Source of the DNA: Haloferax litoreum
GTDB taxonomy: Archaea; Halobacteriota; Halobacteria; Halobacteriales; Haloferacaceae
Assembly: GCF_009674605.1 (NCBI RefSeq)
Contig: NZ_WKJO01000001.1
Span: 744,001-808,000, forward strand
DNA length: 64,000 bases
Reading direction: 5' to 3'
The translations under genes and the position numbers were made by a program. The notes under the pieces were generated by a model. The model did no database searches. It was not told where the DNA came from and saw nothing but the letters and a program-made list of their open reading frames with translations. Of the stretch, positions 1-64,000 are shown piece after piece. The first letter of the stretch is position 1. Each line of letters starts with the position of its first letter.

Positions 1-23
1 CCTCCCCTCTCGTTTCTTCTCGT

Positions 24-692
24 CTATCTCCGTCGCCCTCGCGTGAGCGCGACGAACAGACTCGGTGCCACCACGAGCGACGCAGCGGCCGCTGTCGTCG
101 CATCGAGCGGCAATCGCATCGCGAGGCCGAACACCGCGACTGAGAGACCGAGGAGGACGCCGGCGACGATGCCGATGCGTTGCTGTCGGTACGTCGGACG
201 GAAGCCACGAGCGTCGGCGTAGAGCGCCCCCGAGAGACCAATCACGAGACCGAGAACCGCACTGAGTGTTTCGAGCAGTGGTGCGAACGCGAGGAACGTC
301 GCGCCGACAGCAACAGCAGCGACGAGGGTCTGCATCGGTGACAGCGGGTTCACGCCGGCACCGAATCGAGTGGCGTAGGCGGCCGGCGGCAACACGACCA
401 CAGTCGCCGCCAGTAGTGCTGGAACGAGACCGACAGACGGGCGTTCGAGGAGGGCAGCACCCATGGTAACCACGCCGAGTGCGACGCCGATGCCGAGGAT
501 GACCCTCGGTGGGAGCGCCTCTGTCGGGCCGTCCGACCGAACGATACCGAACGCGACGAACGGGTAGCAGACGACGACACCGAACAAGAGCGGGCGGAAC
601 AAGGCACCGGTCAGAACTGCGGCGGAGACAGTCGCAGAGAGTCCGAGGAAGACGCCGATGAGGAGTGCGAACTCGGGGACACGTTCGGCCAT
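24..692 (-). CDS. Polytopic membrane protein of unknown function
   Basis: The 222-residue product is almost entirely hydrophobic, with about seven candidate membrane helices separated by short glycine- or arginine-containing loops, and it ends in a basic tail (TRGRRR) that should be cytoplasmic. I do not recognise a family motif or a catalytic residue. It is transcribed away from the TRAM gene at 783, so the 90 bp between them carries two divergent promoters. The start is the first methionine of the frame. Likely a haloarchaeal integral membrane protein; no function is proposed. Confidence 0.75.
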   Translation of the reverse strand: MAERVPEFALLIGVFLGLSATVSAAVLTGALFRPLLFGVVVCYPFVAFGIVRSDGPTEALPPRVILGIGVALGVVTMGAALLERPSVGLVPALLAATVVVLPPAAYATRFGAGVNPLSPMQTLVAAVAVGATFLAFAPLLETLSAVLGLVIGLSGALYADARGFRPTYRQQRIGIVAGVLLGLSVAVFGLAMRLPLDATTAAAASLVVAPSLFVALTRGRRR

Positions 693-752
693 GGTTCGGG
701 GTTCGGGTGGGCGGCAGAAAGCGTTTCGACGGGTGACGGCCTACCCGCAAGC

Positions 753-760
753 GTTTAGAC
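753..760 (+). promoter_or_regulatory. TATA box for the TRAM gene
   Basis: GTTTAGAC lies with its centre about 27 bp before the ATG at 783, the spacing expected for a leaderless haloarchaeal transcript. Confidence 0.5.
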
Positions 761-782
761 TACCCCTCGTGTACCTCCGCCC

Positions 783-1250
783 ATGTCGGACTGTCCACTC
801 GCGGACGAGTGCCCCAGTTTCTCGGAACGAATCGCCGGGATGGGGTGCCAATACTACGGCGACCGTGGCGGTGCAGAGTGGTGTGACCACTACGAGCGGC
901 CCATCTACGAACTGAAGCAACAACCCGTCAAACCGGGCGAGGAAGTCGTCGTCACCGTGGAGGACATCCACGAGAGCGGTGCTGGTGTCGGGCGAACCGA
1001 AGACGGGTTCATCGTCTTCGTCGACGGCCTGCTGCCGGAGGCGCGGGCAATCGTCCGAATCGACCAGGTCAAAGGAAGTCACGCTCGCGCGAAGAAAATC
1101 GTCGAGAGGCTTCCGCTCGACCCCGACGCGGACGAAGCGGAGGGCGAGACCAGCGAGGAAAGCCCCGCTGATCCAACAGAGTCGAAGAAGCGCTCGAAAC
1201 CCAAGCGACCCGAAGCACTTGGGAGCAGAGACAACTTCTGGGGCGAGTAG
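783..1250 (+). CDS. TRAM domain protein with N-terminal cysteine motif
   Basis: The 155-residue protein carries a TRAM domain at about residues 48-112, a small beta-barrel that binds RNA in tRNA-modification enzymes and in stand-alone archaeal TRAM proteins. In front of it are four cysteines (C4, C10, C22, C34) spaced as in a metal- or cluster-binding module, and behind it is an acidic, lysine-rich, probably disordered tail. No methyltransferase domain follows, so this is a stand-alone TRAM protein. A role in RNA binding, for instance as an RNA chaperone, is inferred from the domain only. It lies 76 bp upstream of the Tfx gene on the same strand. Confidence 0.85.
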   Translation: MSDCPLADECPSFSERIAGMGCQYYGDRGGAEWCDHYERPIYELKQQPVKPGEEVVVTVEDIHESGAGVGRTEDGFIVFVDGLLPEARAIVRIDQVKGSHARAKKIVERLPLDPDADEAEGETSEESPADPTESKKRSKPKRPEALGSRDNFWGE

Positions 1251-1326
1251 CGGTACCTCGCTGCCGCGGCCCAATGGACAGTCAGCCTGCTGTATCTTTT
1301 TTCACCCCGGAAGCATATCCCGTGGT

Positions 1327-1821
1327 ATGAGCGACGCTGGACACGACGACGAGACGGTCCCCGACGTAGACGAACTGCTCGACGCGGCAGGGTTCGACCC
1401 CGAGCGGAGCGTTCTCACCCGCCGTCAGGCCGAAGTCCTCGCACTCCGCGAGCAGGGAGTGCGCCAGTCGACCATCGCCGACCACCTCGGAACCTCGCGT
1501 GCGAACGTCTCCAGCGTCGAAGCGAGCGCCCGCGCCAACGTCGAGAAGGCCCACGAGACGGTTACGTTCGTGGACGCACTCACCGCCCCCGTCCGCATCG
1601 AAGTGCCCGCCGGGAGCGACCTCTACGACGTTCCGAAGCAGGTCTACGACGCCTGCGACGAGGCAGGTGTCAAGGTCAACCAGACAGCCCCCGACCTGAT
1701 GAAAATCGTCTCTGACGCCGCCGGTGAGGCCGTGAAAGGCCGGGAAATCAAAGAACCGCTCTTCGTCGGCGTCACGAGTGACGGACGGGTTCGTGTCCGT
1801 CGGCACGCAGACGGGGTCTGA
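1327..1821 (+). CDS. Tfx family DNA-binding protein
   Basis: The 164-residue protein starts at the ATG after a T-rich TATA-like stretch (about 1293-1300). Residues about 28-75 form a helix-turn-helix (LTRRQAEVLALREQGVRQST, followed by IADHLGTSRANVSS), typical of the archaeal Tfx family. The C-terminal half (about 85-160) is the conserved Tfx effector-like domain. The founding member in Methanothermobacter binds near the molybdenum formylmethanofuran dehydrogenase operon; haloarchaeal members are assumed to be transcription regulators, but the target here is unknown. A longer in-frame reading from 979 overlaps the TRAM gene and is rejected. Confidence 0.88.
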   Translation: MSDAGHDDETVPDVDELLDAAGFDPERSVLTRRQAEVLALREQGVRQSTIADHLGTSRANVSSVEASARANVEKAHETVTFVDALTAPVRIEVPAGSDLYDVPKQVYDACDEAGVKVNQTAPDLMKIVSDAAGEAVKGREIKEPLFVGVTSDGRVRVRRHADGV

Positions 1822-1914
1822 CGACTGTCGTGGGCGCGGGAGGCGAGGTACCCTCGAACCACCTGCCCACCCGCCCACCGTACGTTTTTGCTCGCGGCGG
1901 GCGTCGCGTCCCAC

Positions 1915-2700
1915 ATGGACCTCGGAATCGACGGTGACACGGCGATTGTGACGGCGAGTTCGGCCGGTCTCGGGCGCGCGAGTGCCGAAGCACTCGCGTC
2001 CGAAGGGGCGAACGTCGTCGTCTGCGGACGCGACTCGGAGCGTCTCGCGGAGACCGAAGCAGCACTGCGTGACCTCGACGGCGACGTGGTGGGCGTCGAG
2101 ACAGACATCACGAGTAAGAAAGAGATAGACGCACTCGTGGAGGCGGCCGTCGAGGAATTCGGCGGCGTCGACCACGTCGTTACGTCTGCCGGCGGTGTCC
2201 CACCGGGCGGATTCACCGATTTGACCGAGAAAGAGTGGTACGGTGCGTTCGACATGCTCGTGATGAGTGCCGTCTGGACGATCAAGTCTGCCCGTCCGCA
2301 CCTCGAAGCGAGCGACGCCGGCACTATCACCTGCATCACCTCGACGACTGTCAGAGAAGTCATCGACGACCTCATCCTCTCGAACGCGGTTCGACGCGGT
2401 GTCATCGGCCTCGTAAAGTCGCTCTCGCGGGAACTCGCGCCCAGTGTCCGCGTGAACGCGGTCCTCCCCGGCGCACACGAGACGAGTCGCATCGAGGAAC
2501 TGGTCGAAGCGGCCGTCGAACGCGGCGACCACGACACCTACGAAGAAGGCCTCAAGTCGTGGTCCGACGGGATTCCACTGGGCCGCGTCGGCGACCCACG
2601 TGAACTCGGTGACGTGGTCGCATTCCTCGCCAGCGACCGGGCGAGTTTCGTCACCGGTGCGTGCGTGCCAGTCGACGGCGGGCGACTCCGAAGCGCCTGA
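1915..2700 (+). CDS. SDR family oxidoreductase (atypical active site)
   Basis: This 261-residue Rossmann-fold protein has the glycine-rich cofactor motif TASSAGLG near residue 13 and the usual SDR strands and C-terminal substrate region (ASFVTGACVPVDGG). Where most SDRs have Tyr-x-x-x-Lys, this one reads LSNAVRRGVIGLVK, so the classical tyrosine is missing. I think such an Asn variant occurs in other FabG-like SDRs, so it may be a subfamily trait. The substrate cannot be read from the sequence. The gene ends at 2700 directly against the stop of the convergent guanylyltransferase gene. The ATG at 1915 is chosen over an upstream start (1888) that adds a poorly conserved leader. Confidence 0.88.
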   Translation: MDLGIDGDTAIVTASSAGLGRASAEALASEGANVVVCGRDSERLAETEAALRDLDGDVVGVETDITSKKEIDALVEAAVEEFGGVDHVVTSAGGVPPGGFTDLTEKEWYGAFDMLVMSAVWTIKSARPHLEASDAGTITCITSTTVREVIDDLILSNAVRRGVIGLVKSLSRELAPSVRVNAVLPGAHETSRIEELVEAAVERGDHDTYEEGLKSWSDGIPLGRVGDPRELGDVVAFLASDRASFVTGACVPVDGGRLRSA

Positions 2701-3705
2701 TTAGAATCGGCCTGCTTCTTTCAGCTGCGCGACGACCTCGCGGACACGCTGTGCCTCGGCTTTCGGAACGACGAGGACGGTGTCGTCCCACGAGACCACC
2801 GCGAGGTCCGAGACGCCGACGAGTGAGACGTTCGCGCCGTCGGTGGCGACGACGTTGTCGGCGGCGTCGACGAACGTCGGGTCGTCTCCGAGTGCGACGT
2901 TTCCGTCTTCGTCGGCGGTGAGAATGCGAGCGAGTGCGTCCCACGACCCCAAGTCGTCCCACTCGAAGTGGACCGGAACGACCGCCGCGTCGGTGGCGCG
3001 TTCCATCACTGCGTAGTCGATGCTGACCGCCTCGACGGCCTCGAATCCGGCGTCAGCGTCGCCGTCGTCGAGCGCATCGACTAACGGTTCGAGGGACGAG
3101 GCACGCGCGGCCGAAAAGAGGGCGTCAGGCGTCCACGCGAACATGCCGGCATTCCAGAGGTAGCCGTCTTCGACGTACGTTGTGGCCGTCTCTGCATCCG
3201 GTTTCTCGTGGAAGGCGACGAGGTCACGATAGTCCCCGCGGTCCGTGCCGGGTTCGATGTATCCGTAGCCAGTATCCGGGCGCGTCGGGTCGACGCCGAA
3301 CGCGACGAGGGAGTCTGTATCGGCGGCGACGCGGGCACCGCGGGCCATCGACTCGGAGAACCCCTCACCGACGTGGTGGTCGCTCGGGAGGACGACCACG
3401 ACCGGGTTGTCGTACAGGTCTGCGATTCGGTGGGTCGCGTAGACGAGTGCCGGGCCGGTGTCTTTCGCCGCGGGTTCGACGACGACGTCGGCGTCAGGTG
3501 CGTGGTCGGTTATCTGGTCCGCGAAGGCCGGGCGCGTCGAGACGACGACGTGGTCGGCGAAGTCGGCGCGGGCGACAGTCTCGGAGAGAAGCGATTGGTC
3601 GCCGTCGAGCGAGAGGAACTGCTTGGGTCGGGTGCTTCTGCTCGCGGGAAAGAGGCGCGTGCCGGTTCCACCGGCGAGGACGAGGGCGACGATTGGGCGG
3701 TCCAT
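2701..3705 (-). CDS. Mannose-1-phosphate guanylyltransferase
   Basis: The 334-residue protein begins with the nucleotidyltransferase signature LAGGTGTRLFPASRSTRPKQ (about residues 10-29). It continues with DHHVGE and GYGYIEPG, which are typical of GDP-mannose pyrophosphorylases. The enzyme would make GDP-mannose from mannose 1-phosphate and GTP, feeding N-glycan and surface polysaccharide synthesis in the cytoplasm. It lacks the extra isomerase domain of bacterial bifunctional ManC, so it should be monofunctional. It converges on the SDR gene with no spacer. No glycosylation genes lie beside it in this window. Confidence 0.92.
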   Translation of the reverse strand: MDRPIVALVLAGGTGTRLFPASRSTRPKQFLSLDGDQSLLSETVARADFADHVVVSTRPAFADQITDHAPDADVVVEPAAKDTGPALVYATHRIADLYDNPVVVVLPSDHHVGEGFSESMARGARVAADTDSLVAFGVDPTRPDTGYGYIEPGTDRGDYRDLVAFHEKPDAETATTYVEDGYLWNAGMFAWTPDALFSAARASSLEPLVDALDDGDADAGFEAVEAVSIDYAVMERATDAAVVPVHFEWDDLGSWDALARILTADEDGNVALGDDPTFVDAADNVVATDGANVSLVGVSDLAVVSWDDTVLVVPKAEAQRVREVVAQLKEAGRF

Positions 3706-3753
3706 GCCCGAGGGTCACGCTACAGGGTGAAAATTCTACAGACAGTTGGCCAG

Positions 3754-4038
3754 TCACCACGTCTCGACGATGCCCTCGCGAATGTCCTCGACGCACCCCT
3801 GACAGTCCGGGTGGTCGGGGTCGAAACAGGCGGGGCGGCCTTTGGCGTCGATAGCGACGGCGCGTCGTTCGACATGCCGACGGCAGACGATTTTCGCCCG
3901 TCCCTCTGCGTCGTGCGGAAGGGACTCGAACGCGTCGGACGACGAGTGGCCCTCACGGTAGGCGCGTTTGACCTCCTCGTAACGCTTGCCAGCAGTTCGG
4001 GCAGCGCTTCGGATGATGCTCTCGAGGCGGTCGTCCAT
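3754..4038 (-). CDS. Small conserved haloarchaeal protein with cysteine motif
   Basis: The 94-residue protein starts MDDRLESIIRSAAR at 4038; an upstream in-frame methionine at 4125 would run into the rpa3 promoter region and is rejected. The N-terminal half is helical and charged. The C-terminal half has CRRH followed by CFDPDHPDCQGC, a cysteine/histidine set that could bind metal. I think it belongs to a haloarchaea-only DUF (possibly DUF7091), but I cannot confirm this. It is divergent from rpa3 and 48 bp from the guanylyltransferase start. No function is proposed. Confidence 0.8.
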   Translation of the reverse strand: MDDRLESIIRSAARTAGKRYEEVKRAYREGHSSSDAFESLPHDAEGRAKIVCRRHVERRAVAIDAKGRPACFDPDHPDCQGCVEDIREGIVETW

Positions 4039-4140
4039 ACACAGTGATGTGTGCCCCGAGGCTATCAATTCCTCGCTCTTTTGAGGGGCGACACGCGCGC
4101 TCGACCGGTCGACGTTCACTTTCACTCCGCCTCAGACATT

Positions 4141-4147
4141 TTTATAT
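4141..4147 (+). promoter_or_regulatory. TATA box of the rpa3-rpap3 operon
   Basis: TTTATAT predicts a transcript start near 4170, giving a leader of roughly 40 nt before the ATG at 4209. The in-frame ATG at 4179 would instead give an almost leaderless message adding 10 residues, so the start is not fully settled by the promoter. Confidence 0.6.
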
Positions 4148-4208
4148 GAATACGCATCCAAGCTCCGTATGCCTCCCAATGGAAACCAAGGTGGAGGCGA
4201 GGAAGACC

Positions 4209-5144
4209 ATGACTGATTTGCGAACCCACGCAGCGGAGATAGCTGAACAGTTCTCGGACCACCTAGACGTGTCCGCAGACGAGGTCGAAGAACGACTCGA
4301 GAGCCTCGTCAGTGAGTATCGTGTCCCGGTCGACGAGGCTCGCCGGAGCGTCGTCAACAGTTACCTCGACGAAGCGGGTATCGACCGCGACGAACTCGGC
4401 GGCGGTGCCGGCGGCAACGAACAGACCCTGCTCAACGACATCGACGAAGACGAGCAGTGGGTCGACGTGCGCGCGAAGGTCGTCGACCTCTGGGAACCCC
4501 GGAGCGACACCATCGCACAGGTCGGCCTGCTCGGCGACGAATCCGGCCGGATGAAATTCGTCTCGTTCACCACGTCCGAACTCCCCGAACTCGAAGAGGG
4601 GACGTCGTACGCACTCGGGAACGTCGTCACCGACGAGTACCAGGGCAACTTCTCCGTGAAACTCAACCGCACGACGAGCATCACGGAACTCGACGAAGAC
4701 ATCGAAGTCGGCGACGACTCGACGAGCGTCGAGGGCGCACTCGTGGACATCCAGTCCGGGAGCGGCCTCATCAAACGCTGCCCCGAAGAAGGCTGTACGC
4801 GCGTCCTGCAGAACGGACGCTGTTCCGAACACGGCAACGTCGAAGGTGAATTCGACCTCCGCATCAAGGCCGTCCTCGACGACGGCAACGAGGTCCACGA
4901 AGTCATCTTCAACCGCGAGATGACCGAGGAACTGACCGGCATCGAGCTGGACGAAGCGAAGCAAATGGCCATGGACGCCCTCGACACCACCATCGTCGAA
5001 GAGGAGATGCGCGGCGACCTGGTCGGGTACTACTACCGCGTCACCGGCCCGACGCTCGGGCGGTACGTGCTCGCCAACGAAGTCGAGCGCCTGCGTGACC
5101 CGACGGATGCTGAAGAACTGCTCGTCAAAGCGAGGTCGATGTAA
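4209..5144 (+). CDS. rpa3: Replication protein A, Rpa3-type
   Basis: This 311-residue single-stranded DNA-binding protein has an N-terminal helical region (about 1-55), OB folds (first at about 65-165) and a zinc-finger-like set CPEEGCTRVLQNGRCSEH near residues 195-212, as in the euryarchaeal RPA3/RPA41-like group. It would coat ssDNA in replication, repair and recombination. The next gene starts immediately after its TAA and encodes the associated protein, the arrangement known for Haloferax rpa3-rpap3. The start MTDLRTHAAE gives the 311-residue length I recall for the family; METKVEARKT at 4179 is an alternative. Confidence 0.92.
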   Translation: MTDLRTHAAEIAEQFSDHLDVSADEVEERLESLVSEYRVPVDEARRSVVNSYLDEAGIDRDELGGGAGGNEQTLLNDIDEDEQWVDVRAKVVDLWEPRSDTIAQVGLLGDESGRMKFVSFTTSELPELEEGTSYALGNVVTDEYQGNFSVKLNRTTSITELDEDIEVGDDSTSVEGALVDIQSGSGLIKRCPEEGCTRVLQNGRCSEHGNVEGEFDLRIKAVLDDGNEVHEVIFNREMTEELTGIELDEAKQMAMDALDTTIVEEEMRGDLVGYYYRVTGPTLGRYVLANEVERLRDPTDAEELLVKARSM

Positions 5145-5735
5145 ATGAGTTCCAACGAAATCCCCACCCGAGAGGTCGCCCGACGCGTCTTCGCAGAAGA
5201 GTTCAACGACGCCGGCTACACGTTCAAAGAGTCCGAAGACGAGCGCGCACCCGTCTACTTGCTGCTCCCGACGGGCGAGAGCGCAAACCGTATCTTCCTC
5301 GTCGGTACCCTCACCGAGAAAGAGGACGTCGGCGAAGACAACGAGTACTGGCGCGGCCGCATCGTCGACCCGACGGGGACGTTCTTCGTCTACGCCGGGC
5401 AGTATCAACCCGAGGCGGCGAGCGCACTGCGTGACCTCGAAGCGCCCGCGTACGTCGCCGTCGTCGGTAAACCGCGGACCTACGAGACGGACGACGGGAA
5501 CATCAACGTCTCCGTCCGCCCCGAGTCCATCACCGAAGTCGACGCGGCGACGCGCGACCGCTGGGTGACCGAGACTGCGTCGCGGACGCTCGACCGAATC
5601 GACGCGTTCGACGACGAAGGCAACGAGTACGCGCTGATGGCGCGCGAGAACTACGACCTGCCGGTCGATACCTACAAAGACGCCGCCATCGCCGCGCTCG
5701 AAAGCCTCGAACAGGCCGACGAACTGAGCACGTAA
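5145..5735 (+). CDS. rpap3: RPA-associated protein, Rpap3-type
   Basis: The 196-residue protein has one OB fold (about residues 40-130, with GRIVDPTGTFFVYAGQYQPE) flanked by helical regions. In Haloferax, proteins of this type are encoded with their cognate RPA and co-purify with it, so this is the likely partner of the upstream product. The ATG follows the rpa3 TAA directly (TAAATG), which implies translational coupling and fixed stoichiometry. It is homologous to the partner proteins of other RPA operons, which belong to COG3390. Confidence 0.92.
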   Translation: MSSNEIPTREVARRVFAEEFNDAGYTFKESEDERAPVYLLLPTGESANRIFLVGTLTEKEDVGEDNEYWRGRIVDPTGTFFVYAGQYQPEAASALRDLEAPAYVAVVGKPRTYETDDGNINVSVRPESITEVDAATRDRWVTETASRTLDRIDAFDDEGNEYALMARENYDLPVDTYKDAAIAALESLEQADELST

Positions 5736-5853
5736 CTCGCCTTCACCGAAGCGACGACTTCAGGTAACGAATCAACCACACTGACGGCCCATTCCACCGT
5801 CACACGCCCCATTTTACGCGGACGACCACGCCGAGATCCCCCGTCTGACGAAA

Positions 5854-5860
5854 TCTTAAG
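5854..5860 (+). promoter_or_regulatory. TATA box for the ribbon-helix-helix gene
   Basis: TCTTAAG, preceded by a GAAA purine element resembling a BRE, lies about 31 bp before the ATG at 5888. Confidence 0.55.
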
Positions 5861-5887
5861 TGCCCGGCCTACGGAGCGACGAGTATC

Positions 5888-6310
5888 ATGGGCAACAAGA
5901 ATAAGACCATCTCGTTCCGCGTCAACGAAGACGCGTTCGAGACACTTCGGGAGATTGCCGAAGAGCGGGACATCTCCCTGTCCGCCGTCTTCCGCGACTA
6001 CGTGGACACGTTAGTTGCCCACGACGGTCAGGTGCAGGTCGTCCCGAAACACGAACTGGAGAAACTCCGCGAAGGAGAGAACGACGAAGAGTCGTTCCCG
6101 CCGACGGTCGAAGTGCCGAAGAGTTTCATCCGCGAACACGAGCGACTCGAACTGGAGGCCGAACACCTCCGCGAGCAACTCGAAGAACACAAGGGCTACG
6201 TGAACTACCTGCGCGAGCAACTCGAACGTGACCACGACGACGTCGAGGAGGTCATCCAACTGGAGGACCTCGACGCGCCGGGCGAAGAACACTCGTTTCG
6301 ACTTGGATAG
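5888..6310 (+). CDS. Ribbon-helix-helix protein with coiled-coil tail
   Basis: The 140-residue product opens with a CopG/Arc-like ribbon-helix-helix (residues about 5-45; KTISFRVNEDAFETLREIAE then SLSAVFRDYVDTL), a dimeric DNA-binding fold. From about residue 90 to 125 it is a long charged helix (HERLELEAEHLREQLEEHK and onward) expected to form a coiled coil. Haloarchaea have a related short/long RHH pair (CdrS/CdrL) near ftsZ2 that controls division genes. This one is not beside ftsZ, so any such role is only an analogy. It has its own promoter and no obvious operon partner. Confidence 0.82.
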   Translation: MGNKNKTISFRVNEDAFETLREIAEERDISLSAVFRDYVDTLVAHDGQVQVVPKHELEKLREGENDEESFPPTVEVPKSFIREHERLELEAEHLREQLEEHKGYVNYLREQLERDHDDVEEVIQLEDLDAPGEEHSFRLG

Positions 6311-6346
6311 CTGACGGCCTGCGCGACGACGAAACAGACGCTGGCC

Positions 6347-6808
6347 TCAGCGTGGGCCGACGAGGTCTTTTTTCGCCTGCCGCGCTTCGTCCAGCATCTC
6401 TCTGTCGCCTTCCACGTCGGCGAGTGCTTCGACCGATTCGAGCGTCCGAACCGCGTCGTCGAGGAACGACAGCACGTCGCCGGGGTAGGCGTAGACCATG
6501 TATTCGTCGCTCATCACGTCGACGATGGCGTCGGGGCCGAGTCCCTGCGCCCGGAGTTCGAGGAGATACGTGATGAACTGCCGTTCGGGGTACCCGGTGT
6601 AGATGTCGTCTGAGTTCTCGCAGTCGAGGAAGTCCTCGGCGAAGTCGAGGAGGCGGTCACGAGTCGCACCGTTGACTTTCGAGAGGCCCTCACCGGAGTA
6701 GAGGACTTCGAGCGTCGCCCCGCTGAAGACGCGCTTGGGGATGTTGGCATCCAGTTGCGAGACGATTTGGCGGTGGTTTTTGAGATAGATTTTGTCCGTG
6801 ATAGCCAC
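6347..6808 (-). CDS. Conserved haloarchaeal protein of unknown function
   Basis: The 153-residue acidic, mostly helical protein begins MAITDKIYLKNHRQIVSQLD. It has no signal peptide, membrane segment, cysteine pair or catalytic motif that I recognise. Its regular composition and well-behaved codon use support a real gene, transcribed divergently from the F420 reductase gene. It converges on the ribbon-helix-helix gene with 36 bp between their ends. No function is proposed. Confidence 0.8.
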   Translation of the reverse strand: MAITDKIYLKNHRQIVSQLDANIPKRVFSGATLEVLYSGEGLSKVNGATRDRLLDFAEDFLDCENSDDIYTGYPERQFITYLLELRAQGLGPDAIVDVMSDEYMVYAYPGDVLSFLDDAVRTLESVEALADVEGDREMLDEARQAKKDLVGPR

Positions 6809-6872
6809 GCGTGGGCGTTCCTACGAATCTGACGAGCAAAAGATTCCCGCTCTCGTCGCCCCCGAGAGGCGG

Positions 6873-6880
6873 CTATATTT
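6873..6880 (+). promoter_or_regulatory. TATA box for the F420 reductase gene
   Basis: CTATATTT is centred about 27 bp before the ATG at 6904, which fixes that ATG as the start of a leaderless message. Confidence 0.65.
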
Positions 6881-6903
6881 CTGTCGGGTGCGTACCATCG
6901 AGG

Positions 6904-7548
6904 ATGGAACCGAGTCGCATCGGTATTCTCGGCAGCGGAGACGTGGGACGAGCGCTCGGACGGGGGTTCGCTCGTCACGGGTGGGACGTGACACTCGGCA
7001 CCCGAAGTCCGGACGAACTTCGTGCGGAACTGGGGCCGTCCGAGGAGGGCATCGCCGTCGGGACGTTCGCAGAGGCCGCGGCCCACGGTGATGTGGTCAT
7101 TCTGGCCGTCCTCGGCGACGCCGCAGAAGCAGTCGTCGACATGGCTGGCACAGACACCTTCGCGGGGAAACTCGTCCTCGACGCGACGAACCCGCTGGAC
7201 TTCTCCGAGGGTGTTGCACACCTCTCCTTCGGCGGAACCGACTCCCTCGGTGAACGAATACAGGAGAAGCTCCCGGGCGCGTCTGTGGTGAAGTGCTTCA
7301 ACACTGTCTCGAACATTCAGATGGTGGACCCCGAGTTCGAGGAGGGAACGCCGCCGATGTTCATCTGCGGCGACGACGACGACGCCAAAGCGCAGACGGA
7401 GGCCATCCTCGTCGAACTCGGGTGGCCGGGTGTGATGGACGTTGGTGATATCACGTCTGCGCGGTATCTGGAGGCGCTCGTCCCCCTGTGGGTCCGCGTC
7501 GGGTCGAATCTGGGGACGTGGAAGCACGCGTTCAAAGCGGTGCAGTAA
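6904..7548 (+). CDS. npdG: NADPH-dependent F420 reductase family protein
   Basis: The 214-residue protein has the N-terminal dinucleotide-binding motif IGILGSGDVGRALGRGFARH followed by LGTRSPDEL, typical of F420H2:NADP oxidoreductases, which move hydride between cofactor F420 and NADP in the cytoplasm. Further support comes from the central DATNPLDFS and the late substrate-side motif VKCFNTVS. Haloarchaea make F420, so the reaction is plausible, but several paralogues exist in these genomes and the exact electron acceptor is not proven. It is followed by the tRNA-His region. Confidence 0.85.
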   Translation: MEPSRIGILGSGDVGRALGRGFARHGWDVTLGTRSPDELRAELGPSEEGIAVGTFAEAAAHGDVVILAVLGDAAEAVVDMAGTDTFAGKLVLDATNPLDFSEGVAHLSFGGTDSLGERIQEKLPGASVVKCFNTVSNIQMVDPEFEEGTPPMFICGDDDDAKAQTEAILVELGWPGVMDVGDITSARYLEALVPLWVRVGSNLGTWKHAFKAVQ

Positions 7549-7606
7549 GTGGTGTTGGCTGGGCAGGCACTGTGAGCGACTGTCACCCCGACGCCGTAGC
7601 GTAACG

Positions 7607-7614
7607 TATTTTAG
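7607..7614 (+). promoter_or_regulatory. TATA box of tRNA-His
   Basis: TATTTTAG lies about 33 bp before the mature 5' end of the tRNA. Confidence 0.5.
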
Positions 7615-7643
7615 TCGTAGCGGATTACAGATGGTTGCAGCGT

Positions 7644-7717
7644 GTCCGGGTTGGGGTAGTGGACTATCCTTCAGCCTTGTGGAGGCTGAGACGCGGGTTC
7701 AATTCTCGCACCTGGAC
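7644..7717 (+). tRNA. tRNA-His (GTG)
   Basis: The sequence folds into a full cloverleaf. The acceptor stem is TCCGGGT/ACCTGGA, the T arm is GCGGG-TTCAATT-CTCGC, and the anticodon arm is CAGCC-TTGTGGA-GGCTG with anticodon GTG. The D arm is short (3 bp), as in other archaeal tRNAs. The extra G at 7644 opposite the discriminator C at 7717 is the G-1 identity element of histidine tRNAs, here encoded in the DNA. CCA is not encoded. There is no intron. The 3' end is repeated several times downstream. Confidence 0.95.
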
Positions 7718-7806
7718 CTCTTCTACAAATTTCAGTCAGTGAGCACCGCGTAGCGTGTGCGAACCACACTGAAATTTGGTGTGAGGTATGACTGCGAAAT
7801 TGAACC
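7696..7806 (+). repeat. tRNA-His-derived palindromic module A
   Basis: The module starts inside the T arm of the tRNA gene (GGTTCAATTCTCGCA, 7696-7710). It closes with an inverted, slightly deleted copy of the same sequence (TGCGAAATTGAACC, 7793-7806). Within it are perfect 11-bp arms CAAATTTCAGT (7726-7736) and ACTGAAATTTG (7768-7778). At the centre is a small hairpin in GAGCACCGCGTAGCGTGTGC (7741-7760). The nested symmetry suggests an RNA or cruciform structure directly 3' of the tRNA; it may also act as the tRNA terminator. Confidence 0.7.
7741..7762 (+). repeat. 22-nt element shared with the tRNA-Pro trailer
   Basis: This 22-nt stretch (GAGCACCGCG followed by TAGCGTGTGCGA) is identical to 15400-15421 downstream of tRNA-Pro. 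It can form a small hairpin. A shorter match (GAGCACCGCG) occurs at 7943-7952. Confidence 0.75.
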
Positions 7807-7880
7807 AGTGAGCAACTTGTTGCGAACGAGGTTCACGCGAGCGAAGCGAGCGTGAGTACGTGAGGCGCCACCTCACGGCA

Positions 7881-7994
7881 TTCAATTCTCGCACCTAGAC
7901 CTTCTTCACATTCTCACCCTTCGAGCGTGTGCTCACGCCAGTGAGCACCGCGATACCCGTCTGAGAATGTGCGAAGTCCAACAAAGAGAATTGA
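7881..7994 (+). repeat. tRNA-His-derived palindromic module B
   Basis: It begins with a second copy of the tRNA 3' end (TTCAATTCTCGCACCTAGAC at 7881-7900), which differs from the tRNA by A for G in the acceptor half. It ends with the inverted sequence GAGAATTGAA (7985-7994). Inside are perfect 10-bp arms CACATTCTCA (7907-7916) and TGAGAATGTG (7962-7971), and a perfect 8-bp hairpin GTGCTCAC-GCCA-GTGAGCAC (7929-7948). The architecture matches module A although the arm sequences differ. Confidence 0.7.
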
Positions 7995-8026
7995 ATCAAG
8001 GAGCGAACGCTAGTGAGCGACCAAAG

Positions 8027-8065
8027 TTCAATTCTCGCACCTAGACCTTCTTCTCGCACCTGACC
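8027..8065 (+). repeat. Third and fourth partial copies of the tRNA-His 3' end
   Basis: 8027-8052 repeats the copy at 7881-7906 exactly (TTCAATTCTCGCACCTAGAC then CTTCTT). It runs straight into a shorter copy, TTCTCGCACCTGACC (8051-8065), lacking one base of the acceptor segment. Repeated tRNA 3' ends are the usual footprint of integrase attachment sites, but no integrase gene is present between the copies. Confidence 0.65.
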
Positions 8066-8111
8066 TGCCCAGACCCACAAAACACATACACAGTTAGTTT
8101 GACATGAACGT

Positions 8112-8486
8112 GTGAAATCGGTTACACGGGTTCTCGTTCTCGCGGTCGTACTGCTCTCTACCGGGTGTCTCGGTGTCCCGCCCACGGCCGAGCAGACGCA
8201 GACGACGACGTCCGCGACAGCGACTCCAACACCAGCGGCACCGATAAGCGACGAGGAGGCAATCGAGCGAGCGACAACGTATCACGAAGCACAGATACGA
8301 GACAACATCGACGACGACGAGTACGACGTGGGGCGTCCGACTACACAGGTCACGAATCGAGCGGAGAATGGTGTGTACGTCGAGGTGGAGCAGGGATACT
8401 CGCGCACGAGCGATGGGGTTAGAGTAAACCATTTGACAGAGTCAAAATACTTCGTCAACGAGACGACTATTCGGCAGATATACTGA
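8112..8486 (+). CDS. Small lipoprotein of unknown function
   Basis: Starting from GTG at 8112, the 124-residue product has a basic N-terminus, a hydrophobic helix and a lipobox (LSTGCLG, cysteine near residue 19). It should be exported and lipid-anchored on the outer face of the membrane. A short threonine/alanine-rich linker follows, then an acidic domain of about 80 residues (EEAIERATTYHEAQIRDNID and onward) with no motif I recognise. It lies just after the tRNA-derived repeat array, so it may be accessory. Confidence 0.75.
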   Translation: MKSVTRVLVLAVVLLSTGCLGVPPTAEQTQTTTSATATPTPAAPISDEEAIERATTYHEAQIRDNIDDDEYDVGRPTTQVTNRAENGVYVEVEQGYSRTSDGVRVNHLTESKYFVNETTIRQIY

Positions 8487-8541
8487 GAGCAGACAGAGAC
8501 AGGCCGCCAAAAAATTCGCAGTCAGACCGTGACTGCACGCC

Positions 8542-8733
8542 TCAGTTAGTTACCGAGGCAGGGTCGGTATCGTGCGTCTCTGCCGCGTGTGTTCGGACGA
8601 ACACGACATGTTCGTCGTCCTCGGATGCGACCGAGAACTCACAGTTGTACCCCCGCGTCGCGGCAGACGACTCGTGTGGACATTTCTGTGTCACCACCTC
8701 CGTGGCACGGTAACATAGCACTCGGTTGGACAT
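8542..8733 (-). CDS. Small Cys/His protein, possibly DUF1059-like
   Basis: The ATG at 8733 gives 63 residues; a longer reading to 8808 is possible but has a less likely leader. The second half (NCEFSVASEDDEHVVFVRTH then AAETH) resembles the short DUF1059 proteins, which have a cysteine in a beta hairpin followed by a helix with two histidines. Three cysteines and several histidines could bind a metal. It converges with the lipoprotein gene and is divergent from the CinA-like gene. Function unknown. Confidence 0.55.
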   Translation of the reverse strand: MSNRVLCYRATEVVTQKCPHESSAATRGYNCEFSVASEDDEHVVFVRTHAAETHDTDPASVTN

Positions 8734-8828
8734 AACCGTTGTGAACCCACCCGGAGAACGGAGCGAAGTCGTCGGGAGACCGACGAAAAACGAGTACGTC
8801 TTTCTCACAGCGACCCTACAACACCGGT

Positions 8829-9593
8829 ATGCGCGTCGCCATCCTCACCGTGGGTAACGAACTGCTCGCCGGCGATATCGAGAACACGAACGCGACGTGG
8901 TTAGCCCGGCGACTCACCGAGGGTGGCGCGACGGTGGCGCGAATCCAGACGGTTCCGGACGACCACGAGGTCATCGCAGACGTGGTCGCCGAGTGGAGCA
9001 CTGCATTCGACGCGGTCATCGTCACCGGTGGCCTCGGCGGGACGCCCGACGACATCACGATGGAGGCCGTCGCGGCAGGGTTAGACCGCGAGTTCGTCGT
9101 CGTCGACGAGGCGGCCGAACAGGTCGAAACGACCATCACGGCCATCCTCGAACGCCGGCCAGACATCGACTTCGACCTCGACGTGGCGTGGTACGCCTCG
9201 ATGCCCGACGGGGCCGAAGTGCTCCCGAACGACGAGGGACTCGCGCCGGGGTGCCGAGCAGGGAACGTGTACGTCCTGCCGGGCATCCCCGACGAGATGA
9301 AGCCGATGTTCGACTCGATTGCCGAACGATTCGCCGGCGACAGAGAGTCTCGAGAGTTCTACGCCGATGCACCGGAGGGAGCAGTCGCCCGCGAACTCGG
9401 ACAGGTCGTCGAGCAGTTCGGCGTCGAAGTCGGAAGCTATCCGAACCGCGGCGGGCCGACGCGCATCAAACTCTCTGGGTTCGACCCCGTCGTCCTCGAC
9501 GACGCCGTGGCGTGGGTCTGGGAACACGCGACGGTCGACTTGTACGAGACAGTAGCGGAGGTCGAAGAAGCGACCCGAGAAGAGTCGGATTAA
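8829..9593 (+). CDS. CinA/MoaB-like molybdopterin-binding domain protein
   Basis: The 254-residue protein is a stand-alone CinA N-terminal (MoCF_biosynth) domain with the family motifs LTVGNELLAGDIENTNATWL (about residues 6-25), VIVTGGLGGTPDDIT (about 64-78), and later LPGIPDEM. Related domains bind molybdopterin or adenylated intermediates, and CinA family members also hydrolyse ADP-ribose or damaged nucleotides. The deamidase half of bacterial CinA is absent, as is usual in archaea. Its stop codon overlaps that of the convergent protease gene by four bases. Confidence 0.87.
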   Translation: MRVAILTVGNELLAGDIENTNATWLARRLTEGGATVARIQTVPDDHEVIADVVAEWSTAFDAVIVTGGLGGTPDDITMEAVAAGLDREFVVVDEAAEQVETTITAILERRPDIDFDLDVAWYASMPDGAEVLPNDEGLAPGCRAGNVYVLPGIPDEMKPMFDSIAERFAGDRESREFYADAPEGAVARELGQVVEQFGVEVGSYPNRGGPTRIKLSGFDPVVLDDAVAWVWEHATVDLYETVAEVEEATREESD

Positions 9594-10762
9594 CGGAGTT
9601 GCGCAAGGCCGCCTTCGCTTCGTGGCATCGCATCGAGCGACCCACGACTGCGGATGATGTTGAACGCAGTCACGAGGTCCGACCGCGAGACGAGTCCGAC
9701 GAGTTCGCCCTGCTCGTCGACGACCGGCAGTCGGCCGACGCTGCGTTCCTGCATGAGGGCGATGGCGTCCATCGCGTCTGCGGAGGGGTCGATAGTCGCG
9801 AGGTCGTCGCTCATGATGTCTTCGACGCGGTAGGCGTCGCGTTCGACTTCTCTAACGCCGCGAGCGTCGTCTAGTGTGACCATCCCGACGAGGGCACCGT
9901 TTCTGAGGACTGGGTACCCGGTGTGCCGTTCGACGAACATCCGTTCGAGGAGTTCCGCGACGCTCGTCTTCTCGTCGACGACGTCGAGGTTCTCGCGGGC
10001 GGTCATGATGTCGTTGACGACGACGTCCTGGAACGTCGCTTTGAGGACGGTCTGTTGGGCCTCTCCGGACGCGCCCATGTAGATGAAGAACGCGAGTGCG
10101 ACCAAGAAGAGGTTGAAGAACAGGCCGAAGATACCGAGCAGGAAGGCGAACACCTTCCCGACTTCCGCGGCCATCTGGGTGGCCTTCGCGTGCGGGCGAT
10201 TCCGGGCGAGGAGGGCACGGAGGACGCGCCCACCGTCCATCGGGAAGCCCGGAAGCATGTTGAACACCGCGAGCGAGACGTTCATCAGTGCGAGATAGCC
10301 GGTGACGAACTTCAGCGGTGCCTGCGACTCGGGAAGTGCGACAAAAACGGCGTACGCGACGATGCCGATGGCGACCGAGACGAGTGGCCCAGCGACGGCG
10401 ATGGTGAACTCCTGTTTCCAGTCTTCCGGAATCTCCTTGAATCGGGCGACACCCCCGAAGAGCCACAGGGTAATCGACTCGATTTCGTAGCCGTATCGCA
10501 TGGCGACGAGCGAGTGCCCGAACTCGTGGAGGAGGACACCAGCGAACAGGCCGATTGCGGCGGCACTGCCGAGAATCCACTGGAGGGACCCGTCTGAGAG
10601 GGCAGCACCGTCGATAGACGTGCCGAAGAGGTCGTTGATGAGGAGCGATAGGTTGCCGACGTCAGACCCGATAAGCCACGCAAAGAGCGGGAGAATGAGT
10701 AGGAACGTGAGGTCCAATCTAATCGGGATGCCGAATGCGCTACCGACGCGGATTCCTCGCAT
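9590..10762 (-). CDS. Site-2 protease (M50) with two C-terminal CBS domains
   Basis: This 390-residue intramembrane metalloprotease has about six membrane helices. They contain the zinc motif HEFGH (in LLHEFGHSLVA, near residue 70) and the second metal-binding motif NMLPGFPMDGGR. CBS domains at about 250-380 suggest regulation by adenine nucleotides. Such proteins cleave membrane-embedded substrates, often anti-sigma-like factors in bacteria; the archaeal substrate is unknown. A TATA-like TTAAG at 10787-10791 would start transcription at the ATG at 10762, which I prefer over an upstream GTG at 10777. Confidence 0.9.
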   Translation of the reverse strand: MRGIRVGSAFGIPIRLDLTFLLILPLFAWLIGSDVGNLSLLINDLFGTSIDGAALSDGSLQWILGSAAAIGLFAGVLLHEFGHSLVAMRYGYEIESITLWLFGGVARFKEIPEDWKQEFTIAVAGPLVSVAIGIVAYAVFVALPESQAPLKFVTGYLALMNVSLAVFNMLPGFPMDGGRVLRALLARNRPHAKATQMAAEVGKVFAFLLGIFGLFFNLFLVALAFFIYMGASGEAQQTVLKATFQDVVVNDIMTARENLDVVDEKTSVAELLERMFVERHTGYPVLRNGALVGMVTLDDARGVREVERDAYRVEDIMSDDLATIDPSADAMDAIALMQERSVGRLPVVDEQGELVGLVSRSDLVTAFNIIRSRGSLDAMPRSEGGLAQLR

Positions 10763-10785
10763 ACCGGTACTAGTCACGCAGGGGG

Positions 10786-10825
10786 CTTAAGTAGTCAGGC
10801 CAGCGGGAAGGGGGCAAGGTTTACG
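10786..10825. promoter_or_regulatory. Divergent promoter pair, protease and cupin genes
   Basis: The minus-strand TATA (CTTAAG, about 10786-10791) serves the protease gene. The plus-strand TATA (GTTTACG, 10819-10825) is centred 28 bp before the cupin ATG at 10850. Both predict leaderless messages. Confidence 0.55.
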
Positions 10826-10849
10826 CGGACCGGCGATGCACGGAGAGAC

Positions 10850-11233
10850 ATGAGTGATACCCGACCGAACCCAGTCGTCAAGCGCGGCGGCGATATCGAC
10901 TACGAGGCAGTGGGTGCCGCCGAGGGGATGTCGAAAGGCGTCCTCGTCTCGGACGCCGACGGCGCGCCGAACTTCGCCATTCGACGATTCGTCCTCGACG
11001 CCGGCGCGTCCGTGCCGAAACACACGAACGAAGTCGAACACGAACAACACGTCCTCTCCGGGCGCTACGTCGTCGGTATCGAAGACGAAGAGCACGAAGT
11101 CGAAGCGGGCGACTCCATATTCATCCCCGCCGGCGTCGTCCACTGGTACCGAAACGAGTCCGACGAGGAAGGGGCGTTCCTCTGTGCAGTCCCGAACGGT
11201 GACGACACGATTCAGGTCGTCGACGACGAGTAG
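10850..11233 (+). CDS. Cupin domain protein
   Basis: The 127-residue single-domain cupin has motif 1 (KHTNEVEHEQHVLSGRYVVG, about residues 56-75) and motif 2 (GDSIFIPAGVVHWYRN, about 86-101). These supply three histidines and a glutamate for a metal ion. Single cupins range from isomerases and dioxygenases to sensors, and the reaction cannot be deduced here. It precedes the helicase gene by 60 bp on the same strand, without an obvious functional link. Confidence 0.88.
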   Translation: MSDTRPNPVVKRGGDIDYEAVGAAEGMSKGVLVSDADGAPNFAIRRFVLDAGASVPKHTNEVEHEQHVLSGRYVVGIEDEEHEVEAGDSIFIPAGVVHWYRNESDEEGAFLCAVPNGDDTIQVVDDE

Positions 11234-11293
11234 ACGCCACAGGCGCGACTCGCAGGCGAATCCCTGAAATACCACCTCACCGTAGCAGGCATC

Positions 11294-13348
11294 GTGTCTA
11301 AACAGGTCACCCGCGTCGACACGCTCTTTCTCCACCAGATGGACGACGACTACCTCGTGGTCGTCCAGCGGGATGGAAAGCGGGTGCTCCGCGGTAAACT
11401 CGAACTGAAAGAGACGAACGCGGGGCCCCGCCCGTTGCGATTCCTCGTCATCCGCAAGGGCGAGGAGACGCCACGAGACCCGAGTCAGTTCGTCGAACTC
11501 GCCCGGTCGGCCTCGCGGATTCGCATCTCCCAACAGACCTCGAACGATGGGCGCGAGGAACTCAAGGAGATGCTCGGTGGCTACCAACTCGAAGCGCTCG
11601 TCGTCCGAACCTGCCGCCGGTGTTCGGCGAACGGTCGCTACTCCCCAATCACGGACGAGACGGCCATCAAAGCCGAACACGAGTACGTCTGCCGCGACTG
11701 CGCCGTCCGCGAACTCGAACAGGAACTCTCGTTCGCCGGCGGCCTCACGAAAGCGGCCCAAGAACGCCTCGAAGAACTCCTCTACGAGACGCAGGACCTG
11801 ACCCGAATCACGAACCTCTTACAGGGCGAGTTGGACCCCGACCTGACGAAGTTCGACACCATCAGCGCGACGACCGAAGACGTGGACCTCGTCGACACCG
11901 CCGACCTCGACGTGCATCCCAATCTGAAGTCGATGCTCACGGACCGATTCGAGACGTTACTCCCCGTCCAGAGTCTCGCCGTGCGAAACGGTGTCCTCGA
12001 CGGCGACGACCAACTGGTCGTCAGCGCCACCGCGACGGGGAAGACCCTCATCGGCGAACTCGCCGGAATCGACCGCATGTTGAAGGACAAGGGGAAGATG
12101 CTCTTTTTGGTCCCCCTCGTCGCCCTCGCCAACCAGAAACACGAGGACTTCAAAGAGCGGTACGGCCACCTCGGAAAGGTCACCATCCGCGTCGGCGCGA
12201 GTCGAATCAACGACGACGGAAACCGCTTCGACCCGAACGCCGACGTCATCGTCGGTACCTACGAGGGTATCGACCACGCCCTCCGGACGGGCAAGGACCT
12301 CGGCGACATCGGCACTGTCGTCATCGACGAGGTCCACACGCTGAAAGAAGAAGAACGCGGGCACCGCCTCGACGGGATGATTTCGCGGTTGAAGTACTAC
12401 TGCGAGAAGCGAGCAACCCGCCGCGACAACTACGACGGCGCGCAGTGGATTTACCTCTCTGCGACCGTCGGCAACCCGAAGTGGTTGGCCCAGAACCTCC
12501 GTGCCAACCTCGTCGAGTACGAAGACCGACCAGTCCCTATCGAGCGACACGTCACCTTCGCCACGGGGCAGGAGAAACCCCGCATCGAGAACCGTCTCGT
12601 CAAGCGGGCGTTCGACACGAAGTCCTCGAAAGGCTACCGGGGGCAGACGATTATCTTCACCAACTCGCGGCGACGGTGTCACGAGATTTCGCGGAAACTG
12701 GAGTACAACGCCGCGCCGTACCACGCCGGGTTAGACTACAAGCGCCGAAAGCGGGTCGAACGCCAGTTCGCCAATCAGGACCTCGCCGCCGTCGTGACCA
12801 CCGCCGCACTCGCCGCCGGTGTCGACTTCCCGGCGTCGCAGGTCATCTTCGACACGCTGGCGATGGGTATCGAATGGCTCTCCGTACAGGAGTTCAGCCA
12901 GATGCTCGGGCGGGCGGGGCGACCCGACTACCACGACAGAGGGACCGTCTACCTGCTGGTCGAACCCGACGCCTCGTACCACAACTCGATGGAGATGACC
13001 GAAGACGAAGTCGCGTTCAAACTCCTGAAAGGCGAGATGGAAGCGGTTCGAACCGTCTACGACGAGTCCGCCGCCGTCGAAGAGACGCTGGCCAACATCG
13101 TCGTCGCCGGGAAGAAGGCGAAGTCGCTCAACGACCGGATGCTGGGAGAACTTCCGACGACCCACGCGGTGGGTAAGTTGCTCGAATGGGGCTTCATCGA
13201 CGGCCTCGACCCGACACCGCTCGGCCTCGCCGTCACCCGGCAGTTCCTCTCGCCGAGTGAAGCGTTCCGCATCCTCGACGGTATCCGGAACGGTCTCTCG
13301 CCGTACGACATCGTCGCCGACCTCGAACTCGCCGAGGAAGGCCGGTAG
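11294..13348 (+). CDS. DEAD/DEAH-box helicase of the Hel308-like superfamily 2
   Basis: The 684-residue protein starts at GTG. Its N-terminal 200 residues include a zinc-finger-like CRRCSANGRYS...CRDC region. The helicase core follows, with Walker A ATATGKT (about 245-251), DEVH box, SAT motif (LSATVGNP) and motif VI QMLGRAGRPDY (about 535). It resembles archaeal Hel308/Ski2-type enzymes but has a different N-terminus and a short C-terminal helical part, fitting haloarchaeal helicases annotated with DUF5814. An ATP-driven role in DNA or RNA remodelling is inferred; the substrate is not known. Confidence 0.9.
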   Translation: MSKQVTRVDTLFLHQMDDDYLVVVQRDGKRVLRGKLELKETNAGPRPLRFLVIRKGEETPRDPSQFVELARSASRIRISQQTSNDGREELKEMLGGYQLEALVVRTCRRCSANGRYSPITDETAIKAEHEYVCRDCAVRELEQELSFAGGLTKAAQERLEELLYETQDLTRITNLLQGELDPDLTKFDTISATTEDVDLVDTADLDVHPNLKSMLTDRFETLLPVQSLAVRNGVLDGDDQLVVSATATGKTLIGELAGIDRMLKDKGKMLFLVPLVALANQKHEDFKERYGHLGKVTIRVGASRINDDGNRFDPNADVIVGTYEGIDHALRTGKDLGDIGTVVIDEVHTLKEEERGHRLDGMISRLKYYCEKRATRRDNYDGAQWIYLSATVGNPKWLAQNLRANLVEYEDRPVPIERHVTFATGQEKPRIENRLVKRAFDTKSSKGYRGQTIIFTNSRRRCHEISRKLEYNAAPYHAGLDYKRRKRVERQFANQDLAAVVTTAALAAGVDFPASQVIFDTLAMGIEWLSVQEFSQMLGRAGRPDYHDRGTVYLLVEPDASYHNSMEMTEDEVAFKLLKGEMEAVRTVYDESAAVEETLANIVVAGKKAKSLNDRMLGELPTTHAVGKLLEWGFIDGLDPTPLGLAVTRQFLSPSEAFRILDGIRNGLSPYDIVADLELAEEGR

Positions 13349-13398
13349 CGACTTCCGAATCCCGCACGCTTTTCGGGTGCCGGCGCGTCCGTGACTCC

Positions 13399-15255
13399 GT
13401 GGTAGCGATAACGCCGGCCATGCTCGTCGTCTTCGCCGTCATCCTCGTCGCGTTGGCGTTCTTTGCGACCGAACCGGTTCCGGTCGACGTGACGGCAATC
13501 GGAATCATGGTGACGTTGATGCTGATTCAGCCCGTCTCGGAGGCACTGGTAGGTGTCGGTCTGCTCGGGACACCTATCGTCCTCTTCGAGTCGTATCCGA
13601 GTGACGCGCTCTCGGGATTCGCGAACACGGCGACGCTGACGGTCCTCGCGATGTTCATTCTGAGCGAGGGTGTCCAACGAACCGGCGTCATTCAGATACT
13701 CGGCGCGAAGATTTCGGCGGTCACCGGCGAGAGCGAGTTGAAGCAACTGGGGGCGACTATCGGCGTCGTCGGTCCCATCTCTGGGTTCATCAACAACACC
13801 GCCGCCGTCGCCATCTTACTGCCGATGGTAACCGACCTCGCAGAGCGCGGGCGAACGTCGCCGTCGAAACTCCTCTTACCGCTCTCGTACGCCTCGATGT
13901 TCGGCGGCATGCTGACGCTCATCGGAACGTCGACCAACATCCTCGCCAGCGACGTGTACTCGCGTATCACCGGCGAAGCGCCCTTCTCGATGTTCGAGTT
14001 CACGACGCTCGGTGCCCTCGTCATGGTCGTCGGGACGATTTACCTCCTCACAATCGGCCGACGACTCACGCCGGCGCGCATCGAACCGCGCCTCGACCTG
14101 ACCGAAGAGTTCGAGTTGGCCGAGTACCTCACCGAAGTGGTCGTCCGCGACGACTCCCCACTCATCGGCCAGCAGGTCCAGAAAGCCCTCGTCGAGACGG
14201 AGTTCGACGTGGACCTCCTCCAACTGATTCGCGGCGACAGCGTCTTCCTCGAACCCCTCGGGCCGAAGGAGATACAGACTGGCGACGTGTTCACAGTCAG
14301 GACTGACCGCAACACGCTCGTCGAACTCCTCGACGTGGAGGGCCTCGACCTCGTCGGGGCAACGGTCACCGAAGACGAACTCGAAATCGCCGACAGAGGG
14401 CAGAACCTCGTCGAAGTGGTCATCGCACCGGGGTCGTCGCTCGTCGGCGAGTCGCTGGCGACGGCGAGTTTCCGCCAGCGATACGACGCGACTGTCCTCG
14501 CCCTCCGGCGTGGGGGCGAACTCATCCGACGCCGGATGGACAACCTCCCACTCCGCGTCGGTGACACGTTGCTCGTACAGGCGACGACAGAGAGTATCGA
14601 GCGCCTCGACACCAACCGTGACTTCATCGTCGCCCAAGAAATCGAGCGTCACGACTACCGCGAGTCCAAGATTCCGGTCGCCGTCGGTATCGTCGCGGGC
14701 GTCGTCGCGTTGGCGGCACTCGACTTCATTCCAATCGTCGTGTCGGCCTTGCTCGGGTCGCTCGCGATGGTTGCGACGAAGTGCCTCCGTCCGCCCGAAC
14801 TGTACGACGCCGTCCAGTGGGACGTCATCTTCCTCCTCGCGGGAGTCATTCCGCTCGGCATCGCGATGGAGAATTCAGGTGCCGCCGAACTCCTCGCCGA
14901 GATGGTCGTGATGAGCGGCGAATTCCTCCCGCTCGTCGCCGTCCTCGGCGTGTTCTACTTCGTGACGGCGTTGTTGACGAACGTCATCTCGAACAACGCG
15001 AGCGTCGTCCTCATGATACCCGTCGCTATCGAAGCGGCGGCGACGTTGGGCGCACGTCCGTTCTCGTTCGTCCTCGCGGTCATGTTCGCGGCGTCGACGG
15101 CGTTCATGACGCCGGTTGGCTACCAGACGAATCTGTTCGTGTACGGTCCCGGCGGGTACAAGTTCACAGACTACATGCGCGTCGGTGGCCCGCTACAACT
15201 GGTCCTCGGCATCGTGACGACCATCGGAGTGGCGTACTTCTTCCCCCTCACCTGA
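13399..15255 (+). CDS. SLC13-family anion transporter with two RCK_C domains
   Basis: The 618-residue membrane protein has two hydrophobic halves (about residues 1-220 and 410-618). They carry divalent anion:Na+ symporter motifs such as GPISGFINNTAAVAILLPM and NVISNNASVVLMIPVA. Two TrkA-C/RCK_C domains (about 228-315 and 325-405) are inserted between them. This is the architecture of SLC13-like permeases that carry sulfate, phosphate or dicarboxylates, with the RCK_C domains as possible ligand sensors. The GTG start at 13399 is followed by an ATG at 13420, which may be the true start. The substrate is not determined. Confidence 0.9.
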   Translation: MVAITPAMLVVFAVILVALAFFATEPVPVDVTAIGIMVTLMLIQPVSEALVGVGLLGTPIVLFESYPSDALSGFANTATLTVLAMFILSEGVQRTGVIQILGAKISAVTGESELKQLGATIGVVGPISGFINNTAAVAILLPMVTDLAERGRTSPSKLLLPLSYASMFGGMLTLIGTSTNILASDVYSRITGEAPFSMFEFTTLGALVMVVGTIYLLTIGRRLTPARIEPRLDLTEEFELAEYLTEVVVRDDSPLIGQQVQKALVETEFDVDLLQLIRGDSVFLEPLGPKEIQTGDVFTVRTDRNTLVELLDVEGLDLVGATVTEDELEIADRGQNLVEVVIAPGSSLVGESLATASFRQRYDATVLALRRGGELIRRRMDNLPLRVGDTLLVQATTESIERLDTNRDFIVAQEIERHDYRESKIPVAVGIVAGVVALAALDFIPIVVSALLGSLAMVATKCLRPPELYDAVQWDVIFLLAGVIPLGIAMENSGAAELLAEMVVMSGEFLPLVAVLGVFYFVTALLTNVISNNASVVLMIPVAIEAAATLGARPFSFVLAVMFAASTAFMTPVGYQTNLFVYGPGGYKFTDYMRVGGPLQLVLGIVTTIGVAYFFPLT

Positions 15256-15273
15256 CGAGTAGGAACGAAACCC

Positions 15274-15280
15274 TTTACAC
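15274..15280 (+). promoter_or_regulatory. TATA box of tRNA-Pro
   Basis: TTTACAC lies about 29 bp before the tRNA 5' end, between the transporter stop and the tRNA. Confidence 0.5.
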
Positions 15281-15304
15281 TACGACGAGAAGAGAAGTAT
15301 ATGC

Positions 15305-15377
15305 GGGACCGTGGGTTAGCCTGGTATACTTCGGGCCTTGGGTGCCCGTGACCCCGGTTCAAATCCGGGCGGTCCCA
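15305..15377 (+). tRNA. tRNA-Pro (TGG)
   Basis: The cloverleaf has acceptor GGGACCG/CGGTCCC, anticodon arm CGGGC-CTTGGGT-GCCCG with anticodon TGG, T arm CCCGG-TTCAAAT-CCGGG, and discriminator A at 15377. No intron and no encoded CCA. A T run follows, then the 22-nt element that also follows tRNA-His. Confidence 0.95.
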
Positions 15378-15784
15378 TTTTGACGCGAACGTGACATTCG
15401 AGCACCGCGTAGCGTGTGCGAGGCACACCAAGTACCTGGTGTGATGGCGGTCAGAACCCGAATCCCACCTGCGCCGTCGTCCGGAGGTGTTATCCGTGGA
15501 CAGAAGAGAAGGTGAGTAGGCGGCACGGTCAGCAGCACCTTTCAACCACCGTGGTTTCCACGTGTGGTCGTCGCTGACTGGCCTACCCCGTCTCTCTAAC
15601 AATCACGAGCGACGGCGCTCGTACATCCCGAAGACACTACACACAGAGCGTCAGGTACGTAACCAAGCCAGTCGACTCTTCGCCGAACTGTCCGTCGGGA
15701 GCGACCCCAGAGTGCGGTTCAGACTCGTGAGATTCTGGGCGACAAGTATATGTGGGGTGGTCCCATGCGACACAGTGTATCGCT
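15378..15784 (+). other. Intergenic region after tRNA-Pro
   Basis: About 400 bp without a convincing gene. It holds the shared 22-nt element (15400-15421) and a short palindrome CACACCA/TGGTGTG (about 15424-15442). It also has a TATA-like TATATG around 15747-15752 that should drive the zinc-ribbon gene at 15785. Short open frames here lack good composition or starts. Confidence 0.5.
15400..15421 (+). repeat. 22-nt element shared with the tRNA-His trailer
   Basis: Identical over 22 nt to 7741-7762; it starts 22 bp after the end of tRNA-Pro and can form the same small hairpin. Confidence 0.75.
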
Positions 15785-16054
15785 ATGAAGCCGTGCCACA
15801 GTTGTCAGTCGGTCATCGACGAGTACATCTTGGACAAACAACTCGAGAACCTACGCGACCTCACAGTCGACGATTTCAACGTCTGTGCGGACTGTGCGAC
15901 CATCGTCGACGATGCGTGCGTGGAGTGCGGCGGTGCAGTGTACGTCCCGCGAGGGGAATCAATCACGCCCGACTATTGTCCGGCGTGCCGGTCTGACCTC
16001 ATCGAACGCACCGGCCACGACCCCGGGTGGACCTGCGATACCATCTCGACCTGA
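15785..16054 (+). CDS. Small protein with four CxxC zinc motifs
   Basis: The 89-residue protein has four CxxC pairs (C4/C7, C34/C37, C45/C48, C65/C68) plus C84, arranged as two zinc ribbons. Haloarchaeal genomes encode many such small zinc-finger proteins, and a few are known to affect motility or biofilm formation, but I cannot assign this one. The ATG at 15785 starts the cysteine motif directly; the upstream GTG at 15752 overlaps the TATA region. Confidence 0.82.
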   Translation: MKPCHSCQSVIDEYILDKQLENLRDLTVDDFNVCADCATIVDDACVECGGAVYVPRGESITPDYCPACRSDLIERTGHDPGWTCDTIST

Positions 16055-16148
16055 ACGGTACCGTAGCCCGGGACCCACAGTTTCTGCGCTCACACGCAGC
16101 CGATAGCGGTTCGCTCCCTGAGAACGGACGTGACCCGCCGCGAGCGAC

Positions 16149-16394
16149 TCATCCGCCTTTCTTTCGGTAGCAAAAGCGCTCACCGACAGGTGACTGTCCG
16201 GCCGCGACGTCGAGTCTGCTGACGAAGAGGTCCCGAATCGCGAGCGTGACGACCAACTCGACGGACTCGCCGTCGTCACTCCGGGCGTGGACGACCCAGT
16301 GACCGTCGCGTTCTTCGACTGCCTCGACGGTCCCTTCGGTCCAGCGGTCGACGTCGTGCGTCGGTTCTCGGGCGTGGATTCTATCGTGGGCCAT
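16149..16394 (-). CDS. Small conserved haloarchaeal protein
   Basis: The 81-residue protein is rich in charged residues and beta-forming segments (WTEGTVEAVEERDGHWVVHA, then SVELVVTLAIRDLFVSRL), suggesting a small beta-barrel. No motif is recognised. It starts three bases after the stop of the spermidine-synthase-like gene and is almost certainly co-transcribed with it. Function unknown. Confidence 0.75.
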   Translation of the reverse strand: MAHDRIHAREPTHDVDRWTEGTVEAVEERDGHWVVHARSDDGESVELVVTLAIRDLFVSRLDVAAGQSPVGERFCYRKKGG

Positions 16395-16397
16395 CTG

Positions 16398-17978
16398 TCA
16401 GGCCGCGACCGCACGCTGTGCTGTCGCGTTCGTTTCGCTCTCGTTCGTCTGCTGGATGACGTAGCGTTGGCCGACCATCGGGTCGAGTAAACTGTCGATA
16501 GGGGCGCGGTCGTCGCGCAGAAGGGGCACGTCGTCTGTCGGTTCGTCGTTCCGGTACGACGAGAGTTCGGCGGCGAGGTCGATACCGACGTCGCGTTGCT
16601 GATTCCGCGCCTGCAACTCGTCGCGCGTCACGAGCGTCGCGTCTTTCGTCGCCACGACTTCGATGTTCTGGACGACGACGCTCCCGGCGGTGGGGAAACT
16701 GTACACCTGCGGATAGACACGGTTCATCGTCTTGTACTCCGCGCGGTAGAACTGCGAGGCGGGACCGGAGGGCGCGGAGATGACGTTCGCGAAGAGGATT
16801 CCGTCTTCGTCGAGTCGCTCCGAGGTGAGGCGCATGAACTCCACCGTCGTCAGTTCGAACGGAACCTTGTCCTTCCGGTAGGCGTCGAGGACGATGAGGT
16901 CGTACGTCTGGTTCGTCTCACGGAGGTACTGCCGCCCGTCCATGGTGTAGATGTTGAGTCGGTCGGACTCTTCGACACCGAAGTACTGCTTCGAGACGGA
17001 CACGACTTCGGGGTCTATCTCCACCACGTCCACGGTCACGTCGGGATACATCTCGTTGAACACTCGTGGGCCGGTGAACCCACCGCCGCCGACGAACAAC
17101 ACCCGGTCGATGTCGTCGGAGAGCAAGAACGGGACGTGGAAGTACGACGTGTAGTCGAAGACGTGTCGCGTCGGGTCGTCGAGGTCCATCGCGCTGTGCG
17201 GTTGCCCGTCGAGATAGAGCGTTCGCGTGTCGCCGGCGTCGACGACGCGGAGTTCCTGATACGCGGTCTGTGTGTGGTAGACCGTGGTCCCGGCGCTGTC
17301 GAGGCCGAGACCACCAGACATCGTGGCGGCGACGAGCAGAAGACTGACACCGACGCTCCAGTACACCTCGTGGCGACTGACGTTCGGGCGAGCGATGTGA
17401 ACTGCCGTAACCACCGAGATGACGCCCAGAACGAGGCCGATTTGGGGGACACTCAACGACGGGATGAGGACGAACGTCGTCGCGAACGCACCGACGATAC
17501 TCCCGATGGTTCCGACTGCGTAGACGTGGCCGGACGCGGCACCGACTTCGGACCGTCCCGACAGTTCCGCTGCGTACGGGCTGATATAGCCGAGGAGATA
17601 CGTTGGCGGGCCGAAGAGCAACGTAATCGCCGGGAGCGACGCGAATCGACTCGGCAGTGGCAACCCGGCCATCGACTGCAAGAAGAGGTCGCCGAGGAGG
17701 ATGACACCCGCGATGTACGCTGCCGTGGCGATGAACACGCGGACGAGGCGGTCGTTCGACGCCTGTTTCGCCTGTTTTCCGCCTCGATGATAGCCGAGAC
17801 TCAACGCGGCGAGGAAGACGCCGATGATACTCCCCCACGTGTAGATACTGCTGCCGAACTCGGGTGCAATCATCCGGCCCGCGAGAATCTCTAGTCCCAT
17901 ACTCGTGACGCCGGAGACGAACACCGCCAGTTCGGGCCGTGTCATCCGGAGAGGAGAGAGGGAGGGCGTCGAAGCCAT
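16398..17978 (-). CDS. Membrane-fused spermidine synthase-like protein
   Basis: The 526-residue protein has about seven membrane helices in its first 230 residues, including GLEILAGRMIAPEFGSSIYT, which is typical of this family. A Rossmann methyltransferase-like spermidine synthase domain follows (about 250-470) with VGGGGFTGP, VDVVEIDPEVV and YDLIVLDAYR. Soluble spermidine synthases transfer aminopropyl groups. Membrane-fused forms are common in haloarchaea and their substrate is not established, so polyamine synthesis should not be assumed. A TATA (ATTTAATAC, 18004-18011, minus) places the transcript start at this ATG. Confidence 0.88.
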   Translation of the reverse strand: MASTPSLSPLRMTRPELAVFVSGVTSMGLEILAGRMIAPEFGSSIYTWGSIIGVFLAALSLGYHRGGKQAKQASNDRLVRVFIATAAYIAGVILLGDLFLQSMAGLPLPSRFASLPAITLLFGPPTYLLGYISPYAAELSGRSEVGAASGHVYAVGTIGSIVGAFATTFVLIPSLSVPQIGLVLGVISVVTAVHIARPNVSRHEVYWSVGVSLLLVAATMSGGLGLDSAGTTVYHTQTAYQELRVVDAGDTRTLYLDGQPHSAMDLDDPTRHVFDYTSYFHVPFLLSDDIDRVLFVGGGGFTGPRVFNEMYPDVTVDVVEIDPEVVSVSKQYFGVEESDRLNIYTMDGRQYLRETNQTYDLIVLDAYRKDKVPFELTTVEFMRLTSERLDEDGILFANVISAPSGPASQFYRAEYKTMNRVYPQVYSFPTAGSVVVQNIEVVATKDATLVTRDELQARNQQRDVGIDLAAELSSYRNDEPTDDVPLLRDDRAPIDSLLDPMVGQRYVIQQTNESETNATAQRAVAA

Positions 17979-18068
17979 ACTGAACTCGTAAGGGCCAGAC
18001 AGGTATTAAATCACACCAGTGACACCTGCGAGAGTGTCGGTGCGGAGGACTCGGAGGAATGATGAATT

Positions 18069-19250
18069 CTACAGCATCGAGATGCCGGTGAAGATGACGT
18101 ATCCGGCGACGAACGAGAGCGCGAACGACCCCGCCCACGCCCCGAGCGTCTTGAAAACCTTCCCGCGACTGATGCCCGAACCACCAGAGATTGCCGCCCC
18201 ACTTCCGATGATTGCGGAGACGACGATTTCGTTGAACGAGACGGGGACACCGAGGAAGACGGCGACCTGTGCGATGAGGAACGAAGGAATCAACGCCGAA
18301 ATCGCCCGACGTGGGCCAAGCGACGAGTAATCCTGTGAGAGCGATTTAATCATCCGAGGCGCGCCCATCCACGCTCCGACGAGGATACCGAACCCGCCGC
18401 CGACGAGGACGGCAGTGAGTGGAATCGACATCGTATCGAAGAGCGGGAGCAGTGGTCCGACGGCGAGTCCGACCTGCGACCCGCCGGCCGAGAAAGCGAC
18501 GAGAGAACCGAGTGCGAGGAGGAACCGGTTCATCGCCCGGTGTTCGTCACGGTGGATGTCGAATCGGACGAGCGCAGCGATACCGACTGCGAAGAGGAGT
18601 GTCACGACGAGTGGGCCACGTGCGGTCATCGAGTCGAGCGACGCACCGACGACGCTCGCAAGCGATTGGCCGCCGTCTGGCCCACCGAGGACGGCGAACT
18701 CGATGTTGGCGACGACGGCGCTGACGCTGGCGGCGAGCGCAGGGATACAGATAGACTCGGGTGCCCACTCACGCGAGAGCACGCGGGCGAGTCCGTAGGC
18801 GAGTCCCCCTCCGACGAAGGGCGTGAGTACCCACACCGACGCGATTTCTTGGTACTTCGCCCACGCCGGGGCACCGCCGAGTGCGATGCCGATACCGATG
18901 ACCGCACCGGTGACCGTGAACGCCGTCGCAATCGGGATTCCGGTCACGATGCCAATGGCCATGAGGCCACCCGCGAGGAGTAAGACGACGACGGCGGCAA
19001 TCGGTGAGAGCGAGACGCCGTCGATGAGACCGGTCCCGATAGCGGCTGAAACGCTCCCACCTTGGACGACAGCACCCAGAAACGCGATGACACCGACGAC
19101 GAGTCCCGCGCGCATTATCGAGATGGCGTTCGCGCCGACTGCCGGTGCGAACGGCGTCGCACCCGCCGACCCGGCACCGATTATCCACGCCATGAACAGG
19201 CTCACTGCACTCGCCACGGCGACGAGGGCCAGAGACAACACATCAACCAT
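18069..19250 (-). CDS. PiT family inorganic phosphate transporter, copy 1
   Basis: The 393-residue polytopic protein carries the duplicated PiT signature: GANAISIMRAG near residue 40 and SFNEIVVSAIIGSGAA near residue 345, each in an inverted half. PiT proteins take up phosphate with sodium or protons. It is a paralogue of the product encoded at 23569-24765, with the same helix pattern and many identical blocks. No PhoU-like DUF47 gene sits beside it, unlike many archaeal PiT genes. A TATA-like CTTAAG about 90 bp upstream (around 19340) may be its promoter. Confidence 0.92.
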   Translation of the reverse strand: MVDVLSLALVAVASAVSLFMAWIIGAGSAGATPFAPAVGANAISIMRAGLVVGVIAFLGAVVQGGSVSAAIGTGLIDGVSLSPIAAVVVLLLAGGLMAIGIVTGIPIATAFTVTGAVIGIGIALGGAPAWAKYQEIASVWVLTPFVGGGLAYGLARVLSREWAPESICIPALAASVSAVVANIEFAVLGGPDGGQSLASVVGASLDSMTARGPLVVTLLFAVGIAALVRFDIHRDEHRAMNRFLLALGSLVAFSAGGSQVGLAVGPLLPLFDTMSIPLTAVLVGGGFGILVGAWMGAPRMIKSLSQDYSSLGPRRAISALIPSFLIAQVAVFLGVPVSFNEIVVSAIIGSGAAISGGSGISRGKVFKTLGAWAGSFALSFVAGYVIFTGISML

Positions 19251-19585
19251 CGGAACGCTCGGGAGAGACCATCATGCTTCGAATTCGGAGGCGGGCAGTC
19301 TGTCTACAGGTGGAGGTTCTCAGTCGGGGTCAATTAAGTCTTAAGATAGTGTTTCACATTGGCCGCAATACTAATCAGAATCTCGGGGACGATTGTGCAT
19401 TGAAAGCGTGGTAGAGAGAATTTCACTCCATGGGTTGTGACTCGCCACCTTACAAACGGCCCACGGCTATACAATTCTGTGTGGTGGACGGACACTGTCG
19501 TCGGAGACGGCCCACGAGAGGGATAGCGCAGAGAGAAAGAGAGGGGGCGCGAAGGTTCATATACGAAGCCGAGACCAGACACCCC
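19251..19585. other. Intergenic region between phosphate transporter and Cas4-like gene
   Basis: A relatively AT-rich 335-bp divergent spacer with no gene that I accept. It holds a palindromic AATTAAGTCTTAAG stretch near 19331-19344 that could promote the transporter on the minus strand. It also has the TATA box TTCATATA (19556-19563), whose centre lies 26 bp before the GTG start of the Cas4-like gene. Confidence 0.55.
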
Positions 19586-20248
19586 GTGTCGTCACGAATC
19601 GCCGTCTCGGACCTTGCACACGCCGCGTATTGCCCACGGCAACTCTACTACGCGCGCCGCGACAGCGACAGAGAACCGCCGCCTACCGTCGGCGACGTTC
19701 GCGCTCTCGCGTTCGAGTACACGTCTCTCGTCGACGCCAGCGACGACGAACTCACTGCCAAGCCACTGGCGACCACCCCCACCACGTACCGGCGGAATCT
19801 CCGCCGACTCCGCGAGCGAGACGAGTGGGAGTCGCTGACGAACCCAACGGGCAAGGACGTCGTACTCACGGGGAAAGACTGCCGCGGCGTCGCGCACAAA
19901 CTCGTCGGCGACCCCCCAGTCCCGTCGTTCGTCTCCCCGGGGACGCCGCCCGAGCGAGGCGTGTGGGAACCCCAGCGAGTCCGGGCCGTCGCGTTGGCTA
20001 AGGCCCTGTCGTGGGAACGAAAATCAGCAGTCGAGCGAGCGTTCGTCGAGTATCCAGCAGTCGGTGTCGTCCGACCCGTCCGACTCACGACACAGAACAA
20101 AGCGGCGTACCGTCGAGCACTCAGGATTGCACGCGGACTCGACTTCGTCCCACCGCGTCTCCGTAACTCGGCGAAGTGCGAGGGGTGCGCCTACCGAGAG
20201 CAGTGTGGGGTCAAGACGCGCTCGTTGCGCTCACTCGTTGGCTTCTAA
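19586..20248 (+). CDS. Solitary Cas4-like (DUF83) protein
   Basis: Started at the GTG that a TATA box places at the transcript start, the protein has 220 residues. It keeps the four cysteines that hold a 4Fe-4S cluster in Cas4/RecB-like nucleases: C16 (in AAYCPRQLYY) and C198, C201, C207 (CEGCAYREQC). The PD-(D/E)xK core looks unusual: the place where an Asp is expected reads CRGVAHKL. The QNKAAYRRA motif near 178 is present. No CRISPR array or other cas genes are in the window. Likely a DNA repair or DNA-end-processing protein, or a non-catalytic relative. Its 3' end overlaps the convergent sua5 gene by 18 bp. Confidence 0.8.
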   Translation: MSSRIAVSDLAHAAYCPRQLYYARRDSDREPPPTVGDVRALAFEYTSLVDASDDELTAKPLATTPTTYRRNLRRLRERDEWESLTNPTGKDVVLTGKDCRGVAHKLVGDPPVPSFVSPGTPPERGVWEPQRVRAVALAKALSWERKSAVERAFVEYPAVGVVRPVRLTTQNKAAYRRALRIARGLDFVPPRLRNSAKCEGCAYREQCGVKTRSLRSLVGF

Positions 20249-20824
20249 CCACGCCTCGATGTCGTCGGCCATCGCGCCACGGCGGTGGATGACACCTTGG
20301 CCGGGGTCGACGACGGTACTCTCGGTCCCCGGCGTCGTCCCACCGTCGACGACGACAGCGACGGCGTCGCGGATTTCGTCCGAGAGTTGTTCGGGGTGCG
20401 TGATGCTCCCGGTCCCAGAACGGTTCGCGCTGGTCGCCGTCACTGGCGTCTCCGCCGCGCGGAAGAGTCGGCGTGCGAGTCCGTGGTCGGGGACGCGGAC
20501 ACCGACACGGTCACGTCCGGCGACGAGTACGTCCGGAAGCGTATCGCGGCGTTCGACGACGACGGTCACCGGGCCGGGGAGAAATCGGCGCATGAACGCC
20601 TCCTCACGCTCGTCGGCGACGACGTGTTCGAGTGCCGCGTCGACGTCCGGGAACCCGGCCGAGAGCGGTTTCGAACGGGCTCTGCCTTTGATGTCGAAGA
20701 CGCGTTCGACGGCCGCCGGGTCCGTCGCGTCCGCGCCCATCCCGTAGACAGTCTCGGTCGGATAGACCACCGCCTCACCGCGGCGAATGGCGGCGGCCGC
20801 CGCCGCAACGTCGTCGTCACTCAT
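20231..20824 (-). CDS. L-threonylcarbamoyladenylate synthase (Sua5/YrdC)
   Basis: The 197-residue YrdC domain protein makes threonylcarbamoyl-AMP from threonine, bicarbonate and ATP, the first step of t6A37 modification in tRNAs. Diagnostic motifs are VVYPTETVYGMGADATD (about residues 19-35), KGRARSKPLS (about 46-55) and TATSANRSG (about 130-138). The C-terminal Sua5 domain is absent, so it is the YrdC form. An upstream in-frame extension to 21010 is arginine-rich nonsense, and the ATG at 20824 fits the family. Confidence 0.93.
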   Translation of the reverse strand: MSDDDVAAAAAAIRRGEAVVYPTETVYGMGADATDPAAVERVFDIKGRARSKPLSAGFPDVDAALEHVVADEREEAFMRRFLPGPVTVVVERRDTLPDVLVAGRDRVGVRVPDHGLARRLFRAAETPVTATSANRSGTGSITHPEQLSDEIRDAVAVVVDGGTTPGTESTVVDPGQGVIHRRGAMADDIEAWLEANE

Positions 20825-20940
20825 GGGCGAATCGAGGAACGACGGGCGAAAAAGCGTGACGAAACAGGGTCTCGTGGACGGGTGAAGCGGGACGGAACGA
20901 GACGAAGATGCGGAACGAGAGTACGAGCGACGAACCCGGA

Positions 20941-21447
20941 TTAGCGTTCGTCGACTGCGGCGACGATTTCGTCGTAGTCGGGGAAGTCCGGCCATTCGTC
21001 TGCGACCCACGCGTACTGAATTTCGCGCGTCTCGTCGAGGAGGAACACGGCCGGTCGATGTTCGGTGATACCGGTCATGTCGTCCAGGTCGTTCTCGATA
21101 CCGTAGTCGGCCGCAACGTCTGCCGCGGGGTCCGAGAAGAACCGCGCGTCGACGTCGCGTTCGGCGACGAACGTCTTGTGCTCGTACGGAGACGAGATAG
21201 AGACGCCGACGGCCTGAACCTCCTCGGGGACGCCTCGGTCACGGAGGTTGTTCCAGACGTACGTCGACGGGAACGCGCCGTCCATCGTGTGGAAGACGAG
21301 GAGGACGGGACCCTCGTCTGTCAGGTCGGACAGTGAGGTGTCTTCCCAGAACTCGTCGCCGACGAGCGGTCGGGTGAAGTCCGGTGCGGTGTCGCCGACA
21401 CCGGGCGCGTCGTGTGGCGGAAGTTCGACGACGTCGAAGTCGACCAT
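20941..21447 (-). CDS. Peroxiredoxin-like redoxin without cysteines
   Basis: The 168-residue protein has the AhpC/TSA thioredoxin-like fold (DTAPDFTRPLVGDEFWEDTS, LLVFHTMDGAFPSTYVWNNL, AVGVSISSPYEHKTFV). It contains no cysteine at all, so the peroxidatic Cys normally found after the TxxC motif is missing (the position reads HTMDGAFPSTY). Its ATG overlaps the stop of the glutaredoxin gene (TAATG), so the two are translated together. It may be a scaffold or partner of that glutaredoxin rather than a peroxidase. Relatives in haloarchaea would show whether the loss is general. Confidence 0.85.
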   Translation of the reverse strand: MVDFDVVELPPHDAPGVGDTAPDFTRPLVGDEFWEDTSLSDLTDEGPVLLVFHTMDGAFPSTYVWNNLRDRGVPEEVQAVGVSISSPYEHKTFVAERDVDARFFSDPAADVAADYGIENDLDDMTGITEHRPAVFLLDETREIQYAWVADEWPDFPDYDEIVAAVDER

Positions 21448-21716
21448 TATGCGACCTCCCCGTTCCCGTAGGTGCTCTCGAGGTAGTCGACGATGTTGGC
21501 CGACTCGGACATCGTGACGCCGGTGTTGTCGTCGACGATGGCGGGGACGGTCCGTTTCCCGGAGACACGCTTCACGACGTTTCGGTCGGAGTGCATCGGT
21601 TCGACGAAGCGAGAGTGGTAGTCGAGTCCCTGCTCGTCGAGGACACGAACGACCCGCTCGCAGTACGGACACGCCTGCAACCGATACAGGGTAATCGCCG
21701 GCTGGTCGTCGGACAT
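21447..21716 (-). CDS. Glutaredoxin / GST N-terminal domain protein
   Basis: The 89-residue thioredoxin-fold protein has the redox motif CPYC (C16-C19) and the cis-proline loop KRTVPAIVDDNTGVTMSES, typical of glutaredoxin or a GST N-terminal domain. It should reduce disulfides in the cytoplasm using a low-molecular thiol such as the gamma-glutamylcysteine of haloarchaea. An extra GTG start six bases upstream is possible. The stop codon overlaps the start of the redoxin gene, forming a two-gene operon. Confidence 0.9.
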   Translation of the reverse strand: MSDDQPAITLYRLQACPYCERVVRVLDEQGLDYHSRFVEPMHSDRNVVKRVSGKRTVPAIVDDNTGVTMSESANIVDYLESTYGNGEVA

Positions 21717-21876
21717 GGACACTCGTTAGGACGAGCCCCGCCTAAGCTCTTCGCTCGCGGGTATCCACGCCGCAATGCCGCACGGGAAATCGATTTTTCC
21801 ACCGACCGTGGTCCGGTCTGTCGGTGTTGCCGAGGGCAACTCTTAATTCCGGTGCCATGCAAGACTTCGTAGTTAC

Positions 21877-23268
21877 ATGGGTTTGCCGCCGCTACTCTCA
21901 CTTCCAGCCACGTTCCTCGCACCCCTACAAGCCTCGAACGTCCCGCTGGACGACACGACAATCACGGTCCTCGGTGGGGCCGCGATTCTCGTACTCATCG
22001 CGCTCTCGGCGTTCTTCTCGTCGTCTGAGATTGCGATGTTCTCGCTGGCGAAGCACCGCGTCGACTCACTAGTCGAAGAAGGAGTCCCGGGTGCTGAGCG
22101 GGTGAAAGCACTCAAGGAAGACCCACACCGCCTGCTGGTCACCATCCTCGTTGGCAACAACATCGTCAACATCGCCATGTCGGCGCTGGCGACGGGTCTC
22201 CTCGCAGTCCTCGACTTCGGCCCCGGTGAGTCTGTGCTCATCTCGACGTTCGGTATCACGACGCTCGTCTTGCTGTTCGGCGAGAGCGCACCGAAGTCCT
22301 ACGCAGTCGAGAACACGGAGTCGTGGTCGCTTCGCATCGCCCGCCCCCTGAAGTACGCGGAACTAGTCTTACTTCCGCTCGTCGTCATCTTCGACTACCT
22401 GACGCGCTTTATCAACCGCATCACGGGCGGCCAGACGGCCATCGAAGCGACGTACATCACCCGCGACGAGATTCAGAACCTCATCGAGACGGGCGAACGC
22501 GAGGGTGTCATCGAAGAGGAGGAACGCGAGATGCTCGACCGTATCTTCCGGTTCAACTCCACCATCGCGAAGGAGGTCATGACGCCGCGCCTCGACATGA
22601 CTGCCGTCCCGAAAGACGCGACCATCGACGAGGCAATCGAGACGTGTGTGCAGGCGGACCACGAACGCGTGCCCGTCTACGACGGCAACCTCGACAACAT
22701 CATCGGCATCGTCAACATCCGAAACCTCGTCCGCGAGCAGTATTACGGTGAACGCGGCGTGAGTCTCGCAGACATCGTCTCGCCGACGCTCCACGTCCCC
22801 GAGTCGAAGAACGTCGACGAACTCATGGCCGAGATGCAAGACACGCGGATGCAGATGGTCATCGTCATCGACGAGTTCGGGACCACCGAGGGTCTCATCA
22901 CCCTCGAAGACATGGTCGAAGAAATCGTCGGCGACATCCTCGAAGGCGACGAGGAAGAACCGTTCGAGGAAGTCGACCAAGACACGTTCCTCGTCCGCGG
23001 TGAGGTCAACATCGACGAGGTGAACGAGATGCTCGACATCGAACTCCCGGAAGGTGAAGAGTTCGAGACGCTCGCGGGATTCATCTTCAACCGTGCCGGG
23101 AGACTCGTCGAGGAGGGCGAAGAGATATCCTACGGGAACATCGTCATCCGCATCGAACAGGTCGACAACACCCGCATCATGAAAGCCCGCATTCGGACCA
23201 ACGTGGGCGTCGAAGACGACGCGAGCGACGACGACGACGAAGAAGCAGAAGTCGAGACGGACGTCTGA
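21877..23268 (+). CDS. CNNM/CorC-type membrane protein (DUF21, CBS pair, CorC_HlyC)
   Basis: The 463-residue protein has an N-terminal DUF21 domain with four membrane segments (about residues 30-200; AFFSSSEIAMFSLAKHRVDS, FGESAPKSYAVEN). A CBS pair (about 235-350; MTPRLDMTAVPKDATIDEAI, IDEFGTTEGLITLEDMVEEI) and a C-terminal CorC_HlyC domain (about 360-445) follow. Such proteins are linked to Mg2+/Co2+ efflux or homeostasis; the older hemolysin label is misleading. The highly acidic tail is a halophile trait. A TATA-like TCTTAATT lies about 32 bp upstream. Confidence 0.93.
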   Translation: MGLPPLLSLPATFLAPLQASNVPLDDTTITVLGGAAILVLIALSAFFSSSEIAMFSLAKHRVDSLVEEGVPGAERVKALKEDPHRLLVTILVGNNIVNIAMSALATGLLAVLDFGPGESVLISTFGITTLVLLFGESAPKSYAVENTESWSLRIARPLKYAELVLLPLVVIFDYLTRFINRITGGQTAIEATYITRDEIQNLIETGEREGVIEEEEREMLDRIFRFNSTIAKEVMTPRLDMTAVPKDATIDEAIETCVQADHERVPVYDGNLDNIIGIVNIRNLVREQYYGERGVSLADIVSPTLHVPESKNVDELMAEMQDTRMQMVIVIDEFGTTEGLITLEDMVEEIVGDILEGDEEEPFEEVDQDTFLVRGEVNIDEVNEMLDIELPEGEEFETLAGFIFNRAGRLVEEGEEISYGNIVIRIEQVDNTRIMKARIRTNVGVEDDASDDDDEEAEVETDV

Positions 23269-23296
23269 TTCGAGCGTCGGGTTTCTGTCCGTGTTC

Positions 23297-23572
23297 TCAG
23301 CCGAGGAGTGTAAACGACAACAGGACGAGCGCGAGCGAGACCAACGTGAGGACGAGGAGTCCACGAGGGTCTGCAGTGCCGTCGTGGAGGCGCTGTGCGC
23401 GCGTCCGGAACCGAATCGCGAGGAAGAACCCGCCGAGGCCGACAGTCCCGAACGAGAATCCACGGAGAGAGAGACCGGTCACGATTGCCATCGCGACGTG
23501 ATAGACCCCAAAGCCCGCCCAGAGGGCGGCGACGAGGTTGGCGAGTGCTACGCGGAGACCACGAACGTTCAC
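23297..23572 (-). CDS. Small three-helix membrane protein coupled to PiT copy 2
   Basis: The GTG at 23572 overlaps the transporter stop (GTGA), giving 91 residues with about three hydrophobic segments (ALANLVAALWAGFGVYHVAM, GTVGLGGFFLAIRF, LLVLTLVSLALVLLSFTLL). Translational coupling to the phosphate transporter suggests a subunit or assembly factor, but no family is recognised. Longer readings of this frame to 24067 run through the transporter gene and are rejected. Confidence 0.7.
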   Translation of the reverse strand: MNVRGLRVALANLVAALWAGFGVYHVAMAIVTGLSLRGFSFGTVGLGGFFLAIRFRTRAQRLHDGTADPRGLLVLTLVSLALVLLSFTLLG

Positions 23573-24765
23573 ACAGGAAATACGCTCGACACGAGCGTAA
23601 AGACGCCGTACCCCAGACCGAACGCGAGGACCAGCGATCCAATCCACGCGAGGACGGTGTACAGCATCTTGCGCTTCGAGACGCCGGCCCCGCCCGCCGC
23701 GAAGCCCGACCCGATGATGGCACTCACGATAATCTCGTTGAACGAGACTGGGACGCCCAGCGCAACGGCCGTCTGTGCGATTGCGAACGACGGAATCATC
23801 GCCGCGATAGAGCGGCGTGGCCCGAGCGAGGAGTAGTCCTGTGCGAGCGCCTTTATCATGCGTGGGGCACCAGTCCACGACCCTGCGAGGAGGCCGATAC
23901 CACCGCCGACGAGGAGTGCGGGGAGCGGAACGGCCACGGCGTCGAGGAGGGGGACGAGTGGCCCAATCGCCAGTCCGACCTGACTGCCTCCAGCAGAGAA
24001 CGCGACGAGGCCCCCGAGGACGAGGAGGAACCAACGCTGCCCCCGAACCGGGTCGGTGCGCATCCACCGGGTGACGACGGCCCCCGCGACGACACCGACG
24101 AACAGCATACTCGCGACGAACCAGACTGATTCACCGAACCCGACACCGGCGAGGTCGACGGCGGACGCGCGTGCTATCGACGCGGACGACCCGTCTGCAC
24201 CGAGACCGGCGAACTCCATGTTGGCGACGAGGAGACCGACGATGCCCGCCAAGACGGGGACAGTCGCCGCCTCGGAGAACCGCTCGGAGCGAAGCGCCCG
24301 GGCAGTCGCGTACGACGCCCCGCCGCCGACGAACGGTGTGAGCACCCACAGCGAAGCGATTTGTTGGTACTTCGGCCACGCGGGGTCGCCGCCCATCGCG
24401 AGGCCGACGCCGACCACAGCGCCCGTGACGGTGAATGCGGTCGCAATCGGGTACCCAGCGAAGACGCCGATAGCGACGAGGATTGCCGCCGTGAGAAGCG
24501 CGATGACGGCCGCGGTCACGCTGAGCGTGACGCCGCCGACAAGTTCGGTCCCGACCGCGTTCGTGACGTTCGCGCCCTGTAAGATGGCACCGGAGAACCC
24601 GAGGAGACCGACGATGAATCCGGCGCGCATGACCGAGATGGCGTTCGCACCGACTGCCGGCGCGAAGGGTGTCGACCCCGACGACCCGGCGCCGATGGCC
24701 CACGCCATGAACAGACTGGCGAGTGCAGCGACGGCGAGTGTGAGGAGCGTCCCGACCGCTACCAC
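23569..24765 (-). CDS. PiT family inorganic phosphate transporter, copy 2
   Basis: The 398-residue PiT protein has both signature blocks (GANAISVMRAG and SFNEIIVSAIIGSGFA) and is clearly a paralogue of the 18069-19250 product. It starts at GTG, 42 bp after a 55-residue membrane protein gene, and overlaps the following small membrane gene by 4 bp, so three genes form one operon. Expected role: low-affinity phosphate uptake across the cytoplasmic membrane, driven by a cation gradient. Confidence 0.92.
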   Translation of the reverse strand: MVAVGTLLTLAVAALASLFMAWAIGAGSSGSTPFAPAVGANAISVMRAGFIVGLLGFSGAILQGANVTNAVGTELVGGVTLSVTAAVIALLTAAILVAIGVFAGYPIATAFTVTGAVVGVGLAMGGDPAWPKYQQIASLWVLTPFVGGGASYATARALRSERFSEAATVPVLAGIVGLLVANMEFAGLGADGSSASIARASAVDLAGVGFGESVWFVASMLFVGVVAGAVVTRWMRTDPVRGQRWFLLVLGGLVAFSAGGSQVGLAIGPLVPLLDAVAVPLPALLVGGGIGLLAGSWTGAPRMIKALAQDYSSLGPRRSIAAMIPSFAIAQTAVALGVPVSFNEIIVSAIIGSGFAAGGAGVSKRKMLYTVLAWIGSLVLAFGLGYGVFTLVSSVFPV

Positions 24766-24807
24766 AGGAACACCACCCGTGTTCCATCCTGAATGGTCGA
24801 CACCATT

Positions 24808-24975
24808 CTAGCGGCGTCTTGCGTCGTCGTAACCCTCGCGCAGTCCGAGGAGTGTCCGTCGAACGAGGAGATACGCGAAGAAGACGAAGAGCAACATCAC
24901 GACGAGCAACCCAGTGAACACTGGGTCACCGGCGAGAAAGTCGACGATGCCGTCTACGACCAGAGGGTCGGTCAT
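24808..24975 (-). CDS. Single-pass small membrane protein
   Basis: The 55-residue protein (MTDPLVVDGIVDFLAGDP, then a hydrophobic helix VFTGLLVVMLLFVFFAYLLV, then a basic RRTLLGLREGYDDARRR tail) has one helix with a cytoplasmic basic end. A TATA box on the minus strand (CTATA, 25001-25005) is centred 28 bp upstream of the ATG at 24975, so this is the first gene of the phosphate transporter operon. A role as an accessory or regulatory peptide of the transporter is inference. Confidence 0.7.
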   Translation of the reverse strand: MTDPLVVDGIVDFLAGDPVFTGLLVVMLLFVFFAYLLVRRTLLGLREGYDDARRR

Positions 24976-25032
24976 GTGCGAGGATTCCGAGGGCACCGGG
25001 TATAGCCATTTCGGCGTCGGAACGTCACAGAA

Positions 25033-25039
25033 CATTAAC
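25033..25039 (+). promoter_or_regulatory. TATA box for the membrane-anchored regulator gene
   Basis: CATTAAC is centred 25 bp before the ATG at 25061. It lies back to back with the minus-strand TATA of the phosphate transporter operon (25001-25005), so one bound regulator could affect both. Confidence 0.55.
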
Positions 25040-25060
25040 ACTCATGCTGAAAAGGTATGA

Positions 25061-26080
25061 ATGGAGAAACAGATGGCCGACCTCATCCCCTCCAACTCCG
25101 GAGACTCGACCGACGGCCCAGACGACCGGGACCCCCGCGTCATCGGCCTCGACAGCGACGACGCCGACGACTTACTCGGTGCCATCTCCTCTTCGACTGC
25201 CCGGTCCGTGCTCGCGTCGCTCCACGAGTCTCCGGCGACGCCCTCCGACCTCGCGACAGACGTCGACACCTCGTTACAGAACGTCCAGTACCACCTCGGG
25301 AACCTCTCCGAGGCGGGACTCATCGAAGTCACGGATACGCGCTACTCCGAGAAAGGCCGCGAGATGAACGTGTACGCGCCCGCCGACCGTGCACTCGTCG
25401 TCGTCGCCGGACGCGAAGACGACACGAGCGGTCTCAAGAGCGCGCTCACTCGCCTCATCGGCGGCATCGGCGTCCTCGGTATCGGCGGGGCTGTCCTGAA
25501 CCGCCTCGCGCGGACGGGGAGTGTCTTCCCGTTCGCGGCGACCGGTGGTGCAGACGGCGGAGAGAGCGGTGGCGGTGCGGAGAGTGCTGACGTTGGGGGC
25601 GGCGGTGCCGGCGGGGCGAACGAATCGACGGCCAGCGAACCCGACGTATCCTTCACCGGAGAGAGTGGAGACGTGAACGCGACCGGTGGCGAACAGACCA
25701 CTGCCGCGGATGCGACGACCACTTCCGACGGTGGCGGCGGGTTCAACATCGCAGAGGCGACGACGACCGAGTCGGCAGACGCGACTCAGACCGCCGCCGA
25801 GGAAGCGACCAAGACGGTGACGGAAGCGGCCACCCGAACTGCCGCAGAGACGGCCACCTCGACGCCGCTTCCCACCTCCACGCCGACTGCGACGGCCGAA
25901 CCGACTGCCGAACCAGCCACGACAGCGGTCCAGCAGGCTACCGACGCGACGATGCAACTCACGAACGGGACGTCGGGGACGGCCGACCTGCTCGGGTCGT
26001 TGTCGCCGGGTGCACTGTTCTTCCTCGGCGGCCTAACCGTCCTCGTGGCGTGGGTCGCACTCGGCGTCCTCCGTGACTAA
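25061..26080 (+). CDS. Membrane-anchored winged-helix (ArsR-type) regulator
   Basis: The 339-residue protein has an ArsR-like winged helix at about residues 35-110 (ISSSTARSVLASLHESPATP, then TSLQNVQYHLGNLSEAGLIE). A hydrophobic glycine-rich segment follows (about 128-150), then some 140 residues of Gly, Thr, Ala and Ser low-complexity sequence (about 160-305). The C-terminus is a membrane helix (ALFFLGGLTVLVAWVALGVL). The layout suggests a cytoplasmic DNA-binding head joined to an extracellular, possibly O-glycosylated Thr-rich stalk. It is divergent from the phosphate transporter operon, so it is a candidate regulator of that operon. Confidence 0.82.
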   Translation: MEKQMADLIPSNSGDSTDGPDDRDPRVIGLDSDDADDLLGAISSSTARSVLASLHESPATPSDLATDVDTSLQNVQYHLGNLSEAGLIEVTDTRYSEKGREMNVYAPADRALVVVAGREDDTSGLKSALTRLIGGIGVLGIGGAVLNRLARTGSVFPFAATGGADGGESGGGAESADVGGGGAGGANESTASEPDVSFTGESGDVNATGGEQTTAADATTTSDGGGGFNIAEATTTESADATQTAAEEATKTVTEAATRTAAETATSTPLPTSTPTATAEPTAEPATTAVQQATDATMQLTNGTSGTADLLGSLSPGALFFLGGLTVLVAWVALGVLRD

Positions 26081-26292
26081 AACACCTGTTTTAGCTTACG
26101 GTGCGTATTTGACCTGTCCTCTCATACGAGTGAGTACGAGGCGACGTCGAGCCAGACGACGACGGGTTCCTTGCCCCAACGTGCGCCCCTGCCCCCCGTC
26201 GCCCCCGCTTCGACGTGGCCTCGGAACGCCCAGAACAGGCCCTCCACCTGTTCCCGCTGATTCTCCCGGCCCTCCACCGGAACACCCCGTGT

Positions 26293-26814
26293 TCAGTGCC
26301 CGCCGGGCACCACACGGAACGTCTGAAACACGTCGCCATCAACCGTGACGAGTCGCCCGCGGAGACCACCGTCCGGAAGTTCCTCGAACTCGGCGTGCGC
26401 CTGCCGGTTCCCCCGCGGTTGGGCGTGACTCCCCGGGTTGACGAGCGGAATCTCACCCGTTCCGTCGAACGTTGGCCGGTGGCTATGGCCGAAGATGACG
26501 GCGTCAGCACCGCGTTCACGACCGAACAGCGAGAGGGCAGTCCCGCCGCCGCGACGCGTGTGCGTCACCGCGAACTCCACGCCGCCGTACGTGAAGTTCC
26601 GGGCTTCGGGAATTCGGGCGCGAATCTCCGGGCCGTCGTTGTTGCCGTAGACGGCGAGGAACTCCTCGGACTCGTCGATGAAGGCGTCGAGCACGGACTC
26701 GCGCATGAAGTCACCCGCGTGGACGACGAGGTCGGCGTCGCGGACCGCGTCGAGTGTACGATTCGTGAGGCGGTGGCCGTCTGTACTGTGGGTGTCGGAG
26801 ACGACGACGAGCAT
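26293..26814 (-). CDS. MJ0936/YfcE-type phosphodiesterase
   Basis: The 173-residue metallophosphoesterase has the family motifs in order: SDTHS (about residues 6-10), HAGDF (about 32-36), GNND (about 58-61), THTRR (about 84) and FGHSHRP (about 107-113). These coordinate two metal ions. Family members hydrolyse phosphodiesters such as bis-p-nitrophenyl phosphate or cyclic nucleotides, and the natural substrate is unknown. It is divergent from the CDF transporter gene. The 212 bp downstream hold no recognised feature. Confidence 0.9.
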   Translation of the reverse strand: MLVVVSDTHSTDGHRLTNRTLDAVRDADLVVHAGDFMRESVLDAFIDESEEFLAVYGNNDGPEIRARIPEARNFTYGGVEFAVTHTRRGGGTALSLFGRERGADAVIFGHSHRPTFDGTGEIPLVNPGSHAQPRGNRQAHAEFEELPDGGLRGRLVTVDGDVFQTFRVVPGGH

Positions 26815-26944
26815 ACCCGGCCTACGTGTCGAAGAGATTGAAACCTACCGACTGCGACCGGGAGACAGCGCGTGTGACTGGGGGTGGAACGCGACATGTG
26901 AGCGTGGCGGAACATCTATCCGCCCGGGGGGAGTGGCCCACGAC

Positions 26945-27889
26945 ATGGCAGGCAGTACGTCGGTCGTCGTCGCGGCCCTCTTCGCCAACGGGGCCATCGC
27001 CATTCTCAAATTCCTCGGATTTCTCGCCACTGGAAGCCCCTCCATGCTCTCGGAGACGTACCACTCTATCTCCGACACCGGGAATCAGGTCTTCTTGCTC
27101 ATCGGTATCCGGTACAGCAGTCGCAAGGCGACCCGCCAACACCCCTTCGGGTTCGGTAAAGCGCAGTTCTTCTACTCGTTTCTCGTCTCCGTGATGCTCT
27201 TCGGTATCGCCGGGTGGGAGTCCGCAAAACACGGATACGACGCGCTGATGCACCCGGCCCACGGGGGCGGTGCGGAGAGTCTCCTCCTGTTCGGGATGGA
27301 GGTTCGTCCCATCTGGGTCAACGTCGCCATCCTCCTCGGTGCCATCGCGTTCGAGAGTTACGCCTTCGTGAAGGCGAACGCCGAACTCCGACGCCAAATC
27401 GAGGAGTACGAGTGGAGTGGCCTCGTCCAAGCGTTCCGCGAGACGAGCGACGTGACCACCCTGACGGCGTTCACCGAGGACACCGTCGCACTCGTCGGTG
27501 CGATGCTCGCGCTCGTCGGTATCGGCCTCACCGAACTCACGGGGAATCAGGTGTACGACGCGGCGACAGCCCTCCTCATCGGTATCCTCCTCATGGGATT
27601 CGCCATCGCACTGGCGTGGGAGAACAAGCGACTGCTCATCGGCGAGAGTGTCCCCACCCGCGAAGAACAGGAACTGCGAGCACTCGTCCGAAACGACCCG
27701 CACGTGACTCACGTCGACAAATTCCGCGCCTCCTACGTCGGCCCCGAGAAACTGCTTCTCGCACTCGACGTTAGTTTCGACCCCCAACTCGACACCGAAG
27801 AGATAGACGAACACATCTCTACTATCGAGAAGAAACTCAAGGAAGCGGACGACCGAGTCCACTTCGTCTACATCGAACCCGAACTGTGA
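26945..27889 (+). CDS. Cation diffusion facilitator family transporter
   Basis: The 314-residue CDF protein has six predicted helices and a cytoplasmic C-terminal domain (about 230-314; THVDKFRASYVGPEKLLLAL). Candidate metal-site residues are H and D in YHSISDTGNQ (about 38-47) and E and D in FTEDTVALVG (about 176). It would export divalent metals such as Zn2+ or Mn2+ in exchange for protons. It starts at the ATG at 26945; the longer frame from 26678 overlaps the divergent phosphodiesterase gene. A small membrane gene follows after one base. Confidence 0.9.
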   Translation: MAGSTSVVVAALFANGAIAILKFLGFLATGSPSMLSETYHSISDTGNQVFLLIGIRYSSRKATRQHPFGFGKAQFFYSFLVSVMLFGIAGWESAKHGYDALMHPAHGGGAESLLLFGMEVRPIWVNVAILLGAIAFESYAFVKANAELRRQIEEYEWSGLVQAFRETSDVTTLTAFTEDTVALVGAMLALVGIGLTELTGNQVYDAATALLIGILLMGFAIALAWENKRLLIGESVPTREEQELRALVRNDPHVTHVDKFRASYVGPEKLLLALDVSFDPQLDTEEIDEHISTIEKKLKEADDRVHFVYIEPEL

Positions 27890-27890
27890 G

Positions 27891-28106
27891 ATGCGTCTGG
27901 CAGCACTCGTTCCACCACTCATCGTTGTCGCCGGCGGCATCTACACTTACAGTCGCCCGATGAAGATGCGGAGTTTCGTGAGTGCTCAAGCGTGGGAAGA
28001 GAAACCGCAGACGGCGAAACGGAGACATCGTGAGCGAGCACAGAACTGGGGTCTCGGTCTCATTGCCTTCGGCCTGTTCTGGCTTCTGGCCGCGCTCGTA
28101 CCGTGA
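27891..28106 (+). CDS. Small two-helix membrane protein downstream of the CDF gene
   Basis: The 71-residue product has two hydrophobic segments (LAALVPPLIVVAGGIYTY and GLGLIAFGLFWLLAALV) around a basic cytoplasmic loop (EEKPQTAKRRHRERAQ). It begins one base after the transporter stop, so co-expression is near certain. No family recognised. Confidence 0.7.
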   Translation: MRLAALVPPLIVVAGGIYTYSRPMKMRSFVSAQAWEEKPQTAKRRHRERAQNWGLGLIAFGLFWLLAALVP

Positions 28107-28135
28107 GCGTGTGCCACCGACAGCGACCGATTCGA

Positions 28136-29161
28136 TTACTGCGACTGGACCGCTTCGGCGACGCGTTCGACTGCGTCTTCGACGTCCGCACGCGAGACGT
28201 TCAGGTTCGTCGTAAATCGAGTGTGGTACTCGCCGAACGTCCCGCCGAGGACGCCCACGTCGTCGCACAGGCCGACGAACTCCTCCGCGGTCAAACCGGC
28301 ACCTTCGGAGTCGACGACGACGATGTTCGTATCGGGCGCCGGAACCGATAGCCCCTCGACGGCGTCGAGGCCTTCGGCGAGCACTCGGGCGTTCTCGTGG
28401 TCGTCGGCCAGTCGGTCGACGTTGTCGAGAGCGACCAGACCGGGTGCCGCGATGATGCCGGCCTGTCGCATCCCACCGCCGAACTGCTTGCGGACGCGCG
28501 TCGCCTGCTCGATGAACGTCTCACTGCCTGCGAGAATCGACCCGACCGGTGCGCCGAGGCCCTTCGAGAGACAGAACATCACGGAATCGACGTTCTCGGT
28601 CATCGCCGCTGGGTCCGCGTCGAGGGCGACACAGGCGTTGAACACGCGTGCACCGTCGAGGTGGACGGGAACGCCGAGTTCGTGTGCCGCCTCGGCCGCC
28701 GCGTCGATATCTGCCTTCGGGATGGCGACACCACCGCGGGCGTTGTGTGTGTTTTCGAGACACAGAACGCCGGTCCCGGCGACGTGAAGCGACTCCTCTC
28801 GCGCGTGCTCGCGGACCTGTTCGGGCGTGGGAACGGCGCGTTCACCGCCGTCGAAGGCCCGAACTTGTAGGCCAGACAACTGGGCGAACCCGCCGACTTC
28901 CCACTTGTAGACGTGGGCCTTGGCGTCGACGAGTGCTTCCTGTCCGGGGTCAGTGTGGACGCGGGCGGCGATTTGGTTCCCCATCGTCCCGGAGGGAACG
29001 TACAGGGCGTCTTCCATGCCGACCAACTCGGCGGCACGCGCTTCGAGTTCGTTCACAGTCGGGTCGCCGCCGTACACGTCGTCACCGACGTCAGCGTCGC
29101 GGGCGGCGACGCGCATCTCGTCGGAGGGGAGCGTCACCGTGTCACTTCGGAGGTCTATCAT
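28136..29161 (-). CDS. Low-specificity L-threonine aldolase
   Basis: The 341-residue PLP enzyme of the beta-eliminating lyase family begins MIDLRSDTVTLPSDEM and contains GDDVYGGDPTVNELE, the PLP-binding lysine in FCLSKGLGAPVGS (about residue 205), and HLDGARVFN. It splits threonine or allo-threonine into glycine and acetaldehyde. The start at 29161 matches the family N-terminus; the longer frame to 29269 is not supported. It is divergent from the first aminopeptidase gene. Confidence 0.94.
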   Translation of the reverse strand: MIDLRSDTVTLPSDEMRVAARDADVGDDVYGGDPTVNELEARAAELVGMEDALYVPSGTMGNQIAARVHTDPGQEALVDAKAHVYKWEVGGFAQLSGLQVRAFDGGERAVPTPEQVREHAREESLHVAGTGVLCLENTHNARGGVAIPKADIDAAAEAAHELGVPVHLDGARVFNACVALDADPAAMTENVDSVMFCLSKGLGAPVGSILAGSETFIEQATRVRKQFGGGMRQAGIIAAPGLVALDNVDRLADDHENARVLAEGLDAVEGLSVPAPDTNIVVVDSEGAGLTAEEFVGLCDDVGVLGGTFGEYHTRFTTNLNVSRADVEDAVERVAEAVQSQ

Positions 29162-29277
29162 TGCGCGAAGAGACCGCCCCGAGTGAGAAATAGCCGGTGG
29201 TCTGTTCGAGTCCCGGTTCGTGGTGGCAACATTTGCGGTTCGAAAGGTGTTTGCCCCGGGGACACACACGACGCGGT

Positions 29278-30363
29278 ATGGACCCGCGTATCCGCGAACA
29301 CGCTCAGACCGTCGTCGACCACTCGACGCGCGTCGAGGAGGGCGACAACGTCGTCATCTCTGCGCCTGCCGTCGCCGAAGACCTCGTGACCGCCATCTGC
29401 GAACTCGTCGGTGAGCGCGGCGCGTACGCCGTCAACATCGACAGCAACCCGCGATTCGGGCGCGCGTTCCTCCGCGCGTCCGAGACGGACGAGTTCGAGA
29501 CGCCGGACCACCAACTCGCGCTCATCGAGGCGTCCGACGTGTACATCAACGTCCGCGCCGAGACGAACGCGACGGAACAAAGCGACATCGACCCCGCGAC
29601 CAACGCGGCGTGGAAACGCGCCTACAAGCCGATTCAGGTCGAAGCGCTCCAGAAACGCTGGTGTCTCACCCAGTACCCGGCGTCGGGGAGTGCCCAACTC
29701 GCCGGCATGAGTACCGAGGCGTACGAGAACTTCGTCTACGACGCCGTCAGTCTCGACTGGGAGAAGCAGGCCGAACACCAAGCACAGATGGTCGAACTCC
29801 TCGACGACGCCGACGAAGTCCGCATCAAATCGGGCGACGAGACGGACGTGACGATGAGCGTCGCCGGCAACACGACCATCAACGACAAGGGCGAACACAA
29901 CCTCCCCGGCGGCGAAGTGTTCACCGCGCCCGTCAAGGATTCCGTCGAGGGAGAGGTGTACTTCGACCTGCCACTGTACCGCCAGGGCCGCGAAATCACG
30001 GGTGTCCGCGTCACGTTCGAAGACGGGAAAGTCGTCGACTACTCCGCAGAACGCAACGAGGAAGTTCTCGACGGCGTGTTCGACACCGACGAGGGTGCCC
30101 GCTACCTCGGCGAACTCGGTATCGGCATGAACCGCAACATCGACCAGTTCACCTACAACATGCTCTTCGACGAGAAGATGGGTGACACCGTCCACATGGC
30201 CGTCGGGTCCGCGTACCCCGAGACGGTCGGCGACGACAACGAAGTCAACGAGAGCGCCGAACACGTGGACATGATTGTCGACATGTCCGAGGATTCTGTC
30301 ATCGAACTCGACGGGGAAGTCGTCCAGCGCAACGGGACGTTCGTGTTCGAAGACGACTTCTAA
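29278..30363 (+). CDS. M29 family aminopeptidase, copy 1
   Basis: The 361-residue protein aligns along its length with the thermophilic aminopeptidase family M29 (AmpS, AmpT, PepS). These are metal-dependent exopeptidases whose ligands come from Glu, His and Asp in the C-terminal half (GEHNLPGGEVFTAPVKDSVE, GELGIGMNRNIDQFTYNMLF, HMAVGSAYPE, HVDMIVDMSEDS). Expected role: cytoplasmic removal of N-terminal residues from peptides. It is followed by a same-length paralogue. The start at 29278 is shared with that paralogue (MDPRI). Confidence 0.92.
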   Translation: MDPRIREHAQTVVDHSTRVEEGDNVVISAPAVAEDLVTAICELVGERGAYAVNIDSNPRFGRAFLRASETDEFETPDHQLALIEASDVYINVRAETNATEQSDIDPATNAAWKRAYKPIQVEALQKRWCLTQYPASGSAQLAGMSTEAYENFVYDAVSLDWEKQAEHQAQMVELLDDADEVRIKSGDETDVTMSVAGNTTINDKGEHNLPGGEVFTAPVKDSVEGEVYFDLPLYRQGREITGVRVTFEDGKVVDYSAERNEEVLDGVFDTDEGARYLGELGIGMNRNIDQFTYNMLFDEKMGDTVHMAVGSAYPETVGDDNEVNESAEHVDMIVDMSEDSVIELDGEVVQRNGTFVFEDDF

Positions 30364-30555
30364 TCGGGGTGTCGGCTTTTTCCTCCAGGTTTTGCGGGTG
30401 TGAGCGTAGCGAACACCCGGAAAAAGTGGAACTGGGACGGTCGTGTTCGAAGACGACTTCTGGCCTGCAGAAGGCAGATGGGCCAAAAGTGATTCTGGGG
30501 TATCAGAAATGTGGTTCTGGGAACGACTTTTTGACCCCGGCGAGACGGTGCGACC
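30364..30555 (+). pseudogene. Spacer with a relic of an aminopeptidase 3' end
   Basis: Between the two aminopeptidase genes, 30430-30461 repeats the last 31 bases of copy 1 (30331-30361) with one inserted base and one substitution. It encodes the end VFEDDF out of frame with anything. A hairpin CGGGTGT/ACACCCG (30395-30401, 30413-30419) lies before it, and a T run with ACTTTTTGACC near 30524-30534 provides the promoter-like element of copy 2. It looks like a scar of recombination between tandem copies. Confidence 0.6.
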
Positions 30556-31641
30556 ATGGACCCCCGTATTCAGCAACACGCAGCGGTTCTCGTCGACCAT
30601 AGCATTAGCGTCAATCCGGGCGATAGTGTCATCATCGCAGCCCCAGGGTTGGCCGAAGACCTCGTCGTGGCATTGTACGAGAAACTCGGCGAACGAGGCG
30701 CACGTCCGACGACGATAGCGAACGACAGTCGCGCACACAGCGCGTACATGCGTACGATTGACCGGGAAGAACTGACGCTGAATGAAGCGCAGTTGGCCGC
30801 GTTAAAGCAGGCTGACGCCCTCATCTCCATCCGTGCCGGGGAGAACTCCTTCGAGAACAGTGACATTGATTCGAAAAAGACGATGGTCGACCAACAGGTG
30901 AACAAGCCGTTGAGCGAAGAGGTCAGACGCACGCGCTGGGTCGTCACCCAGTTCCCTGCGCCGGGCAACGCACAACTCGCCGAGATGAGCACCGGCGCGT
31001 ACGAGGAGTTCGTCTACAGTGCGGTCAACAAAGACTGGGACGCTCAGCGGGAACACCAACAACAGATGGTCGACTTGCTCAACGAGGCCGACGAAGTTCG
31101 CATCAGGTCGGGCGATGCCACCGAACTCTCGATGAGCATCGAGGGGATGGTTGCGGCGAACGACTTCGGAGAAAACAATCTCCCTGGCGGAGAGGTCTTC
31201 ACCGCACCCGTGCCAGACAGTGTCGAAGGGACTGTTCTATTCGACATGCCACTACTCGCACAAGGCCGCGAAGTCCAAGGCGTCTGGCTCCAATTCGAAG
31301 ACGGAGAGGTTGTCGATTACAGCGCCGAAAAGAACCAGGAAATCCTCGACGCAGTCCTCGATACGGACGATGGTGCCCGCCGTCTTGGAGAACTCGGCAT
31401 CGGCATGAACCGCGACATCGACCGCTTTACCTCCAACATACTCTTCGACGAGAAGATGGGAGACACGATACACCTCGCCCTCGGCAAGGCCATGGAGAAG
31501 AACGTCCCGGACGGACGAAAAGGAAACGAGAGTGCCGTCCACCTCGACATGCTCGTCGATATGTCCGAGGATTCGACCATCGAACTCGACGGGGACGTCG
31601 TCCAGCGCAATGGGACGTTCGTGTTCGAAGACGACTTCTGA
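30556..31641 (+). CDS. M29 family aminopeptidase, copy 2
   Basis: Also 361 residues and collinear with copy 1 (MDPRI start, NNLPGGEVFTAPVPDSVE, LGELGIGMNRDIDRFTSNIL, identical end VVQRNGTFVFEDDF). It differs at many positions in the first 150 residues, where substrate specificity would be expected to diverge. The proposed metal ligands are kept. The codon choice is somewhat less GC-rich than in copy 1, so it is not a very recent duplicate, yet the last residues and nucleotides are nearly identical, hinting at gene conversion at the 3' end. Confidence 0.92.
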   Translation: MDPRIQQHAAVLVDHSISVNPGDSVIIAAPGLAEDLVVALYEKLGERGARPTTIANDSRAHSAYMRTIDREELTLNEAQLAALKQADALISIRAGENSFENSDIDSKKTMVDQQVNKPLSEEVRRTRWVVTQFPAPGNAQLAEMSTGAYEEFVYSAVNKDWDAQREHQQQMVDLLNEADEVRIRSGDATELSMSIEGMVAANDFGENNLPGGEVFTAPVPDSVEGTVLFDMPLLAQGREVQGVWLQFEDGEVVDYSAEKNQEILDAVLDTDDGARRLGELGIGMNRDIDRFTSNILFDEKMGDTIHLALGKAMEKNVPDGRKGNESAVHLDMLVDMSEDSTIELDGDVVQRNGTFVFEDDF

Positions 31642-32008
31642 GCCCTCTCTGGTGTCTCGCGTACTGTGACGACACCGAGGGAACTGATTCGGCGTGGTGG
31701 AGAGCGACGGAACGGTCGCTTGAGTTCGACCGACGGACTCCGTACTGGGTCGAGTGTCGTCCGAGAACCAGTAGTTCATCTCTGGGATTCTCGGGGGTAA
31801 GTGCGTTACGTCTCCGAGTCTCCAGTCGAAACAGTACCCTTCGAAGACTCCGACGGTCTATTCGACCAATCCCGTCAGACGAACGTCATACATCGACGAA
31901 ATTCAGGAATTTCCACACGAAATGGTGCCCTTCGAACACGGTGGACGGTTGTGACACAAATTCACGTAGCCACCAGATTTATCGACGCTTCAGCGAGAGT
32001 CTCCTTCG
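31642..32008 (+). other. Intergenic region before the small zinc-ribbon gene
   Basis: 367 bp with no gene that I accept; a GTG-started frame at 31801 lacks convincing composition. The end of the region holds the TATA box TTTATC (31978-31983), centred 29 bp before the ATG at 32009. Confidence 0.5.
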
Positions 32009-32161
32009 ATGCCAGCGGTTCAGTGTAGAACGTGTGGACGCGACGTCGGCGTCCACGAGATAGAGACGACGACGCGAACGAGTGCTGCAGGATTCGACAC
32101 GCGGTATCGGTGTCCCTACTGCCGCGAAGAGATGCGAGACGTGAAAACGCGAATCGTCTGA
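32009..32161 (+). CDS. 50-residue zinc-ribbon protein
   Basis: A short gene read directly from the DNA: 50 residues starting MPAVQCRTCGRDVGVHEIET and ending at the TGA at 32159-32161. Two CxxC pairs (C6/C9 and C35/C38) form one zinc ribbon, and the C-terminus is charged. A TATA box with the right spacing precedes the ATG. It ends one base before the convergent lrp gene. It resembles the many small zinc-finger proteins of haloarchaea; the function is unknown. Confidence 0.78.
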   Translation: MPAVQCRTCGRDVGVHEIETTTRTSAAGFDTRYRCPYCREEMRDVKTRIV

Positions 32162-32162
32162 C

Positions 32163-32621
32163 CTACTCGTCGATATCGAGTTGGAACTGTTCGTTCTCCG
32201 TGACGGCGTTGAGCACGACGGACGTGTTCGACTCGCGGATGTCGACGTCGGTGAGCAACTTCTTAATCTGTGTGTTCATGCCATCTGTGTCGCGGAACTT
32301 GCCGATGGCGATGATGTCGTAGTCGCCAGTCACCTCGTACACCGAAATCATCTGCTTCTCCGTGCGGAGTCGCTCAGTCACGTCGACGAGCGCCGACCCC
32401 TCGACTTTCAGTTGGATGATGGCGGTGACGTCGTAGCCGAGAGCGTCGTAGTTCACGCGCGGGGTGTACCCCTCGATGACGCCTTCGTCTTCGAGGTCAC
32501 GGAGGTGATTCGAGACAGTCGTCACCGACACGTCGAGTTCTTCGGCGAGGCTTCGCAGACTCGCTCGACCATCGCCGAGGAGTGCGTTGATGAGCTTCGC
32601 ATCGAGGTTTTCGTACGTCAT
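32163..32621 (-). CDS. lrp: Lrp/AsnC family regulator next to glnA
   Basis: The 152-residue protein has an N-terminal helix-turn-helix (residues about 4-60; [20 protein letters not shown] and [20 protein letters not shown]) and a RAM/AsnC ligand domain (about 68-148; [20 protein letters not shown]). Lrp proteins act as octamers or dimers and respond to amino acids. It is divergent from glutamine synthetase, an arrangement I recall from Haloferax, so it probably regulates glnA and itself. The intergenic region carries a palindrome that could be its operator. Confidence 0.92.
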
Positions 32622-32648
32622 TACATTGAAAGTCCGTCCGGGGGCATT

Positions 32649-32716
32649 AGAATTTTACGAATATCCAATTCTGTGGCGACACGCGGGGAATTGCATTAAG
32701 CGGAAAGGTCTTTATA
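32649..32716. promoter_or_regulatory. lrp-glnA divergent control region
   Basis: An inverted repeat AGAATT (32649-32654) and AATTCT (32667-32672), 12 bp apart, overlaps the minus-strand TATA-like TTCTAAT of lrp. On the plus strand TTTATAG (32710-32716) is the TATA of glnA. The palindrome is a candidate Lrp operator that would repress lrp itself; its effect on glnA is open. Confidence 0.5.
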
Positions 32717-32747
32717 GTTCGCGTGTTCGAATCGTATGTCCAGGAAA

Positions 32748-34118
32748 ATGACGGAAGAAAACGTACGAACCGATGGTGGTCTGAGCGCGGAAGCACAGGC
32801 AGTCATCGACGAAATCGAAGAGAAGAATGTCGACTTCCTGCGCCTCCAGTTCACCGACATTCTCGGTACCGTAAAGAACGTCTCCGTCCCGGCCTCGCAG
32901 GCCGAAAAGGCGTTCACAGAGGGAATTTATTTCGACGGTTCGTCCATCGACGGCTTCGTTCGCATCCAGGAGTCCGACATGCGCCTCGAACCCGACCCGT
33001 CCACGTTCGCCATCCTCCCATGGCGCCAGAAGGAAAACAGCGCGGCGGCCCGCCTCATCTGTGACGTGTTCAACACGTCCACCGGCGAACCGTTCGAGGG
33101 TGACCCGCGCGGTGTCCTGAAGCGCGCTATCGACCGTGCAGACGAGATGGGCTACGACATCAACGCGGCCCCGGAACCGGAGTTCTTCCTCTTCGAAGAA
33201 GACGAGAACGGCCGCGCGACGACCGTCACGAACGACGCCGGTGGCTACTTCGACCTCGCCCCGAAGGACCTCGCGTCCGACGTTCGCCGTGACATCATCT
33301 ACGGTCTCGAGAGCATGGGCTTCGACATCGAAGCGTCGCACCACGAAGTCGCCGAAGGTCAACACGAGATTAACTTCACGTACGACGACGCCCTCTCGAC
33401 GGCCGACAACGTCGCAACCTTCCGGTCTGTCGTCCGCGCCATCGCGGCCGAACACGACCTGCACGCGACGTTCATGCCCAAGCCCATCGCCCGCATCAAC
33501 GGGTCCGGCATGCACACGCACATCTCGCTGTTCCAGGACGGCGAGAACGCGTTCCACGACGAGGACGACGAGTTCAACCTGAGCGAGACTGCCAAGCAGT
33601 TCACCGCAGGTATCCTCGACCACGCGCCCGCAGTGACGGCCGTCGCCGACCCGACGGTGAACTCCTACAAGCGCCTCGTTCCCGGATACGAAGCACCGGT
33701 CTACATCGCGTGGTCCGACCGCAACCGCTCGGCGCTCATCCGCAAACCGGCCGCCCGCACGCCGGCCGCATCGCGTATCGAGGCTCGCTTCCCCGACCCG
33801 TCTTGTAACCCGTACCTCGCCCTCGCGGCGCTCATCCACGCCGGCCTCGACGGCATTGAGCGCGGCCTCGAGTGCCCCGACCCGGTCCGTGAGAACATCT
33901 ACGACTTCGACGAAGCGAAGCGCGAAGAGTACGGCATCGAGACGCTCCCGAAGGACCTCGGCGCTGCCGTCGACGCCCTCGAAGAGGACGAAGTCATCCA
34001 GGAAGCCCTCGGTGACCACGTCTTCGAGAAGTTCGTCGAAGCCAAGCGCTCCGAGTTCCAAGACTACCTCGTCTCGGTCTCCGAGTGGGAACTCGACCGC
34101 TACCTCGAGACGTTCTAA
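32748..34118 (+). CDS. glnA: Glutamine synthetase type I
   Basis: The 456-residue enzyme makes glutamine from glutamate, ammonia and ATP. Family motifs are [10 protein letters not shown] (about residues 63-72), [12 protein letters not shown] (about 252-263), [20 protein letters not shown] (about 312-331) and [14 protein letters not shown]. The bacterial adenylylation tyrosine region is not evident, as expected for this archaeal type. The family start MTEENVRTD is chosen; ATG at 32736 adds MSRK, and the TATA spacing does not decide between them. Nitrogen control probably runs through the neighbouring Lrp and PII proteins encoded elsewhere. Confidence 0.96.
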
Positions 34119-34185
34119 ACGCGACGAACCCGCAACAGTCGCTTATTTTTCGACGCTCACAACCGAGAGCGGCGGGGCCGGGCTT

Positions 34186-34407
34186 ATGTCCGACCGGAGA
34201 GAGGATGGGACGATGACCATCTTCGCGGACCTCGTCTTCGTCGTGTTCGGCGTGGTACTGTTCGTCTTCGCGGAGGACATGCTGTTCGCACGCCGGTTTG
34301 GTCCGATTACCGACGGCGCTCGGTCGTCCGAGACGGGAGGCTACGCCTTCCGCTTTCTCGGAGTCGTCTTCATCGCAGTCGGTGTCGCGAAGCTTCTCGG
34401 GTTCTGA
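34186..34407 (+). CDS. Small two-helix membrane protein
   Basis: The 73-residue product has two hydrophobic helices (IFADLVFVVFGVVLFVFAED and FRFLGVVFIAVGVAKLLGF) with a short polar loop. It follows glnA by 67 bp and has an upstream T/A-rich box (TTATTT near 34143-34148). An internal ATG at 34213 could be the true start, giving 64 residues. No family recognised. Confidence 0.7.
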   Translation: MSDRREDGTMTIFADLVFVVFGVVLFVFAEDMLFARRFGPITDGARSSETGGYAFRFLGVVFIAVGVAKLLGF

Positions 34408-34461
34408 CGAGGCGTAGGGAGCGGCGAGCGACGAAGAGAGAGAAGAGCAAGCGTTCCCGAG

Positions 34462-35406
34462 TCAGTCCGCACGCTGTGCGACGGTGTCGCCGACGAACCG
34501 CATCTGCAACTGCGGTGCGACGAGGATGAACGCGACGACAGCACCGGTCGCGAGCACCACGACCGGAATCGGTGCGTCGAGGGCGTCGGCCGCGACCCAG
34601 AGGCCACCCGCCCCGAAGAACGAGACGAGTGCGACCGGCGGTGACAGCGTGGGGAGCGACTCGTGGTCGCTGAGACGCGACCATCCGACGAAGCCACCGA
34701 GTGCCCCGCCGAGGGCGGCAGCAGCGTTTTCACCGTGGTGCGGGACACCCGTCGCAAAGGTCACCACGAGCGCCAGTACGGCGAGGGCAGCGGCGAGCGC
34801 AAACAGGCGTCGCGGGTCGAGATGACCGAGGGCGTCGTCCGCGGCGGCGATAGTGAAGACTGCCTTCAGGACCACGAGGCCGAGGAAGACGCCGACGACG
34901 ACGTCCACGCCGTAGTGGACGCCGATGACGACGCGGGAGAGCGAGACAGTGCCGACGATTGCTGCGGCAGCGAGGATACGCTTGCGTCGGTCCCACACGT
35001 CGAGGACGACGGCCGCAGCGCCGTAGACGACTGTCGTCCCGAGGGCGTGACCGCTCGGGAACCCGAACCCGTCGTCGGTAGTGAACGAGACGAACAGGTC
35101 GGCCAACGGGTCTGGCCACGCAGGGGCGGCGGCGAGTGCCGCCGTCGGTGGCCGGGGGAGCGCGAATCCGACTTTCAGCGCGGTGACGAGCGCCAGCGAC
35201 CCGAGTGCGAGACCGACGAACGACGCCGCTGTCCGGCGTGGACGTTCGGAGATGTGCGGCCAGCACACCCAGTACAGCGAGGTGAACGCGACGAAGAAGA
35301 ACCACTGGTCGCCGAGTTGGGTGACGAGGCCGAACAGGAAGACGACGACGTCCGGAAGGTCTGTCAGCACCGTCTCACCGACGCCGCGAGTCTGGAGGAG
35401 GAACAT
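34462..35406 (-). CDS. PAP2 family membrane phosphatase
   Basis: The 314-residue polytopic protein has the three-part acid phosphatase signature: KVGFALPRPP (about 78-87), FPSGHALG (about 118-125) and SRVVIGVHYGVD (about 156-167). PAP2 enzymes dephosphorylate lipid phosphates such as phosphatidic acid or isoprenoid diphosphates at the membrane; here dolichyl or archaeal lipid phosphates are plausible substrates. The start is two bases after the stop of the YihY-type gene, so the two form an operon. Confidence 0.9.
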   Translation of the reverse strand: MFLLQTRGVGETVLTDLPDVVVFLFGLVTQLGDQWFFFVAFTSLYWVCWPHISERPRRTAASFVGLALGSLALVTALKVGFALPRPPTAALAAAPAWPDPLADLFVSFTTDDGFGFPSGHALGTTVVYGAAAVVLDVWDRRKRILAAAAIVGTVSLSRVVIGVHYGVDVVVGVFLGLVVLKAVFTIAAADDALGHLDPRRLFALAAALAVLALVVTFATGVPHHGENAAAALGGALGGFVGWSRLSDHESLPTLSPPVALVSFFGAGGLWVAADALDAPIPVVVLATGAVVAFILVAPQLQMRFVGDTVAQRAD

Positions 35407-35408
35407 GA

Positions 35409-36752
35409 TTAGCCCCGACGTTCACGGACCGCGTCCACGGCGCGTCCGGGGACGCCGAGTACGTTCAGGCCGATGCCGAACATGACGAACAGGACGTAGA
35501 GCCCCAGCGTCGACAGGAAGATGATGAGCATCGCGATGACCGCGATGAGGTCCGACTGGAGGTAGTAGAACGCGCCGAGGGTGAGGACGACGCCGTAGAG
35601 GAGGACGAGATACGGTCCCCAGCCACGGGCTTTCCCACGGCGCACCCGACGGCGAACGTACCGCTTCAACTCTTCTTCGAGTTTCGGCTTCTCGACAGTC
35701 CGTTCGGTTACGTCGGCCTCGAACGCATCGAGGTCCGCACGGAGTTCTTCGACCTGCGATTCCAACTCCTCGATATCGGGAGCGCCGCGCGGAGAGACGG
35801 ACGCACCGGCAGACTCGTCGTCACCGGCGTCGTCGCCCGTCCGCGGACCATCTGTGTCACCTCGGTCGTCGCTCATATCCGTATGAGCATCATGTCGGCC
35901 TCCCGTATGTTGTACCTGCCGGTCCACTGCGCCCAGTCCCCCCGACCTGTCGCCCGGTTCCGAGGGACTGTCTTCACCGACGACGCCCGCGAGGACGGCG
36001 TTGATGACAGCACCGGAGAGGAGCGTGAGTCCGGAGAAGTAAAACCACGTCACGAGGAGTAAAATGGACCCCAGTGCCCCCGCGACAGACGCCCCGGCGA
36101 TTTGCGCGTAGATACCGAATCCGATTCCGAGGAGTGTCCACGCGATGGCCGCAAAAATCGTCCCCGGAACGACCTGTCGTGGGGTGAGACCGGCGTCCGG
36201 AAAGACGTAGTAGAGGGGGAAGAACGCGGCACAGAGCGTGAGTAAGAGGAGAAGCGGCGAGAAGAACTCGATAAATGGGACGTTGAGAAGGCCGAGGGCG
36301 AGGGTCAAGACGGCGACGCCAATCGTCCCGACACCGATGCTCACGAGGGCGACGGTGCCATCGCGTACTTGGTCGAGGATACCGCCTGCTTCCGAGCCAT
36401 AAATTCTCGAAAAGGCGATGTCGAGTCCGCGGAAGAGTTTCAGCGCACCCCACACGGTGAGGGCGAGACTCACCAACCCGACGCTCCCCTGCCCAGTCTG
36501 GTCGGTGAGGGCCTGTTCGACGAGGTTCTGCCCCGTCGGAACGAGATACTGCTCGATGAGTGCGGTGAGTTGCATCTCGAGTTCTTCGCCGCCGACAGCA
36601 GTGGCGACGAGGACACCGAGGACGAGAAGTGGAATGAGCGAGACGAGCGTGTAGTAGGAGATGCTCGCCGCGAGGAAGGAAATCTCCTTCTCACGAATCG
36701 TGTCGACGACTGACCGTGCGACGGGGACGAGGTTTCGAATCTGTGCGCTCAC
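35409..36752 (-). CDS. YihY/BrkB family membrane protein with coiled-coil insert
   Basis: The 447-residue protein begins at GTG with the YihY motif EKEISFLAASISYYTLVSLI (about residues 21-40) and has about six membrane helices to residue 270. An acidic spacer follows, with a predicted coiled coil (about 325-360; IEELESQVEELRADLDAFEA), then two more helices near the C-terminus. The older name ribonuclease BN is wrong for this family, whose function is unknown. The two extra C-terminal helices after the coiled coil are beyond the usual family length. Confidence 0.88.
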   Translation of the reverse strand: MSAQIRNLVPVARSVVDTIREKEISFLAASISYYTLVSLIPLLVLGVLVATAVGGEELEMQLTALIEQYLVPTGQNLVEQALTDQTGQGSVGLVSLALTVWGALKLFRGLDIAFSRIYGSEAGGILDQVRDGTVALVSIGVGTIGVAVLTLALGLLNVPFIEFFSPLLLLLTLCAAFFPLYYVFPDAGLTPRQVVPGTIFAAIAWTLLGIGFGIYAQIAGASVAGALGSILLLVTWFYFSGLTLLSGAVINAVLAGVVGEDSPSEPGDRSGGLGAVDRQVQHTGGRHDAHTDMSDDRGDTDGPRTGDDAGDDESAGASVSPRGAPDIEELESQVEELRADLDAFEADVTERTVEKPKLEEELKRYVRRRVRRGKARGWGPYLVLLYGVVLTLGAFYYLQSDLIAVIAMLIIFLSTLGLYVLFVMFGIGLNVLGVPGRAVDAVRERRG

Positions 36753-36818
36753 GTATCACGTCAACGACACGGAAGGAAAAGAAACTATCTCGAATCCGGA
36801 TACGAAGGCTCTGCGCCC

Positions 36819-37949
36819 TTACGCTTCGGGGTCGAGATGTGCAGTCGCCTCGCGAATCTCTGCGACAGTCGCGTCCGTCTTGAACGCAGTACCGTGGTAG
36901 TGTGCCGGCGTCGCGTCGAATCCTGCGTCGCGGACGGCGTCGAGGAACACCTCCATCTTCGAGGCGGACCGACCCCAGAGTTTGCAGAGACGATGCTGGT
37001 CGAAGTGCGTCGGCGTGTCGAGTTCGACGGCGAGGGTATCGAGCATGCCACGGGCGCGTTTGGCGGTGCCGAAGTCGTCGGTTACTTCGGCGCGGACGGA
37101 TTCGACGAAGTCGGTGTCGGAGATGGGACCGAGCCAAATCGGGCCTGCTTCGAGAACTCGTGTCGACCCGCAGTTGGAACACGCCTCCGGCGGGTGGGCG
37201 ACGAGGGAATACTCGGCCTCGCGGTGGAGACAGTCCTCACAGTGGTAGACGAACCCGGTCGATTCGAGAAGTTCGTCGGCTTTCGTCGCCCGGTCGTCGA
37301 GTTCGAGGTACGTTCGCGCGTAGTGGCGCGTCGCGTGCGAAAGAATCGGGACGGCGGCCTTGTCGTAGCGGGCGGCGGTTCGGACCATCGCGCCGACGAG
37401 GACGCGGAGGCCCATCTCGGGGTGGTAGTCGGTGTTCTGCGGGACGCACCCGTACTTTCGAATCCCGCTCTTCTGGTGCGCACCGCAGAGTGGTGCGGTG
37501 TCGGTGGCAGTGACGCAGACGAGGTCACGCGTGTTGGCGAACGCCGGGTCGGCGAAGGGGATGGGCGTCCCGAACGGGTCGAGGTCCACCACGTCGAAGA
37601 CGGAGTCGTACATGAGGGCGTTCGCGTTTCGGTGGACCGCTTCGCCGCCGGTGCCGGCGTTGTCGAGGTTCGACTGGGCGAGTTCGACGGCGTCGGCGTC
37701 GAGGTCGGCGCAAGTAACGTCGTACCCTTCGGCGGCGGCGCGGACGCCACGGATGCCAGAGGCGGCCATGGCGTCGAGGTACGATTCGGCGCGGGGTTCG
37801 CGTTCACGGAAGGCCCGGAGGACGGCCACCGTGACGTCTCGGTTCAACTCCTGTGTGGGGTTGTAGAAGACGTCGTCGCCGGTCCCTTCGGACGCCCCGT
37901 CGCGGGCATCGGGCACCTCGATGTCGACGCCTCCCTCGCTCACGTGCAT
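36819..37949 (-). CDS. trm1: tRNA (guanine26-N2)-dimethyltransferase Trm1
   Basis: The 376-residue SAM-dependent enzyme methylates G26 of many tRNAs. Family motifs are [20 protein letters not shown] (about 28-47), the SAM site [14 protein letters not shown] (about 58-71), catalytic DLDPFGTP (about 123-130) and the C-terminal zinc site CEDC...CSNC (about 240-262). The start [10 protein letters not shown] at 37949 fits the family; an extension to 38186 is not credible. The SWIM gene is divergent from it. Confidence 0.94.
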
Positions 37950-38076
37950 ACCTCGCGTTCGCCCGCGCGGGGGGAAACCGGTTGCGATGCGGTGCGGCGC
38001 GGTGCAATGCGATACGGAGACGACGAGTCGACACCGCACCGAATGCGTTTTGTCCGGCACCCGCGAACGCGACGAC

Positions 38077-38421
38077 GTGGACACGGTCGACGACTGGCGA
38101 GAAGCACTCGCCGAGGCGGGTCGCCTCTCGCCGCCAATCGTGCAGGCCATCGTCGATGCCCACGGTGACCGGGGCATCAAGGCCATCGAGGCCGTCTCTG
38201 AGCGACGGGTGAAGCGCTACCGCGACTTCGACGTAGTCGTCGGGTACGACGACGAGTACGTGGTCGAAGACCGCGGGTGTACCTGTAAGGACTCGATGTA
38301 CAACCTCGACCCCGACGAAGGCGAGCGCTGTTGGCACGTCATCGCCGTCGACGTGGCCGAGGGGCTAGACGAACTCGACTACCACGACATGTGGTACTCG
38401 GACGTTCGAGAGTTTTTGTGA
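38077..38421 (+). CDS. SWIM zinc finger protein
   Basis: Starting at GTG, the 114-residue product ends with a SWIM domain: C-x-C ([11 protein letters not shown], about residue 69) followed by C-x-H (ERCWHVIAV, about 85). SWIM fingers mediate DNA or protein contacts, often in recombination-associated (Shu-like) proteins and in haloarchaeal small proteins. A helical region precedes it (about 1-40). It may be a DNA-binding accessory factor, but nothing more can be said. It is divergent from trm1. Confidence 0.8.
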
Positions 38422-38845
38422 GCGCGGGATGCGGACGGAACCGGAGACGCGTGTTCGATGCTCGGTAGTCGCGACTGTGCCGAGTAGCGTGCGCGCACTC
38501 GGCGCACGATTCTCACGGCGTACCGACCGTCGAGACGAAGCCATGAGACGAACTAAATGATAACTAGCCAACAAGACTAATACGACGTGCGTGGAAGTAC
38601 CAACGCCGGGGTGCCTCTGACAGAAAACGCCGGCGCCATCGCCGGACCGAGATGCCCGCTCGGTCGTGGCGACTTGGTGGTGGGGGGAACTGCCCCATCC
38701 CTTTTGTGCAGAGTTCTCATCGAGAATCCCGAGTTCGAAGACCGGTTGTCGGGAAGCACAGCGTGTCTCAGAGACGACGCTGTCACCGACCCCTGAGAAC
38801 GACCACAACGTTTTCCGAACCACATCTCGAACCCCGGAGCAACTG
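38422..38845 (+). other. Structured intergenic region, possible non-coding RNA
   Basis: This 424-bp gap has no convincing gene. After an AT-rich stretch (38551-38584) it contains a possible two-part stem: outer CGCCA/TGGCG (38634-38638, 38667-38671) and inner GACCGAG/CTCGGTC (38645-38651, 38659-38665). A GGGG-AACTG-CCCC hairpin then a T run (about 38684-38705) resembles a terminator. A second hairpin lies near 38762-38781. These could mark a small RNA of about 100 nt or be chance pairing in GC-rich DNA. Confidence 0.3.
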
Positions 38846-39667
38846 ATGGCTGATTTCGACCTCTCCATCGACGAAAAACGGGTGTACGCGGACAAGTCCG
38901 GCAAGCAGACGGTGTACGTCGCGGCGGAGATGGGCGTCGTGAGCGTCGACGTCTCCGACGACTTGGTCGGCGGGTTCCGCATCGACCACCGCTGTGACCC
39001 ACGGGACGTGGCCGGGTCACCGGGGGAAGTCGCCGTCGCAACCGCCGACGACGTGCTGTTGGTTCAAACGGACGAGTACCACGAACTCGACTTCGGCCCC
39101 GCGACGGCGGTCGGATTCCACCGAAACCGCGTGGTCGCCGCCGCCGAGTCGGGCCGCGTCGCGTACTTCGACGAAGACGGGTGGACGGACCTCGGAAACG
39201 TGGACGACGTCCGCGCCCTCGACGGGAGTCTCGTCGCCGCCGCGGACGGCGTCTACCGCATCGGTGACGACGGTCTGACGCACGTCGGCCTCGACGACGC
39301 ACACGACGTGTCCGACCCGGCGGGTCGCCTCGGCGGTGCCGACGGAACACCGCTCGCCGCAACCGAGTCTGGCCTCTACACCCTCGGAAACGGGTGGATG
39401 GACGCATTCGAGGGGCGAACGACGGTGGTTGCGTCGATGCCGGACGGCCGTGCCCACGCCGTCGGCCCTGACGGCGTCGTCTCGTTCGAAGACGGTGAGT
39501 GGGTCGCTGACCCGATTCCGATGGACGAGACAGTCGTCGGCGTCGCTCACGACGCCCGAGCGACGTACGCCGTGACCGACGCGGGGACGTTCTGCGTGCA
39601 GATGACCGAGGGCGAGTGGCGAACGCAGGTACTCGGGTTGGACGCGGTGGGTGTGGCGGTGCGGTAA
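38846..39667 (+). CDS. HVO_0234-family beta-propeller protein
   Basis: The 273-residue protein is built of repeated short beta-strand units (VYADKSGKQTVYVAAEMGVV, VAVATADDVLLVQTDEYHEL, RVVAAAESGRVAYFDEDGWT and similar) with a recurring GVYR or GLYTLG turn, consistent with a beta-propeller. I recognise it as the family named after Haloferax HVO_0234. No catalytic residues are evident. There is no signal peptide, so it should be cytoplasmic. Function unknown. Confidence 0.85.
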   Translation: MADFDLSIDEKRVYADKSGKQTVYVAAEMGVVSVDVSDDLVGGFRIDHRCDPRDVAGSPGEVAVATADDVLLVQTDEYHELDFGPATAVGFHRNRVVAAAESGRVAYFDEDGWTDLGNVDDVRALDGSLVAAADGVYRIGDDGLTHVGLDDAHDVSDPAGRLGGADGTPLAATESGLYTLGNGWMDAFEGRTTVVASMPDGRAHAVGPDGVVSFEDGEWVADPIPMDETVVGVAHDARATYAVTDAGTFCVQMTEGEWRTQVLGLDAVGVAVR

Positions 39668-39759
39668 GGAGGGGTGTGCATACCCTGAGGCTCGAGTGAA
39701 TTCGGCACTCACCTCTACACAAGACACTTGTCTGATGATTTGCCAGGTTCAGCCGGTAA

Positions 39760-40131
39760 ATGAAACGACGGACCTGTCTCGCTGCAATCCCTACTGTTGT
39801 GGGGTTGAGCGCCGGATGCCTGAGTACGGTTACCGGAACGAGGAGCGTTCCACTAGAACTGTCTAACCAATCTGCTAGGCAGTCCACGTTATCGATTACT
39901 GTGTCGAACGACTCGTCCGGTGAGCAGGTGTTCTCGAACGACATCGAGCTGGAGCCCGGCGAAAGCTCTCAACAGACGATACCGAAACTCAGAACGGATA
40001 TTCGGTATACTCTGACTGCGACCACAGCAGATGGGACGACGGAGAAGAGCCTTATCACCAATCCGACCCAGTCGGTAATGGTCACAATCGAGGGGCATGG
40101 AGATGTGAACGTACGACAGGTCGTGTCGTGA
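39760..40131 (+). CDS. Small lipoprotein with beta-rich domain
   Basis: The 123-residue product has a basic start (MKRRTCLAAIP), a hydrophobic stretch and a lipobox (LSAGC, C20). It should be a membrane-anchored extracellular protein, possibly exported by the Tat route as is common in haloarchaea. The mature part is an all-beta domain (QSTLSITVSNDSSGEQVFSN, SLITNPTQSVMVTIEGHGDV). Base composition is less GC-rich than its neighbours, which suggests an accessory gene. Function unknown. Confidence 0.78.
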   Translation: MKRRTCLAAIPTVVGLSAGCLSTVTGTRSVPLELSNQSARQSTLSITVSNDSSGEQVFSNDIELEPGESSQQTIPKLRTDIRYTLTATTADGTTEKSLITNPTQSVMVTIEGHGDVNVRQVVS

Positions 40132-40278
40132 TTCTCCAACTGCACCGAGAGACACTCACCATATTCGGAACCATATTTCTCTCTCGTTCTACGAATACGA
40201 CAGTACCACGCCGCGACACGCTGACACGCATCGTAGCCGAACGCAACGAAAAGCGGTTTTACCCCCCACGAGAGACGG

Positions 40279-41136
40279 ATGGGTATGCTCGTACCCGGCG
40301 CATCATCACAGGCACTCACGGCCGCACTCGCTTCGGAACTCGGCGAGTCAATCGCGGCCGTCGAGTACGACCGCTTCCCGGACGGGGAGACTCTCGCCGC
40401 GGTTCCCGGTTTCGACGCCGACACCGCCACTATCGTCGCCAGCACCGGCAGCAACGACGCGTACATCGAACTGCTCCAACTCCAAGACGCCGTCCGCGAG
40501 GCCGGCGCCGAAGCGGTCACGACGGTCATCCCGTACATGGGCTACGCCCGACAGGACAAGGCGTTCGAAGTCGGCCACCCCATCTCCGCCCGCGCCGTCG
40601 CCCGCGCCGTGAGTACGTCCACCGACCGCGTCGTCCTCGTCAACCCCCACGAGGACGCCGTCGCCGACTTCTTCGACGTGCCCGTGGACATCGTCGACGC
40701 CGCCGGCCAACTGGCCGAGCCACTCTCCGACCTCCACGAACCACTCTTCCTCTCGCCGGACTCGGGTGCTATCGACATCGCCGAAACCGTCCGTGACGCC
40801 TACGGCGAAGGCGAGACGGACTACTTCGAGAAGGTGCGCCTCTCCGGAACGGAAGTCGAGATTACGCCGAGCGAGACCGACTTCGAGGGCCGCGACGTGG
40901 TCATCACCGACGACATCATCGCCACCGGGTCGACGATGAGCGAGGCAGTCTCCGTCCTCGCCGACGGCGGTGCCAAGCGCGTCTTCTGTGCCACCGTCCA
41001 CCCACTTCTCGCGCGGAACGCCCGAACGAAACTCTGCCGTGCCGGTATCGAGCGTGTCATCGGTACCGACACCATCGAGTGCGAGGTCAGCGACGTGTCT
41101 GTCGCCCCTGTCGTCGCCGACGCGCTCGAACGCTAG
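40279..41136 (+). CDS. prs: Ribose-phosphate diphosphokinase
   Basis: The 285-residue enzyme makes PRPP from ribose 5-phosphate and ATP for nucleotide, histidine and tryptophan synthesis. Motifs are EYDRFPDGET (about 29-38), YMGYARQDKAFEVGHPISAR (about 90-109) and the PRPP-binding VVITDDIIATGSTM (about 211-224). The short length and motif set match archaeal PRPP synthetases. A second ATG two codons later (40285) is an equally possible start. Confidence 0.95.
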   Translation: MGMLVPGASSQALTAALASELGESIAAVEYDRFPDGETLAAVPGFDADTATIVASTGSNDAYIELLQLQDAVREAGAEAVTTVIPYMGYARQDKAFEVGHPISARAVARAVSTSTDRVVLVNPHEDAVADFFDVPVDIVDAAGQLAEPLSDLHEPLFLSPDSGAIDIAETVRDAYGEGETDYFEKVRLSGTEVEITPSETDFEGRDVVITDDIIATGSTMSEAVSVLADGGAKRVFCATVHPLLARNARTKLCRAGIERVIGTDTIECEVSDVSVAPVVADALER

Positions 41137-41190
41137 CAGACCACACACTCTCTCGCAACGATTTTCTCCTCTCCCCTATCTCGAAGTGCT

Positions 41191-41421
41191 ATGGGACGTT
41201 ACGGAAACCTCGATTACCCACGTCTGGCGAAAGGTGGGCTTGGACTCGGACTCGCACTCTTCCTGTTCGGCGCTATCGGTGCGAAAGTCGCACTGGCGAT
41301 GCACGGCGGACAGCTTCCCGGGTGGGAACGAACGCTGTTCTTCGACGCCGAGTGGATTGGCATCGCGCTCGTCCTCTTTTCGCCCATCATCTTCGGCATC
41401 GTCCTCCCCCTGACGGAGTAA
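41191..41421 (+). CDS. Small two-helix membrane protein
   Basis: The 76-residue protein begins MGRYGNLDYPRLAKGGLGLG and has two hydrophobic segments (about 15-36 and 54-74) separated by a loop with tryptophan and acidic residues. It lies between prs and the UDG gene, 21 bp before the latter, so it may share its transcript. No family recognised. Confidence 0.75.
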   Translation: MGRYGNLDYPRLAKGGLGLGLALFLFGAIGAKVALAMHGGQLPGWERTLFFDAEWIGIALVLFSPIIFGIVLPLTE

Positions 41422-41442
41422 CCGGTCGGTCCACGAATCTCC

Positions 41443-42072
41443 ATGGCCGACCCACAGTTCCCCGACGCCGACGACAGACTCGTCACGGAGAGCGACTGCG
41501 CGCGGTGTCCGGCGTTGGTGGAGTGTCGCAACCGTATCTCGTGGGGCGTCGGACCCAGCGACGCCACGGTGTTGGTCGTCGGCGAAGCACCGGGCGCGGG
41601 CAACCCGGACGCAGAACGCTGGCAAGGCGGCAACTGGACTGGGATGTCCTACACGGCCCAGCACTCGGGGCGACGCATCCGCGAGACGATGGCCACCGTG
41701 GGCTACGAAGACGGCGTGTTCTACACGAACGCGGTCAAGTGCTTCCCCTCGGACGGTGAGGGGTCGAACCGGGCACCCAGCGCGGAGGAGAAGGCGAACT
41801 GTCTCGACCACCTCGTCACCGAACTCGAAACTATCGGTCCCGACGTGGTGATTCCGACCGGTCGCCACGCCACCGAGAGCGTCTTCTCGCTCGACGACAT
41901 CACGCTCGATGGGTTCCTCGATACCGTCCTCGAACCCGTCGAGAGCGACCGGTTCGGCTACACTATCGTCCCACTGCTTCATCCTTCGTACCGGGACGTG
42001 TGGCTCTCACGTTTGGGGTACGAGTTAGACGAGTATTACGACGACTTGGCGCGAGTGTTGCCCGAACGGTAG
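41443..42072 (+). CDS. Uracil-DNA glycosylase superfamily protein (Fe-S type)
   Basis: The 209-residue protein has glycosylase motif A (VVGEAPGAGNPDAE, about 45-58) and motif B (LLHPSYRDV, about 178-186), plus FYTNAVKCFP. Cysteines in CARC (C19/C22 region), KCFP and ANCLDH are placed as in the 4Fe-4S-containing family 4/5 enzymes. It should remove uracil or related damaged bases from DNA. Motif A differs from the usual GEAPGxxE, so the precise family and activity are uncertain. Confidence 0.88.
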   Translation: MADPQFPDADDRLVTESDCARCPALVECRNRISWGVGPSDATVLVVGEAPGAGNPDAERWQGGNWTGMSYTAQHSGRRIRETMATVGYEDGVFYTNAVKCFPSDGEGSNRAPSAEEKANCLDHLVTELETIGPDVVIPTGRHATESVFSLDDITLDGFLDTVLEPVESDRFGYTIVPLLHPSYRDVWLSRLGYELDEYYDDLARVLPER

Positions 42073-42168
42073 AACCGCTATATCCACAGCGGTAGTAGGT
42101 ACCGCGTACCGTTTCCAGCATTGCCCGTCGCATCCAGACGGCACAGAACGGGGAGGCGAGAAGTTCAC

Positions 42169-42885
42169 ATGGACAGGTTCAGGAAACGACTCGCGGAGAC
42201 TCGACAGCAGTACCTTCTATTTGTGCTTCTGTCGCTCGCGATTCTGGGCTGTGCCGGCGTACTGGCCAGCGTGGACCCCTCCCTGTTTCGTCCGTACTTC
42301 GGTGGTCTCGACCCGATGGCCGCGATTCTCGGTGTCTCTCTCCTCGGGATGATACTCGTGACGCTCGTTCTCTCTCGTGGCTGGTTTGCGGTGTACACGC
42401 CCGGCCCCCTCCGAGAACGCCTCAGCCTCGCCGTCATTCTTCCGACCCTCCTCGCTGTGGGGATGATTCTTGTCGATATCGTCGCCGGCCTCCCTGCGGA
42501 CATCAACGTCCCAATCCCGGACTCGGTGCTGTTCTACCCGACGATGGGGTTCGTCGTCGAGATTCTCTTTCATCTCCTTCCGTTCTCGCTTGTCTTTCTC
42601 GTCGTCCCCTCACTGGCCAGCGAACCCGACCGGTCGCTCCGGTTGTGGGTCGTTCTCGTCACAGTCGGACTGCTCGAACCTGCCTTCCAACTCTGGTTCG
42701 GGTTTTCGGAAGCCGTTCCGCTCTGGTCCACGGTGTACGTCGGCCTGAACGTGTTCGCCATCAACCTGACTCAACTGTATCTCTTCGAGCGGTACGACTT
42801 CCTCACGATGTACGCGTTCAGACTGGTCTACTACACCAACTGGCACGTCGTCTGGGGAATCGTTAGACTGGAGATACTGTTTTGA
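42169..42885 (+). CDS. Multi-spanning membrane protein, CPBP-like
   Basis: The 238-residue protein has about seven hydrophobic segments. Conserved-looking polar residues sit within helices: VEILFHLLPFS (E and H), FAINLTQLYLFERYD and YYTNWHVVWG. The spaced E, N/R and H recall CPBP (Abi) intramembrane proteases, but the classical EExxxR motif is absent, so this is a suggestion only. The ATG at 42169 is preferred to an earlier in-frame start at 42121. Confidence 0.7.
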   Translation: MDRFRKRLAETRQQYLLFVLLSLAILGCAGVLASVDPSLFRPYFGGLDPMAAILGVSLLGMILVTLVLSRGWFAVYTPGPLRERLSLAVILPTLLAVGMILVDIVAGLPADINVPIPDSVLFYPTMGFVVEILFHLLPFSLVFLVVPSLASEPDRSLRLWVVLVTVGLLEPAFQLWFGFSEAVPLWSTVYVGLNVFAINLTQLYLFERYDFLTMYAFRLVYYTNWHVVWGIVRLEILF

Positions 42886-43001
42886 CCGTCGAAGCCAGTC
42901 GGTGCCAACTCACAGGACTCGAACGGCGGGTCGAACTGCGCTGTTCGGGACAGAGTATCCTCTCAAAAAATACGTGTCAGAGTGAACCGAAAGGCTCGCA
43001 C

Positions 43002-43502
43002 CTATCCGTTTCCGTTACAGCCCTCGCCCCCAATCGTCGCTGTACCGAAGTTCTTGACCGCGGAGTACGACTTCGCCTGTGGAAGTTTCGCTTTCAGTCC
43101 GGTAATCGAGGTTCCACAGTCGGATTCGGGGAGTTTGACCAACTTTCCAGTCTGGTTCGGGTAGCCGTCGTCTTTGCCTTTGTACCCGGAATGTCTCGGA
43201 CCCACGGTGACGACTCTTCCGTCGAAACTCCCGCCGTTCGAGAGCAGTTTGATTTTCAGCGGACAGTCGAGTTTATTGTCGACCCGAATTGTCGGCTGAG
43301 GAGCGTCTCCGACGTTAGTGGCGTCGACGTCGGAATCGTGGTAATACGGCGGTTCGCACGCCGCCTTGTCCGGTGGACCGTTTCCGTTGTCTTTCGTCGC
43401 TGCTGCTGAACCGACGGCGAACCCACCGACGACTGCTGTCGTCCCCGCCGCTTTGAGGACGCGTCGCCGACTGAGTTCGGTTTTAGTGTCGTGATTTGCC
43501 AT
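43002..43502 (-). CDS. Tat-exported secreted protein of unknown function
   Basis: The 166-residue precursor has a twin-arginine signal (SRRRVLKAAGTTAVVGGFAV, about residues 11-30) and a likely cleavage after the alanine-rich end (GSAAAT). The mature part of about 130 residues is glycine- and lysine-rich with four cysteines (ACEPP, LDCPL, SDCGT and a C-terminal GEGCNGNG), enough for two disulfides. There is no lipobox and no membrane anchor, so it should be released. Its flanks are less GC-rich than the surroundings. Function unknown. Confidence 0.75.
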   Translation of the reverse strand: MANHDTKTELSRRRVLKAAGTTAVVGGFAVGSAAATKDNGNGPPDKAACEPPYYHDSDVDATNVGDAPQPTIRVDNKLDCPLKIKLLSNGGSFDGRVVTVGPRHSGYKGKDDGYPNQTGKLVKLPESDCGTSITGLKAKLPQAKSYSAVKNFGTATIGGEGCNGNG

Positions 43503-43761
43503 CGTTCGTGCTCCATACCCCGAGGAATTCCGCTCCTCTGGGCAAAGAAATGTATTTCGAACATCAGTATAAATCCTATTTGGATTCTGACAGAAATTCG
43601 GCGTAGATTGAGTATCGAGACAGACATTCGATAGTAAGACGAACTCACTAAGCAGTACCAATCATCGAGACGAGTCTGGTTCGTCCGGCCATCTCGGTGG
43701 ACAGAACGATAATCACCAATCTGTCCGAACTTTCTTTTCCTCGGAAATCGACGTACAATCC

Positions 43762-44181
43762 ATGTCCGACTGCATCTTCTGCGCCATCGCCGGCGGCGAC
43801 ATCCCCGGCCGAATCGTCCACGAGACGGAACACTCGCTGGCATTCCTCGACGTGAACCCCCTCGCGCCGGGACACACGCTAGTCGTGCCGAAGGACCACT
43901 ACGCCCGCCTCGACGACTTGCCGGCCGAGGTTTCGGCGGACCTCTTCCGCACCGTCGACGAACTCGTCCCCCGCGTCGAGGAGGCAGTCGACGCTGACGC
44001 GGCGAACGTCGGTATCAACGACGGTCCCGCCGCCGGTCAGGAAGTCCAACACGTCCACGTCCACATCGTCCCCCGGTTCGAGGACGACGGCGGCAACCCC
44101 ATCCACGCCGTCGCCGGCGACGTGCCGGACCTCTCTGACGACGAGATGGACGACATCGAAGCGGCCATCTCGGAATCGTAA
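43762..44181 (+). CDS. HIT family nucleotide hydrolase
   Basis: The 139-residue protein carries the histidine triad HVHVHIVPR (H97, H99, H101) and the zinc-binding start SDCIFCAIAGG (C4, C7) of the Hint branch. Such enzymes hydrolyse AMP-linked phosphoramidates or dinucleoside polyphosphates. It is 95 bp upstream of the MinD-like gene, which has its own TATA box, so a functional link is not implied. Confidence 0.93.
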   Translation: MSDCIFCAIAGGDIPGRIVHETEHSLAFLDVNPLAPGHTLVVPKDHYARLDDLPAEVSADLFRTVDELVPRVEEAVDADAANVGINDGPAAGQEVQHVHVHIVPRFEDDGGNPIHAVAGDVPDLSDDEMDDIEAAISES

Positions 44182-44246
44182 GCGACTCGACTATTTTCGA
44201 GCGCGCCGGTCACTCTTGGTCTCAAAATCGATAGACTGACCGAAGG

Positions 44247-44253
44247 TATTAAT
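44247..44253 (+). promoter_or_regulatory. TATA box of the degenerate MinD-like gene
   Basis: TATTAAT is centred 27 bp before the ATG at 44277. Confidence 0.6.
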
Positions 44254-44276
44254 CTGAGGACCGGACCACTCGGCGT

Positions 44277-45008
44277 ATGTCAAATCCTACCACAGTAGCA
44301 CTCGTCGGCGCCACCGGTGGCGCGGGCACGACCCGACTCGCAGTGGAACTCGCGGCGGCCCTCGCAACCGACGACAACGACGTGGCCGTCCTCGACGCCG
44401 CGTTCGCGACGCAGGGACTCTCGGGCTACGTTTCGGGGACCCTCACCCCAGACATAACTGCGCTCGTCACCGACGAGGCGGACGAACGACTCGCGGCGGG
44501 TCTGGTCGACATCGAGACGTCGGCGTCGGGTCGCGTGGCAGTGTGCCCTGCCGCCGCGCCGTTCGAACGTCTCGCGCGTGCGATGACGCCCGACGCCGCG
44601 AAGGCCTTCGAGGGACGACTGGCCGAGGCGGCGAGCGAGTTCGACTTCGTCCTCGTGGATGCACCGCTCCTCGCGTCGAATCAGGCTATCGCCGCCGCGA
44701 CGAGGTGCGACCGGGTTGGACTCGTCGCACCGGCGACCGACCGCGGTGCCGACGCAATCGGCCGACTCACCGCGCGGGCGGCAGACGTTGGCGCAGACAT
44801 CGACGCCGTCGTCTCGACGTTCGGAGCACATCCCGACGCCGACGTCGCCGTCCCTGAGAGCGAATCGTGTGCCGTCACGGACGCACCGACGTGCCTCGAC
44901 GACGCCGAACTCGCGGCAGGTATCTCGTCGGTTGCTGCGGTCCTGTTGGACGTCGACCTCTCGTCGGTTGCCGAGTCAGGTGGCGTGTTCTCGAACATCG
45001 GTCGCTGA
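44277..45008 (+). CDS. MinD/ParA-like protein with degenerate P-loop
   Basis: The 243-residue protein has the overall ParA/MinD fold order: a glycine-rich loop (VALVGATGGAGTTRLA, residues 7-22), the A' strand VAVLDAAF, and Walker B FVLVDAPL. Both lysines of the deviant Walker A motif are replaced: T13 stands for the signature lysine and T18 for the P-loop lysine. ATP hydrolysis is therefore unlikely. The C-terminus lacks the amphipathic membrane helix of true MinD. It lies 1.7 kb from a canonical minD and may act as a partner or antagonist of it. Confidence 0.8.
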   Translation: MSNPTTVALVGATGGAGTTRLAVELAAALATDDNDVAVLDAAFATQGLSGYVSGTLTPDITALVTDEADERLAAGLVDIETSASGRVAVCPAAAPFERLARAMTPDAAKAFEGRLAEAASEFDFVLVDAPLLASNQAIAAATRCDRVGLVAPATDRGADAIGRLTARAADVGADIDAVVSTFGAHPDADVAVPESESCAVTDAPTCLDDAELAAGISSVAAVLLDVDLSSVAESGGVFSNIGR

Positions 45009-45116
45009 ATTCGGAGACTCGGGACCGTCGCTGTCTCGTTCGACTGCCGATTCGAGCAGACGACACTGTCGCTGCGAGCAGTGACGAAACGGGAGGTGGG
45101 GAGGCGAGTTCCCGTG

Positions 45117-45638
45117 TTAGAACTGTAAGTCTGTGACCGAACTCATGGTTTCGGCCAGTGAATCGCGCTTTGCGACGGCCGCATCGGAACGGTCCGTCAG
45201 CGCGCCCTCGACTGCTTCGGCGAGGGGGTCGATGGGGTCGTGCGTCTCGACGTACGTCGCGAGTGCGAACTCCGACGGCGCTGCCTGCGTCAATTCGAGG
45301 GCGTCGGCGCGCGAGACGTGTCCGTCGATCCAATCGCGGACGATTCGTCGCGCTTCGGGGGCAAGGGGGTTGACGCCCGCTTCACCACAGCAATGCAAGA
45401 CTTTCGCGGCCGTGACTGGAGCGACACCGGCGGCGCGCGCGCTGGCACCGATTGACGTCCCCGACCCGTGTGCTTCGACAACCCGCTCCGCTTCCGCAGG
45501 CGCACAGGGGAGCGCGTCTGCGTGCGTTTCGAACCGCTCGCGGAGGGAAACACCGGTATCGTCGACTGTCGGTACGCAACGCGGGCGCTGTTCGGTCGTC
45601 GTCGTCTCCACCTCGGCGGCGATATCCGACAGCCCCAT
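45117..45638 (-). CDS. Conserved haloarchaeal protein, helix-turn-helix-like
   Basis: The 173-residue protein is helical and acidic. Residues about 50-85 (EAHGSGTSIGASARAAGVAP, then VTAAKVLHCCGEAGV) look like a helix-turn-helix of the kind found in transposase-like or resolvase-like DNA-binding domains, with a vicinal cysteine pair. A TATA (TTTTACA, 45664-45670, minus) sits 26-30 bp before the ATG at 45638. It is divergent from tfb across a 162-bp spacer with a perfect palindrome. It may be a DNA-binding regulator; the function is not known. Confidence 0.72.
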   Translation of the reverse strand: MGLSDIAAEVETTTTEQRPRCVPTVDDTGVSLRERFETHADALPCAPAEAERVVEAHGSGTSIGASARAAGVAPVTAAKVLHCCGEAGVNPLAPEARRIVRDWIDGHVSRADALELTQAAPSEFALATYVETHDPIDPLAEAVEGALTDRSDAAVAKRDSLAETMSSVTDLQF

Positions 45639-45704
45639 CGCTCGGAGTTCTCGCCGTATCGTGTAAAAGCGTTGCTGTCGATTATCGATGTTGGTAATAG
45701 AACG

Positions 45705-45719
45705 TACCGGTTACCGGTA
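45705..45719. promoter_or_regulatory. Perfect palindrome between tfb and its divergent neighbour
   Basis: TACCGGT-T-ACCGGTA is a perfect 7-1-7 inverted repeat. It lies 35 bp beyond the minus-strand TATA and 46 bp before the tfb TATA, a good place for an operator acting on both genes. Confidence 0.5.
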
Positions 45720-45765
45720 TGCTTAGGCAGCCGCGAGACCCGATTCAGGGGTGTTTTGTCCCGTG

Positions 45766-45773
45766 TTTAAATA
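45766..45773 (+). promoter_or_regulatory. TATA box of tfb
   Basis: TTTAAATA predicts a transcript start at about 45797, next to GTG 45798 and ATG 45801. Confidence 0.65.
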
Positions 45774-45800
45774 CCCGTTCGCGACCGATTTTCAATTGTG

Positions 45801-46667
45801 ATGAGCAAGGCACGTTCCTCCCAGGGTTGCCCAGAATGCGACGGACACCTCGGCGTCGACGCCGGCGAGACGGTTTGTTCGGACTGCGGATTGGTCGTCT
45901 CGGAGTACCGCATCGACCACGGACCCGAGTGGCGGTCGTTTGCGGACGACGACCGCAACCCCGCCCGAACTGGCGCACCGCTAACCCGTTCGCGTCACGA
46001 CCGCGGCCTCTCGACCGAGATTGGCCGGTCGACGCGTATCAAAGGTCGCAAGCGTCGGCAGTTCGCACGCCTCCGTCGTCAACACAAGCGCGCGCAAATT
46101 TCGACCAAGCGCGAGCGGAATCAGGTGTACGCCTTCACCGAAATTCGCCGCGTGACGAGTGCCCTCTCGCTTCCGAATCACATCCGTGACCAAGCGTGCG
46201 CACTCTTCGAGTCTGCCCAGAACGAAGACCTCCTCCGCGGACGGTCGTTAGAAGGATTCGCCGCCGCCTGTGTCTACGCCGCGTGCCGCGTGGCCGGAAT
46301 CTCGCGGAGCGTCGAGGAGGTCTGCGAGGTGTCGAAGTCGACCGAGTCCGAGCACCACGCCGCCTACCGCGCACTCAACCGTGACCTCGGCCTCCCCGTC
46401 GCGCCGGCCGACCCCACCGAGTACCTCCCGCGCTTCGCGACGAAACTTGACGTCGACCGCACCGTCGAGCGACGTGCCCGCGAGTACGTCGCCGAAGCAC
46501 GGGAACGCGGCCTCGTCGCCGGGAAGAACCCCTGTGGGGTCGCCGCGGCGTGTCTCTACACCGCGGCCCGTGACCTCGGTGCGAACTGTACCCAGACCGC
46601 TGCTGCAGCGGTTGCCGACGTGACGCCCGTGACGCTCCGGAAGACGTACGTTGCCCTCCGCGACTGA
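45801..46667 (+). CDS. tfb: Transcription initiation factor TFB
   Basis: The 288-residue TFIIB homologue has an N-terminal zinc ribbon (C10, C13, C26, C29), the B-reader/linker region (DHGPEWRSFADDDRN, about 39-53; STRIKGRKRRQFARLRRQ) and two cyclin-fold repeats (about 100-190 and 200-288; GRSLEGFAAACVYAACRVAG, NPCGVAAACLYTAARDLGAN). It bridges TBP at the promoter and RNA polymerase. It is shorter than the main TFBs (about 310-330 residues), and haloarchaea use several TFBs with different promoter sets. It is convergent with the minD operon. Confidence 0.93.
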   Translation: MSKARSSQGCPECDGHLGVDAGETVCSDCGLVVSEYRIDHGPEWRSFADDDRNPARTGAPLTRSRHDRGLSTEIGRSTRIKGRKRRQFARLRRQHKRAQISTKRERNQVYAFTEIRRVTSALSLPNHIRDQACALFESAQNEDLLRGRSLEGFAAACVYAACRVAGISRSVEEVCEVSKSTESEHHAAYRALNRDLGLPVAPADPTEYLPRFATKLDVDRTVERRAREYVAEARERGLVAGKNPCGVAAACLYTAARDLGANCTQTAAAAVADVTPVTLRKTYVALRD

Positions 46668-46725
46668 GACTCTCGTTCACTCAGAATCGAATCACCAACA
46701 CCCGACCGACGACGACTCACCCTAC

Positions 46726-47388
46726 TTACTGACGACAGACGCGAACTGCGGACGCCAGTTCTCGAATCCGCGCACTGACGAGGCTATCGGGTGCCGACGA
46801 GACGACTGGCGTGAACTGCTCGACCGACGTACTGAGACGCGAGTCCGCGGGAATCGCCGTCGCAGGAGCACCCATGACGTTCGCGAAGGCGTCGAGTGGT
46901 GGGTCGTCGACGACGCGGTTGACCGCGATAGCGGCGAGTCCGCAGTCGAGTTCACGTGCGAGTTCACGGGTCCGAACCGCATCAGCGAGGGCGTAGCGCT
47001 TCGGTGATGCGACGACGAGGCAGGCGTCGGCGACGGCGAGGGGGACGCCCGCATCGGCCCGCATCCCGGCCGGGCAGTCGACGACGACGTCGCCGTAAGT
47101 GGCCTCGACGGCACGGAGCGTGTCGGCGAGTCGACGCACGTCCGCCGCCCGCGCACCGGCGAGCGTCCGCCCGCACGGGAGTAGCCTGACCGGTGCGCCC
47201 TCGCGGACCGCCTCTATCGGGTCGGCACGACCAGCGAGAACGTCGTGTAAGTCCGGTCCCGGTGCGTACGGGAGGTTCGCCATCCCGAGGTCGGCGTCCA
47301 CGACGACAGCGTCCAACGCCGCACCGAGTTCGAACGAGAGCGTCGACTTTCCGACGCCACCCTTCCCGGAGACGACGGCGAGAATCAC
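46726..47388 (-). CDS. minD: MinD-family ATPase
   Basis: The 220-residue protein starts at GTG and has an intact deviant Walker A motif SGKGGVGKST (K9 and K14), DADLGMANLPYAPG and VVVDCPAGM (Walker B). MinD/ParA ATPases dimerise on ATP and position proteins at poles or on membranes; Haloferax has several MinD homologues that affect motility and chemotaxis arrays rather than division. No clear C-terminal membrane-targeting helix is seen. Its start overlaps the stop of the upstream gene (GTGA), the last link of a five-gene cluster of unknown genes. Confidence 0.85.
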   Translation of the reverse strand: MILAVVSGKGGVGKSTLSFELGAALDAVVVDADLGMANLPYAPGPDLHDVLAGRADPIEAVREGAPVRLLPCGRTLAGARAADVRRLADTLRAVEATYGDVVVDCPAGMRADAGVPLAVADACLVVASPKRYALADAVRTRELARELDCGLAAIAVNRVVDDPPLDAFANVMGAPATAIPADSRLSTSVEQFTPVVSSAPDSLVSARIRELASAVRVCRQ

Positions 47389-48236
47389 GCGATACTCCGA
47401 AGTGCGTCCACGTCTGGGTCGGCGTCGGCCGCCCGGTCGGCGAGTTTCGTCGCTCGCTCGGCGAGACGCCGAAGGCGCGCACGGTCGGCAGCGAGTGAGT
47501 CGAGTGTCGCGACACGTACCGACGAGTGTTCGAGCACGCTCGCGGCCTCACGAACTGATGCCCCGTCGAGTCGTTCGGCCAGCGAGATGCGGCGTTCTGC
47601 GGCGGCGAGGAACGACACGAAGTCGTCGTCGAGAGAGTGAGTCGGCGACGACCCACAGTCGTCGAGGGTGTCATCGATGGCGGCAGCGACGTCGTCGTCG
47701 GTCGATTCGTGTGGACTGTCGACCGAGTCGTGTTTTTCGTCTACTCCCTCGTTCTGCTCGAATCTCTCCTCACTCTCGGTGTCTCCTTCCTCGTCCTCGC
47801 TGCTGGCATCGACCTTACTGTTCGGCAGTGCAGTGTCGCGTGTCACCACCGGAACCGCATCTGCGGGTGGGCACGCCGCACCGAGTGTTCGGATTGCAGC
47901 GTCGGGTGTCGCAGTCACAGACGCGTCTGTCTCAGACGCCCTTCCGAGAGCCGTCACCGCGACGACGGCCGAGTGGTCTGAGTCGTCGTCGAGTGAGAAA
48001 TCGCCATCTACCGGACAGGCGTACCCGAGGGCGACTGTTGAATCGGCGGGAACGACGCCGTCGAATCCGGTGTCGTCCCATCCGGGTTCCGGGACGCCCC
48101 CACGACGCGGCGGGAGCACCAGCCCGTCGAGTCGGTTTCGAAGGCGAACACGTTGGGCGACCGGCGCGGGGTTGTCGAGCCGAACGGTCACGAGGACGAT
48201 ACCGTCGGTGAGTGAGAGGTCGACAGTCGAGTGCAT
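47385..48236 (-). CDS. Conserved haloarchaeal protein of the minD cluster
   Basis: The 283-residue protein has an N-terminal beta-rich domain (about 1-115; LTDGIVLVTVRLDNPAPVAQ, then RVRLRNRLDGLVLPPRR), an acidic disordered middle (about 140-205) and a C-terminal helical domain (about 210-283; FLAAAERRISLAERLDGASV). Function unknown. A TATA box in a palindrome sits 26 bp before its ATG, so it can be transcribed with minD from an internal promoter. Coupling to minD by overlapping stop and start suggests the two proteins act together. Confidence 0.8.
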   Translation of the reverse strand: MHSTVDLSLTDGIVLVTVRLDNPAPVAQRVRLRNRLDGLVLPPRRGGVPEPGWDDTGFDGVVPADSTVALGYACPVDGDFSLDDDSDHSAVVAVTALGRASETDASVTATPDAAIRTLGAACPPADAVPVVTRDTALPNSKVDASSEDEEGDTESEERFEQNEGVDEKHDSVDSPHESTDDDVAAAIDDTLDDCGSSPTHSLDDDFVSFLAAAERRISLAERLDGASVREAASVLEHSSVRVATLDSLAADRARLRRLAERATKLADRAADADPDVDALRSIA

Positions 48237-48253
48237 ATCGGGGATGGCCTCGT

Positions 48254-48271
48254 GTTCGTATATAAACGAAC
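48254..48271 (-). promoter_or_regulatory. Internal promoter of the minD cluster inside a palindrome
   Basis: GTTCGT-ATATAA-ACGAAC has 6-bp perfect arms flanking the TATA sequence. Its centre is 26 bp before the ATG at 48236. A protein bound to the palindrome would block TBP, so this looks like a repressible promoter for the unknown gene plus minD. Confidence 0.55.
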
Positions 48272-48283
48272 GGCCGCGACGCC

Positions 48284-49126
48284 TCACACCCAGATGACCG
48301 GCGTCCCGAGACGGCGCGCCGCAGTCTTGACGTCGGGGAAGAACCGACACGTCGAGACGACTGGCGCGTCGAGGTCGGCCATGGTGATAGCCGCGAGTGA
48401 CACGACGACCGGGTCTACGGGAGTTCTCCCTGAGCAGTCCGGTTCGAGGTCGCGGACCACCGCGTCGAATTCGTCTCCTAACACGTCCACGAAGTAAGCA
48501 CGAGCATCCCGCCGCCGGTTCGCTATCGCGTCGCTGAGGCGGAGTCGCTCGTCTCGGCTATCGCGGGTCCGACGCGCACCGCGTTCGAGTGCGTCGAGTC
48601 GCTGTTCGGCGGCGATACGTTCGGTCTCGACTTCGGAGAGTTTCGTCGTCACGTCGACGAGTTCTGACCGAGTGGCAGCGATAGCCTCGTCGTCGCCAGC
48701 CTCACGGTGGGCGTTCAACCGGCCCCGAAGCGTCGCCGCACGCTCCCGGAGACGAGTCTCGTCGTCTCCCGCGTCGGCGACCCGGCGGCGTGCCGTGCGA
48801 CGTTGCTGGACGGTCGACGCGTCGTCACTCGCCGTGTGCTCGGCGAGACGCGCTTCGAGTCGGCCGAGTTCGTCGTCGACGCCGGTCTCCATCCCCCGAG
48901 AGCGACCGACTGCGGCGAGCACGTGGCCACGTGTCGGGTTCGAAAGTGGGACACGGGCGAGTCTGTCGTGAGATGGTCCCGGTTCGGGACACTCGATTCG
49001 CAGGCCATCTTCCGTCGGGCCGGGTTCACGAATCGCAGAGAGGATAGAATCAGTGGTAACGTCGAACACCGAGAGGTCGATACCCCGACCGGTACGGACA
49101 GTTCCATCGGGAAGGGAGACCTTCAT
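48284..49126 (-). CDS. Conserved coiled-coil protein of the minD cluster
   Basis: The 280-residue protein begins with a small beta domain (MKVSLPDGTVRTGRGIDLSV) and has a long charged helical middle (about 82-205; LGRLEARLAEH, RLRERAATLRGRLNAHREAG, VDVTTKLSEVETERIAAEQR) predicted to form coiled coils. The C-terminal domain (about 215-280) ends in MADLDAPVVSTCRFFPDVKT. It overlaps the upstream gene by 4 bp. I think it is haloarchaea-specific. A filament- or scaffold-like role is speculation from the coiled coil. Confidence 0.78.
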   Translation of the reverse strand: MKVSLPDGTVRTGRGIDLSVFDVTTDSILSAIREPGPTEDGLRIECPEPGPSHDRLARVPLSNPTRGHVLAAVGRSRGMETGVDDELGRLEARLAEHTASDDASTVQQRRTARRRVADAGDDETRLRERAATLRGRLNAHREAGDDEAIAATRSELVDVTTKLSEVETERIAAEQRLDALERGARRTRDSRDERLRLSDAIANRRRDARAYFVDVLGDEFDAVVRDLEPDCSGRTPVDPVVVSLAAITMADLDAPVVSTCRFFPDVKTAARRLGTPVIWV

Positions 49127-49461
49127 AGCTCTCTATCACGCATCGCGTCGGCAGACGGATGGTCGGTTCCCACGGCGAACTTGCTGTACGGCGTCGCTGG
49201 CGACTCGCGTGACTCGTAGGCCTCGGCAGCGTTCCGGACAGATTCGGGGACGGCAGCGAACTCGTTGAATGGTTCCGTCTGTTCGATTTGTACGTCGGCG
49301 TCGTGCTTCTCACGGAGGCGAAGCGCGAGGAAAGCGGCCAACTCCGTCTCTTCGAACAGGGCGGCACGCCCGAGTCGGCGGACGACGACGTCCTCGTGAG
49401 TCCGGCAGATGTTTCGAAGCGTCGTCCGCGCCGCCTGCGAGTAAGTCACGACCAACAGCAC
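49123..49461 (-). CDS. Small conserved haloarchaeal protein of the minD cluster
   Basis: The 112-residue protein starts at GTG (MLLVVTYSQAARTTLRNICR) and has an alternating helix/strand pattern (LGRAALFEETELAAFLALRL). There is no motif I recognise. Its stop overlaps the next gene start (ATGA). It likely works with the downstream unknown proteins and MinD. Confidence 0.72.
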   Translation of the reverse strand: MLLVVTYSQAARTTLRNICRTHEDVVVRRLGRAALFEETELAAFLALRLREKHDADVQIEQTEPFNEFAAVPESVRNAAEAYESRESPATPYSKFAVGTDHPSADAMRDREL

Positions 49462-49515
49462 TGCGTGTCGGTCACAGAGTCGGAAGAAAAATCGTTCGAC
49501 AGCGCCCGAACGGTC

Positions 49516-49818
49516 TCAGACGCGTTCGACGGAGAACGTCACGTCGTCCGCGGCATCCGTACTGTCGGCCAGCAAGTCTGCGACGCGTGTCCGCGCGTCG
49601 TCCTCGCTCGCTGCAAGCACGACGAGACCGTCTGCACGCTCGTCGCCGACGGCTTTCCACGCGTCGAGCGTCGCGTCGCCCGTGTCCGTCTCGAATTCGG
49701 TCGCGAACGTTCGGAGGACGGTCACGACGCGTCGTTCTGTGCTGGCGAGGTCAGATTCACCCGACTCGAAGTCGCGGATGGCGTCTTCGATGTTTCGGAT
49801 GGCAGAGATTCGGTCCAT
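49516..49818 (-). CDS. Small acidic protein heading the minD cluster
   Basis: The 100-residue protein (MDRISAIRNIEDAIRDFESG at the start) has an N-terminal helical region and a C-terminal strand/helix region (GLVVLAASEDDARTRVADLL, then VTFSVERV). It is 54 bp upstream of the next cluster gene on the same strand. Function unknown; probably the first gene of the operon. Confidence 0.72.
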   Translation of the reverse strand: MDRISAIRNIEDAIRDFESGESDLASTERRVVTVLRTFATEFETDTGDATLDAWKAVGDERADGLVVLAASEDDARTRVADLLADSTDAADDVTFSVERV

Positions 49819-49891
49819 TCAGTCGTCTACCCGTTGGGTTACGCTCCACTAAGTTCGTCGGTTCAGTGCATCTACGAGGGCGACGAACGCC

Positions 49892-51013
49892 TCACGTTCG
49901 CTCCTCGGGAAGTTCGTCGAAGAACGCCGGAACGATGGGAACCCGTTCCATCACGAGGTCACAACTCTCGAACGCGGTTCTCGCCTCGTCCTCTTTGTCG
50001 GTTTGGCGTTCGGGAATGTCGAGGTCACCGGCAGTCGCCGCTTCGCCGAGGACGTCGCTCCCCTGTGCGAGTGCATCGGACAGACAGACGAAGTCTGCGA
50101 GAGGGGTTTCGAGGGCGACGATGGGGTCGAGGTCAGAGAGGGCTTCGGAGACGTCTTCGAACGCGACGGCGGCGCGGAAGAACGTCTCAGTCGCGTCTTC
50201 GTAGCTACTTCCGAGGTACTCGTCGAACCCACGCTGGAGTCGGTTGATGGCATTCCGCATCGTGAGTAGCATCTCTCCAAACGTGTCGAACTGTGTGAGT
50301 TCGGCCTCGAGCGAATCGACTTTGCGCGTGTAGTCGTCCGGTGTGAGTTCGGTGATGGCGTCCAAACTGCTCGCGTCTGATTCGTCCAGCAGACTGTCGA
50401 ACGACTCTGTAGCCTCGTCGAGCGCATCGCCGATTTGGGCGACTTGTGTGTCGATTCGGCCGTACTCGGCGTCGTAGAACCGTGACACCGCGTTGTTCGT
50501 CCGAAGAAGAACCTGATTGAGACGTTCGTGCGTCCGCCCGGTCCACCAGAGGAACCAGTGGGCCTGTCGGAGTTGGGTGCGGCGTCGCTGTTGTGCTTGG
50601 TCCAACTCGAACTGTTCGAGGGTCCCGAGGTGACCGCGGGCGTCGAAGAGCGAGTCGGAAACGTCGTCGAAGGGGAACGAAATCGCCGCGTTCAGGTCGT
50701 GGAACCCACCATCTGGTGCCGCAACACCGGCGAAGGCCCTGACCGCGGCATCGAGGTCCTCCTGGACGAGCGTGAGAATCCGGTCGACTCTGTCGGGTTC
50801 TTCGGTCGTCGTCTCTTCTGTCGTCGGTTCCGCCGTCGTCTCCGGCGTCTCGGTCTCGGTCGGTGGCGTGGGTGACTCGGTCATCGGCGACGGCGTCTCA
50901 GTCGTCGATTGCGTCGTCGTGGGGGGACTCGTGGTCGTCTCAGTCGTGTCCTGCGTAGAACACCCGGCGAGGAAGAGGAGGCCGGAGGCCGAGAGGAAGG
51001 CTCGACGGTTCAT
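49892..51013 (-). CDS. Lipoprotein with Thr/Pro-rich stalk and helical domain
   Basis: The 373-residue precursor has a short signal with lipobox LAGC (C18; MNRRAFLSASGLLFLAGCST) and a stalk of about 55 residues of Thr, Pro, Ser and Glu, likely O-glycosylated. The rest (about 75-373) is a mostly helical domain with no motif I recognise. The double arginine suggests Tat export. It should be displayed on the cell surface. A TATA-like TATGTAAT lies about 25 bp before the ATG (around 51034-51041). It is 74 bp upstream of the minD cluster, on the same strand. Confidence 0.8.
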   Translation of the reverse strand: MNRRAFLSASGLLFLAGCSTQDTTETTTSPPTTTQSTTETPSPMTESPTPPTETETPETTAEPTTEETTTEEPDRVDRILTLVQEDLDAAVRAFAGVAAPDGGFHDLNAAISFPFDDVSDSLFDARGHLGTLEQFELDQAQQRRRTQLRQAHWFLWWTGRTHERLNQVLLRTNNAVSRFYDAEYGRIDTQVAQIGDALDEATESFDSLLDESDASSLDAITELTPDDYTRKVDSLEAELTQFDTFGEMLLTMRNAINRLQRGFDEYLGSSYEDATETFFRAAVAFEDVSEALSDLDPIVALETPLADFVCLSDALAQGSDVLGEAATAGDLDIPERQTDKEDEARTAFESCDLVMERVPIVPAFFDELPEERT

Positions 51014-51240
51014 GTGTATTACATGACTTTCTGATTACATAGTATTGCTGGTTGAAATTAATTGTCGGTTCGTAGGAATATCAGTCGAAAGTGAACGTGA
51101 GATTCGGAAGAAGCGATGACTGACACTCGCGCGTTCGAACCGGGACACACGCATCGACTCGACTCCTATCGGGGGCAAACCGGTCCCTCTCGAGGACTCC
51201 CTTCACCCTACCAGAGTCGCCTCGTCCCCGTATGGGGGCG

Positions 51241-51951
51241 TCACGGCTCTGCTCGCATGCGAGGGGGGAGTGTCTCGACGAACTCGGCGAGTCCGAACCA
51301 CCTGTCCCCTGCGTACGTCACCTCACCGCTGGTGGTGTCGTAGTCGACGAGGCCGACCTTGGCGAGGACGGGCAGGTGGACGTGGTGGAGTGTGATTTCC
51401 ACGTCCGCTTTCGTCTCACTTCGACGCTCCGAGGTGCCGCCGGACTCCCGAACCGACGATTCGACCAGCCTCGAAGCCAGAGACGTCAGTGTCAGCGTCG
51501 GACCCGCGTTCGCCAGCAGTGAGAGCACTTCTCCTCGCCGTCTGTCTCGATGGACGGCCGCAACTGCGGCCCACACGTCTTGGTCAACCGACCGAAGGAG
51601 GTGCGTGGTCAGTGGACCACCATAGATGTCGGGGTGCAAGTTGGGTGTGAGAACGTCGTTGTCACGGGGTCCCGAAACGAGTCCGGCGGTTTGGAGCTTC
51701 GGAATGTGGGTGTGCCGGAGAACAGCACTCGTTGCGTGCAGACCGTGGGTATCGTCGTCAGGATACGACTTCTCGGATTGCTGGGTGAGTTCGGACGCGA
51801 GTTCGTCGAATTCGACTGCCCTCCGCTTCAACACCACTCCGAGTACCCGCCGGCGGACTGGAGATTCGAGTGCTCGAATCGTCGTCGGGGAACACGAACA
51901 CACGTCGAGCGACAGGGGGTGGTAGTCGGACGGACGAGGGCCAGAACTCAT
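51241..51951 (-). CDS. Protein with two DUF7344-like winged-helix domains
   Basis: The 236-residue protein contains two similar segments (about 30-110 and 128-225), each opening with a helix of the type IRALESPVRRRVLGVVLKRR or DQDVWAAVAAVHRDRRRGEV and ending LRHTHIPKLQTAGLV or LHHVHLPVLAKVGLVDYDTT. This is the signature of the haloarchaeal DUF7344 winged-helix fold, in which a helix-turn-helix is followed by a wing. A regulatory role is inferred. A TATA (TAATATATT, about 51996-52004, minus) lies about 49 bp upstream. Confidence 0.82.
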   Translation of the reverse strand: MSSGPRPSDYHPLSLDVCSCSPTTIRALESPVRRRVLGVVLKRRAVEFDELASELTQQSEKSYPDDDTHGLHATSAVLRHTHIPKLQTAGLVSGPRDNDVLTPNLHPDIYGGPLTTHLLRSVDQDVWAAVAAVHRDRRRGEVLSLLANAGPTLTLTSLASRLVESSVRESGGTSERRSETKADVEITLHHVHLPVLAKVGLVDYDTTSGEVTYAGDRWFGLAEFVETLPPRMRAEP

Positions 51952-52270
51952 GGGTACTCACTCGTTGTGTGGGAGCGACCAAAGCCCGACTTCCGAATAT
52001 ATTAGGTACGGGTCGTTCGGTCGAACCAGACAGTCGTCAGGTCCCCTTCCGGCCGACGTTTCGACTCTCGAACGAGACTGCAGAGAGGAATCCCACGTGT
52101 TCGAGTGAACACCGGGGTACACCACCCAACTTCGGAGGGACGAATCGCCGAATCAGTCCGACGTCGTGCGAATACGAGCGTGTGACAGTACTCGATAACA
52201 GACGTATCACGACGAGATGAGTTCCGTCAACGGAAGCGCTATACCCATATGGTAGGTAATCACACCCACG
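51952..52270. other. Divergent intergenic region of two regulator genes
   Basis: A 319-bp spacer without a gene that I accept. It holds the minus-strand TATA of the DUF7344-like gene (about 51996-52004) and a plus-strand TATA (CTATACCC, about 52238-52245) 25-30 bp before the ATG at 52271. Confidence 0.5.
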
Positions 52271-55200
52271 ATGGGGAGGCAACGTACCGACTGGGAGGGA
52301 GAGATACGTGCGGTATTCGAGGAAACGAGAGAGACTGGCGAGCCGCTGACGACACAAGAGATCACAGAGAACGTGGACTGTGCGCGTCGCACGGCTTACA
52401 ATCGGCTTCAGAAACTCGTCGACCGGGGTGTGCTCGAAACCAAGAAAGTCGGTGCGCGCGGCCGTGTCTGGTGGCCCGTGTCGCGGGCGCGGTCCACAGA
52501 CGCCCTGGAGATGGCGAGTGACACGGAGGGAGTCACGACCATCACGCAAGCGGCGCAGTTCAAATCGCTCGTCGAGGAAGTGTCGGAGTACGCGATTTTC
52601 GTCCTCGACGCCGACGGGCGAGTCGTGACCTGGAACCGTGGGGCCGAGCGCATCAAGGGCTACGAAGCCGACGAAATCGTCGGGACGCACTTCTCTGTGT
52701 TCTACTCACCTGCCGAGCGGAGCGACGGCCTGCCTGAGCGCAACTTAGCAGACGCCGCCCGAGAAGGGACGCTCAAAGAAGAGGGCTGGCGAATCCGAAA
52801 AGACGGGTCGAGGTTCAGAGCCAAAGTCACACTGACCCCGGTCACCGAAGACGGCGACCTGCGAGGGTACGTGAAGGTCACGCAGGATATGACGAGACAG
52901 TACAGGTACCAGCGACAACTCGCAAAACAGCGAGACGAACTAGAGCAGGAACTCGATGATGTATTCGAGCGTATCGACGACGGGTTCCTCGCGGTTGACG
53001 ACGAGTTCCGCTTCGTCTACGTCAACGAGCGTGCAGAGACATTTCTCCAGAGAGATGCGTCCGAGTTGCTCGGAGAGACTATCTGGGAAACGCTCGAGCC
53101 GCTGAGTACGGCCGATGTGCGAGAGTGCTTCGAGCACGTGCTCACGACCCAGGAACTAGCGACGTGTGAGAACTACTTCGACGCTCAGGGGCGGTGGATT
53201 GCAGCGACCATTTATCCCTCTGAGAACGGGTTGTCGGTCTATCTTCGAGACGTCACCGAACGACGGGAGCGTGAACGAGAACTCGAACGGTACGAAACAA
53301 TCGTCGAAACGGTCACCGACGGCGTCTACGCACTGGACGAATCGTACCGGTTCGAAGTGGTCAACGAGGCGTACGCCGACATGGTCGGGTACAGCCAGCA
53401 GGAGCTCGTCGGCACTCACATCTCGGAAGTCGTCGGCGAACAGGCGACCGAAGTCGGTGAGCAGCGGCGGCAGAAACTCATCGCGGGCGAGGAGACACAC
53501 GGGACGGTCGAACTGGACATCGAGACGGCGACCGGCGAGTCGCTCACCGTCGAGAGTCGGTACGCTCTCCTTCCGTCCGAAGGTGACGAGTTCCGTGGAA
53601 CCGTCGGCGTCGTTCGAGATATCACAGCGCGAAAAGAGCGCGAACGCGAACTCGAAGTGAGGGTTCGACAACAGGAGGTGATTACCGAACTCGGGTGGCT
53701 CGCACTCGAGAGCGACGACATCGACCTCCTGATGTCTCGTGCGTCGTCGCTCGTTTCCGAAACCCTCGGAAACGAGTACACCAAGGTGCTCGAACTGCGT
53801 CCTGACCGCGACGAACTCCTCGTTCGGCAGGGCGTCGGATGGGACGATGGAATCGTCGGCACGACAACCGTGCCAGCAATCGACCGCGATTCGCAAGCCG
53901 CACACACGCTTCTCACAGAAGAACCGATTGTCGTCGAAAATCTCGACGAAGAACAGCGATTCGGTGGCCCCGAGTTGCTCACCGACCACGGGGTCGTCAG
54001 TGGGATTAGTACGGTTATCGGGTCGCTCGACGACCCGTGGGGAATCCTCGGAACGCACGATACTGAACACAGGTCGTTCAGCGACTACGACATCAATTTC
54101 GTCCAGTCGGTGGCCCACATCCTCGCGAGCGCCATCAACCGACACGAACACGAACGCACACTCGAACAGTACGAGACAATCGTCGAGACCATCGACGACG
54201 GGGTGTACGTCCTCGACGAAGGCTCGCGCTTCACGATGGTCAATCAGTCCTATCAGGAGATGATGGGCTACGACCGGTCGGAGTTGATTGGTGAACACGC
54301 CTCGCTCGTCGTCGGTGACGATATCGCACAGGAGGCCGTCGCCCGCAGGCGGTTGATGGAAGACGACGAACGCTACGCGACGCTGGAAGCGAAAATCGAA
54401 CGCGCCGACGGGAGCCATTTCTATGCAGAGAGCAAGTTCACGCACTTACCCTCTCTCGACGGGGACGAACGTGGGACCGGTGCAGACGACTCGTCACGCG
54501 GGGCTGTCGGCGTCGTCCGCGAAACGACCGAACGACGGCGGTACGAGCGCGAACTCGAACGACAACGCGAGCAACTGGCTGCCCTCAACGACCTGAACAG
54601 CGTCATCAGGGACGTCACCGACACGGTCATCGCCCAATCGACGCGCGAAGAGGTCGAATCGGTGGTCTGTGACCGACTCGCCGACGCGGAAACGTACCAA
54701 TTCGCGTGGATTGGGGAACTCGACCGGTCGCTCGACACCGTTCGAATCAAGGCAACGTCAGGGTGTGAGTCCCTCGAGGGCGTCGAACTCCCACTCGAAG
54801 CGAAGGCGAGCGGAAAATCCGGATACGGTCCGCTCGTCAGCGAAGCACTTCAGTCGCAAACGGTGCAGTACAGACGAGAAGACGACGAACCCCGTGAGGG
54901 TGAACAGACGGCGGCGCACGACGATACAGAACGGCCATTCGAAGCGTTGCTCACGAAGATGGACGTCCAGTCGTCCGTCGCCATTCCCATCGTACACGAC
55001 GAGACGGTGTTCGGCGTGTTGCTGATTTCGACAGACCGTCCGGACGCGTTCGAAGGTGACGAACAGGCGGCTATCGACCACCTCGGCACAATCATCGGCC
55101 ACGCCCTCGCCAGTATCGAGCGCAAGCGCGCACTCATGAGTGACGAAGTCATCGAACTCCAGTTCCGAACGCGAAAACTCTCCGAGAGTCTCGGTATCTC

Positions 55201-55786
55201 GGTGGACATGGAGGGGTCGATATCCATCGAAGAGACAGTCGAAATCGGCGACGGCACGTACACCGCCTACGGTACCGTCACCGACGATGCCGTCGCTGCA
55301 CTCGACGCGATTTTCGAGGCGACACCGAACTGGGAACGAATGACCGTTCGGAACGCCGAAGAGGGGGTCAACTCGTTCGAAATCCATCTCTCGGAACCAC
55401 CAGTCACCTCCGCCGTCGCGGCACAGGGAGGAGACATAATCGAAGCGAGAATCGTCGACTGGACGGTTCACCTCGGGTTCCACCTCCCACCCGGAGCGGA
55501 CGTTCGCAAGATTATCGAACTGGTCGAATCCGAGTATCCAGAAACCGAGATGGTGAGCCGAAAACAGGTAAAGCGGTCGAGTCCACGACTGAAAGGCGTC
55601 CTCACAGAGGAGTTGACCGACCGCCAACGAACCACCATCGAAGCCAGTTACCACGCCGGATTCTTCGAGTGGCCACGGACCATCTCCGGAGAGGAAGTCG
55701 CCGCATCGCTCGGCATCAGTCCGCCGACGTTCCACCAGCACCTTCGGGCCGCCGAGCGGAAGGTTTTCGAAGCGCTGCTCTCCTGA
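52271..55786 (+). CDS. PAS/GAF sensor regulator with DNA-binding domains at both ends (BAT-like)
   Basis: This 1171-residue cytoplasmic protein has, in order: an N-terminal winged helix (about 15-70; TTQEITENVDCARRTAYNRL); PAS 1 (about 95-210), PAS 2 (about 222-335) and PAS 3 (about 338-455); GAF 1 (about 460-630); PAS 4 (about 632-760); GAF 2 (about 765-955); a BAT-type domain (about 965-1110); and a C-terminal HTH_10 (about 1115-1168; AASLGISPPTFHQHLRAAER). No histidine kinase domain is present. Bat proteins activate bacterio-opsin genes in response to oxygen and light; the inputs and targets here are unknown. PAS 3 and PAS 4 look like a duplication. Confidence 0.88.
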   Translation: MGRQRTDWEGEIRAVFEETRETGEPLTTQEITENVDCARRTAYNRLQKLVDRGVLETKKVGARGRVWWPVSRARSTDALEMASDTEGVTTITQAAQFKSLVEEVSEYAIFVLDADGRVVTWNRGAERIKGYEADEIVGTHFSVFYSPAERSDGLPERNLADAAREGTLKEEGWRIRKDGSRFRAKVTLTPVTEDGDLRGYVKVTQDMTRQYRYQRQLAKQRDELEQELDDVFERIDDGFLAVDDEFRFVYVNERAETFLQRDASELLGETIWETLEPLSTADVRECFEHVLTTQELATCENYFDAQGRWIAATIYPSENGLSVYLRDVTERRERERELERYETIVETVTDGVYALDESYRFEVVNEAYADMVGYSQQELVGTHISEVVGEQATEVGEQRRQKLIAGEETHGTVELDIETATGESLTVESRYALLPSEGDEFRGTVGVVRDITARKERERELEVRVRQQEVITELGWLALESDDIDLLMSRASSLVSETLGNEYTKVLELRPDRDELLVRQGVGWDDGIVGTTTVPAIDRDSQAAHTLLTEEPIVVENLDEEQRFGGPELLTDHGVVSGISTVIGSLDDPWGILGTHDTEHRSFSDYDINFVQSVAHILASAINRHEHERTLEQYETIVETIDDGVYVLDEGSRFTMVNQSYQEMMGYDRSELIGEHASLVVGDDIAQEAVARRRLMEDDERYATLEAKIERADGSHFYAESKFTHLPSLDGDERGTGADDSSRGAVGVVRETTERRRYERELERQREQLAALNDLNSVIRDVTDTVIAQSTREEVESVVCDRLADAETYQFAWIGELDRSLDTVRIKATSGCESLEGVELPLEAKASGKSGYGPLVSEALQSQTVQYRREDDEPREGEQTAAHDDTERPFEALLTKMDVQSSVAIPIVHDETVFGVLLISTDRPDAFEGDEQAAIDHLGTIIGHALASIERKRALMSDEVIELQFRTRKLSESLGISVDMEGSISIEETVEIGDGTYTAYGTVTDDAVAALDAIFEATPNWERMTVRNAEEGVNSFEIHLSEPPVTSAVAAQGGDIIEARIVDWTVHLGFHLPPGADVRKIIELVESEYPETEMVSRKQVKRSSPRLKGVLTEELTDRQRTTIEASYHAGFFEWPRTISGEEVAASLGISPPTFHQHLRAAERKVFEALLS

Positions 55787-55807
55787 GAGTCGGCGGACTG
55801 GTGGCGT

Positions 55808-57916
55808 CTACGTCGCCCGGTACACGTCGCCGCGCGGTTCGTAGATGTCGCCTTTCATCTTGAGTTTCTCGAGTTGGTCGATGACCGTCTTCTCGTCCAT
55901 GTTCAACTCGCTGTTCGCACGTTCGAGGACTTCCTCGTGTGGAGCGCCCTCTTCGTACTCTTCCTGCATCGTCCGAATGAGTTCGAGCAGGTTCTTGATG
56001 CGGTCACGCTGCGTCTTCGACCGACCCGTCTCGACGATGTCGGCGTCGAACTCGCCCGTCTCGGGGTCCATGCCGATGTCGCGCAGACAAGATTCGACGA
56101 TGTTGGTGACGCGTTCGGCGTCTTCGCGGGTCACCTTGTCTGAGAGGCGGACTCGCGCAGACGCCTCCGAGAGACGGACGAGCGCTTCCAATTTGCGTGC
56201 CGTCACGGGGACGGGAGCGTCTTCGTCGGCACCGCGGGCGCGGAAGTCGACGTAGAAGTCGCGGATGACGTTCTTCGCCTCTTCGGTCATCGTCGGGTAG
56301 CAGGTCCGCTTGGAGTAGGCGATGTACTTCCGGAGAAGTTCCGCGTCGATGTCGGGGGCGACTTCGTCCGTCACCGCGTTCACCTGGTCTTCGGTGAACT
56401 CGGAGTTGGCAACGTTCGTTCGCTGGGTGTTCAGTTCACCCGCATAGTTCGTCTTGAGGATGTGGTCGGCGAGTGCGGAGTCGGATTCGGGGTCCGGGTT
56501 GTCCGTGACGGTGAAGATGAGGTCGAAGCGGGAGATGAGCGCGGGTTCGAGGTCGATTTGTTCGCCGATGGGTTCGTACTGGTCGAATCGGCCGTACTTC
56601 GGGTTCGCCGCGCCGAGGAGCGAACACCGCGACTTGAGCGTCGCGTTGATGCCGGCCTTGGAGACCGAAATCTGCTGTTGTTCGAGGCCCTCGTGCATCG
56701 CAGAGCGGTCTTCCGGGCGCATCTTGTCGAGTTCGTCCACTGCCGCGATACCCTTGTCCGCGAGGACGAGCGCACCTGCTTCGAGCGTCCACTGTTGGCC
56801 GTCGCCGAAGTCGTCGCGGACGGCGGCAGCAGTCAGACCGGCCGAGGAGGAACCCTTCCCGGACGTGTAGACAGACCGGGGTGCGATATTTCGAATGTAC
56901 GACAGCATCTGCGATTTCCCTGTACCGGGGTCACCGATGAGGAGCATGTGCAGGTCGCCGCGAATCCGAGAGCCATCAGGGAGGTGTTTGGTGACGCCCG
57001 AGAACAGTTGGAGAATCATCGCGAGTTTCTCCTGGTCGTACCCGTAGATGGCCGGGGCCACGGAGTCGACCATCCGCTCGTAGATGTTCGGCGAGTTCGA
57101 GAGTTCGATGATTTCGGCCACGTCCTCGTCGGTGATGTCCATGTCCTCGAACTCCTCGTCCTCGATGGTGAGCGAGATGCCCTCCATGTAGTAGTCGAAG
57201 ATGGGCGTCTTCTCGTTGCCCGAGGACTGCTGTTCGATGTGGAGGATACCGACGGCGGTGACGTGGTCACCGGCGGTGACTTTCCCCGTCACGTCGTCCG
57301 AGAGGTTGATGTCGATACTCTGCGGCGTCTCGCCCCCCCGCAGGCCTTCGGGGGACTCTTGGACGCGCAGTTTCTGTGAGTCGACGAAGTTCGACTGGTC
57401 GAAGTCGATGTGGAACGGCCCCTGACGCTCACACCCTTGACACTCGTGGGGTTCCTGGAACCCACCGTCGCCCTGCGGGATGTAACTCATCGTCCCACAG
57501 CGCTGGCACTCGAACGCCGCCTCCGTAATCTTCGGGCGGACGTCCGTCGCCTTCCGGACGATTCCCTGCACGGAGATGAGCGTCCCGATGTGGTCGTCGT
57601 TGACCCGGATGTTGCGGATGTCGACCGAATCCGGGAGGTTCCGCATCCGGACGTGTGCTTGGCCGAGTTTGACGTCCGCTGGCAGGTCGAACAGGCGAAG
57701 GGCCTCTTCGGCGTACTCCTGATACTGACCGGGTTTCGTGATGTAGTCGTCGGCGAGTTCGGCGTCGAACGTGTACAGGTCGTCGTAGTCGATGTACAGC
57801 GACCGCTTCTCTTTCGGGTACTGCTGCGCCAGTTTCCCGATTGCCTCTCGATAGTAGTTGCGGTAGAACTGGATGAACCGCTCTGTGAGTTCTCGATTCT
57901 GCGGGGCCTGCGCCAT
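55808..57916 (-). CDS. mcm: MCM replicative DNA helicase
   Basis: The 702-residue protein has the MCM N-terminal OB domain with zinc ribbon (CQRCGT...CQGC), then the AAA+ core with Walker A GDPGTGKSQ, Walker B AVDELDKM and arginine finger region SRFDLIF. A C-terminal winged helix (about 630-702) follows. It forms the hexameric replication helicase, and the archaeal cell usually needs only this one MCM. No intein is present, although haloarchaeal mcm genes sometimes carry one. A TATA (TTCTTAA, 57942-57948, minus) sits 29 bp before the ATG. The length equals what I recall for Haloferax. Confidence 0.97.
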   Translation of the reverse strand: MAQAPQNRELTERFIQFYRNYYREAIGKLAQQYPKEKRSLYIDYDDLYTFDAELADDYITKPGQYQEYAEEALRLFDLPADVKLGQAHVRMRNLPDSVDIRNIRVNDDHIGTLISVQGIVRKATDVRPKITEAAFECQRCGTMSYIPQGDGGFQEPHECQGCERQGPFHIDFDQSNFVDSQKLRVQESPEGLRGGETPQSIDINLSDDVTGKVTAGDHVTAVGILHIEQQSSGNEKTPIFDYYMEGISLTIEDEEFEDMDITDEDVAEIIELSNSPNIYERMVDSVAPAIYGYDQEKLAMILQLFSGVTKHLPDGSRIRGDLHMLLIGDPGTGKSQMLSYIRNIAPRSVYTSGKGSSSAGLTAAAVRDDFGDGQQWTLEAGALVLADKGIAAVDELDKMRPEDRSAMHEGLEQQQISVSKAGINATLKSRCSLLGAANPKYGRFDQYEPIGEQIDLEPALISRFDLIFTVTDNPDPESDSALADHILKTNYAGELNTQRTNVANSEFTEDQVNAVTDEVAPDIDAELLRKYIAYSKRTCYPTMTEEAKNVIRDFYVDFRARGADEDAPVPVTARKLEALVRLSEASARVRLSDKVTREDAERVTNIVESCLRDIGMDPETGEFDADIVETGRSKTQRDRIKNLLELIRTMQEEYEEGAPHEEVLERANSELNMDEKTVIDQLEKLKMKGDIYEPRGDVYRAT

Positions 57917-58002
57917 CGCACAGGAGTATGTCCCCTACCGGTTAAGAACCTTCGTCGTTCGGACGGGTCAGCACACTGTGAGGTCAGTAATCGCCCGCCC
58001 AC

Positions 58003-58608
58003 TCACAGCGACACGTCCGTCTCGATGTCTTCGGTCGCTTCGCGGAGGCCGTCGTTTCGGGCGTCTTCGGCCATCCGCTGTGAGAGGTCGTCGTCGGTGA
58101 GCAGTTCCGAGAAATCGTCGCGGAAACGGTGGTTGACGCGCGTCGAGCGAATGTCCGCCGCCGCGACAGGGCGGAACTCGCCGAGAATGTCGGCCGGAAC
58201 GTCGAGTTTGTCGGCGATTTCGTCGTCGTCCGCGCCCTCGACGAGGAGTTTGTCGAGTCGGTCCATGTCGAAGGGGGCGTCGCGGTCGGCGTCACGGACG
58301 AGGTGGAGGTCAAGTCGCGCCGTCCGAACCATCTCGGGTGCAACGCCGAGTTCGACCGCGAGGACCTCGTCAGTGTCGCCGCCGAAGTACCCGACGACGA
58401 GAGTCACGAGTGTGTCGTCCGAGAGGTCAGTCTCGAACTCGTAGCGCTCACGCATCGTCGATACGAGGTCACTGACGCGTGCGCGAACTTCCTCTGGGTC
58501 GTCCACGTCGGCGAGCGACCCGCGCGACTCGGACTGCCGTTCGGTCACGGTCTCTGACCCGGTCGTCTCGATGAAGATGTCGCGGAGTTCGGCGGTCTTC
58601 TCGTCCAT
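58003..58608 (-). CDS. Conserved acidic protein upstream of mcm (Cmi4-like)
   Basis: The 201-residue acidic, helical protein begins MDEKTAELRDIFIETTGSET. I recognise it as the haloarchaeal protein often annotated as conditioned-medium-induced protein 4 and found beside mcm. Its middle region (about 85-150; LAVELGVAPEMVRTARLDLH, then IADKLDVPADILGEF) shows two HTH-like repeats, suggesting DNA binding. A minus-strand TATA (CATTAAAG, about 58633-58640) lies 29 bp before the ATG. Proximity to mcm hints at replication control, but this is unproven. Confidence 0.75.
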   Translation of the reverse strand: MDEKTAELRDIFIETTGSETVTERQSESRGSLADVDDPEEVRARVSDLVSTMRERYEFETDLSDDTLVTLVVGYFGGDTDEVLAVELGVAPEMVRTARLDLHLVRDADRDAPFDMDRLDKLLVEGADDDEIADKLDVPADILGEFRPVAAADIRSTRVNHRFRDDFSELLTDDDLSQRMAEDARNDGLREATEDIETDVSL

Positions 58609-58711
58609 ATCGGATACAGGCACTGCCAGCGACTTTAATGATGCTGACGGAAACGCCGTCTCCGGCCGCGAGACTCCCCGACTGGACTGGATGCGGTCAC
58701 CCTCAGACCAG

Positions 58712-58745
58712 CTCGTAAACCGGTACCTTCAATGGAGTTTACGAG
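58712..58745. promoter_or_regulatory. BirA-type biotin operator upstream of bioY
   Basis: A perfect inverted repeat CTCGTAAAC (58712-58720) and GTTTACGAG (58737-58745) is separated by 16 bp and ends 12 bp before the bioY start. It matches the known BirA operator plan of TTGTAAACC and GGTTTACAA half-sites, with one G-for-T change in each arm. The BirA ligase/repressor would block the transporter operon when biotin is plentiful. Confidence 0.7.
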
Positions 58746-58757
58746 ACAGCGACGTGC

Positions 58758-59333
58758 ATGGCAACCGAACACGAGTCGGTCGAACTCGTCGGCGACGAAC
58801 TCGTCGGAAACATCGCCCGTGCGGCCCTCTTTGCGGCCCTCATGGGCGCTGGCGCGTACGTATCGTTCCCCAACCCAATCTCGCCGATTCCCGTGACGTT
58901 GCAGGTGCTCGTCGTCTTCCTCGCAGGCATCTTCCTCGGCCCCATCTGGGGCGGCGTCTCGATATCACTGTACCTCGTCGCTGGTGGCCTCGGCGCGCCC
59001 GTCTTCGCCGGAGGGTCCGCCGGGTTCGGCGCACTCGTCGGCCCGACTGCTGGGTATCTCTGGTCGTACCCGCTGGCCGCCGCACTCGTCGGGTTTCTCG
59101 TCCACGGGACCGAACTCGGTGACTACCGCGTCGGCACCGTCCGCCTCGTCGGTGCGATGGTCGCCGGCACCGCCGTCATCTACGCCCTCGGCGTGATTGG
59201 ATTCGCCTTCGTCCAGAACGTCGGTCTCGGTGCCGCCTTCTGGACCGCCGCCGCGGCGTTCATCCCCGCAGAGGCGTTCAAGATTGCCGCCGCCGTCGGC
59301 ATCGTCCGCTCGGACGCTATCGCGGCGAACTGA
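58758..59333 (+). CDS. bioY: BioY biotin transporter S component
   Basis: The 191-residue membrane protein has six hydrophobic segments and the BioY features ALMGAGAYVSFPNPISPIPV (about 31-50), PVTLQVLVVFLAGIFLGPIW and FGALVGPTAGYLWSYPLAA. It binds biotin with high affinity and works with the ATPase and T component encoded next. The BirA-like operator upstream supports the biotin assignment. The ATG is 12 bp after that palindrome. Confidence 0.93.
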   Translation: MATEHESVELVGDELVGNIARAALFAALMGAGAYVSFPNPISPIPVTLQVLVVFLAGIFLGPIWGGVSISLYLVAGGLGAPVFAGGSAGFGALVGPTAGYLWSYPLAAALVGFLVHGTELGDYRVGTVRLVGAMVAGTAVIYALGVIGFAFVQNVGLGAAFWTAAAAFIPAEAFKIAAAVGIVRSDAIAAN

Positions 59334-59357
59334 GAGAAAATCACAGGTGCACACCAG

Positions 59358-60065
59358 ATGATTCGCGTCGAAGGACTCGTCCACCGCTACGGCGATACCG
59401 TCGCAGTCGATGCCCTCGACCTGACTATCGACGACGGAGAGTGCGTCGTCCTCGCCGGAGCGAACGGGTCCGGCAAGACGACGCTTGTGCGGCACTTCAA
59501 CGGCCTGCTCGAACCCGACGCAGGGTCGGTGTCGGTCAACGGCCGTGCTGTCGCCGAGAACCTCGTCGCCGCACGAACCGCCGTGGCGATGGTGTTCCAG
59601 CACCCGGAAGACCAACTCGTCGCGGCGACTGTCGGCGCAGACGTGGCGTTCGGCCCGGAGAACCTCGGTCTCTCCCGCGACGACATCGACCGCCGCGTCA
59701 GTGAATCGCTGGCCGCCGTCAACCTCGACGGCCGTGCAGACGAACGCGTCGATACACTCTCCGGCGGCGAAGTCGAACGCCTCGCAATCGCGGGCGCACT
59801 GGCGATGGAACCCGACCACCTCGTCTTGGACGAACCCTTCACCGGTCTCGACGAACCCGCCAGACAGTCCGTCCTCGCTCGGTTGCAAGAGCTTCGTACG
59901 TCAGGCACGAGTCTCGTCGTCGTCACCCACGACCTGCGAGACGTGACCGAACTCGCCGACCGCGTGGTCGTCCTCTCCGACGGACGTGTCGCCCTCGACA
60001 CCACGCCCGAGAACGCCAGTGACCGCCTCGCCGACCTCGGCATCCGACCGCCACCATCGTGCTGA
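59358..60065 (+). CDS. bioM: ECF transporter ATPase BioM
   Basis: The 235-residue ABC ATPase has Walker A GANGSGKTT (about 34-42), Q-loop QHPEDQLV (about 82), signature LSGGEVERLA (about 133-142) and Walker B HLVLDEPFTG (about 154-163). It belongs to the energy-coupling factor group. Two nucleotide-binding subunits are usually needed; here one gene may supply a homodimer, as in the BioMNY systems of some bacteria. It overlaps bioN by 7 bp. Confidence 0.93.
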   Translation: MIRVEGLVHRYGDTVAVDALDLTIDDGECVVLAGANGSGKTTLVRHFNGLLEPDAGSVSVNGRAVAENLVAARTAVAMVFQHPEDQLVAATVGADVAFGPENLGLSRDDIDRRVSESLAAVNLDGRADERVDTLSGGEVERLAIAGALAMEPDHLVLDEPFTGLDEPARQSVLARLQELRTSGTSLVVVTHDLRDVTELADRVVVLSDGRVALDTTPENASDRLADLGIRPPPSC

Positions 60066-60763
60066 CCTACGAACCCGGAGACTCGTTCGCTCATCGTCTC
60101 GACCCGCGGACGAAACTCGCAGTACAGATTTCGTTCGCGGCGGCCGGCCTCGCACACACGACCCCGGTCGGTCTGACCGTTCTCGGCGTCGTCGCCGCCG
60201 TCAGTCTCCGTGCCGCGGACACGTCCCCATTTTCGGCCCTCTATGCCATCCGCTACGCGGTTCCCTTCCTCGTCGTCGGGCCTGTCGTCGAGACGGCCCG
60301 ACTCGGTGCACCGTGGTTCGACCCTGCGGCCGCTATCGACCCCGCACTCGCTAGCATCCGCGTCTTGCTCGTCTTCCTCGTCGCGGCGGCGTACGTCAAA
60401 ACGACGCCTATCCGCGAGTCGCGGGCGGCGGTTCAGCGACTCGTTCCCGGCCGCTTCGGCGTCGCACTCGGTGTCGGCGTCGCACTCGTCTTCCGGTTCC
60501 TCCCACTGATTCGGCATGACCTGCTCCGCGTTCGAGAAGCACAGGCCGCCCGTCTCGGCCAGACGCGACGACTCGACGAACGCCTCTCACTCGTCGCCGC
60601 CGGTGGACTTCGACGCACGTTTGCTCGGGCCGATTCCCTCGCCCTCGCGCTTCGGTCCCGCTGTTTCGCGTGGAATCCAACCCTTCCCGAACTTCGGTTC
60701 TCCCGACGTGATGCACCGGTTCTCGGCCTCGCCGTGTCGTTGCTCGTCAGTGTGTTTTTGTGA
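60059..60763 (+). CDS. bioN: ECF transporter transmembrane component BioN
   Basis: The 234-residue EcfT-family protein starts at a GTG that overlaps the end of bioM. It has about five hydrophobic helices and two coupling-helix segments with the Ala-Arg signatures (LRVREAQAARLG, about 155-166; RTFARADSLALALRSRCF). It couples ATP hydrolysis by BioM to movement of BioY. With the two genes before it, it completes a three-gene biotin uptake operon. Confidence 0.9.
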   Translation: MLTYEPGDSFAHRLDPRTKLAVQISFAAAGLAHTTPVGLTVLGVVAAVSLRAADTSPFSALYAIRYAVPFLVVGPVVETARLGAPWFDPAAAIDPALASIRVLLVFLVAAAYVKTTPIRESRAAVQRLVPGRFGVALGVGVALVFRFLPLIRHDLLRVREAQAARLGQTRRLDERLSLVAAGGLRRTFARADSLALALRSRCFAWNPTLPELRFSRRDAPVLGLAVSLLVSVFL

Positions 60764-60870
60764 CTCGTTTGGGTGTTGTAAACTAGAGACACGAAACGGA
60801 GGAATCCGGGTGTCGCGGGGGTCCTCTCTGGGAAACTCGACAGGTCACAAACTAGAAGACAGTGGTAAGA

Positions 60871-60876
60871 TTTAAC
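60871..60876 (+). promoter_or_regulatory. TATA box of the HdrD-like gene
   Basis: TTTAAC is centred 26 bp before the ATG at 60900, ruling out an upstream TTG at 60894 as a likely start. Confidence 0.6.
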
Positions 60877-60899
60877 ATCGTGTTCTCCGGTGATTGATT

Positions 60900-63014
60900 A
60901 TGGTATTTGCGGCGCAAGCGGAGGTCACCCGGGAGACCTTCTGGACTATCAGCCCGGTGGGTGAGGCCCTCTTCTACGGCCTCGCCGCTATCGCCTCCCT
61001 CGTGTTTCTCTACGGGGTGTACGACCGGTTCCTGCGCTACGCGCGCGGCGAGTCCGACCCGTTCGACCGACTCTCGGACCTTCCGGGCCGAATCGTCCGC
61101 GCGACGAAGGTAGTGTTCTCCAACGAGAACCAGTTCAAACGCGACCTGTACGCCGGCGTGATGCACTCGTTCATCATGTGGGGCTTCCTGACGCTCGTCA
61201 TCGGGACGACCATCCTCGCTATCGACATCGACATCTGGCGACGGGTGACAGGGAGTTCCTTCTTCGTCGGCGACTTCTACCTCTCGTACTCCTTCGTCAT
61301 GGACCTCATGGGACTGCTGTTCGTCGTCGGCGTCGGGATGGCAATCTGGCGGCGTTACGGCGTCCGACACCCGCGTCTGTGGGGTAAACACACGAGCTTC
61401 GAAGACGACGCGTTCGTCTGGACCCTCTTCTTGCTCGGCGTCGGCGGCTACGTCCTCGAAGGCATCCGCATCGTCGGCACCGAGTTCCCCGAGTTCGAGA
61501 CGGTGAGTTTCGTCGGATACTTCGTCGCCCTCGTCTTCGACACCGCGGGCATGACGCAGGGTCTCGCCGAGTCGCTCTACTGGTTCGGCTGGTGGTCCCA
61601 CGCCATCCTCGCACTGGCGTTCGTCGCCGCCGTCCCGTACGCGAAGCCGCTCCACATGATTACCTCGTTCGCCAACATCGTCACCGCAGACGAGAAGGCG
61701 GGCAAGCGCCTCCCGAAGGTGCCCGCCGATGCGTCCCCCGAGGAGATTGGCTACGTCTCCGAAGACGACTTCTCGTGGAAGGCGATGCTCGACTTCGACG
61801 CGTGTACGAAGTGTGGCCGCTGTTCCGACGCCTGCCCGGCGAAAGCATCCGGTCGCAACCTCGACCCGCGTGACGTCATCTTAGACCTGAAGACCTACCG
61901 CGACTCGATTGCCGACGGCGGCGAAACCATCGACATCGTCGCCGACGGCGGCACCTCCGTCATCGCCAGCGAGTCGATGGAGTCCTGTATGGCCTGCATG
62001 GCCTGCATGGACGCCTGTCCGGTCGATATCGAACACCTGACGCACTTCACCGAGATGAACCGCCGCCTCACCGAGACGGGCCAGCAGCAAGAACCCGTCC
62101 AGGAGGCCATGATGAACATCTTCTCGAACGGCAACGCCTTCGGCGACCCACAGCGAAAGCGCGCCGATTGGACCGACGAACTGGACTTCGAGATTCCCGA
62201 CGCCCGCGAGGAGTCCGTCGAGTTCCTCTGGTACGTCGGCGACTACCCATCATACGACGAGCGTAACCGCCGTGTCGCCCGTGCGATGGCCCGCATCTTC
62301 GAAGAAGCGGGCGTCTCCTACGGCATCCTCTACGAAGACGAACAGCACGACGGCAACGACGTGCGCCGCGTCGGCGAAGAGGGTCTCTACGAGATGCTCG
62401 TCGAAGACAACGTGGCCGCGATGGACGACTGCGACTTCGAGAAAATCGTCTGTACGGACCCGCACTCGTACAACACGTTCCTGAACGAGTATCCGGAGAT
62501 GGACGAGTCGTTCGACTACCCGGTGTTCCACTACACCCAGTTGGTAGAGACGCTCGTCGACGAGGGTCGTCTCGGCCTCTCGGGGTCCGAACTCTCCGCC
62601 CAGACCGTCACCTACCACGACCCGTGTCACCTCGGCCGATACAACGGCGAGTACGAGGCACCCCGTGAGGTCATCCGTTCGACGGGCGTCAATCTGGCCG
62701 AGATGCCCCGCAACCGCGACGAGTCCTTCTGTTGCGGTGGCGGCGGCGGCGGCCTCTGGTTAGACCAAGAAGAAGAGTCGAAGCCGTCCGAAGAACGCCT
62801 CCGCGAGGCGCTCGAAGACACCGAGGCCGGCACTTCCGTCGAACGCTTCGTCGTCGCCTGTCCGATGTGCGCGACCATGTACGAAGACGGTCGGAAGACC
62901 GGTGACTACGAAGAGGACATCGACATCGTCGATATCTCGGAACTCATCGTCGAAGCACTCGACACGAAAGCCGGTGCGGTCGGGTCGGAGACGACGCCCG
63001 CGTCGGCCGACTGA
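60900..63014 (+). CDS. Membrane-anchored HdrD/GlpC-like iron-sulfur oxidoreductase
   Basis: The 704-residue protein has five or six membrane helices (about 20-270, a cytochrome b/NarI-like part). Two 4Fe-4S ferredoxin motifs follow (CTKCGRCSDACP about 300-311, CMACMACMDACP about 357-368), then two CCG domains with HDPCHLGRYNGEY, SFCCGGGGGG and VACPMC. This combines a quinone-facing membrane part with HdrD-like cysteine-rich domains. Such proteins are thought to pass electrons from electron-transfer flavoprotein (fatty acid oxidation) or lactate-type dehydrogenases into the quinone pool. The donor here is unknown. Confidence 0.9.
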   Translation: MVFAAQAEVTRETFWTISPVGEALFYGLAAIASLVFLYGVYDRFLRYARGESDPFDRLSDLPGRIVRATKVVFSNENQFKRDLYAGVMHSFIMWGFLTLVIGTTILAIDIDIWRRVTGSSFFVGDFYLSYSFVMDLMGLLFVVGVGMAIWRRYGVRHPRLWGKHTSFEDDAFVWTLFLLGVGGYVLEGIRIVGTEFPEFETVSFVGYFVALVFDTAGMTQGLAESLYWFGWWSHAILALAFVAAVPYAKPLHMITSFANIVTADEKAGKRLPKVPADASPEEIGYVSEDDFSWKAMLDFDACTKCGRCSDACPAKASGRNLDPRDVILDLKTYRDSIADGGETIDIVADGGTSVIASESMESCMACMACMDACPVDIEHLTHFTEMNRRLTETGQQQEPVQEAMMNIFSNGNAFGDPQRKRADWTDELDFEIPDAREESVEFLWYVGDYPSYDERNRRVARAMARIFEEAGVSYGILYEDEQHDGNDVRRVGEEGLYEMLVEDNVAAMDDCDFEKIVCTDPHSYNTFLNEYPEMDESFDYPVFHYTQLVETLVDEGRLGLSGSELSAQTVTYHDPCHLGRYNGEYEAPREVIRSTGVNLAEMPRNRDESFCCGGGGGGLWLDQEEESKPSEERLREALEDTEAGTSVERFVVACPMCATMYEDGRKTGDYEEDIDIVDISELIVEALDTKAGAVGSETTPASAD

Positions 63015-63093
63015 GTGGGCGAACGAACCGGGTCGCTTTCTCTAGACGTGCAGGCTGATTTTCTCGGCGGCGAGTGGCACGTATTCGACGGTT

Positions 63094-63756
63094 TCAGACG
63101 CCGACGTCAGTGTTCCCGTCCTCGATGCGTTCGTACAGGTAGTACGAGTACGCCACGGTGACAACGGCCGCGAACAGGGCGGGGACGACGAGGAAGAAGA
63201 TGGCGTACTCGCCGAAGAAGAGTCCGACGACGGTGAGAACGGCGGTGAGTTTGAACAGTCGGCCGCCGAGTGTGTGGGTCCGCCGCCAGACGGCTTCGCT
63301 GCTGAGGGTCCACGGGGTTCGGATACCGACGAACCAGTTTCGTTCGGCGTGTGCGACCAGGACGCCGACGTAGTAGAACAGGCCGGCGGCGGCGACGAGC
63401 ACGAGGGCCGTGAAGTCGAACTCGTAGCCGAGATTGAACGCGATAATCCCGGCGTGCAAGACGAGCATGTATCCCGCGAAGACGACGACGAACCAGTCGT
63501 AGTAGGGACGGAACGCGGCGATGTTTTCTCTGAGCGGGTCGATTCGGGGAATCACAGCGAACACGACGAGGAGGGCGGCGGTCAACGCGGGGAAGAGCCA
63601 GAGTGCGATACCTTTGGGCAGCGTTCCGTTCGGTTCGCCAGACGCGCCCCAGTTCGAGACGAGCAGGGCGGGCAGTTCGGGGGCGGCGAGGAGGCTCAGG
63701 ATGCCTGCGAGGGCGACGAATCCGGCGGCGAGTCCGAAACGCTGACGAGTATTCAT
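63094..63756 (-). CDS. SdpI-family membrane protein
   Basis: The 220-residue protein has about six helices. The N-terminal DUF1648 segment (about 20-60; LPALLVSNWGASGEPNGTLP) and the C-terminal SdpI motif WFVGIRTPWTLSSEAVWRRT (about 145-164) match the family of bacterial SdpI, an immunity protein and signal receptor for a toxin. Archaeal members are common and of unknown function, so immunity should not be assumed. The ATG at 63756 is preferred over an in-frame start at 63783. Confidence 0.88.
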   Translation of the reverse strand: MNTRQRFGLAAGFVALAGILSLLAAPELPALLVSNWGASGEPNGTLPKGIALWLFPALTAALLVVFAVIPRIDPLRENIAAFRPYYDWFVVVFAGYMLVLHAGIIAFNLGYEFDFTALVLVAAAGLFYYVGVLVAHAERNWFVGIRTPWTLSSEAVWRRTHTLGGRLFKLTAVLTVVGLFFGEYAIFFLVVPALFAAVVTVAYSYYLYERIEDGNTDVGV

Positions 63757-63921
63757 ACCGATTGATACGTTGACGACACGCATAAACAGGCGCTCGGAAC
63801 CGACCGTCGCAGTCGTCGGACAGTCGCGGCGCTACGCAGAAAGGGAGTCGCCATCAAAAAGCGAAACCGCGTGGCACGTTTCCGAACCGAGGCACGGCGA
63901 GGCGTCGGTCTCAGCAGGGGG

Positions 63922-64000
63922 TTATTCGCGCTCGTACTCTTTTTTGAAGCCGCGGAACTCGGTGCGGTGGGCCTCTTCGTCGCCGAGGATGGTCACCGCG
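63922..64000 (-). CDS. C-terminal end of a ferritin-like protein (partial)
   Basis: Reading into the window from its right edge, the last 25 residues are AVTILGDEEAHRTEFRGFKK then EYERE and a TAA stop at 63922-63924. The EEAHRxEFRGFKKEY pattern is that of the last helix of a ferritin-like four-helix bundle, where Glu and His ligate iron. The rest of the gene lies outside, so the exact family (rubrerythrin-, bacterioferritin- or Dps-like) cannot be fixed. Confidence 0.6.
   Translation of the reverse strand, partial: AVTILGDEEAHRTEFRGFKKEYERE

Follow-up and report, generated by a model that had tools for sequence, protein, structure and literature searches.

Palindromic cassettes carrying copies of the preceding tRNA's 3' end trail tRNA genes across the Halobacteria

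The region downstream of the tRNA-His gene of Haloferax litoreum raises the question of how a sequence can go on reproducing, in both orientations, the 3' end of the particular tRNA that it follows. The gene lies in the window, the 64,000-nt stretch of DNA analysed here (G000:C1:744001-808000), which comes from a 3.56-Mb genome in a genus represented by 15 genomes. It is flanked on one side by an F420-dependent oxidoreductase-like gene and on the other by a small ORF, for which Pfam gave no match, followed by a MoCF/CinA-like gene; no integrase was recognised when these neighbouring genes were inspected. Inside the 400 bp of the tail, exact repeats of at least 16 nt are present far above chance, and an Rfam scan of positions 7400-8300 matched the tRNA alone and no other curated family.

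The tail is an array of units, in which a direct copy of the tRNA 3' end (D) is followed by a hairpin (H1), an inverted half of the T-arm (D'), a structured cap and the next D (Table 1). The original prediction, made from the letters of this locus, had placed long copies of the tRNA 3' end at 7698, 7881 and 8027, which hold up as a 27-nt family of 81-100% identity, and a short copy at 8051; the perfect 10-11 bp arms of differing sequence that it described are likewise present. It had also proposed that inverted partial copies close two modules. Such copies exist, but the module boundaries were misplaced by half a unit, and each inverted copy is paired not with the preceding direct copy, as had been assumed, but with the next (7796-7806 with 7830-7834, and 7986-7997 with its partner in D2). 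Both of the D'/D hairpins enclose a cap with tandem G-A/G-A mismatches; that around cap 2 has a computed folding energy of -20 kcal/mol and is matched by the covariance model R1, described below, at G000:C1:751987-752035 (E 6.8e-10). Unit 1 includes an additional double hairpin, H3. In relatives, H3 also follows tRNA-Val, -Ser, -Leu and -Glu; its place is always between GGTTCA and the next D copy, and it could be a further small palindromic element having the T-loop copy as its site. Elsewhere in the window, a decayed tail lies behind tRNA-Pro(TGG) at 15378-15460, the corresponding tail of H. mucosum being intact; its hairpin GAGCACCGCGTAGCGTGTGCGA also occurs in the inner hairpin of unit 1 behind tRNA-His.

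Table 1. Components of the tRNA-His tail, by position in the window.
Feature	Position	Strand	Evidence or remark
tRNA-His(GTG) gene	7645-7718	+	ARAGORN; Rfam RF00005, 46 bits
Parent of the D copies, last 23 nt of tRNA-His	7696-7718	+	ARAGORN, RF00005
Unit 1 trailer and hairpin H1 type A	7719-7795	+	arms compensate across species
H1 type A arms (perfect, 11 bp)	7726-7736/7768-7778	+	inner hairpin within 7739-7764
D'1, inverted tRNA-His T-arm half (GAAATTGAACC)	7796-7806	+	repeat and fold analysis
Cap 1 (AGTGAGCAACTTGTTGCGAACGA)	7807-7829	+	closing pair GAACC/GGTTC (7802-7834); alignments A1, A2
H3, 45-bp double hairpin, GGTTCA on one side and D copy on the other	7836-7880	+	
D1, direct tRNA-His 3'-end copy	7881-7901	+	repeat analysis
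Unit 2 trailer and hairpin H1 type B	7902-7985	+	inner hairpin 7929-7948
H1 type B arms (perfect, 10 bp)	7907-7916/7962-7971	+	
D'2, inverted T-arm copy (GAGAATTGAATC), partner 8026-8037	7986-7997	+	repeat analysis; R1 match
Cap 2 (AAGGAGCGAACGCTAGTGAGCGACCAAA), tandem GA/GA mismatches	7998-8025	+	
D2, direct tRNA-His 3'-end copy	8026-8047	+	repeat analysis
Partial D copy (TTCTCGCACCTGACC), array end	8051-8065	+	repeat analysis

The modules are present beside both tRNA-His and other tRNAs of Haloferax, and tRNA-His is no special case in its architecture. With the tRNA-His tail as nucleotide query, related pieces were recovered in all 15 genomes of the genus, and nearly all of the secondary matches inspected follow different tRNAs (Val, Ser, Leu, Glu, Gly, Asp and Arg); in one genome (G011), a sequence on another contig that nearly matches the tRNA-His 3' end is within an ORF and was left out of the counts. 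In the H. litoreum genome itself, around 30 of around 50 tRNA genes are trailed by direct and/or inverted copies, at least 9 nt long, of their own 3' end, frequently in the pattern [inverted T-arm]-A-NN-GA-GC...GC-GA-N'N'-[direct T-arm and acceptor strand]. Cassettes are approximately 90-190 bp in length, and for about 40% of tRNAs the tail is missing or decayed, with sister species differing. The same genome also hosts a series of palindromes in intergenic DNA, their cores being of the CGCTTCGCTCG type, situated between protein genes with no adjoining tRNA (L163, G000:C1:1255000-1256300); general haloarchaeal palindromes of this kind may be the source of the caps.

The wider distribution of the cassettes was surveyed with R1, a covariance model constructed from 16 rows of such hairpins, in three of which the right arms were hand-completed with T-arm consensus or mixed, and which served as a search model only. 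It returned 12-29 matches per genome in all 15 genomes of the genus, and had matches in 274 of 292 Halobacteria genomes, representing 74 of 77 genera; within the phylum, it matched 40 of 43 Halobacteria as against none of 204 genomes of other classes. Similarly, a pattern agnostic to the cap, GGATTYGAA N12-40 TTCRAATCC, was found in 37/43 Halobacteria and 2/204 others, when its reversed control matched a single genome. A stricter pattern returned Halobacteria exclusively from the GTDB collection, comprising Haloferax, Halogeometricum, Halobellus, Halorarius, Halomarina, Halegenticoccus, Halalkalirubrum and one unclassified Haloferacaceae bin. A tRNA 3' end lies 30-322 bp ahead in 70 of the 76 loci fetched. 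As for the six exceptions, two (L078 and L095) represent a single locus split by a 2-kb insert, one (L100) has a 28-kb element between the tRNA and the tail, one (L112) is at a contig end, and the remaining two adjoin tRNA sequence undetected by ARAGORN (part of a tRNA-Gly at L126, a tRNA-Leu-like sequence at L131). This class-wide recurrence behind around 30 tRNA species had been missed by the original prediction, as had the pairing of D' with the following D.

The ends of the cassettes are cognate to the adjacent tRNA. Direct copies match their own tRNA at 1172 of 1376 positions, compared to 743 ± 17 when tRNAs are shuffled, and the T-stem portion of D' does so at 316 of 480 positions across 96 units (shuffled, 244 ± 7.5, with a maximum of 268 in 2000). 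For its acceptor part, D' shows no excess over chance in these 96 units (78 vs 80), and the notion of D' as a copy of the whole tRNA 3' end was consequently dropped. A mobile element of fixed sequence is not supported, since the unit ends are the neighbouring tRNA's own sequence.

Selection for structure, which the differing arms had originally suggested, finds support in compensatory changes. H1 arms vary between species with compensation, for instance CAAATTTCAGT/ACTGAAATTTG versus TACATTTCGA/TCGAAATGTA. Among 31 gapless natural sequences of the hairpin, 97.3% of cells are paired and 8 of 18 pairs exhibit two-sided changes, giving a covariation score of 0.312, against 0.144 when shuffled and no more than 0.068 in slid registers; the kinship of the sequences inflates the first of these comparisons but not the second. 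The cap stems also covary, with cap position 3 paired in 61/70 compared to 28 on shuffling, and the GA tandems within caps are swapped jointly for A-T/G-C pairs. Tandem GA/GA is present in 72/72 units, partly by construction, as the search expression required it; an independent survey based on the T-arm only found it in most units, with some lacking it. The original prediction had named a lack of compensation and of related modules in relatives as grounds for abandoning it, and instead the stems covary and the units are class-wide.

Covariation of the stems would also be expected were the tail to function at the RNA level, as part of the pre-tRNA, with H1 and the D'/D hairpin shaping 3'-end formation, termination or processing, conceivably as an attenuator-like switch in which D' pairs with its own T-arm until the downstream D sequesters D'. 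The tandem GA/GA is an RNA-like motif, and the position of D' opposite G53 is in the majority of cases (52/84) a U.G on the tRNA strand, which would be A.C on the opposite strand; furthermore, hairpin termination with two 3' ends has been reported behind tRNA-Pro of H. volcanii (PMC7237163). However, although G.T departures outnumber A.C overall (76 vs 22), 52 of the 76 are at that one fixed position, without which the two are nearly equal in the T-arm stem (24 vs 21). The asymmetry was therefore rejected as proof of RNA from the tRNA strand, one position driving the excess, and by this measure RNA and DNA are indistinguishable. Further evidence against such a function is that around 40% of tRNAs do without an intact tail, with differences even between sister species, that the T stretch of an intrinsic archaeal terminator is almost missing near these tRNAs (T5 within 150 nt downstream of just 4 of 144), and that no Rfam family corresponds to the tail. 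An RNA-level role is judged rather unlikely.

Whole units have been gained or lost. Between two sister species (G002 and G001), a single 142-bp unit is present in one and absent from the other, the difference extending from T-arm to T-arm with flanks identical at 413 of 420 bases; another pair (G008 and G013) differs by two units. Tandem amplification is evident from the four identical 111-bp units in a row behind tRNA-Lys of G052, the two identical units behind tRNA-Gly of G205 and the three similar units behind tRNA-Met of G015. An apparent tandem duplication of tRNA-His in one relative (L017) contains an N and was treated as an assembly break. The orthologous Leu-TAG tails of G015 and G021 have H1 in common but different caps, and a single cap, with the core GGAGCTTTGCTCCGACC, follows the tRNAs for Leu, Trp and Arg in these two genomes within arms cognate to each tRNA. 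In a sample taken by hand from the cap-agnostic pattern survey, 17 pairs of loci whose caps are over 80% alike fell within genomes, compared to 5.7 on permuting the genome labels (maximum 14 of 2000).

The unit boundaries at the T-loop, and the indel between L014 and L015 that spans from T-arm to T-arm, would suit a non-autonomous element mobilised in trans by a recombinase acting on folded single strands, whether attC-like or HUH-type, with the T-loop as its recombination site. The hairpin, with its two T-arm halves in inverted orientation and its conserved unpaired bases, has a form compatible with this, and an archaeal XerA has been reported to bind stem-looped att sites (PMC8371274). By contrast, the cognate ends mean that a move to a different tRNA would break that tRNA, and a linked recombinase gene was recognised only at those inspected loci that harbour integrated elements. 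The cassettes are also absent from the viral contigs and the phage and plasmid collections searched: two cap-specific patterns for a free attP counterpart gave no IMG/VR matches, and one query of the phage and plasmid collections no cassette match. Mobilisation in trans is thus judged improbable.

Integrative elements do occur at some tails. In H. mucosum (L165/L166, G010:C11), tRNA-Pro and its tail lie on either side of a ~28-kb element that bears genes for Orc/Cdc6 and a tyrosine integrase, and in H. marinum (L095:1300-3470) a ~2-kb insertion behind tRNA-Gln, encoding an N-terminal integrase fragment and a 209-aa protein without a Pfam match, has a copy of the same tail on each side. The direct repeats of a tRNA 3' end that characterise attachment sites are supplied by the D copies, but integrase-bearing elements were found at such repeats only at these other tRNAs, with the element lying ahead of the tail, and not at tRNA-His. 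The idea that the copies are debris of attachment sites, left as direct repeats by repeated insertion and excision, draws on the resemblance of D copies to attR sites and on these two real elements; it was already weakened because of the inverted copies and caps, and is very improbable given that none of 15 Haloferax species has an element between its tRNA-His copies, all within ~500 bp, that neither inverted copies nor covarying caps nor perfect tandem arrays are created by integration, and that around 30 tRNAs share the architecture class-wide. An att array alone was, as originally suspected, insufficient. The tails can be displaced by, or can serve, ordinary integration, yet are not its product, and repeats of tRNA 3' ends in haloarchaea should not be taken as proof of integrated elements.

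The explanation tentatively favoured here, at somewhat under an even chance, is that the tail is a member of a family of non-coding palindromic cassettes found across the haloarchaeal class, confined to the 3' side of tRNAs and maintained by recombination between D repeats. Arrays would grow, shrink and swap cassettes through recombination or template switching at these 20-30-bp repeats. Because a strong hairpin is flanked by D' and D, the region is expected to fold as single-stranded DNA or RNA, and the fold would be the thing maintained, the T-arm arms being kept complementary through selection or hairpin-templated repair. Caps would spread among the tRNAs of one genome, and the cassettes would require no protein of their own; the D copies would preserve the tRNA intact, with integrative elements received secondarily. 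Turnover, decay and the lack of coding content are best explained by a repeat propagated in this manner at the DNA level, although the class-wide conservation of the cap motif exceeds that expected of a purely neutral repeat and counts against it, as does the fact that neither an enzyme nor a mobility event was observed. The chances are about even that this constitutes an undescribed genetic element, one whose ends are built from the host tRNA, as direct and inverted T-arm copies around a structured cap, which grows in arrays and whose caps spread between tRNAs while its ends remain cognate, across a whole archaeal class.

A structured repeat that accompanies over half the tRNA genes of one Haloferax genome, and is found class-wide, would represent a new layer of archaeal tRNA 3'-end biology if it acts at the RNA level, or a new route by which small palindromes persist and spread if at the DNA level. 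Many 'partial tRNAs' may be explained by such cassettes. Among open-access papers, no description of the family was found, and it seems to be undescribed. The tRNA-targeting integrative elements, with their tyrosine recombinase att sites, are alike in having direct copies of tRNA 3' ends, a boundary at the T-loop and tails separable by real elements, but the cassettes differ in their inverted copies, structured caps, tandem arrays and class-wide occurrence, most loci being without an integrase. The attC sites of integrons are imperfect hairpins of variable sequence with conserved shape and unpaired bases, repeated in arrays of cassettes. The likeness is by analogy one of a way of working, through shape-conserved hairpins in arrays; the cassettes described here differ in that their arms are tRNA-derived, and no integron integrase or cassette genes were seen at the inspected loci.

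Partial tRNAs or tRNA remnants beside full copies have been noted in H. gibbonsii LR2-5 (PMC7921747), in an account the main text of which mentions no palindromic unit, caps or recurrence. The haloarchaeal MITEs, SMRs and PATEs (PMC3119063) are also small, non-coding, palindromic repeats, but these have terminal sequences of their own and varied targets, whereas the cassettes have the ends of the neighbouring tRNA and are found in tRNA tails only. Termini specific to the element and common to different sites, as would define a MITE, are not seen, as the arms and D follow the adjacent tRNA; the D copies resemble a long target-site duplication, yet span from T-arm to trailer, and H3 lies between GGTTCA and TTCA. 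In Methanopyrus kandleri, about half of the tRNA genes are immediately followed by palindromes (PMC5217627). These consist of one fixed motif, CGTTA N9 TAACG, reported to be specific to M. kandleri and with no tRNA copy reported, whereas the haloarchaeal cassettes carry copies of the tRNAs that they follow.
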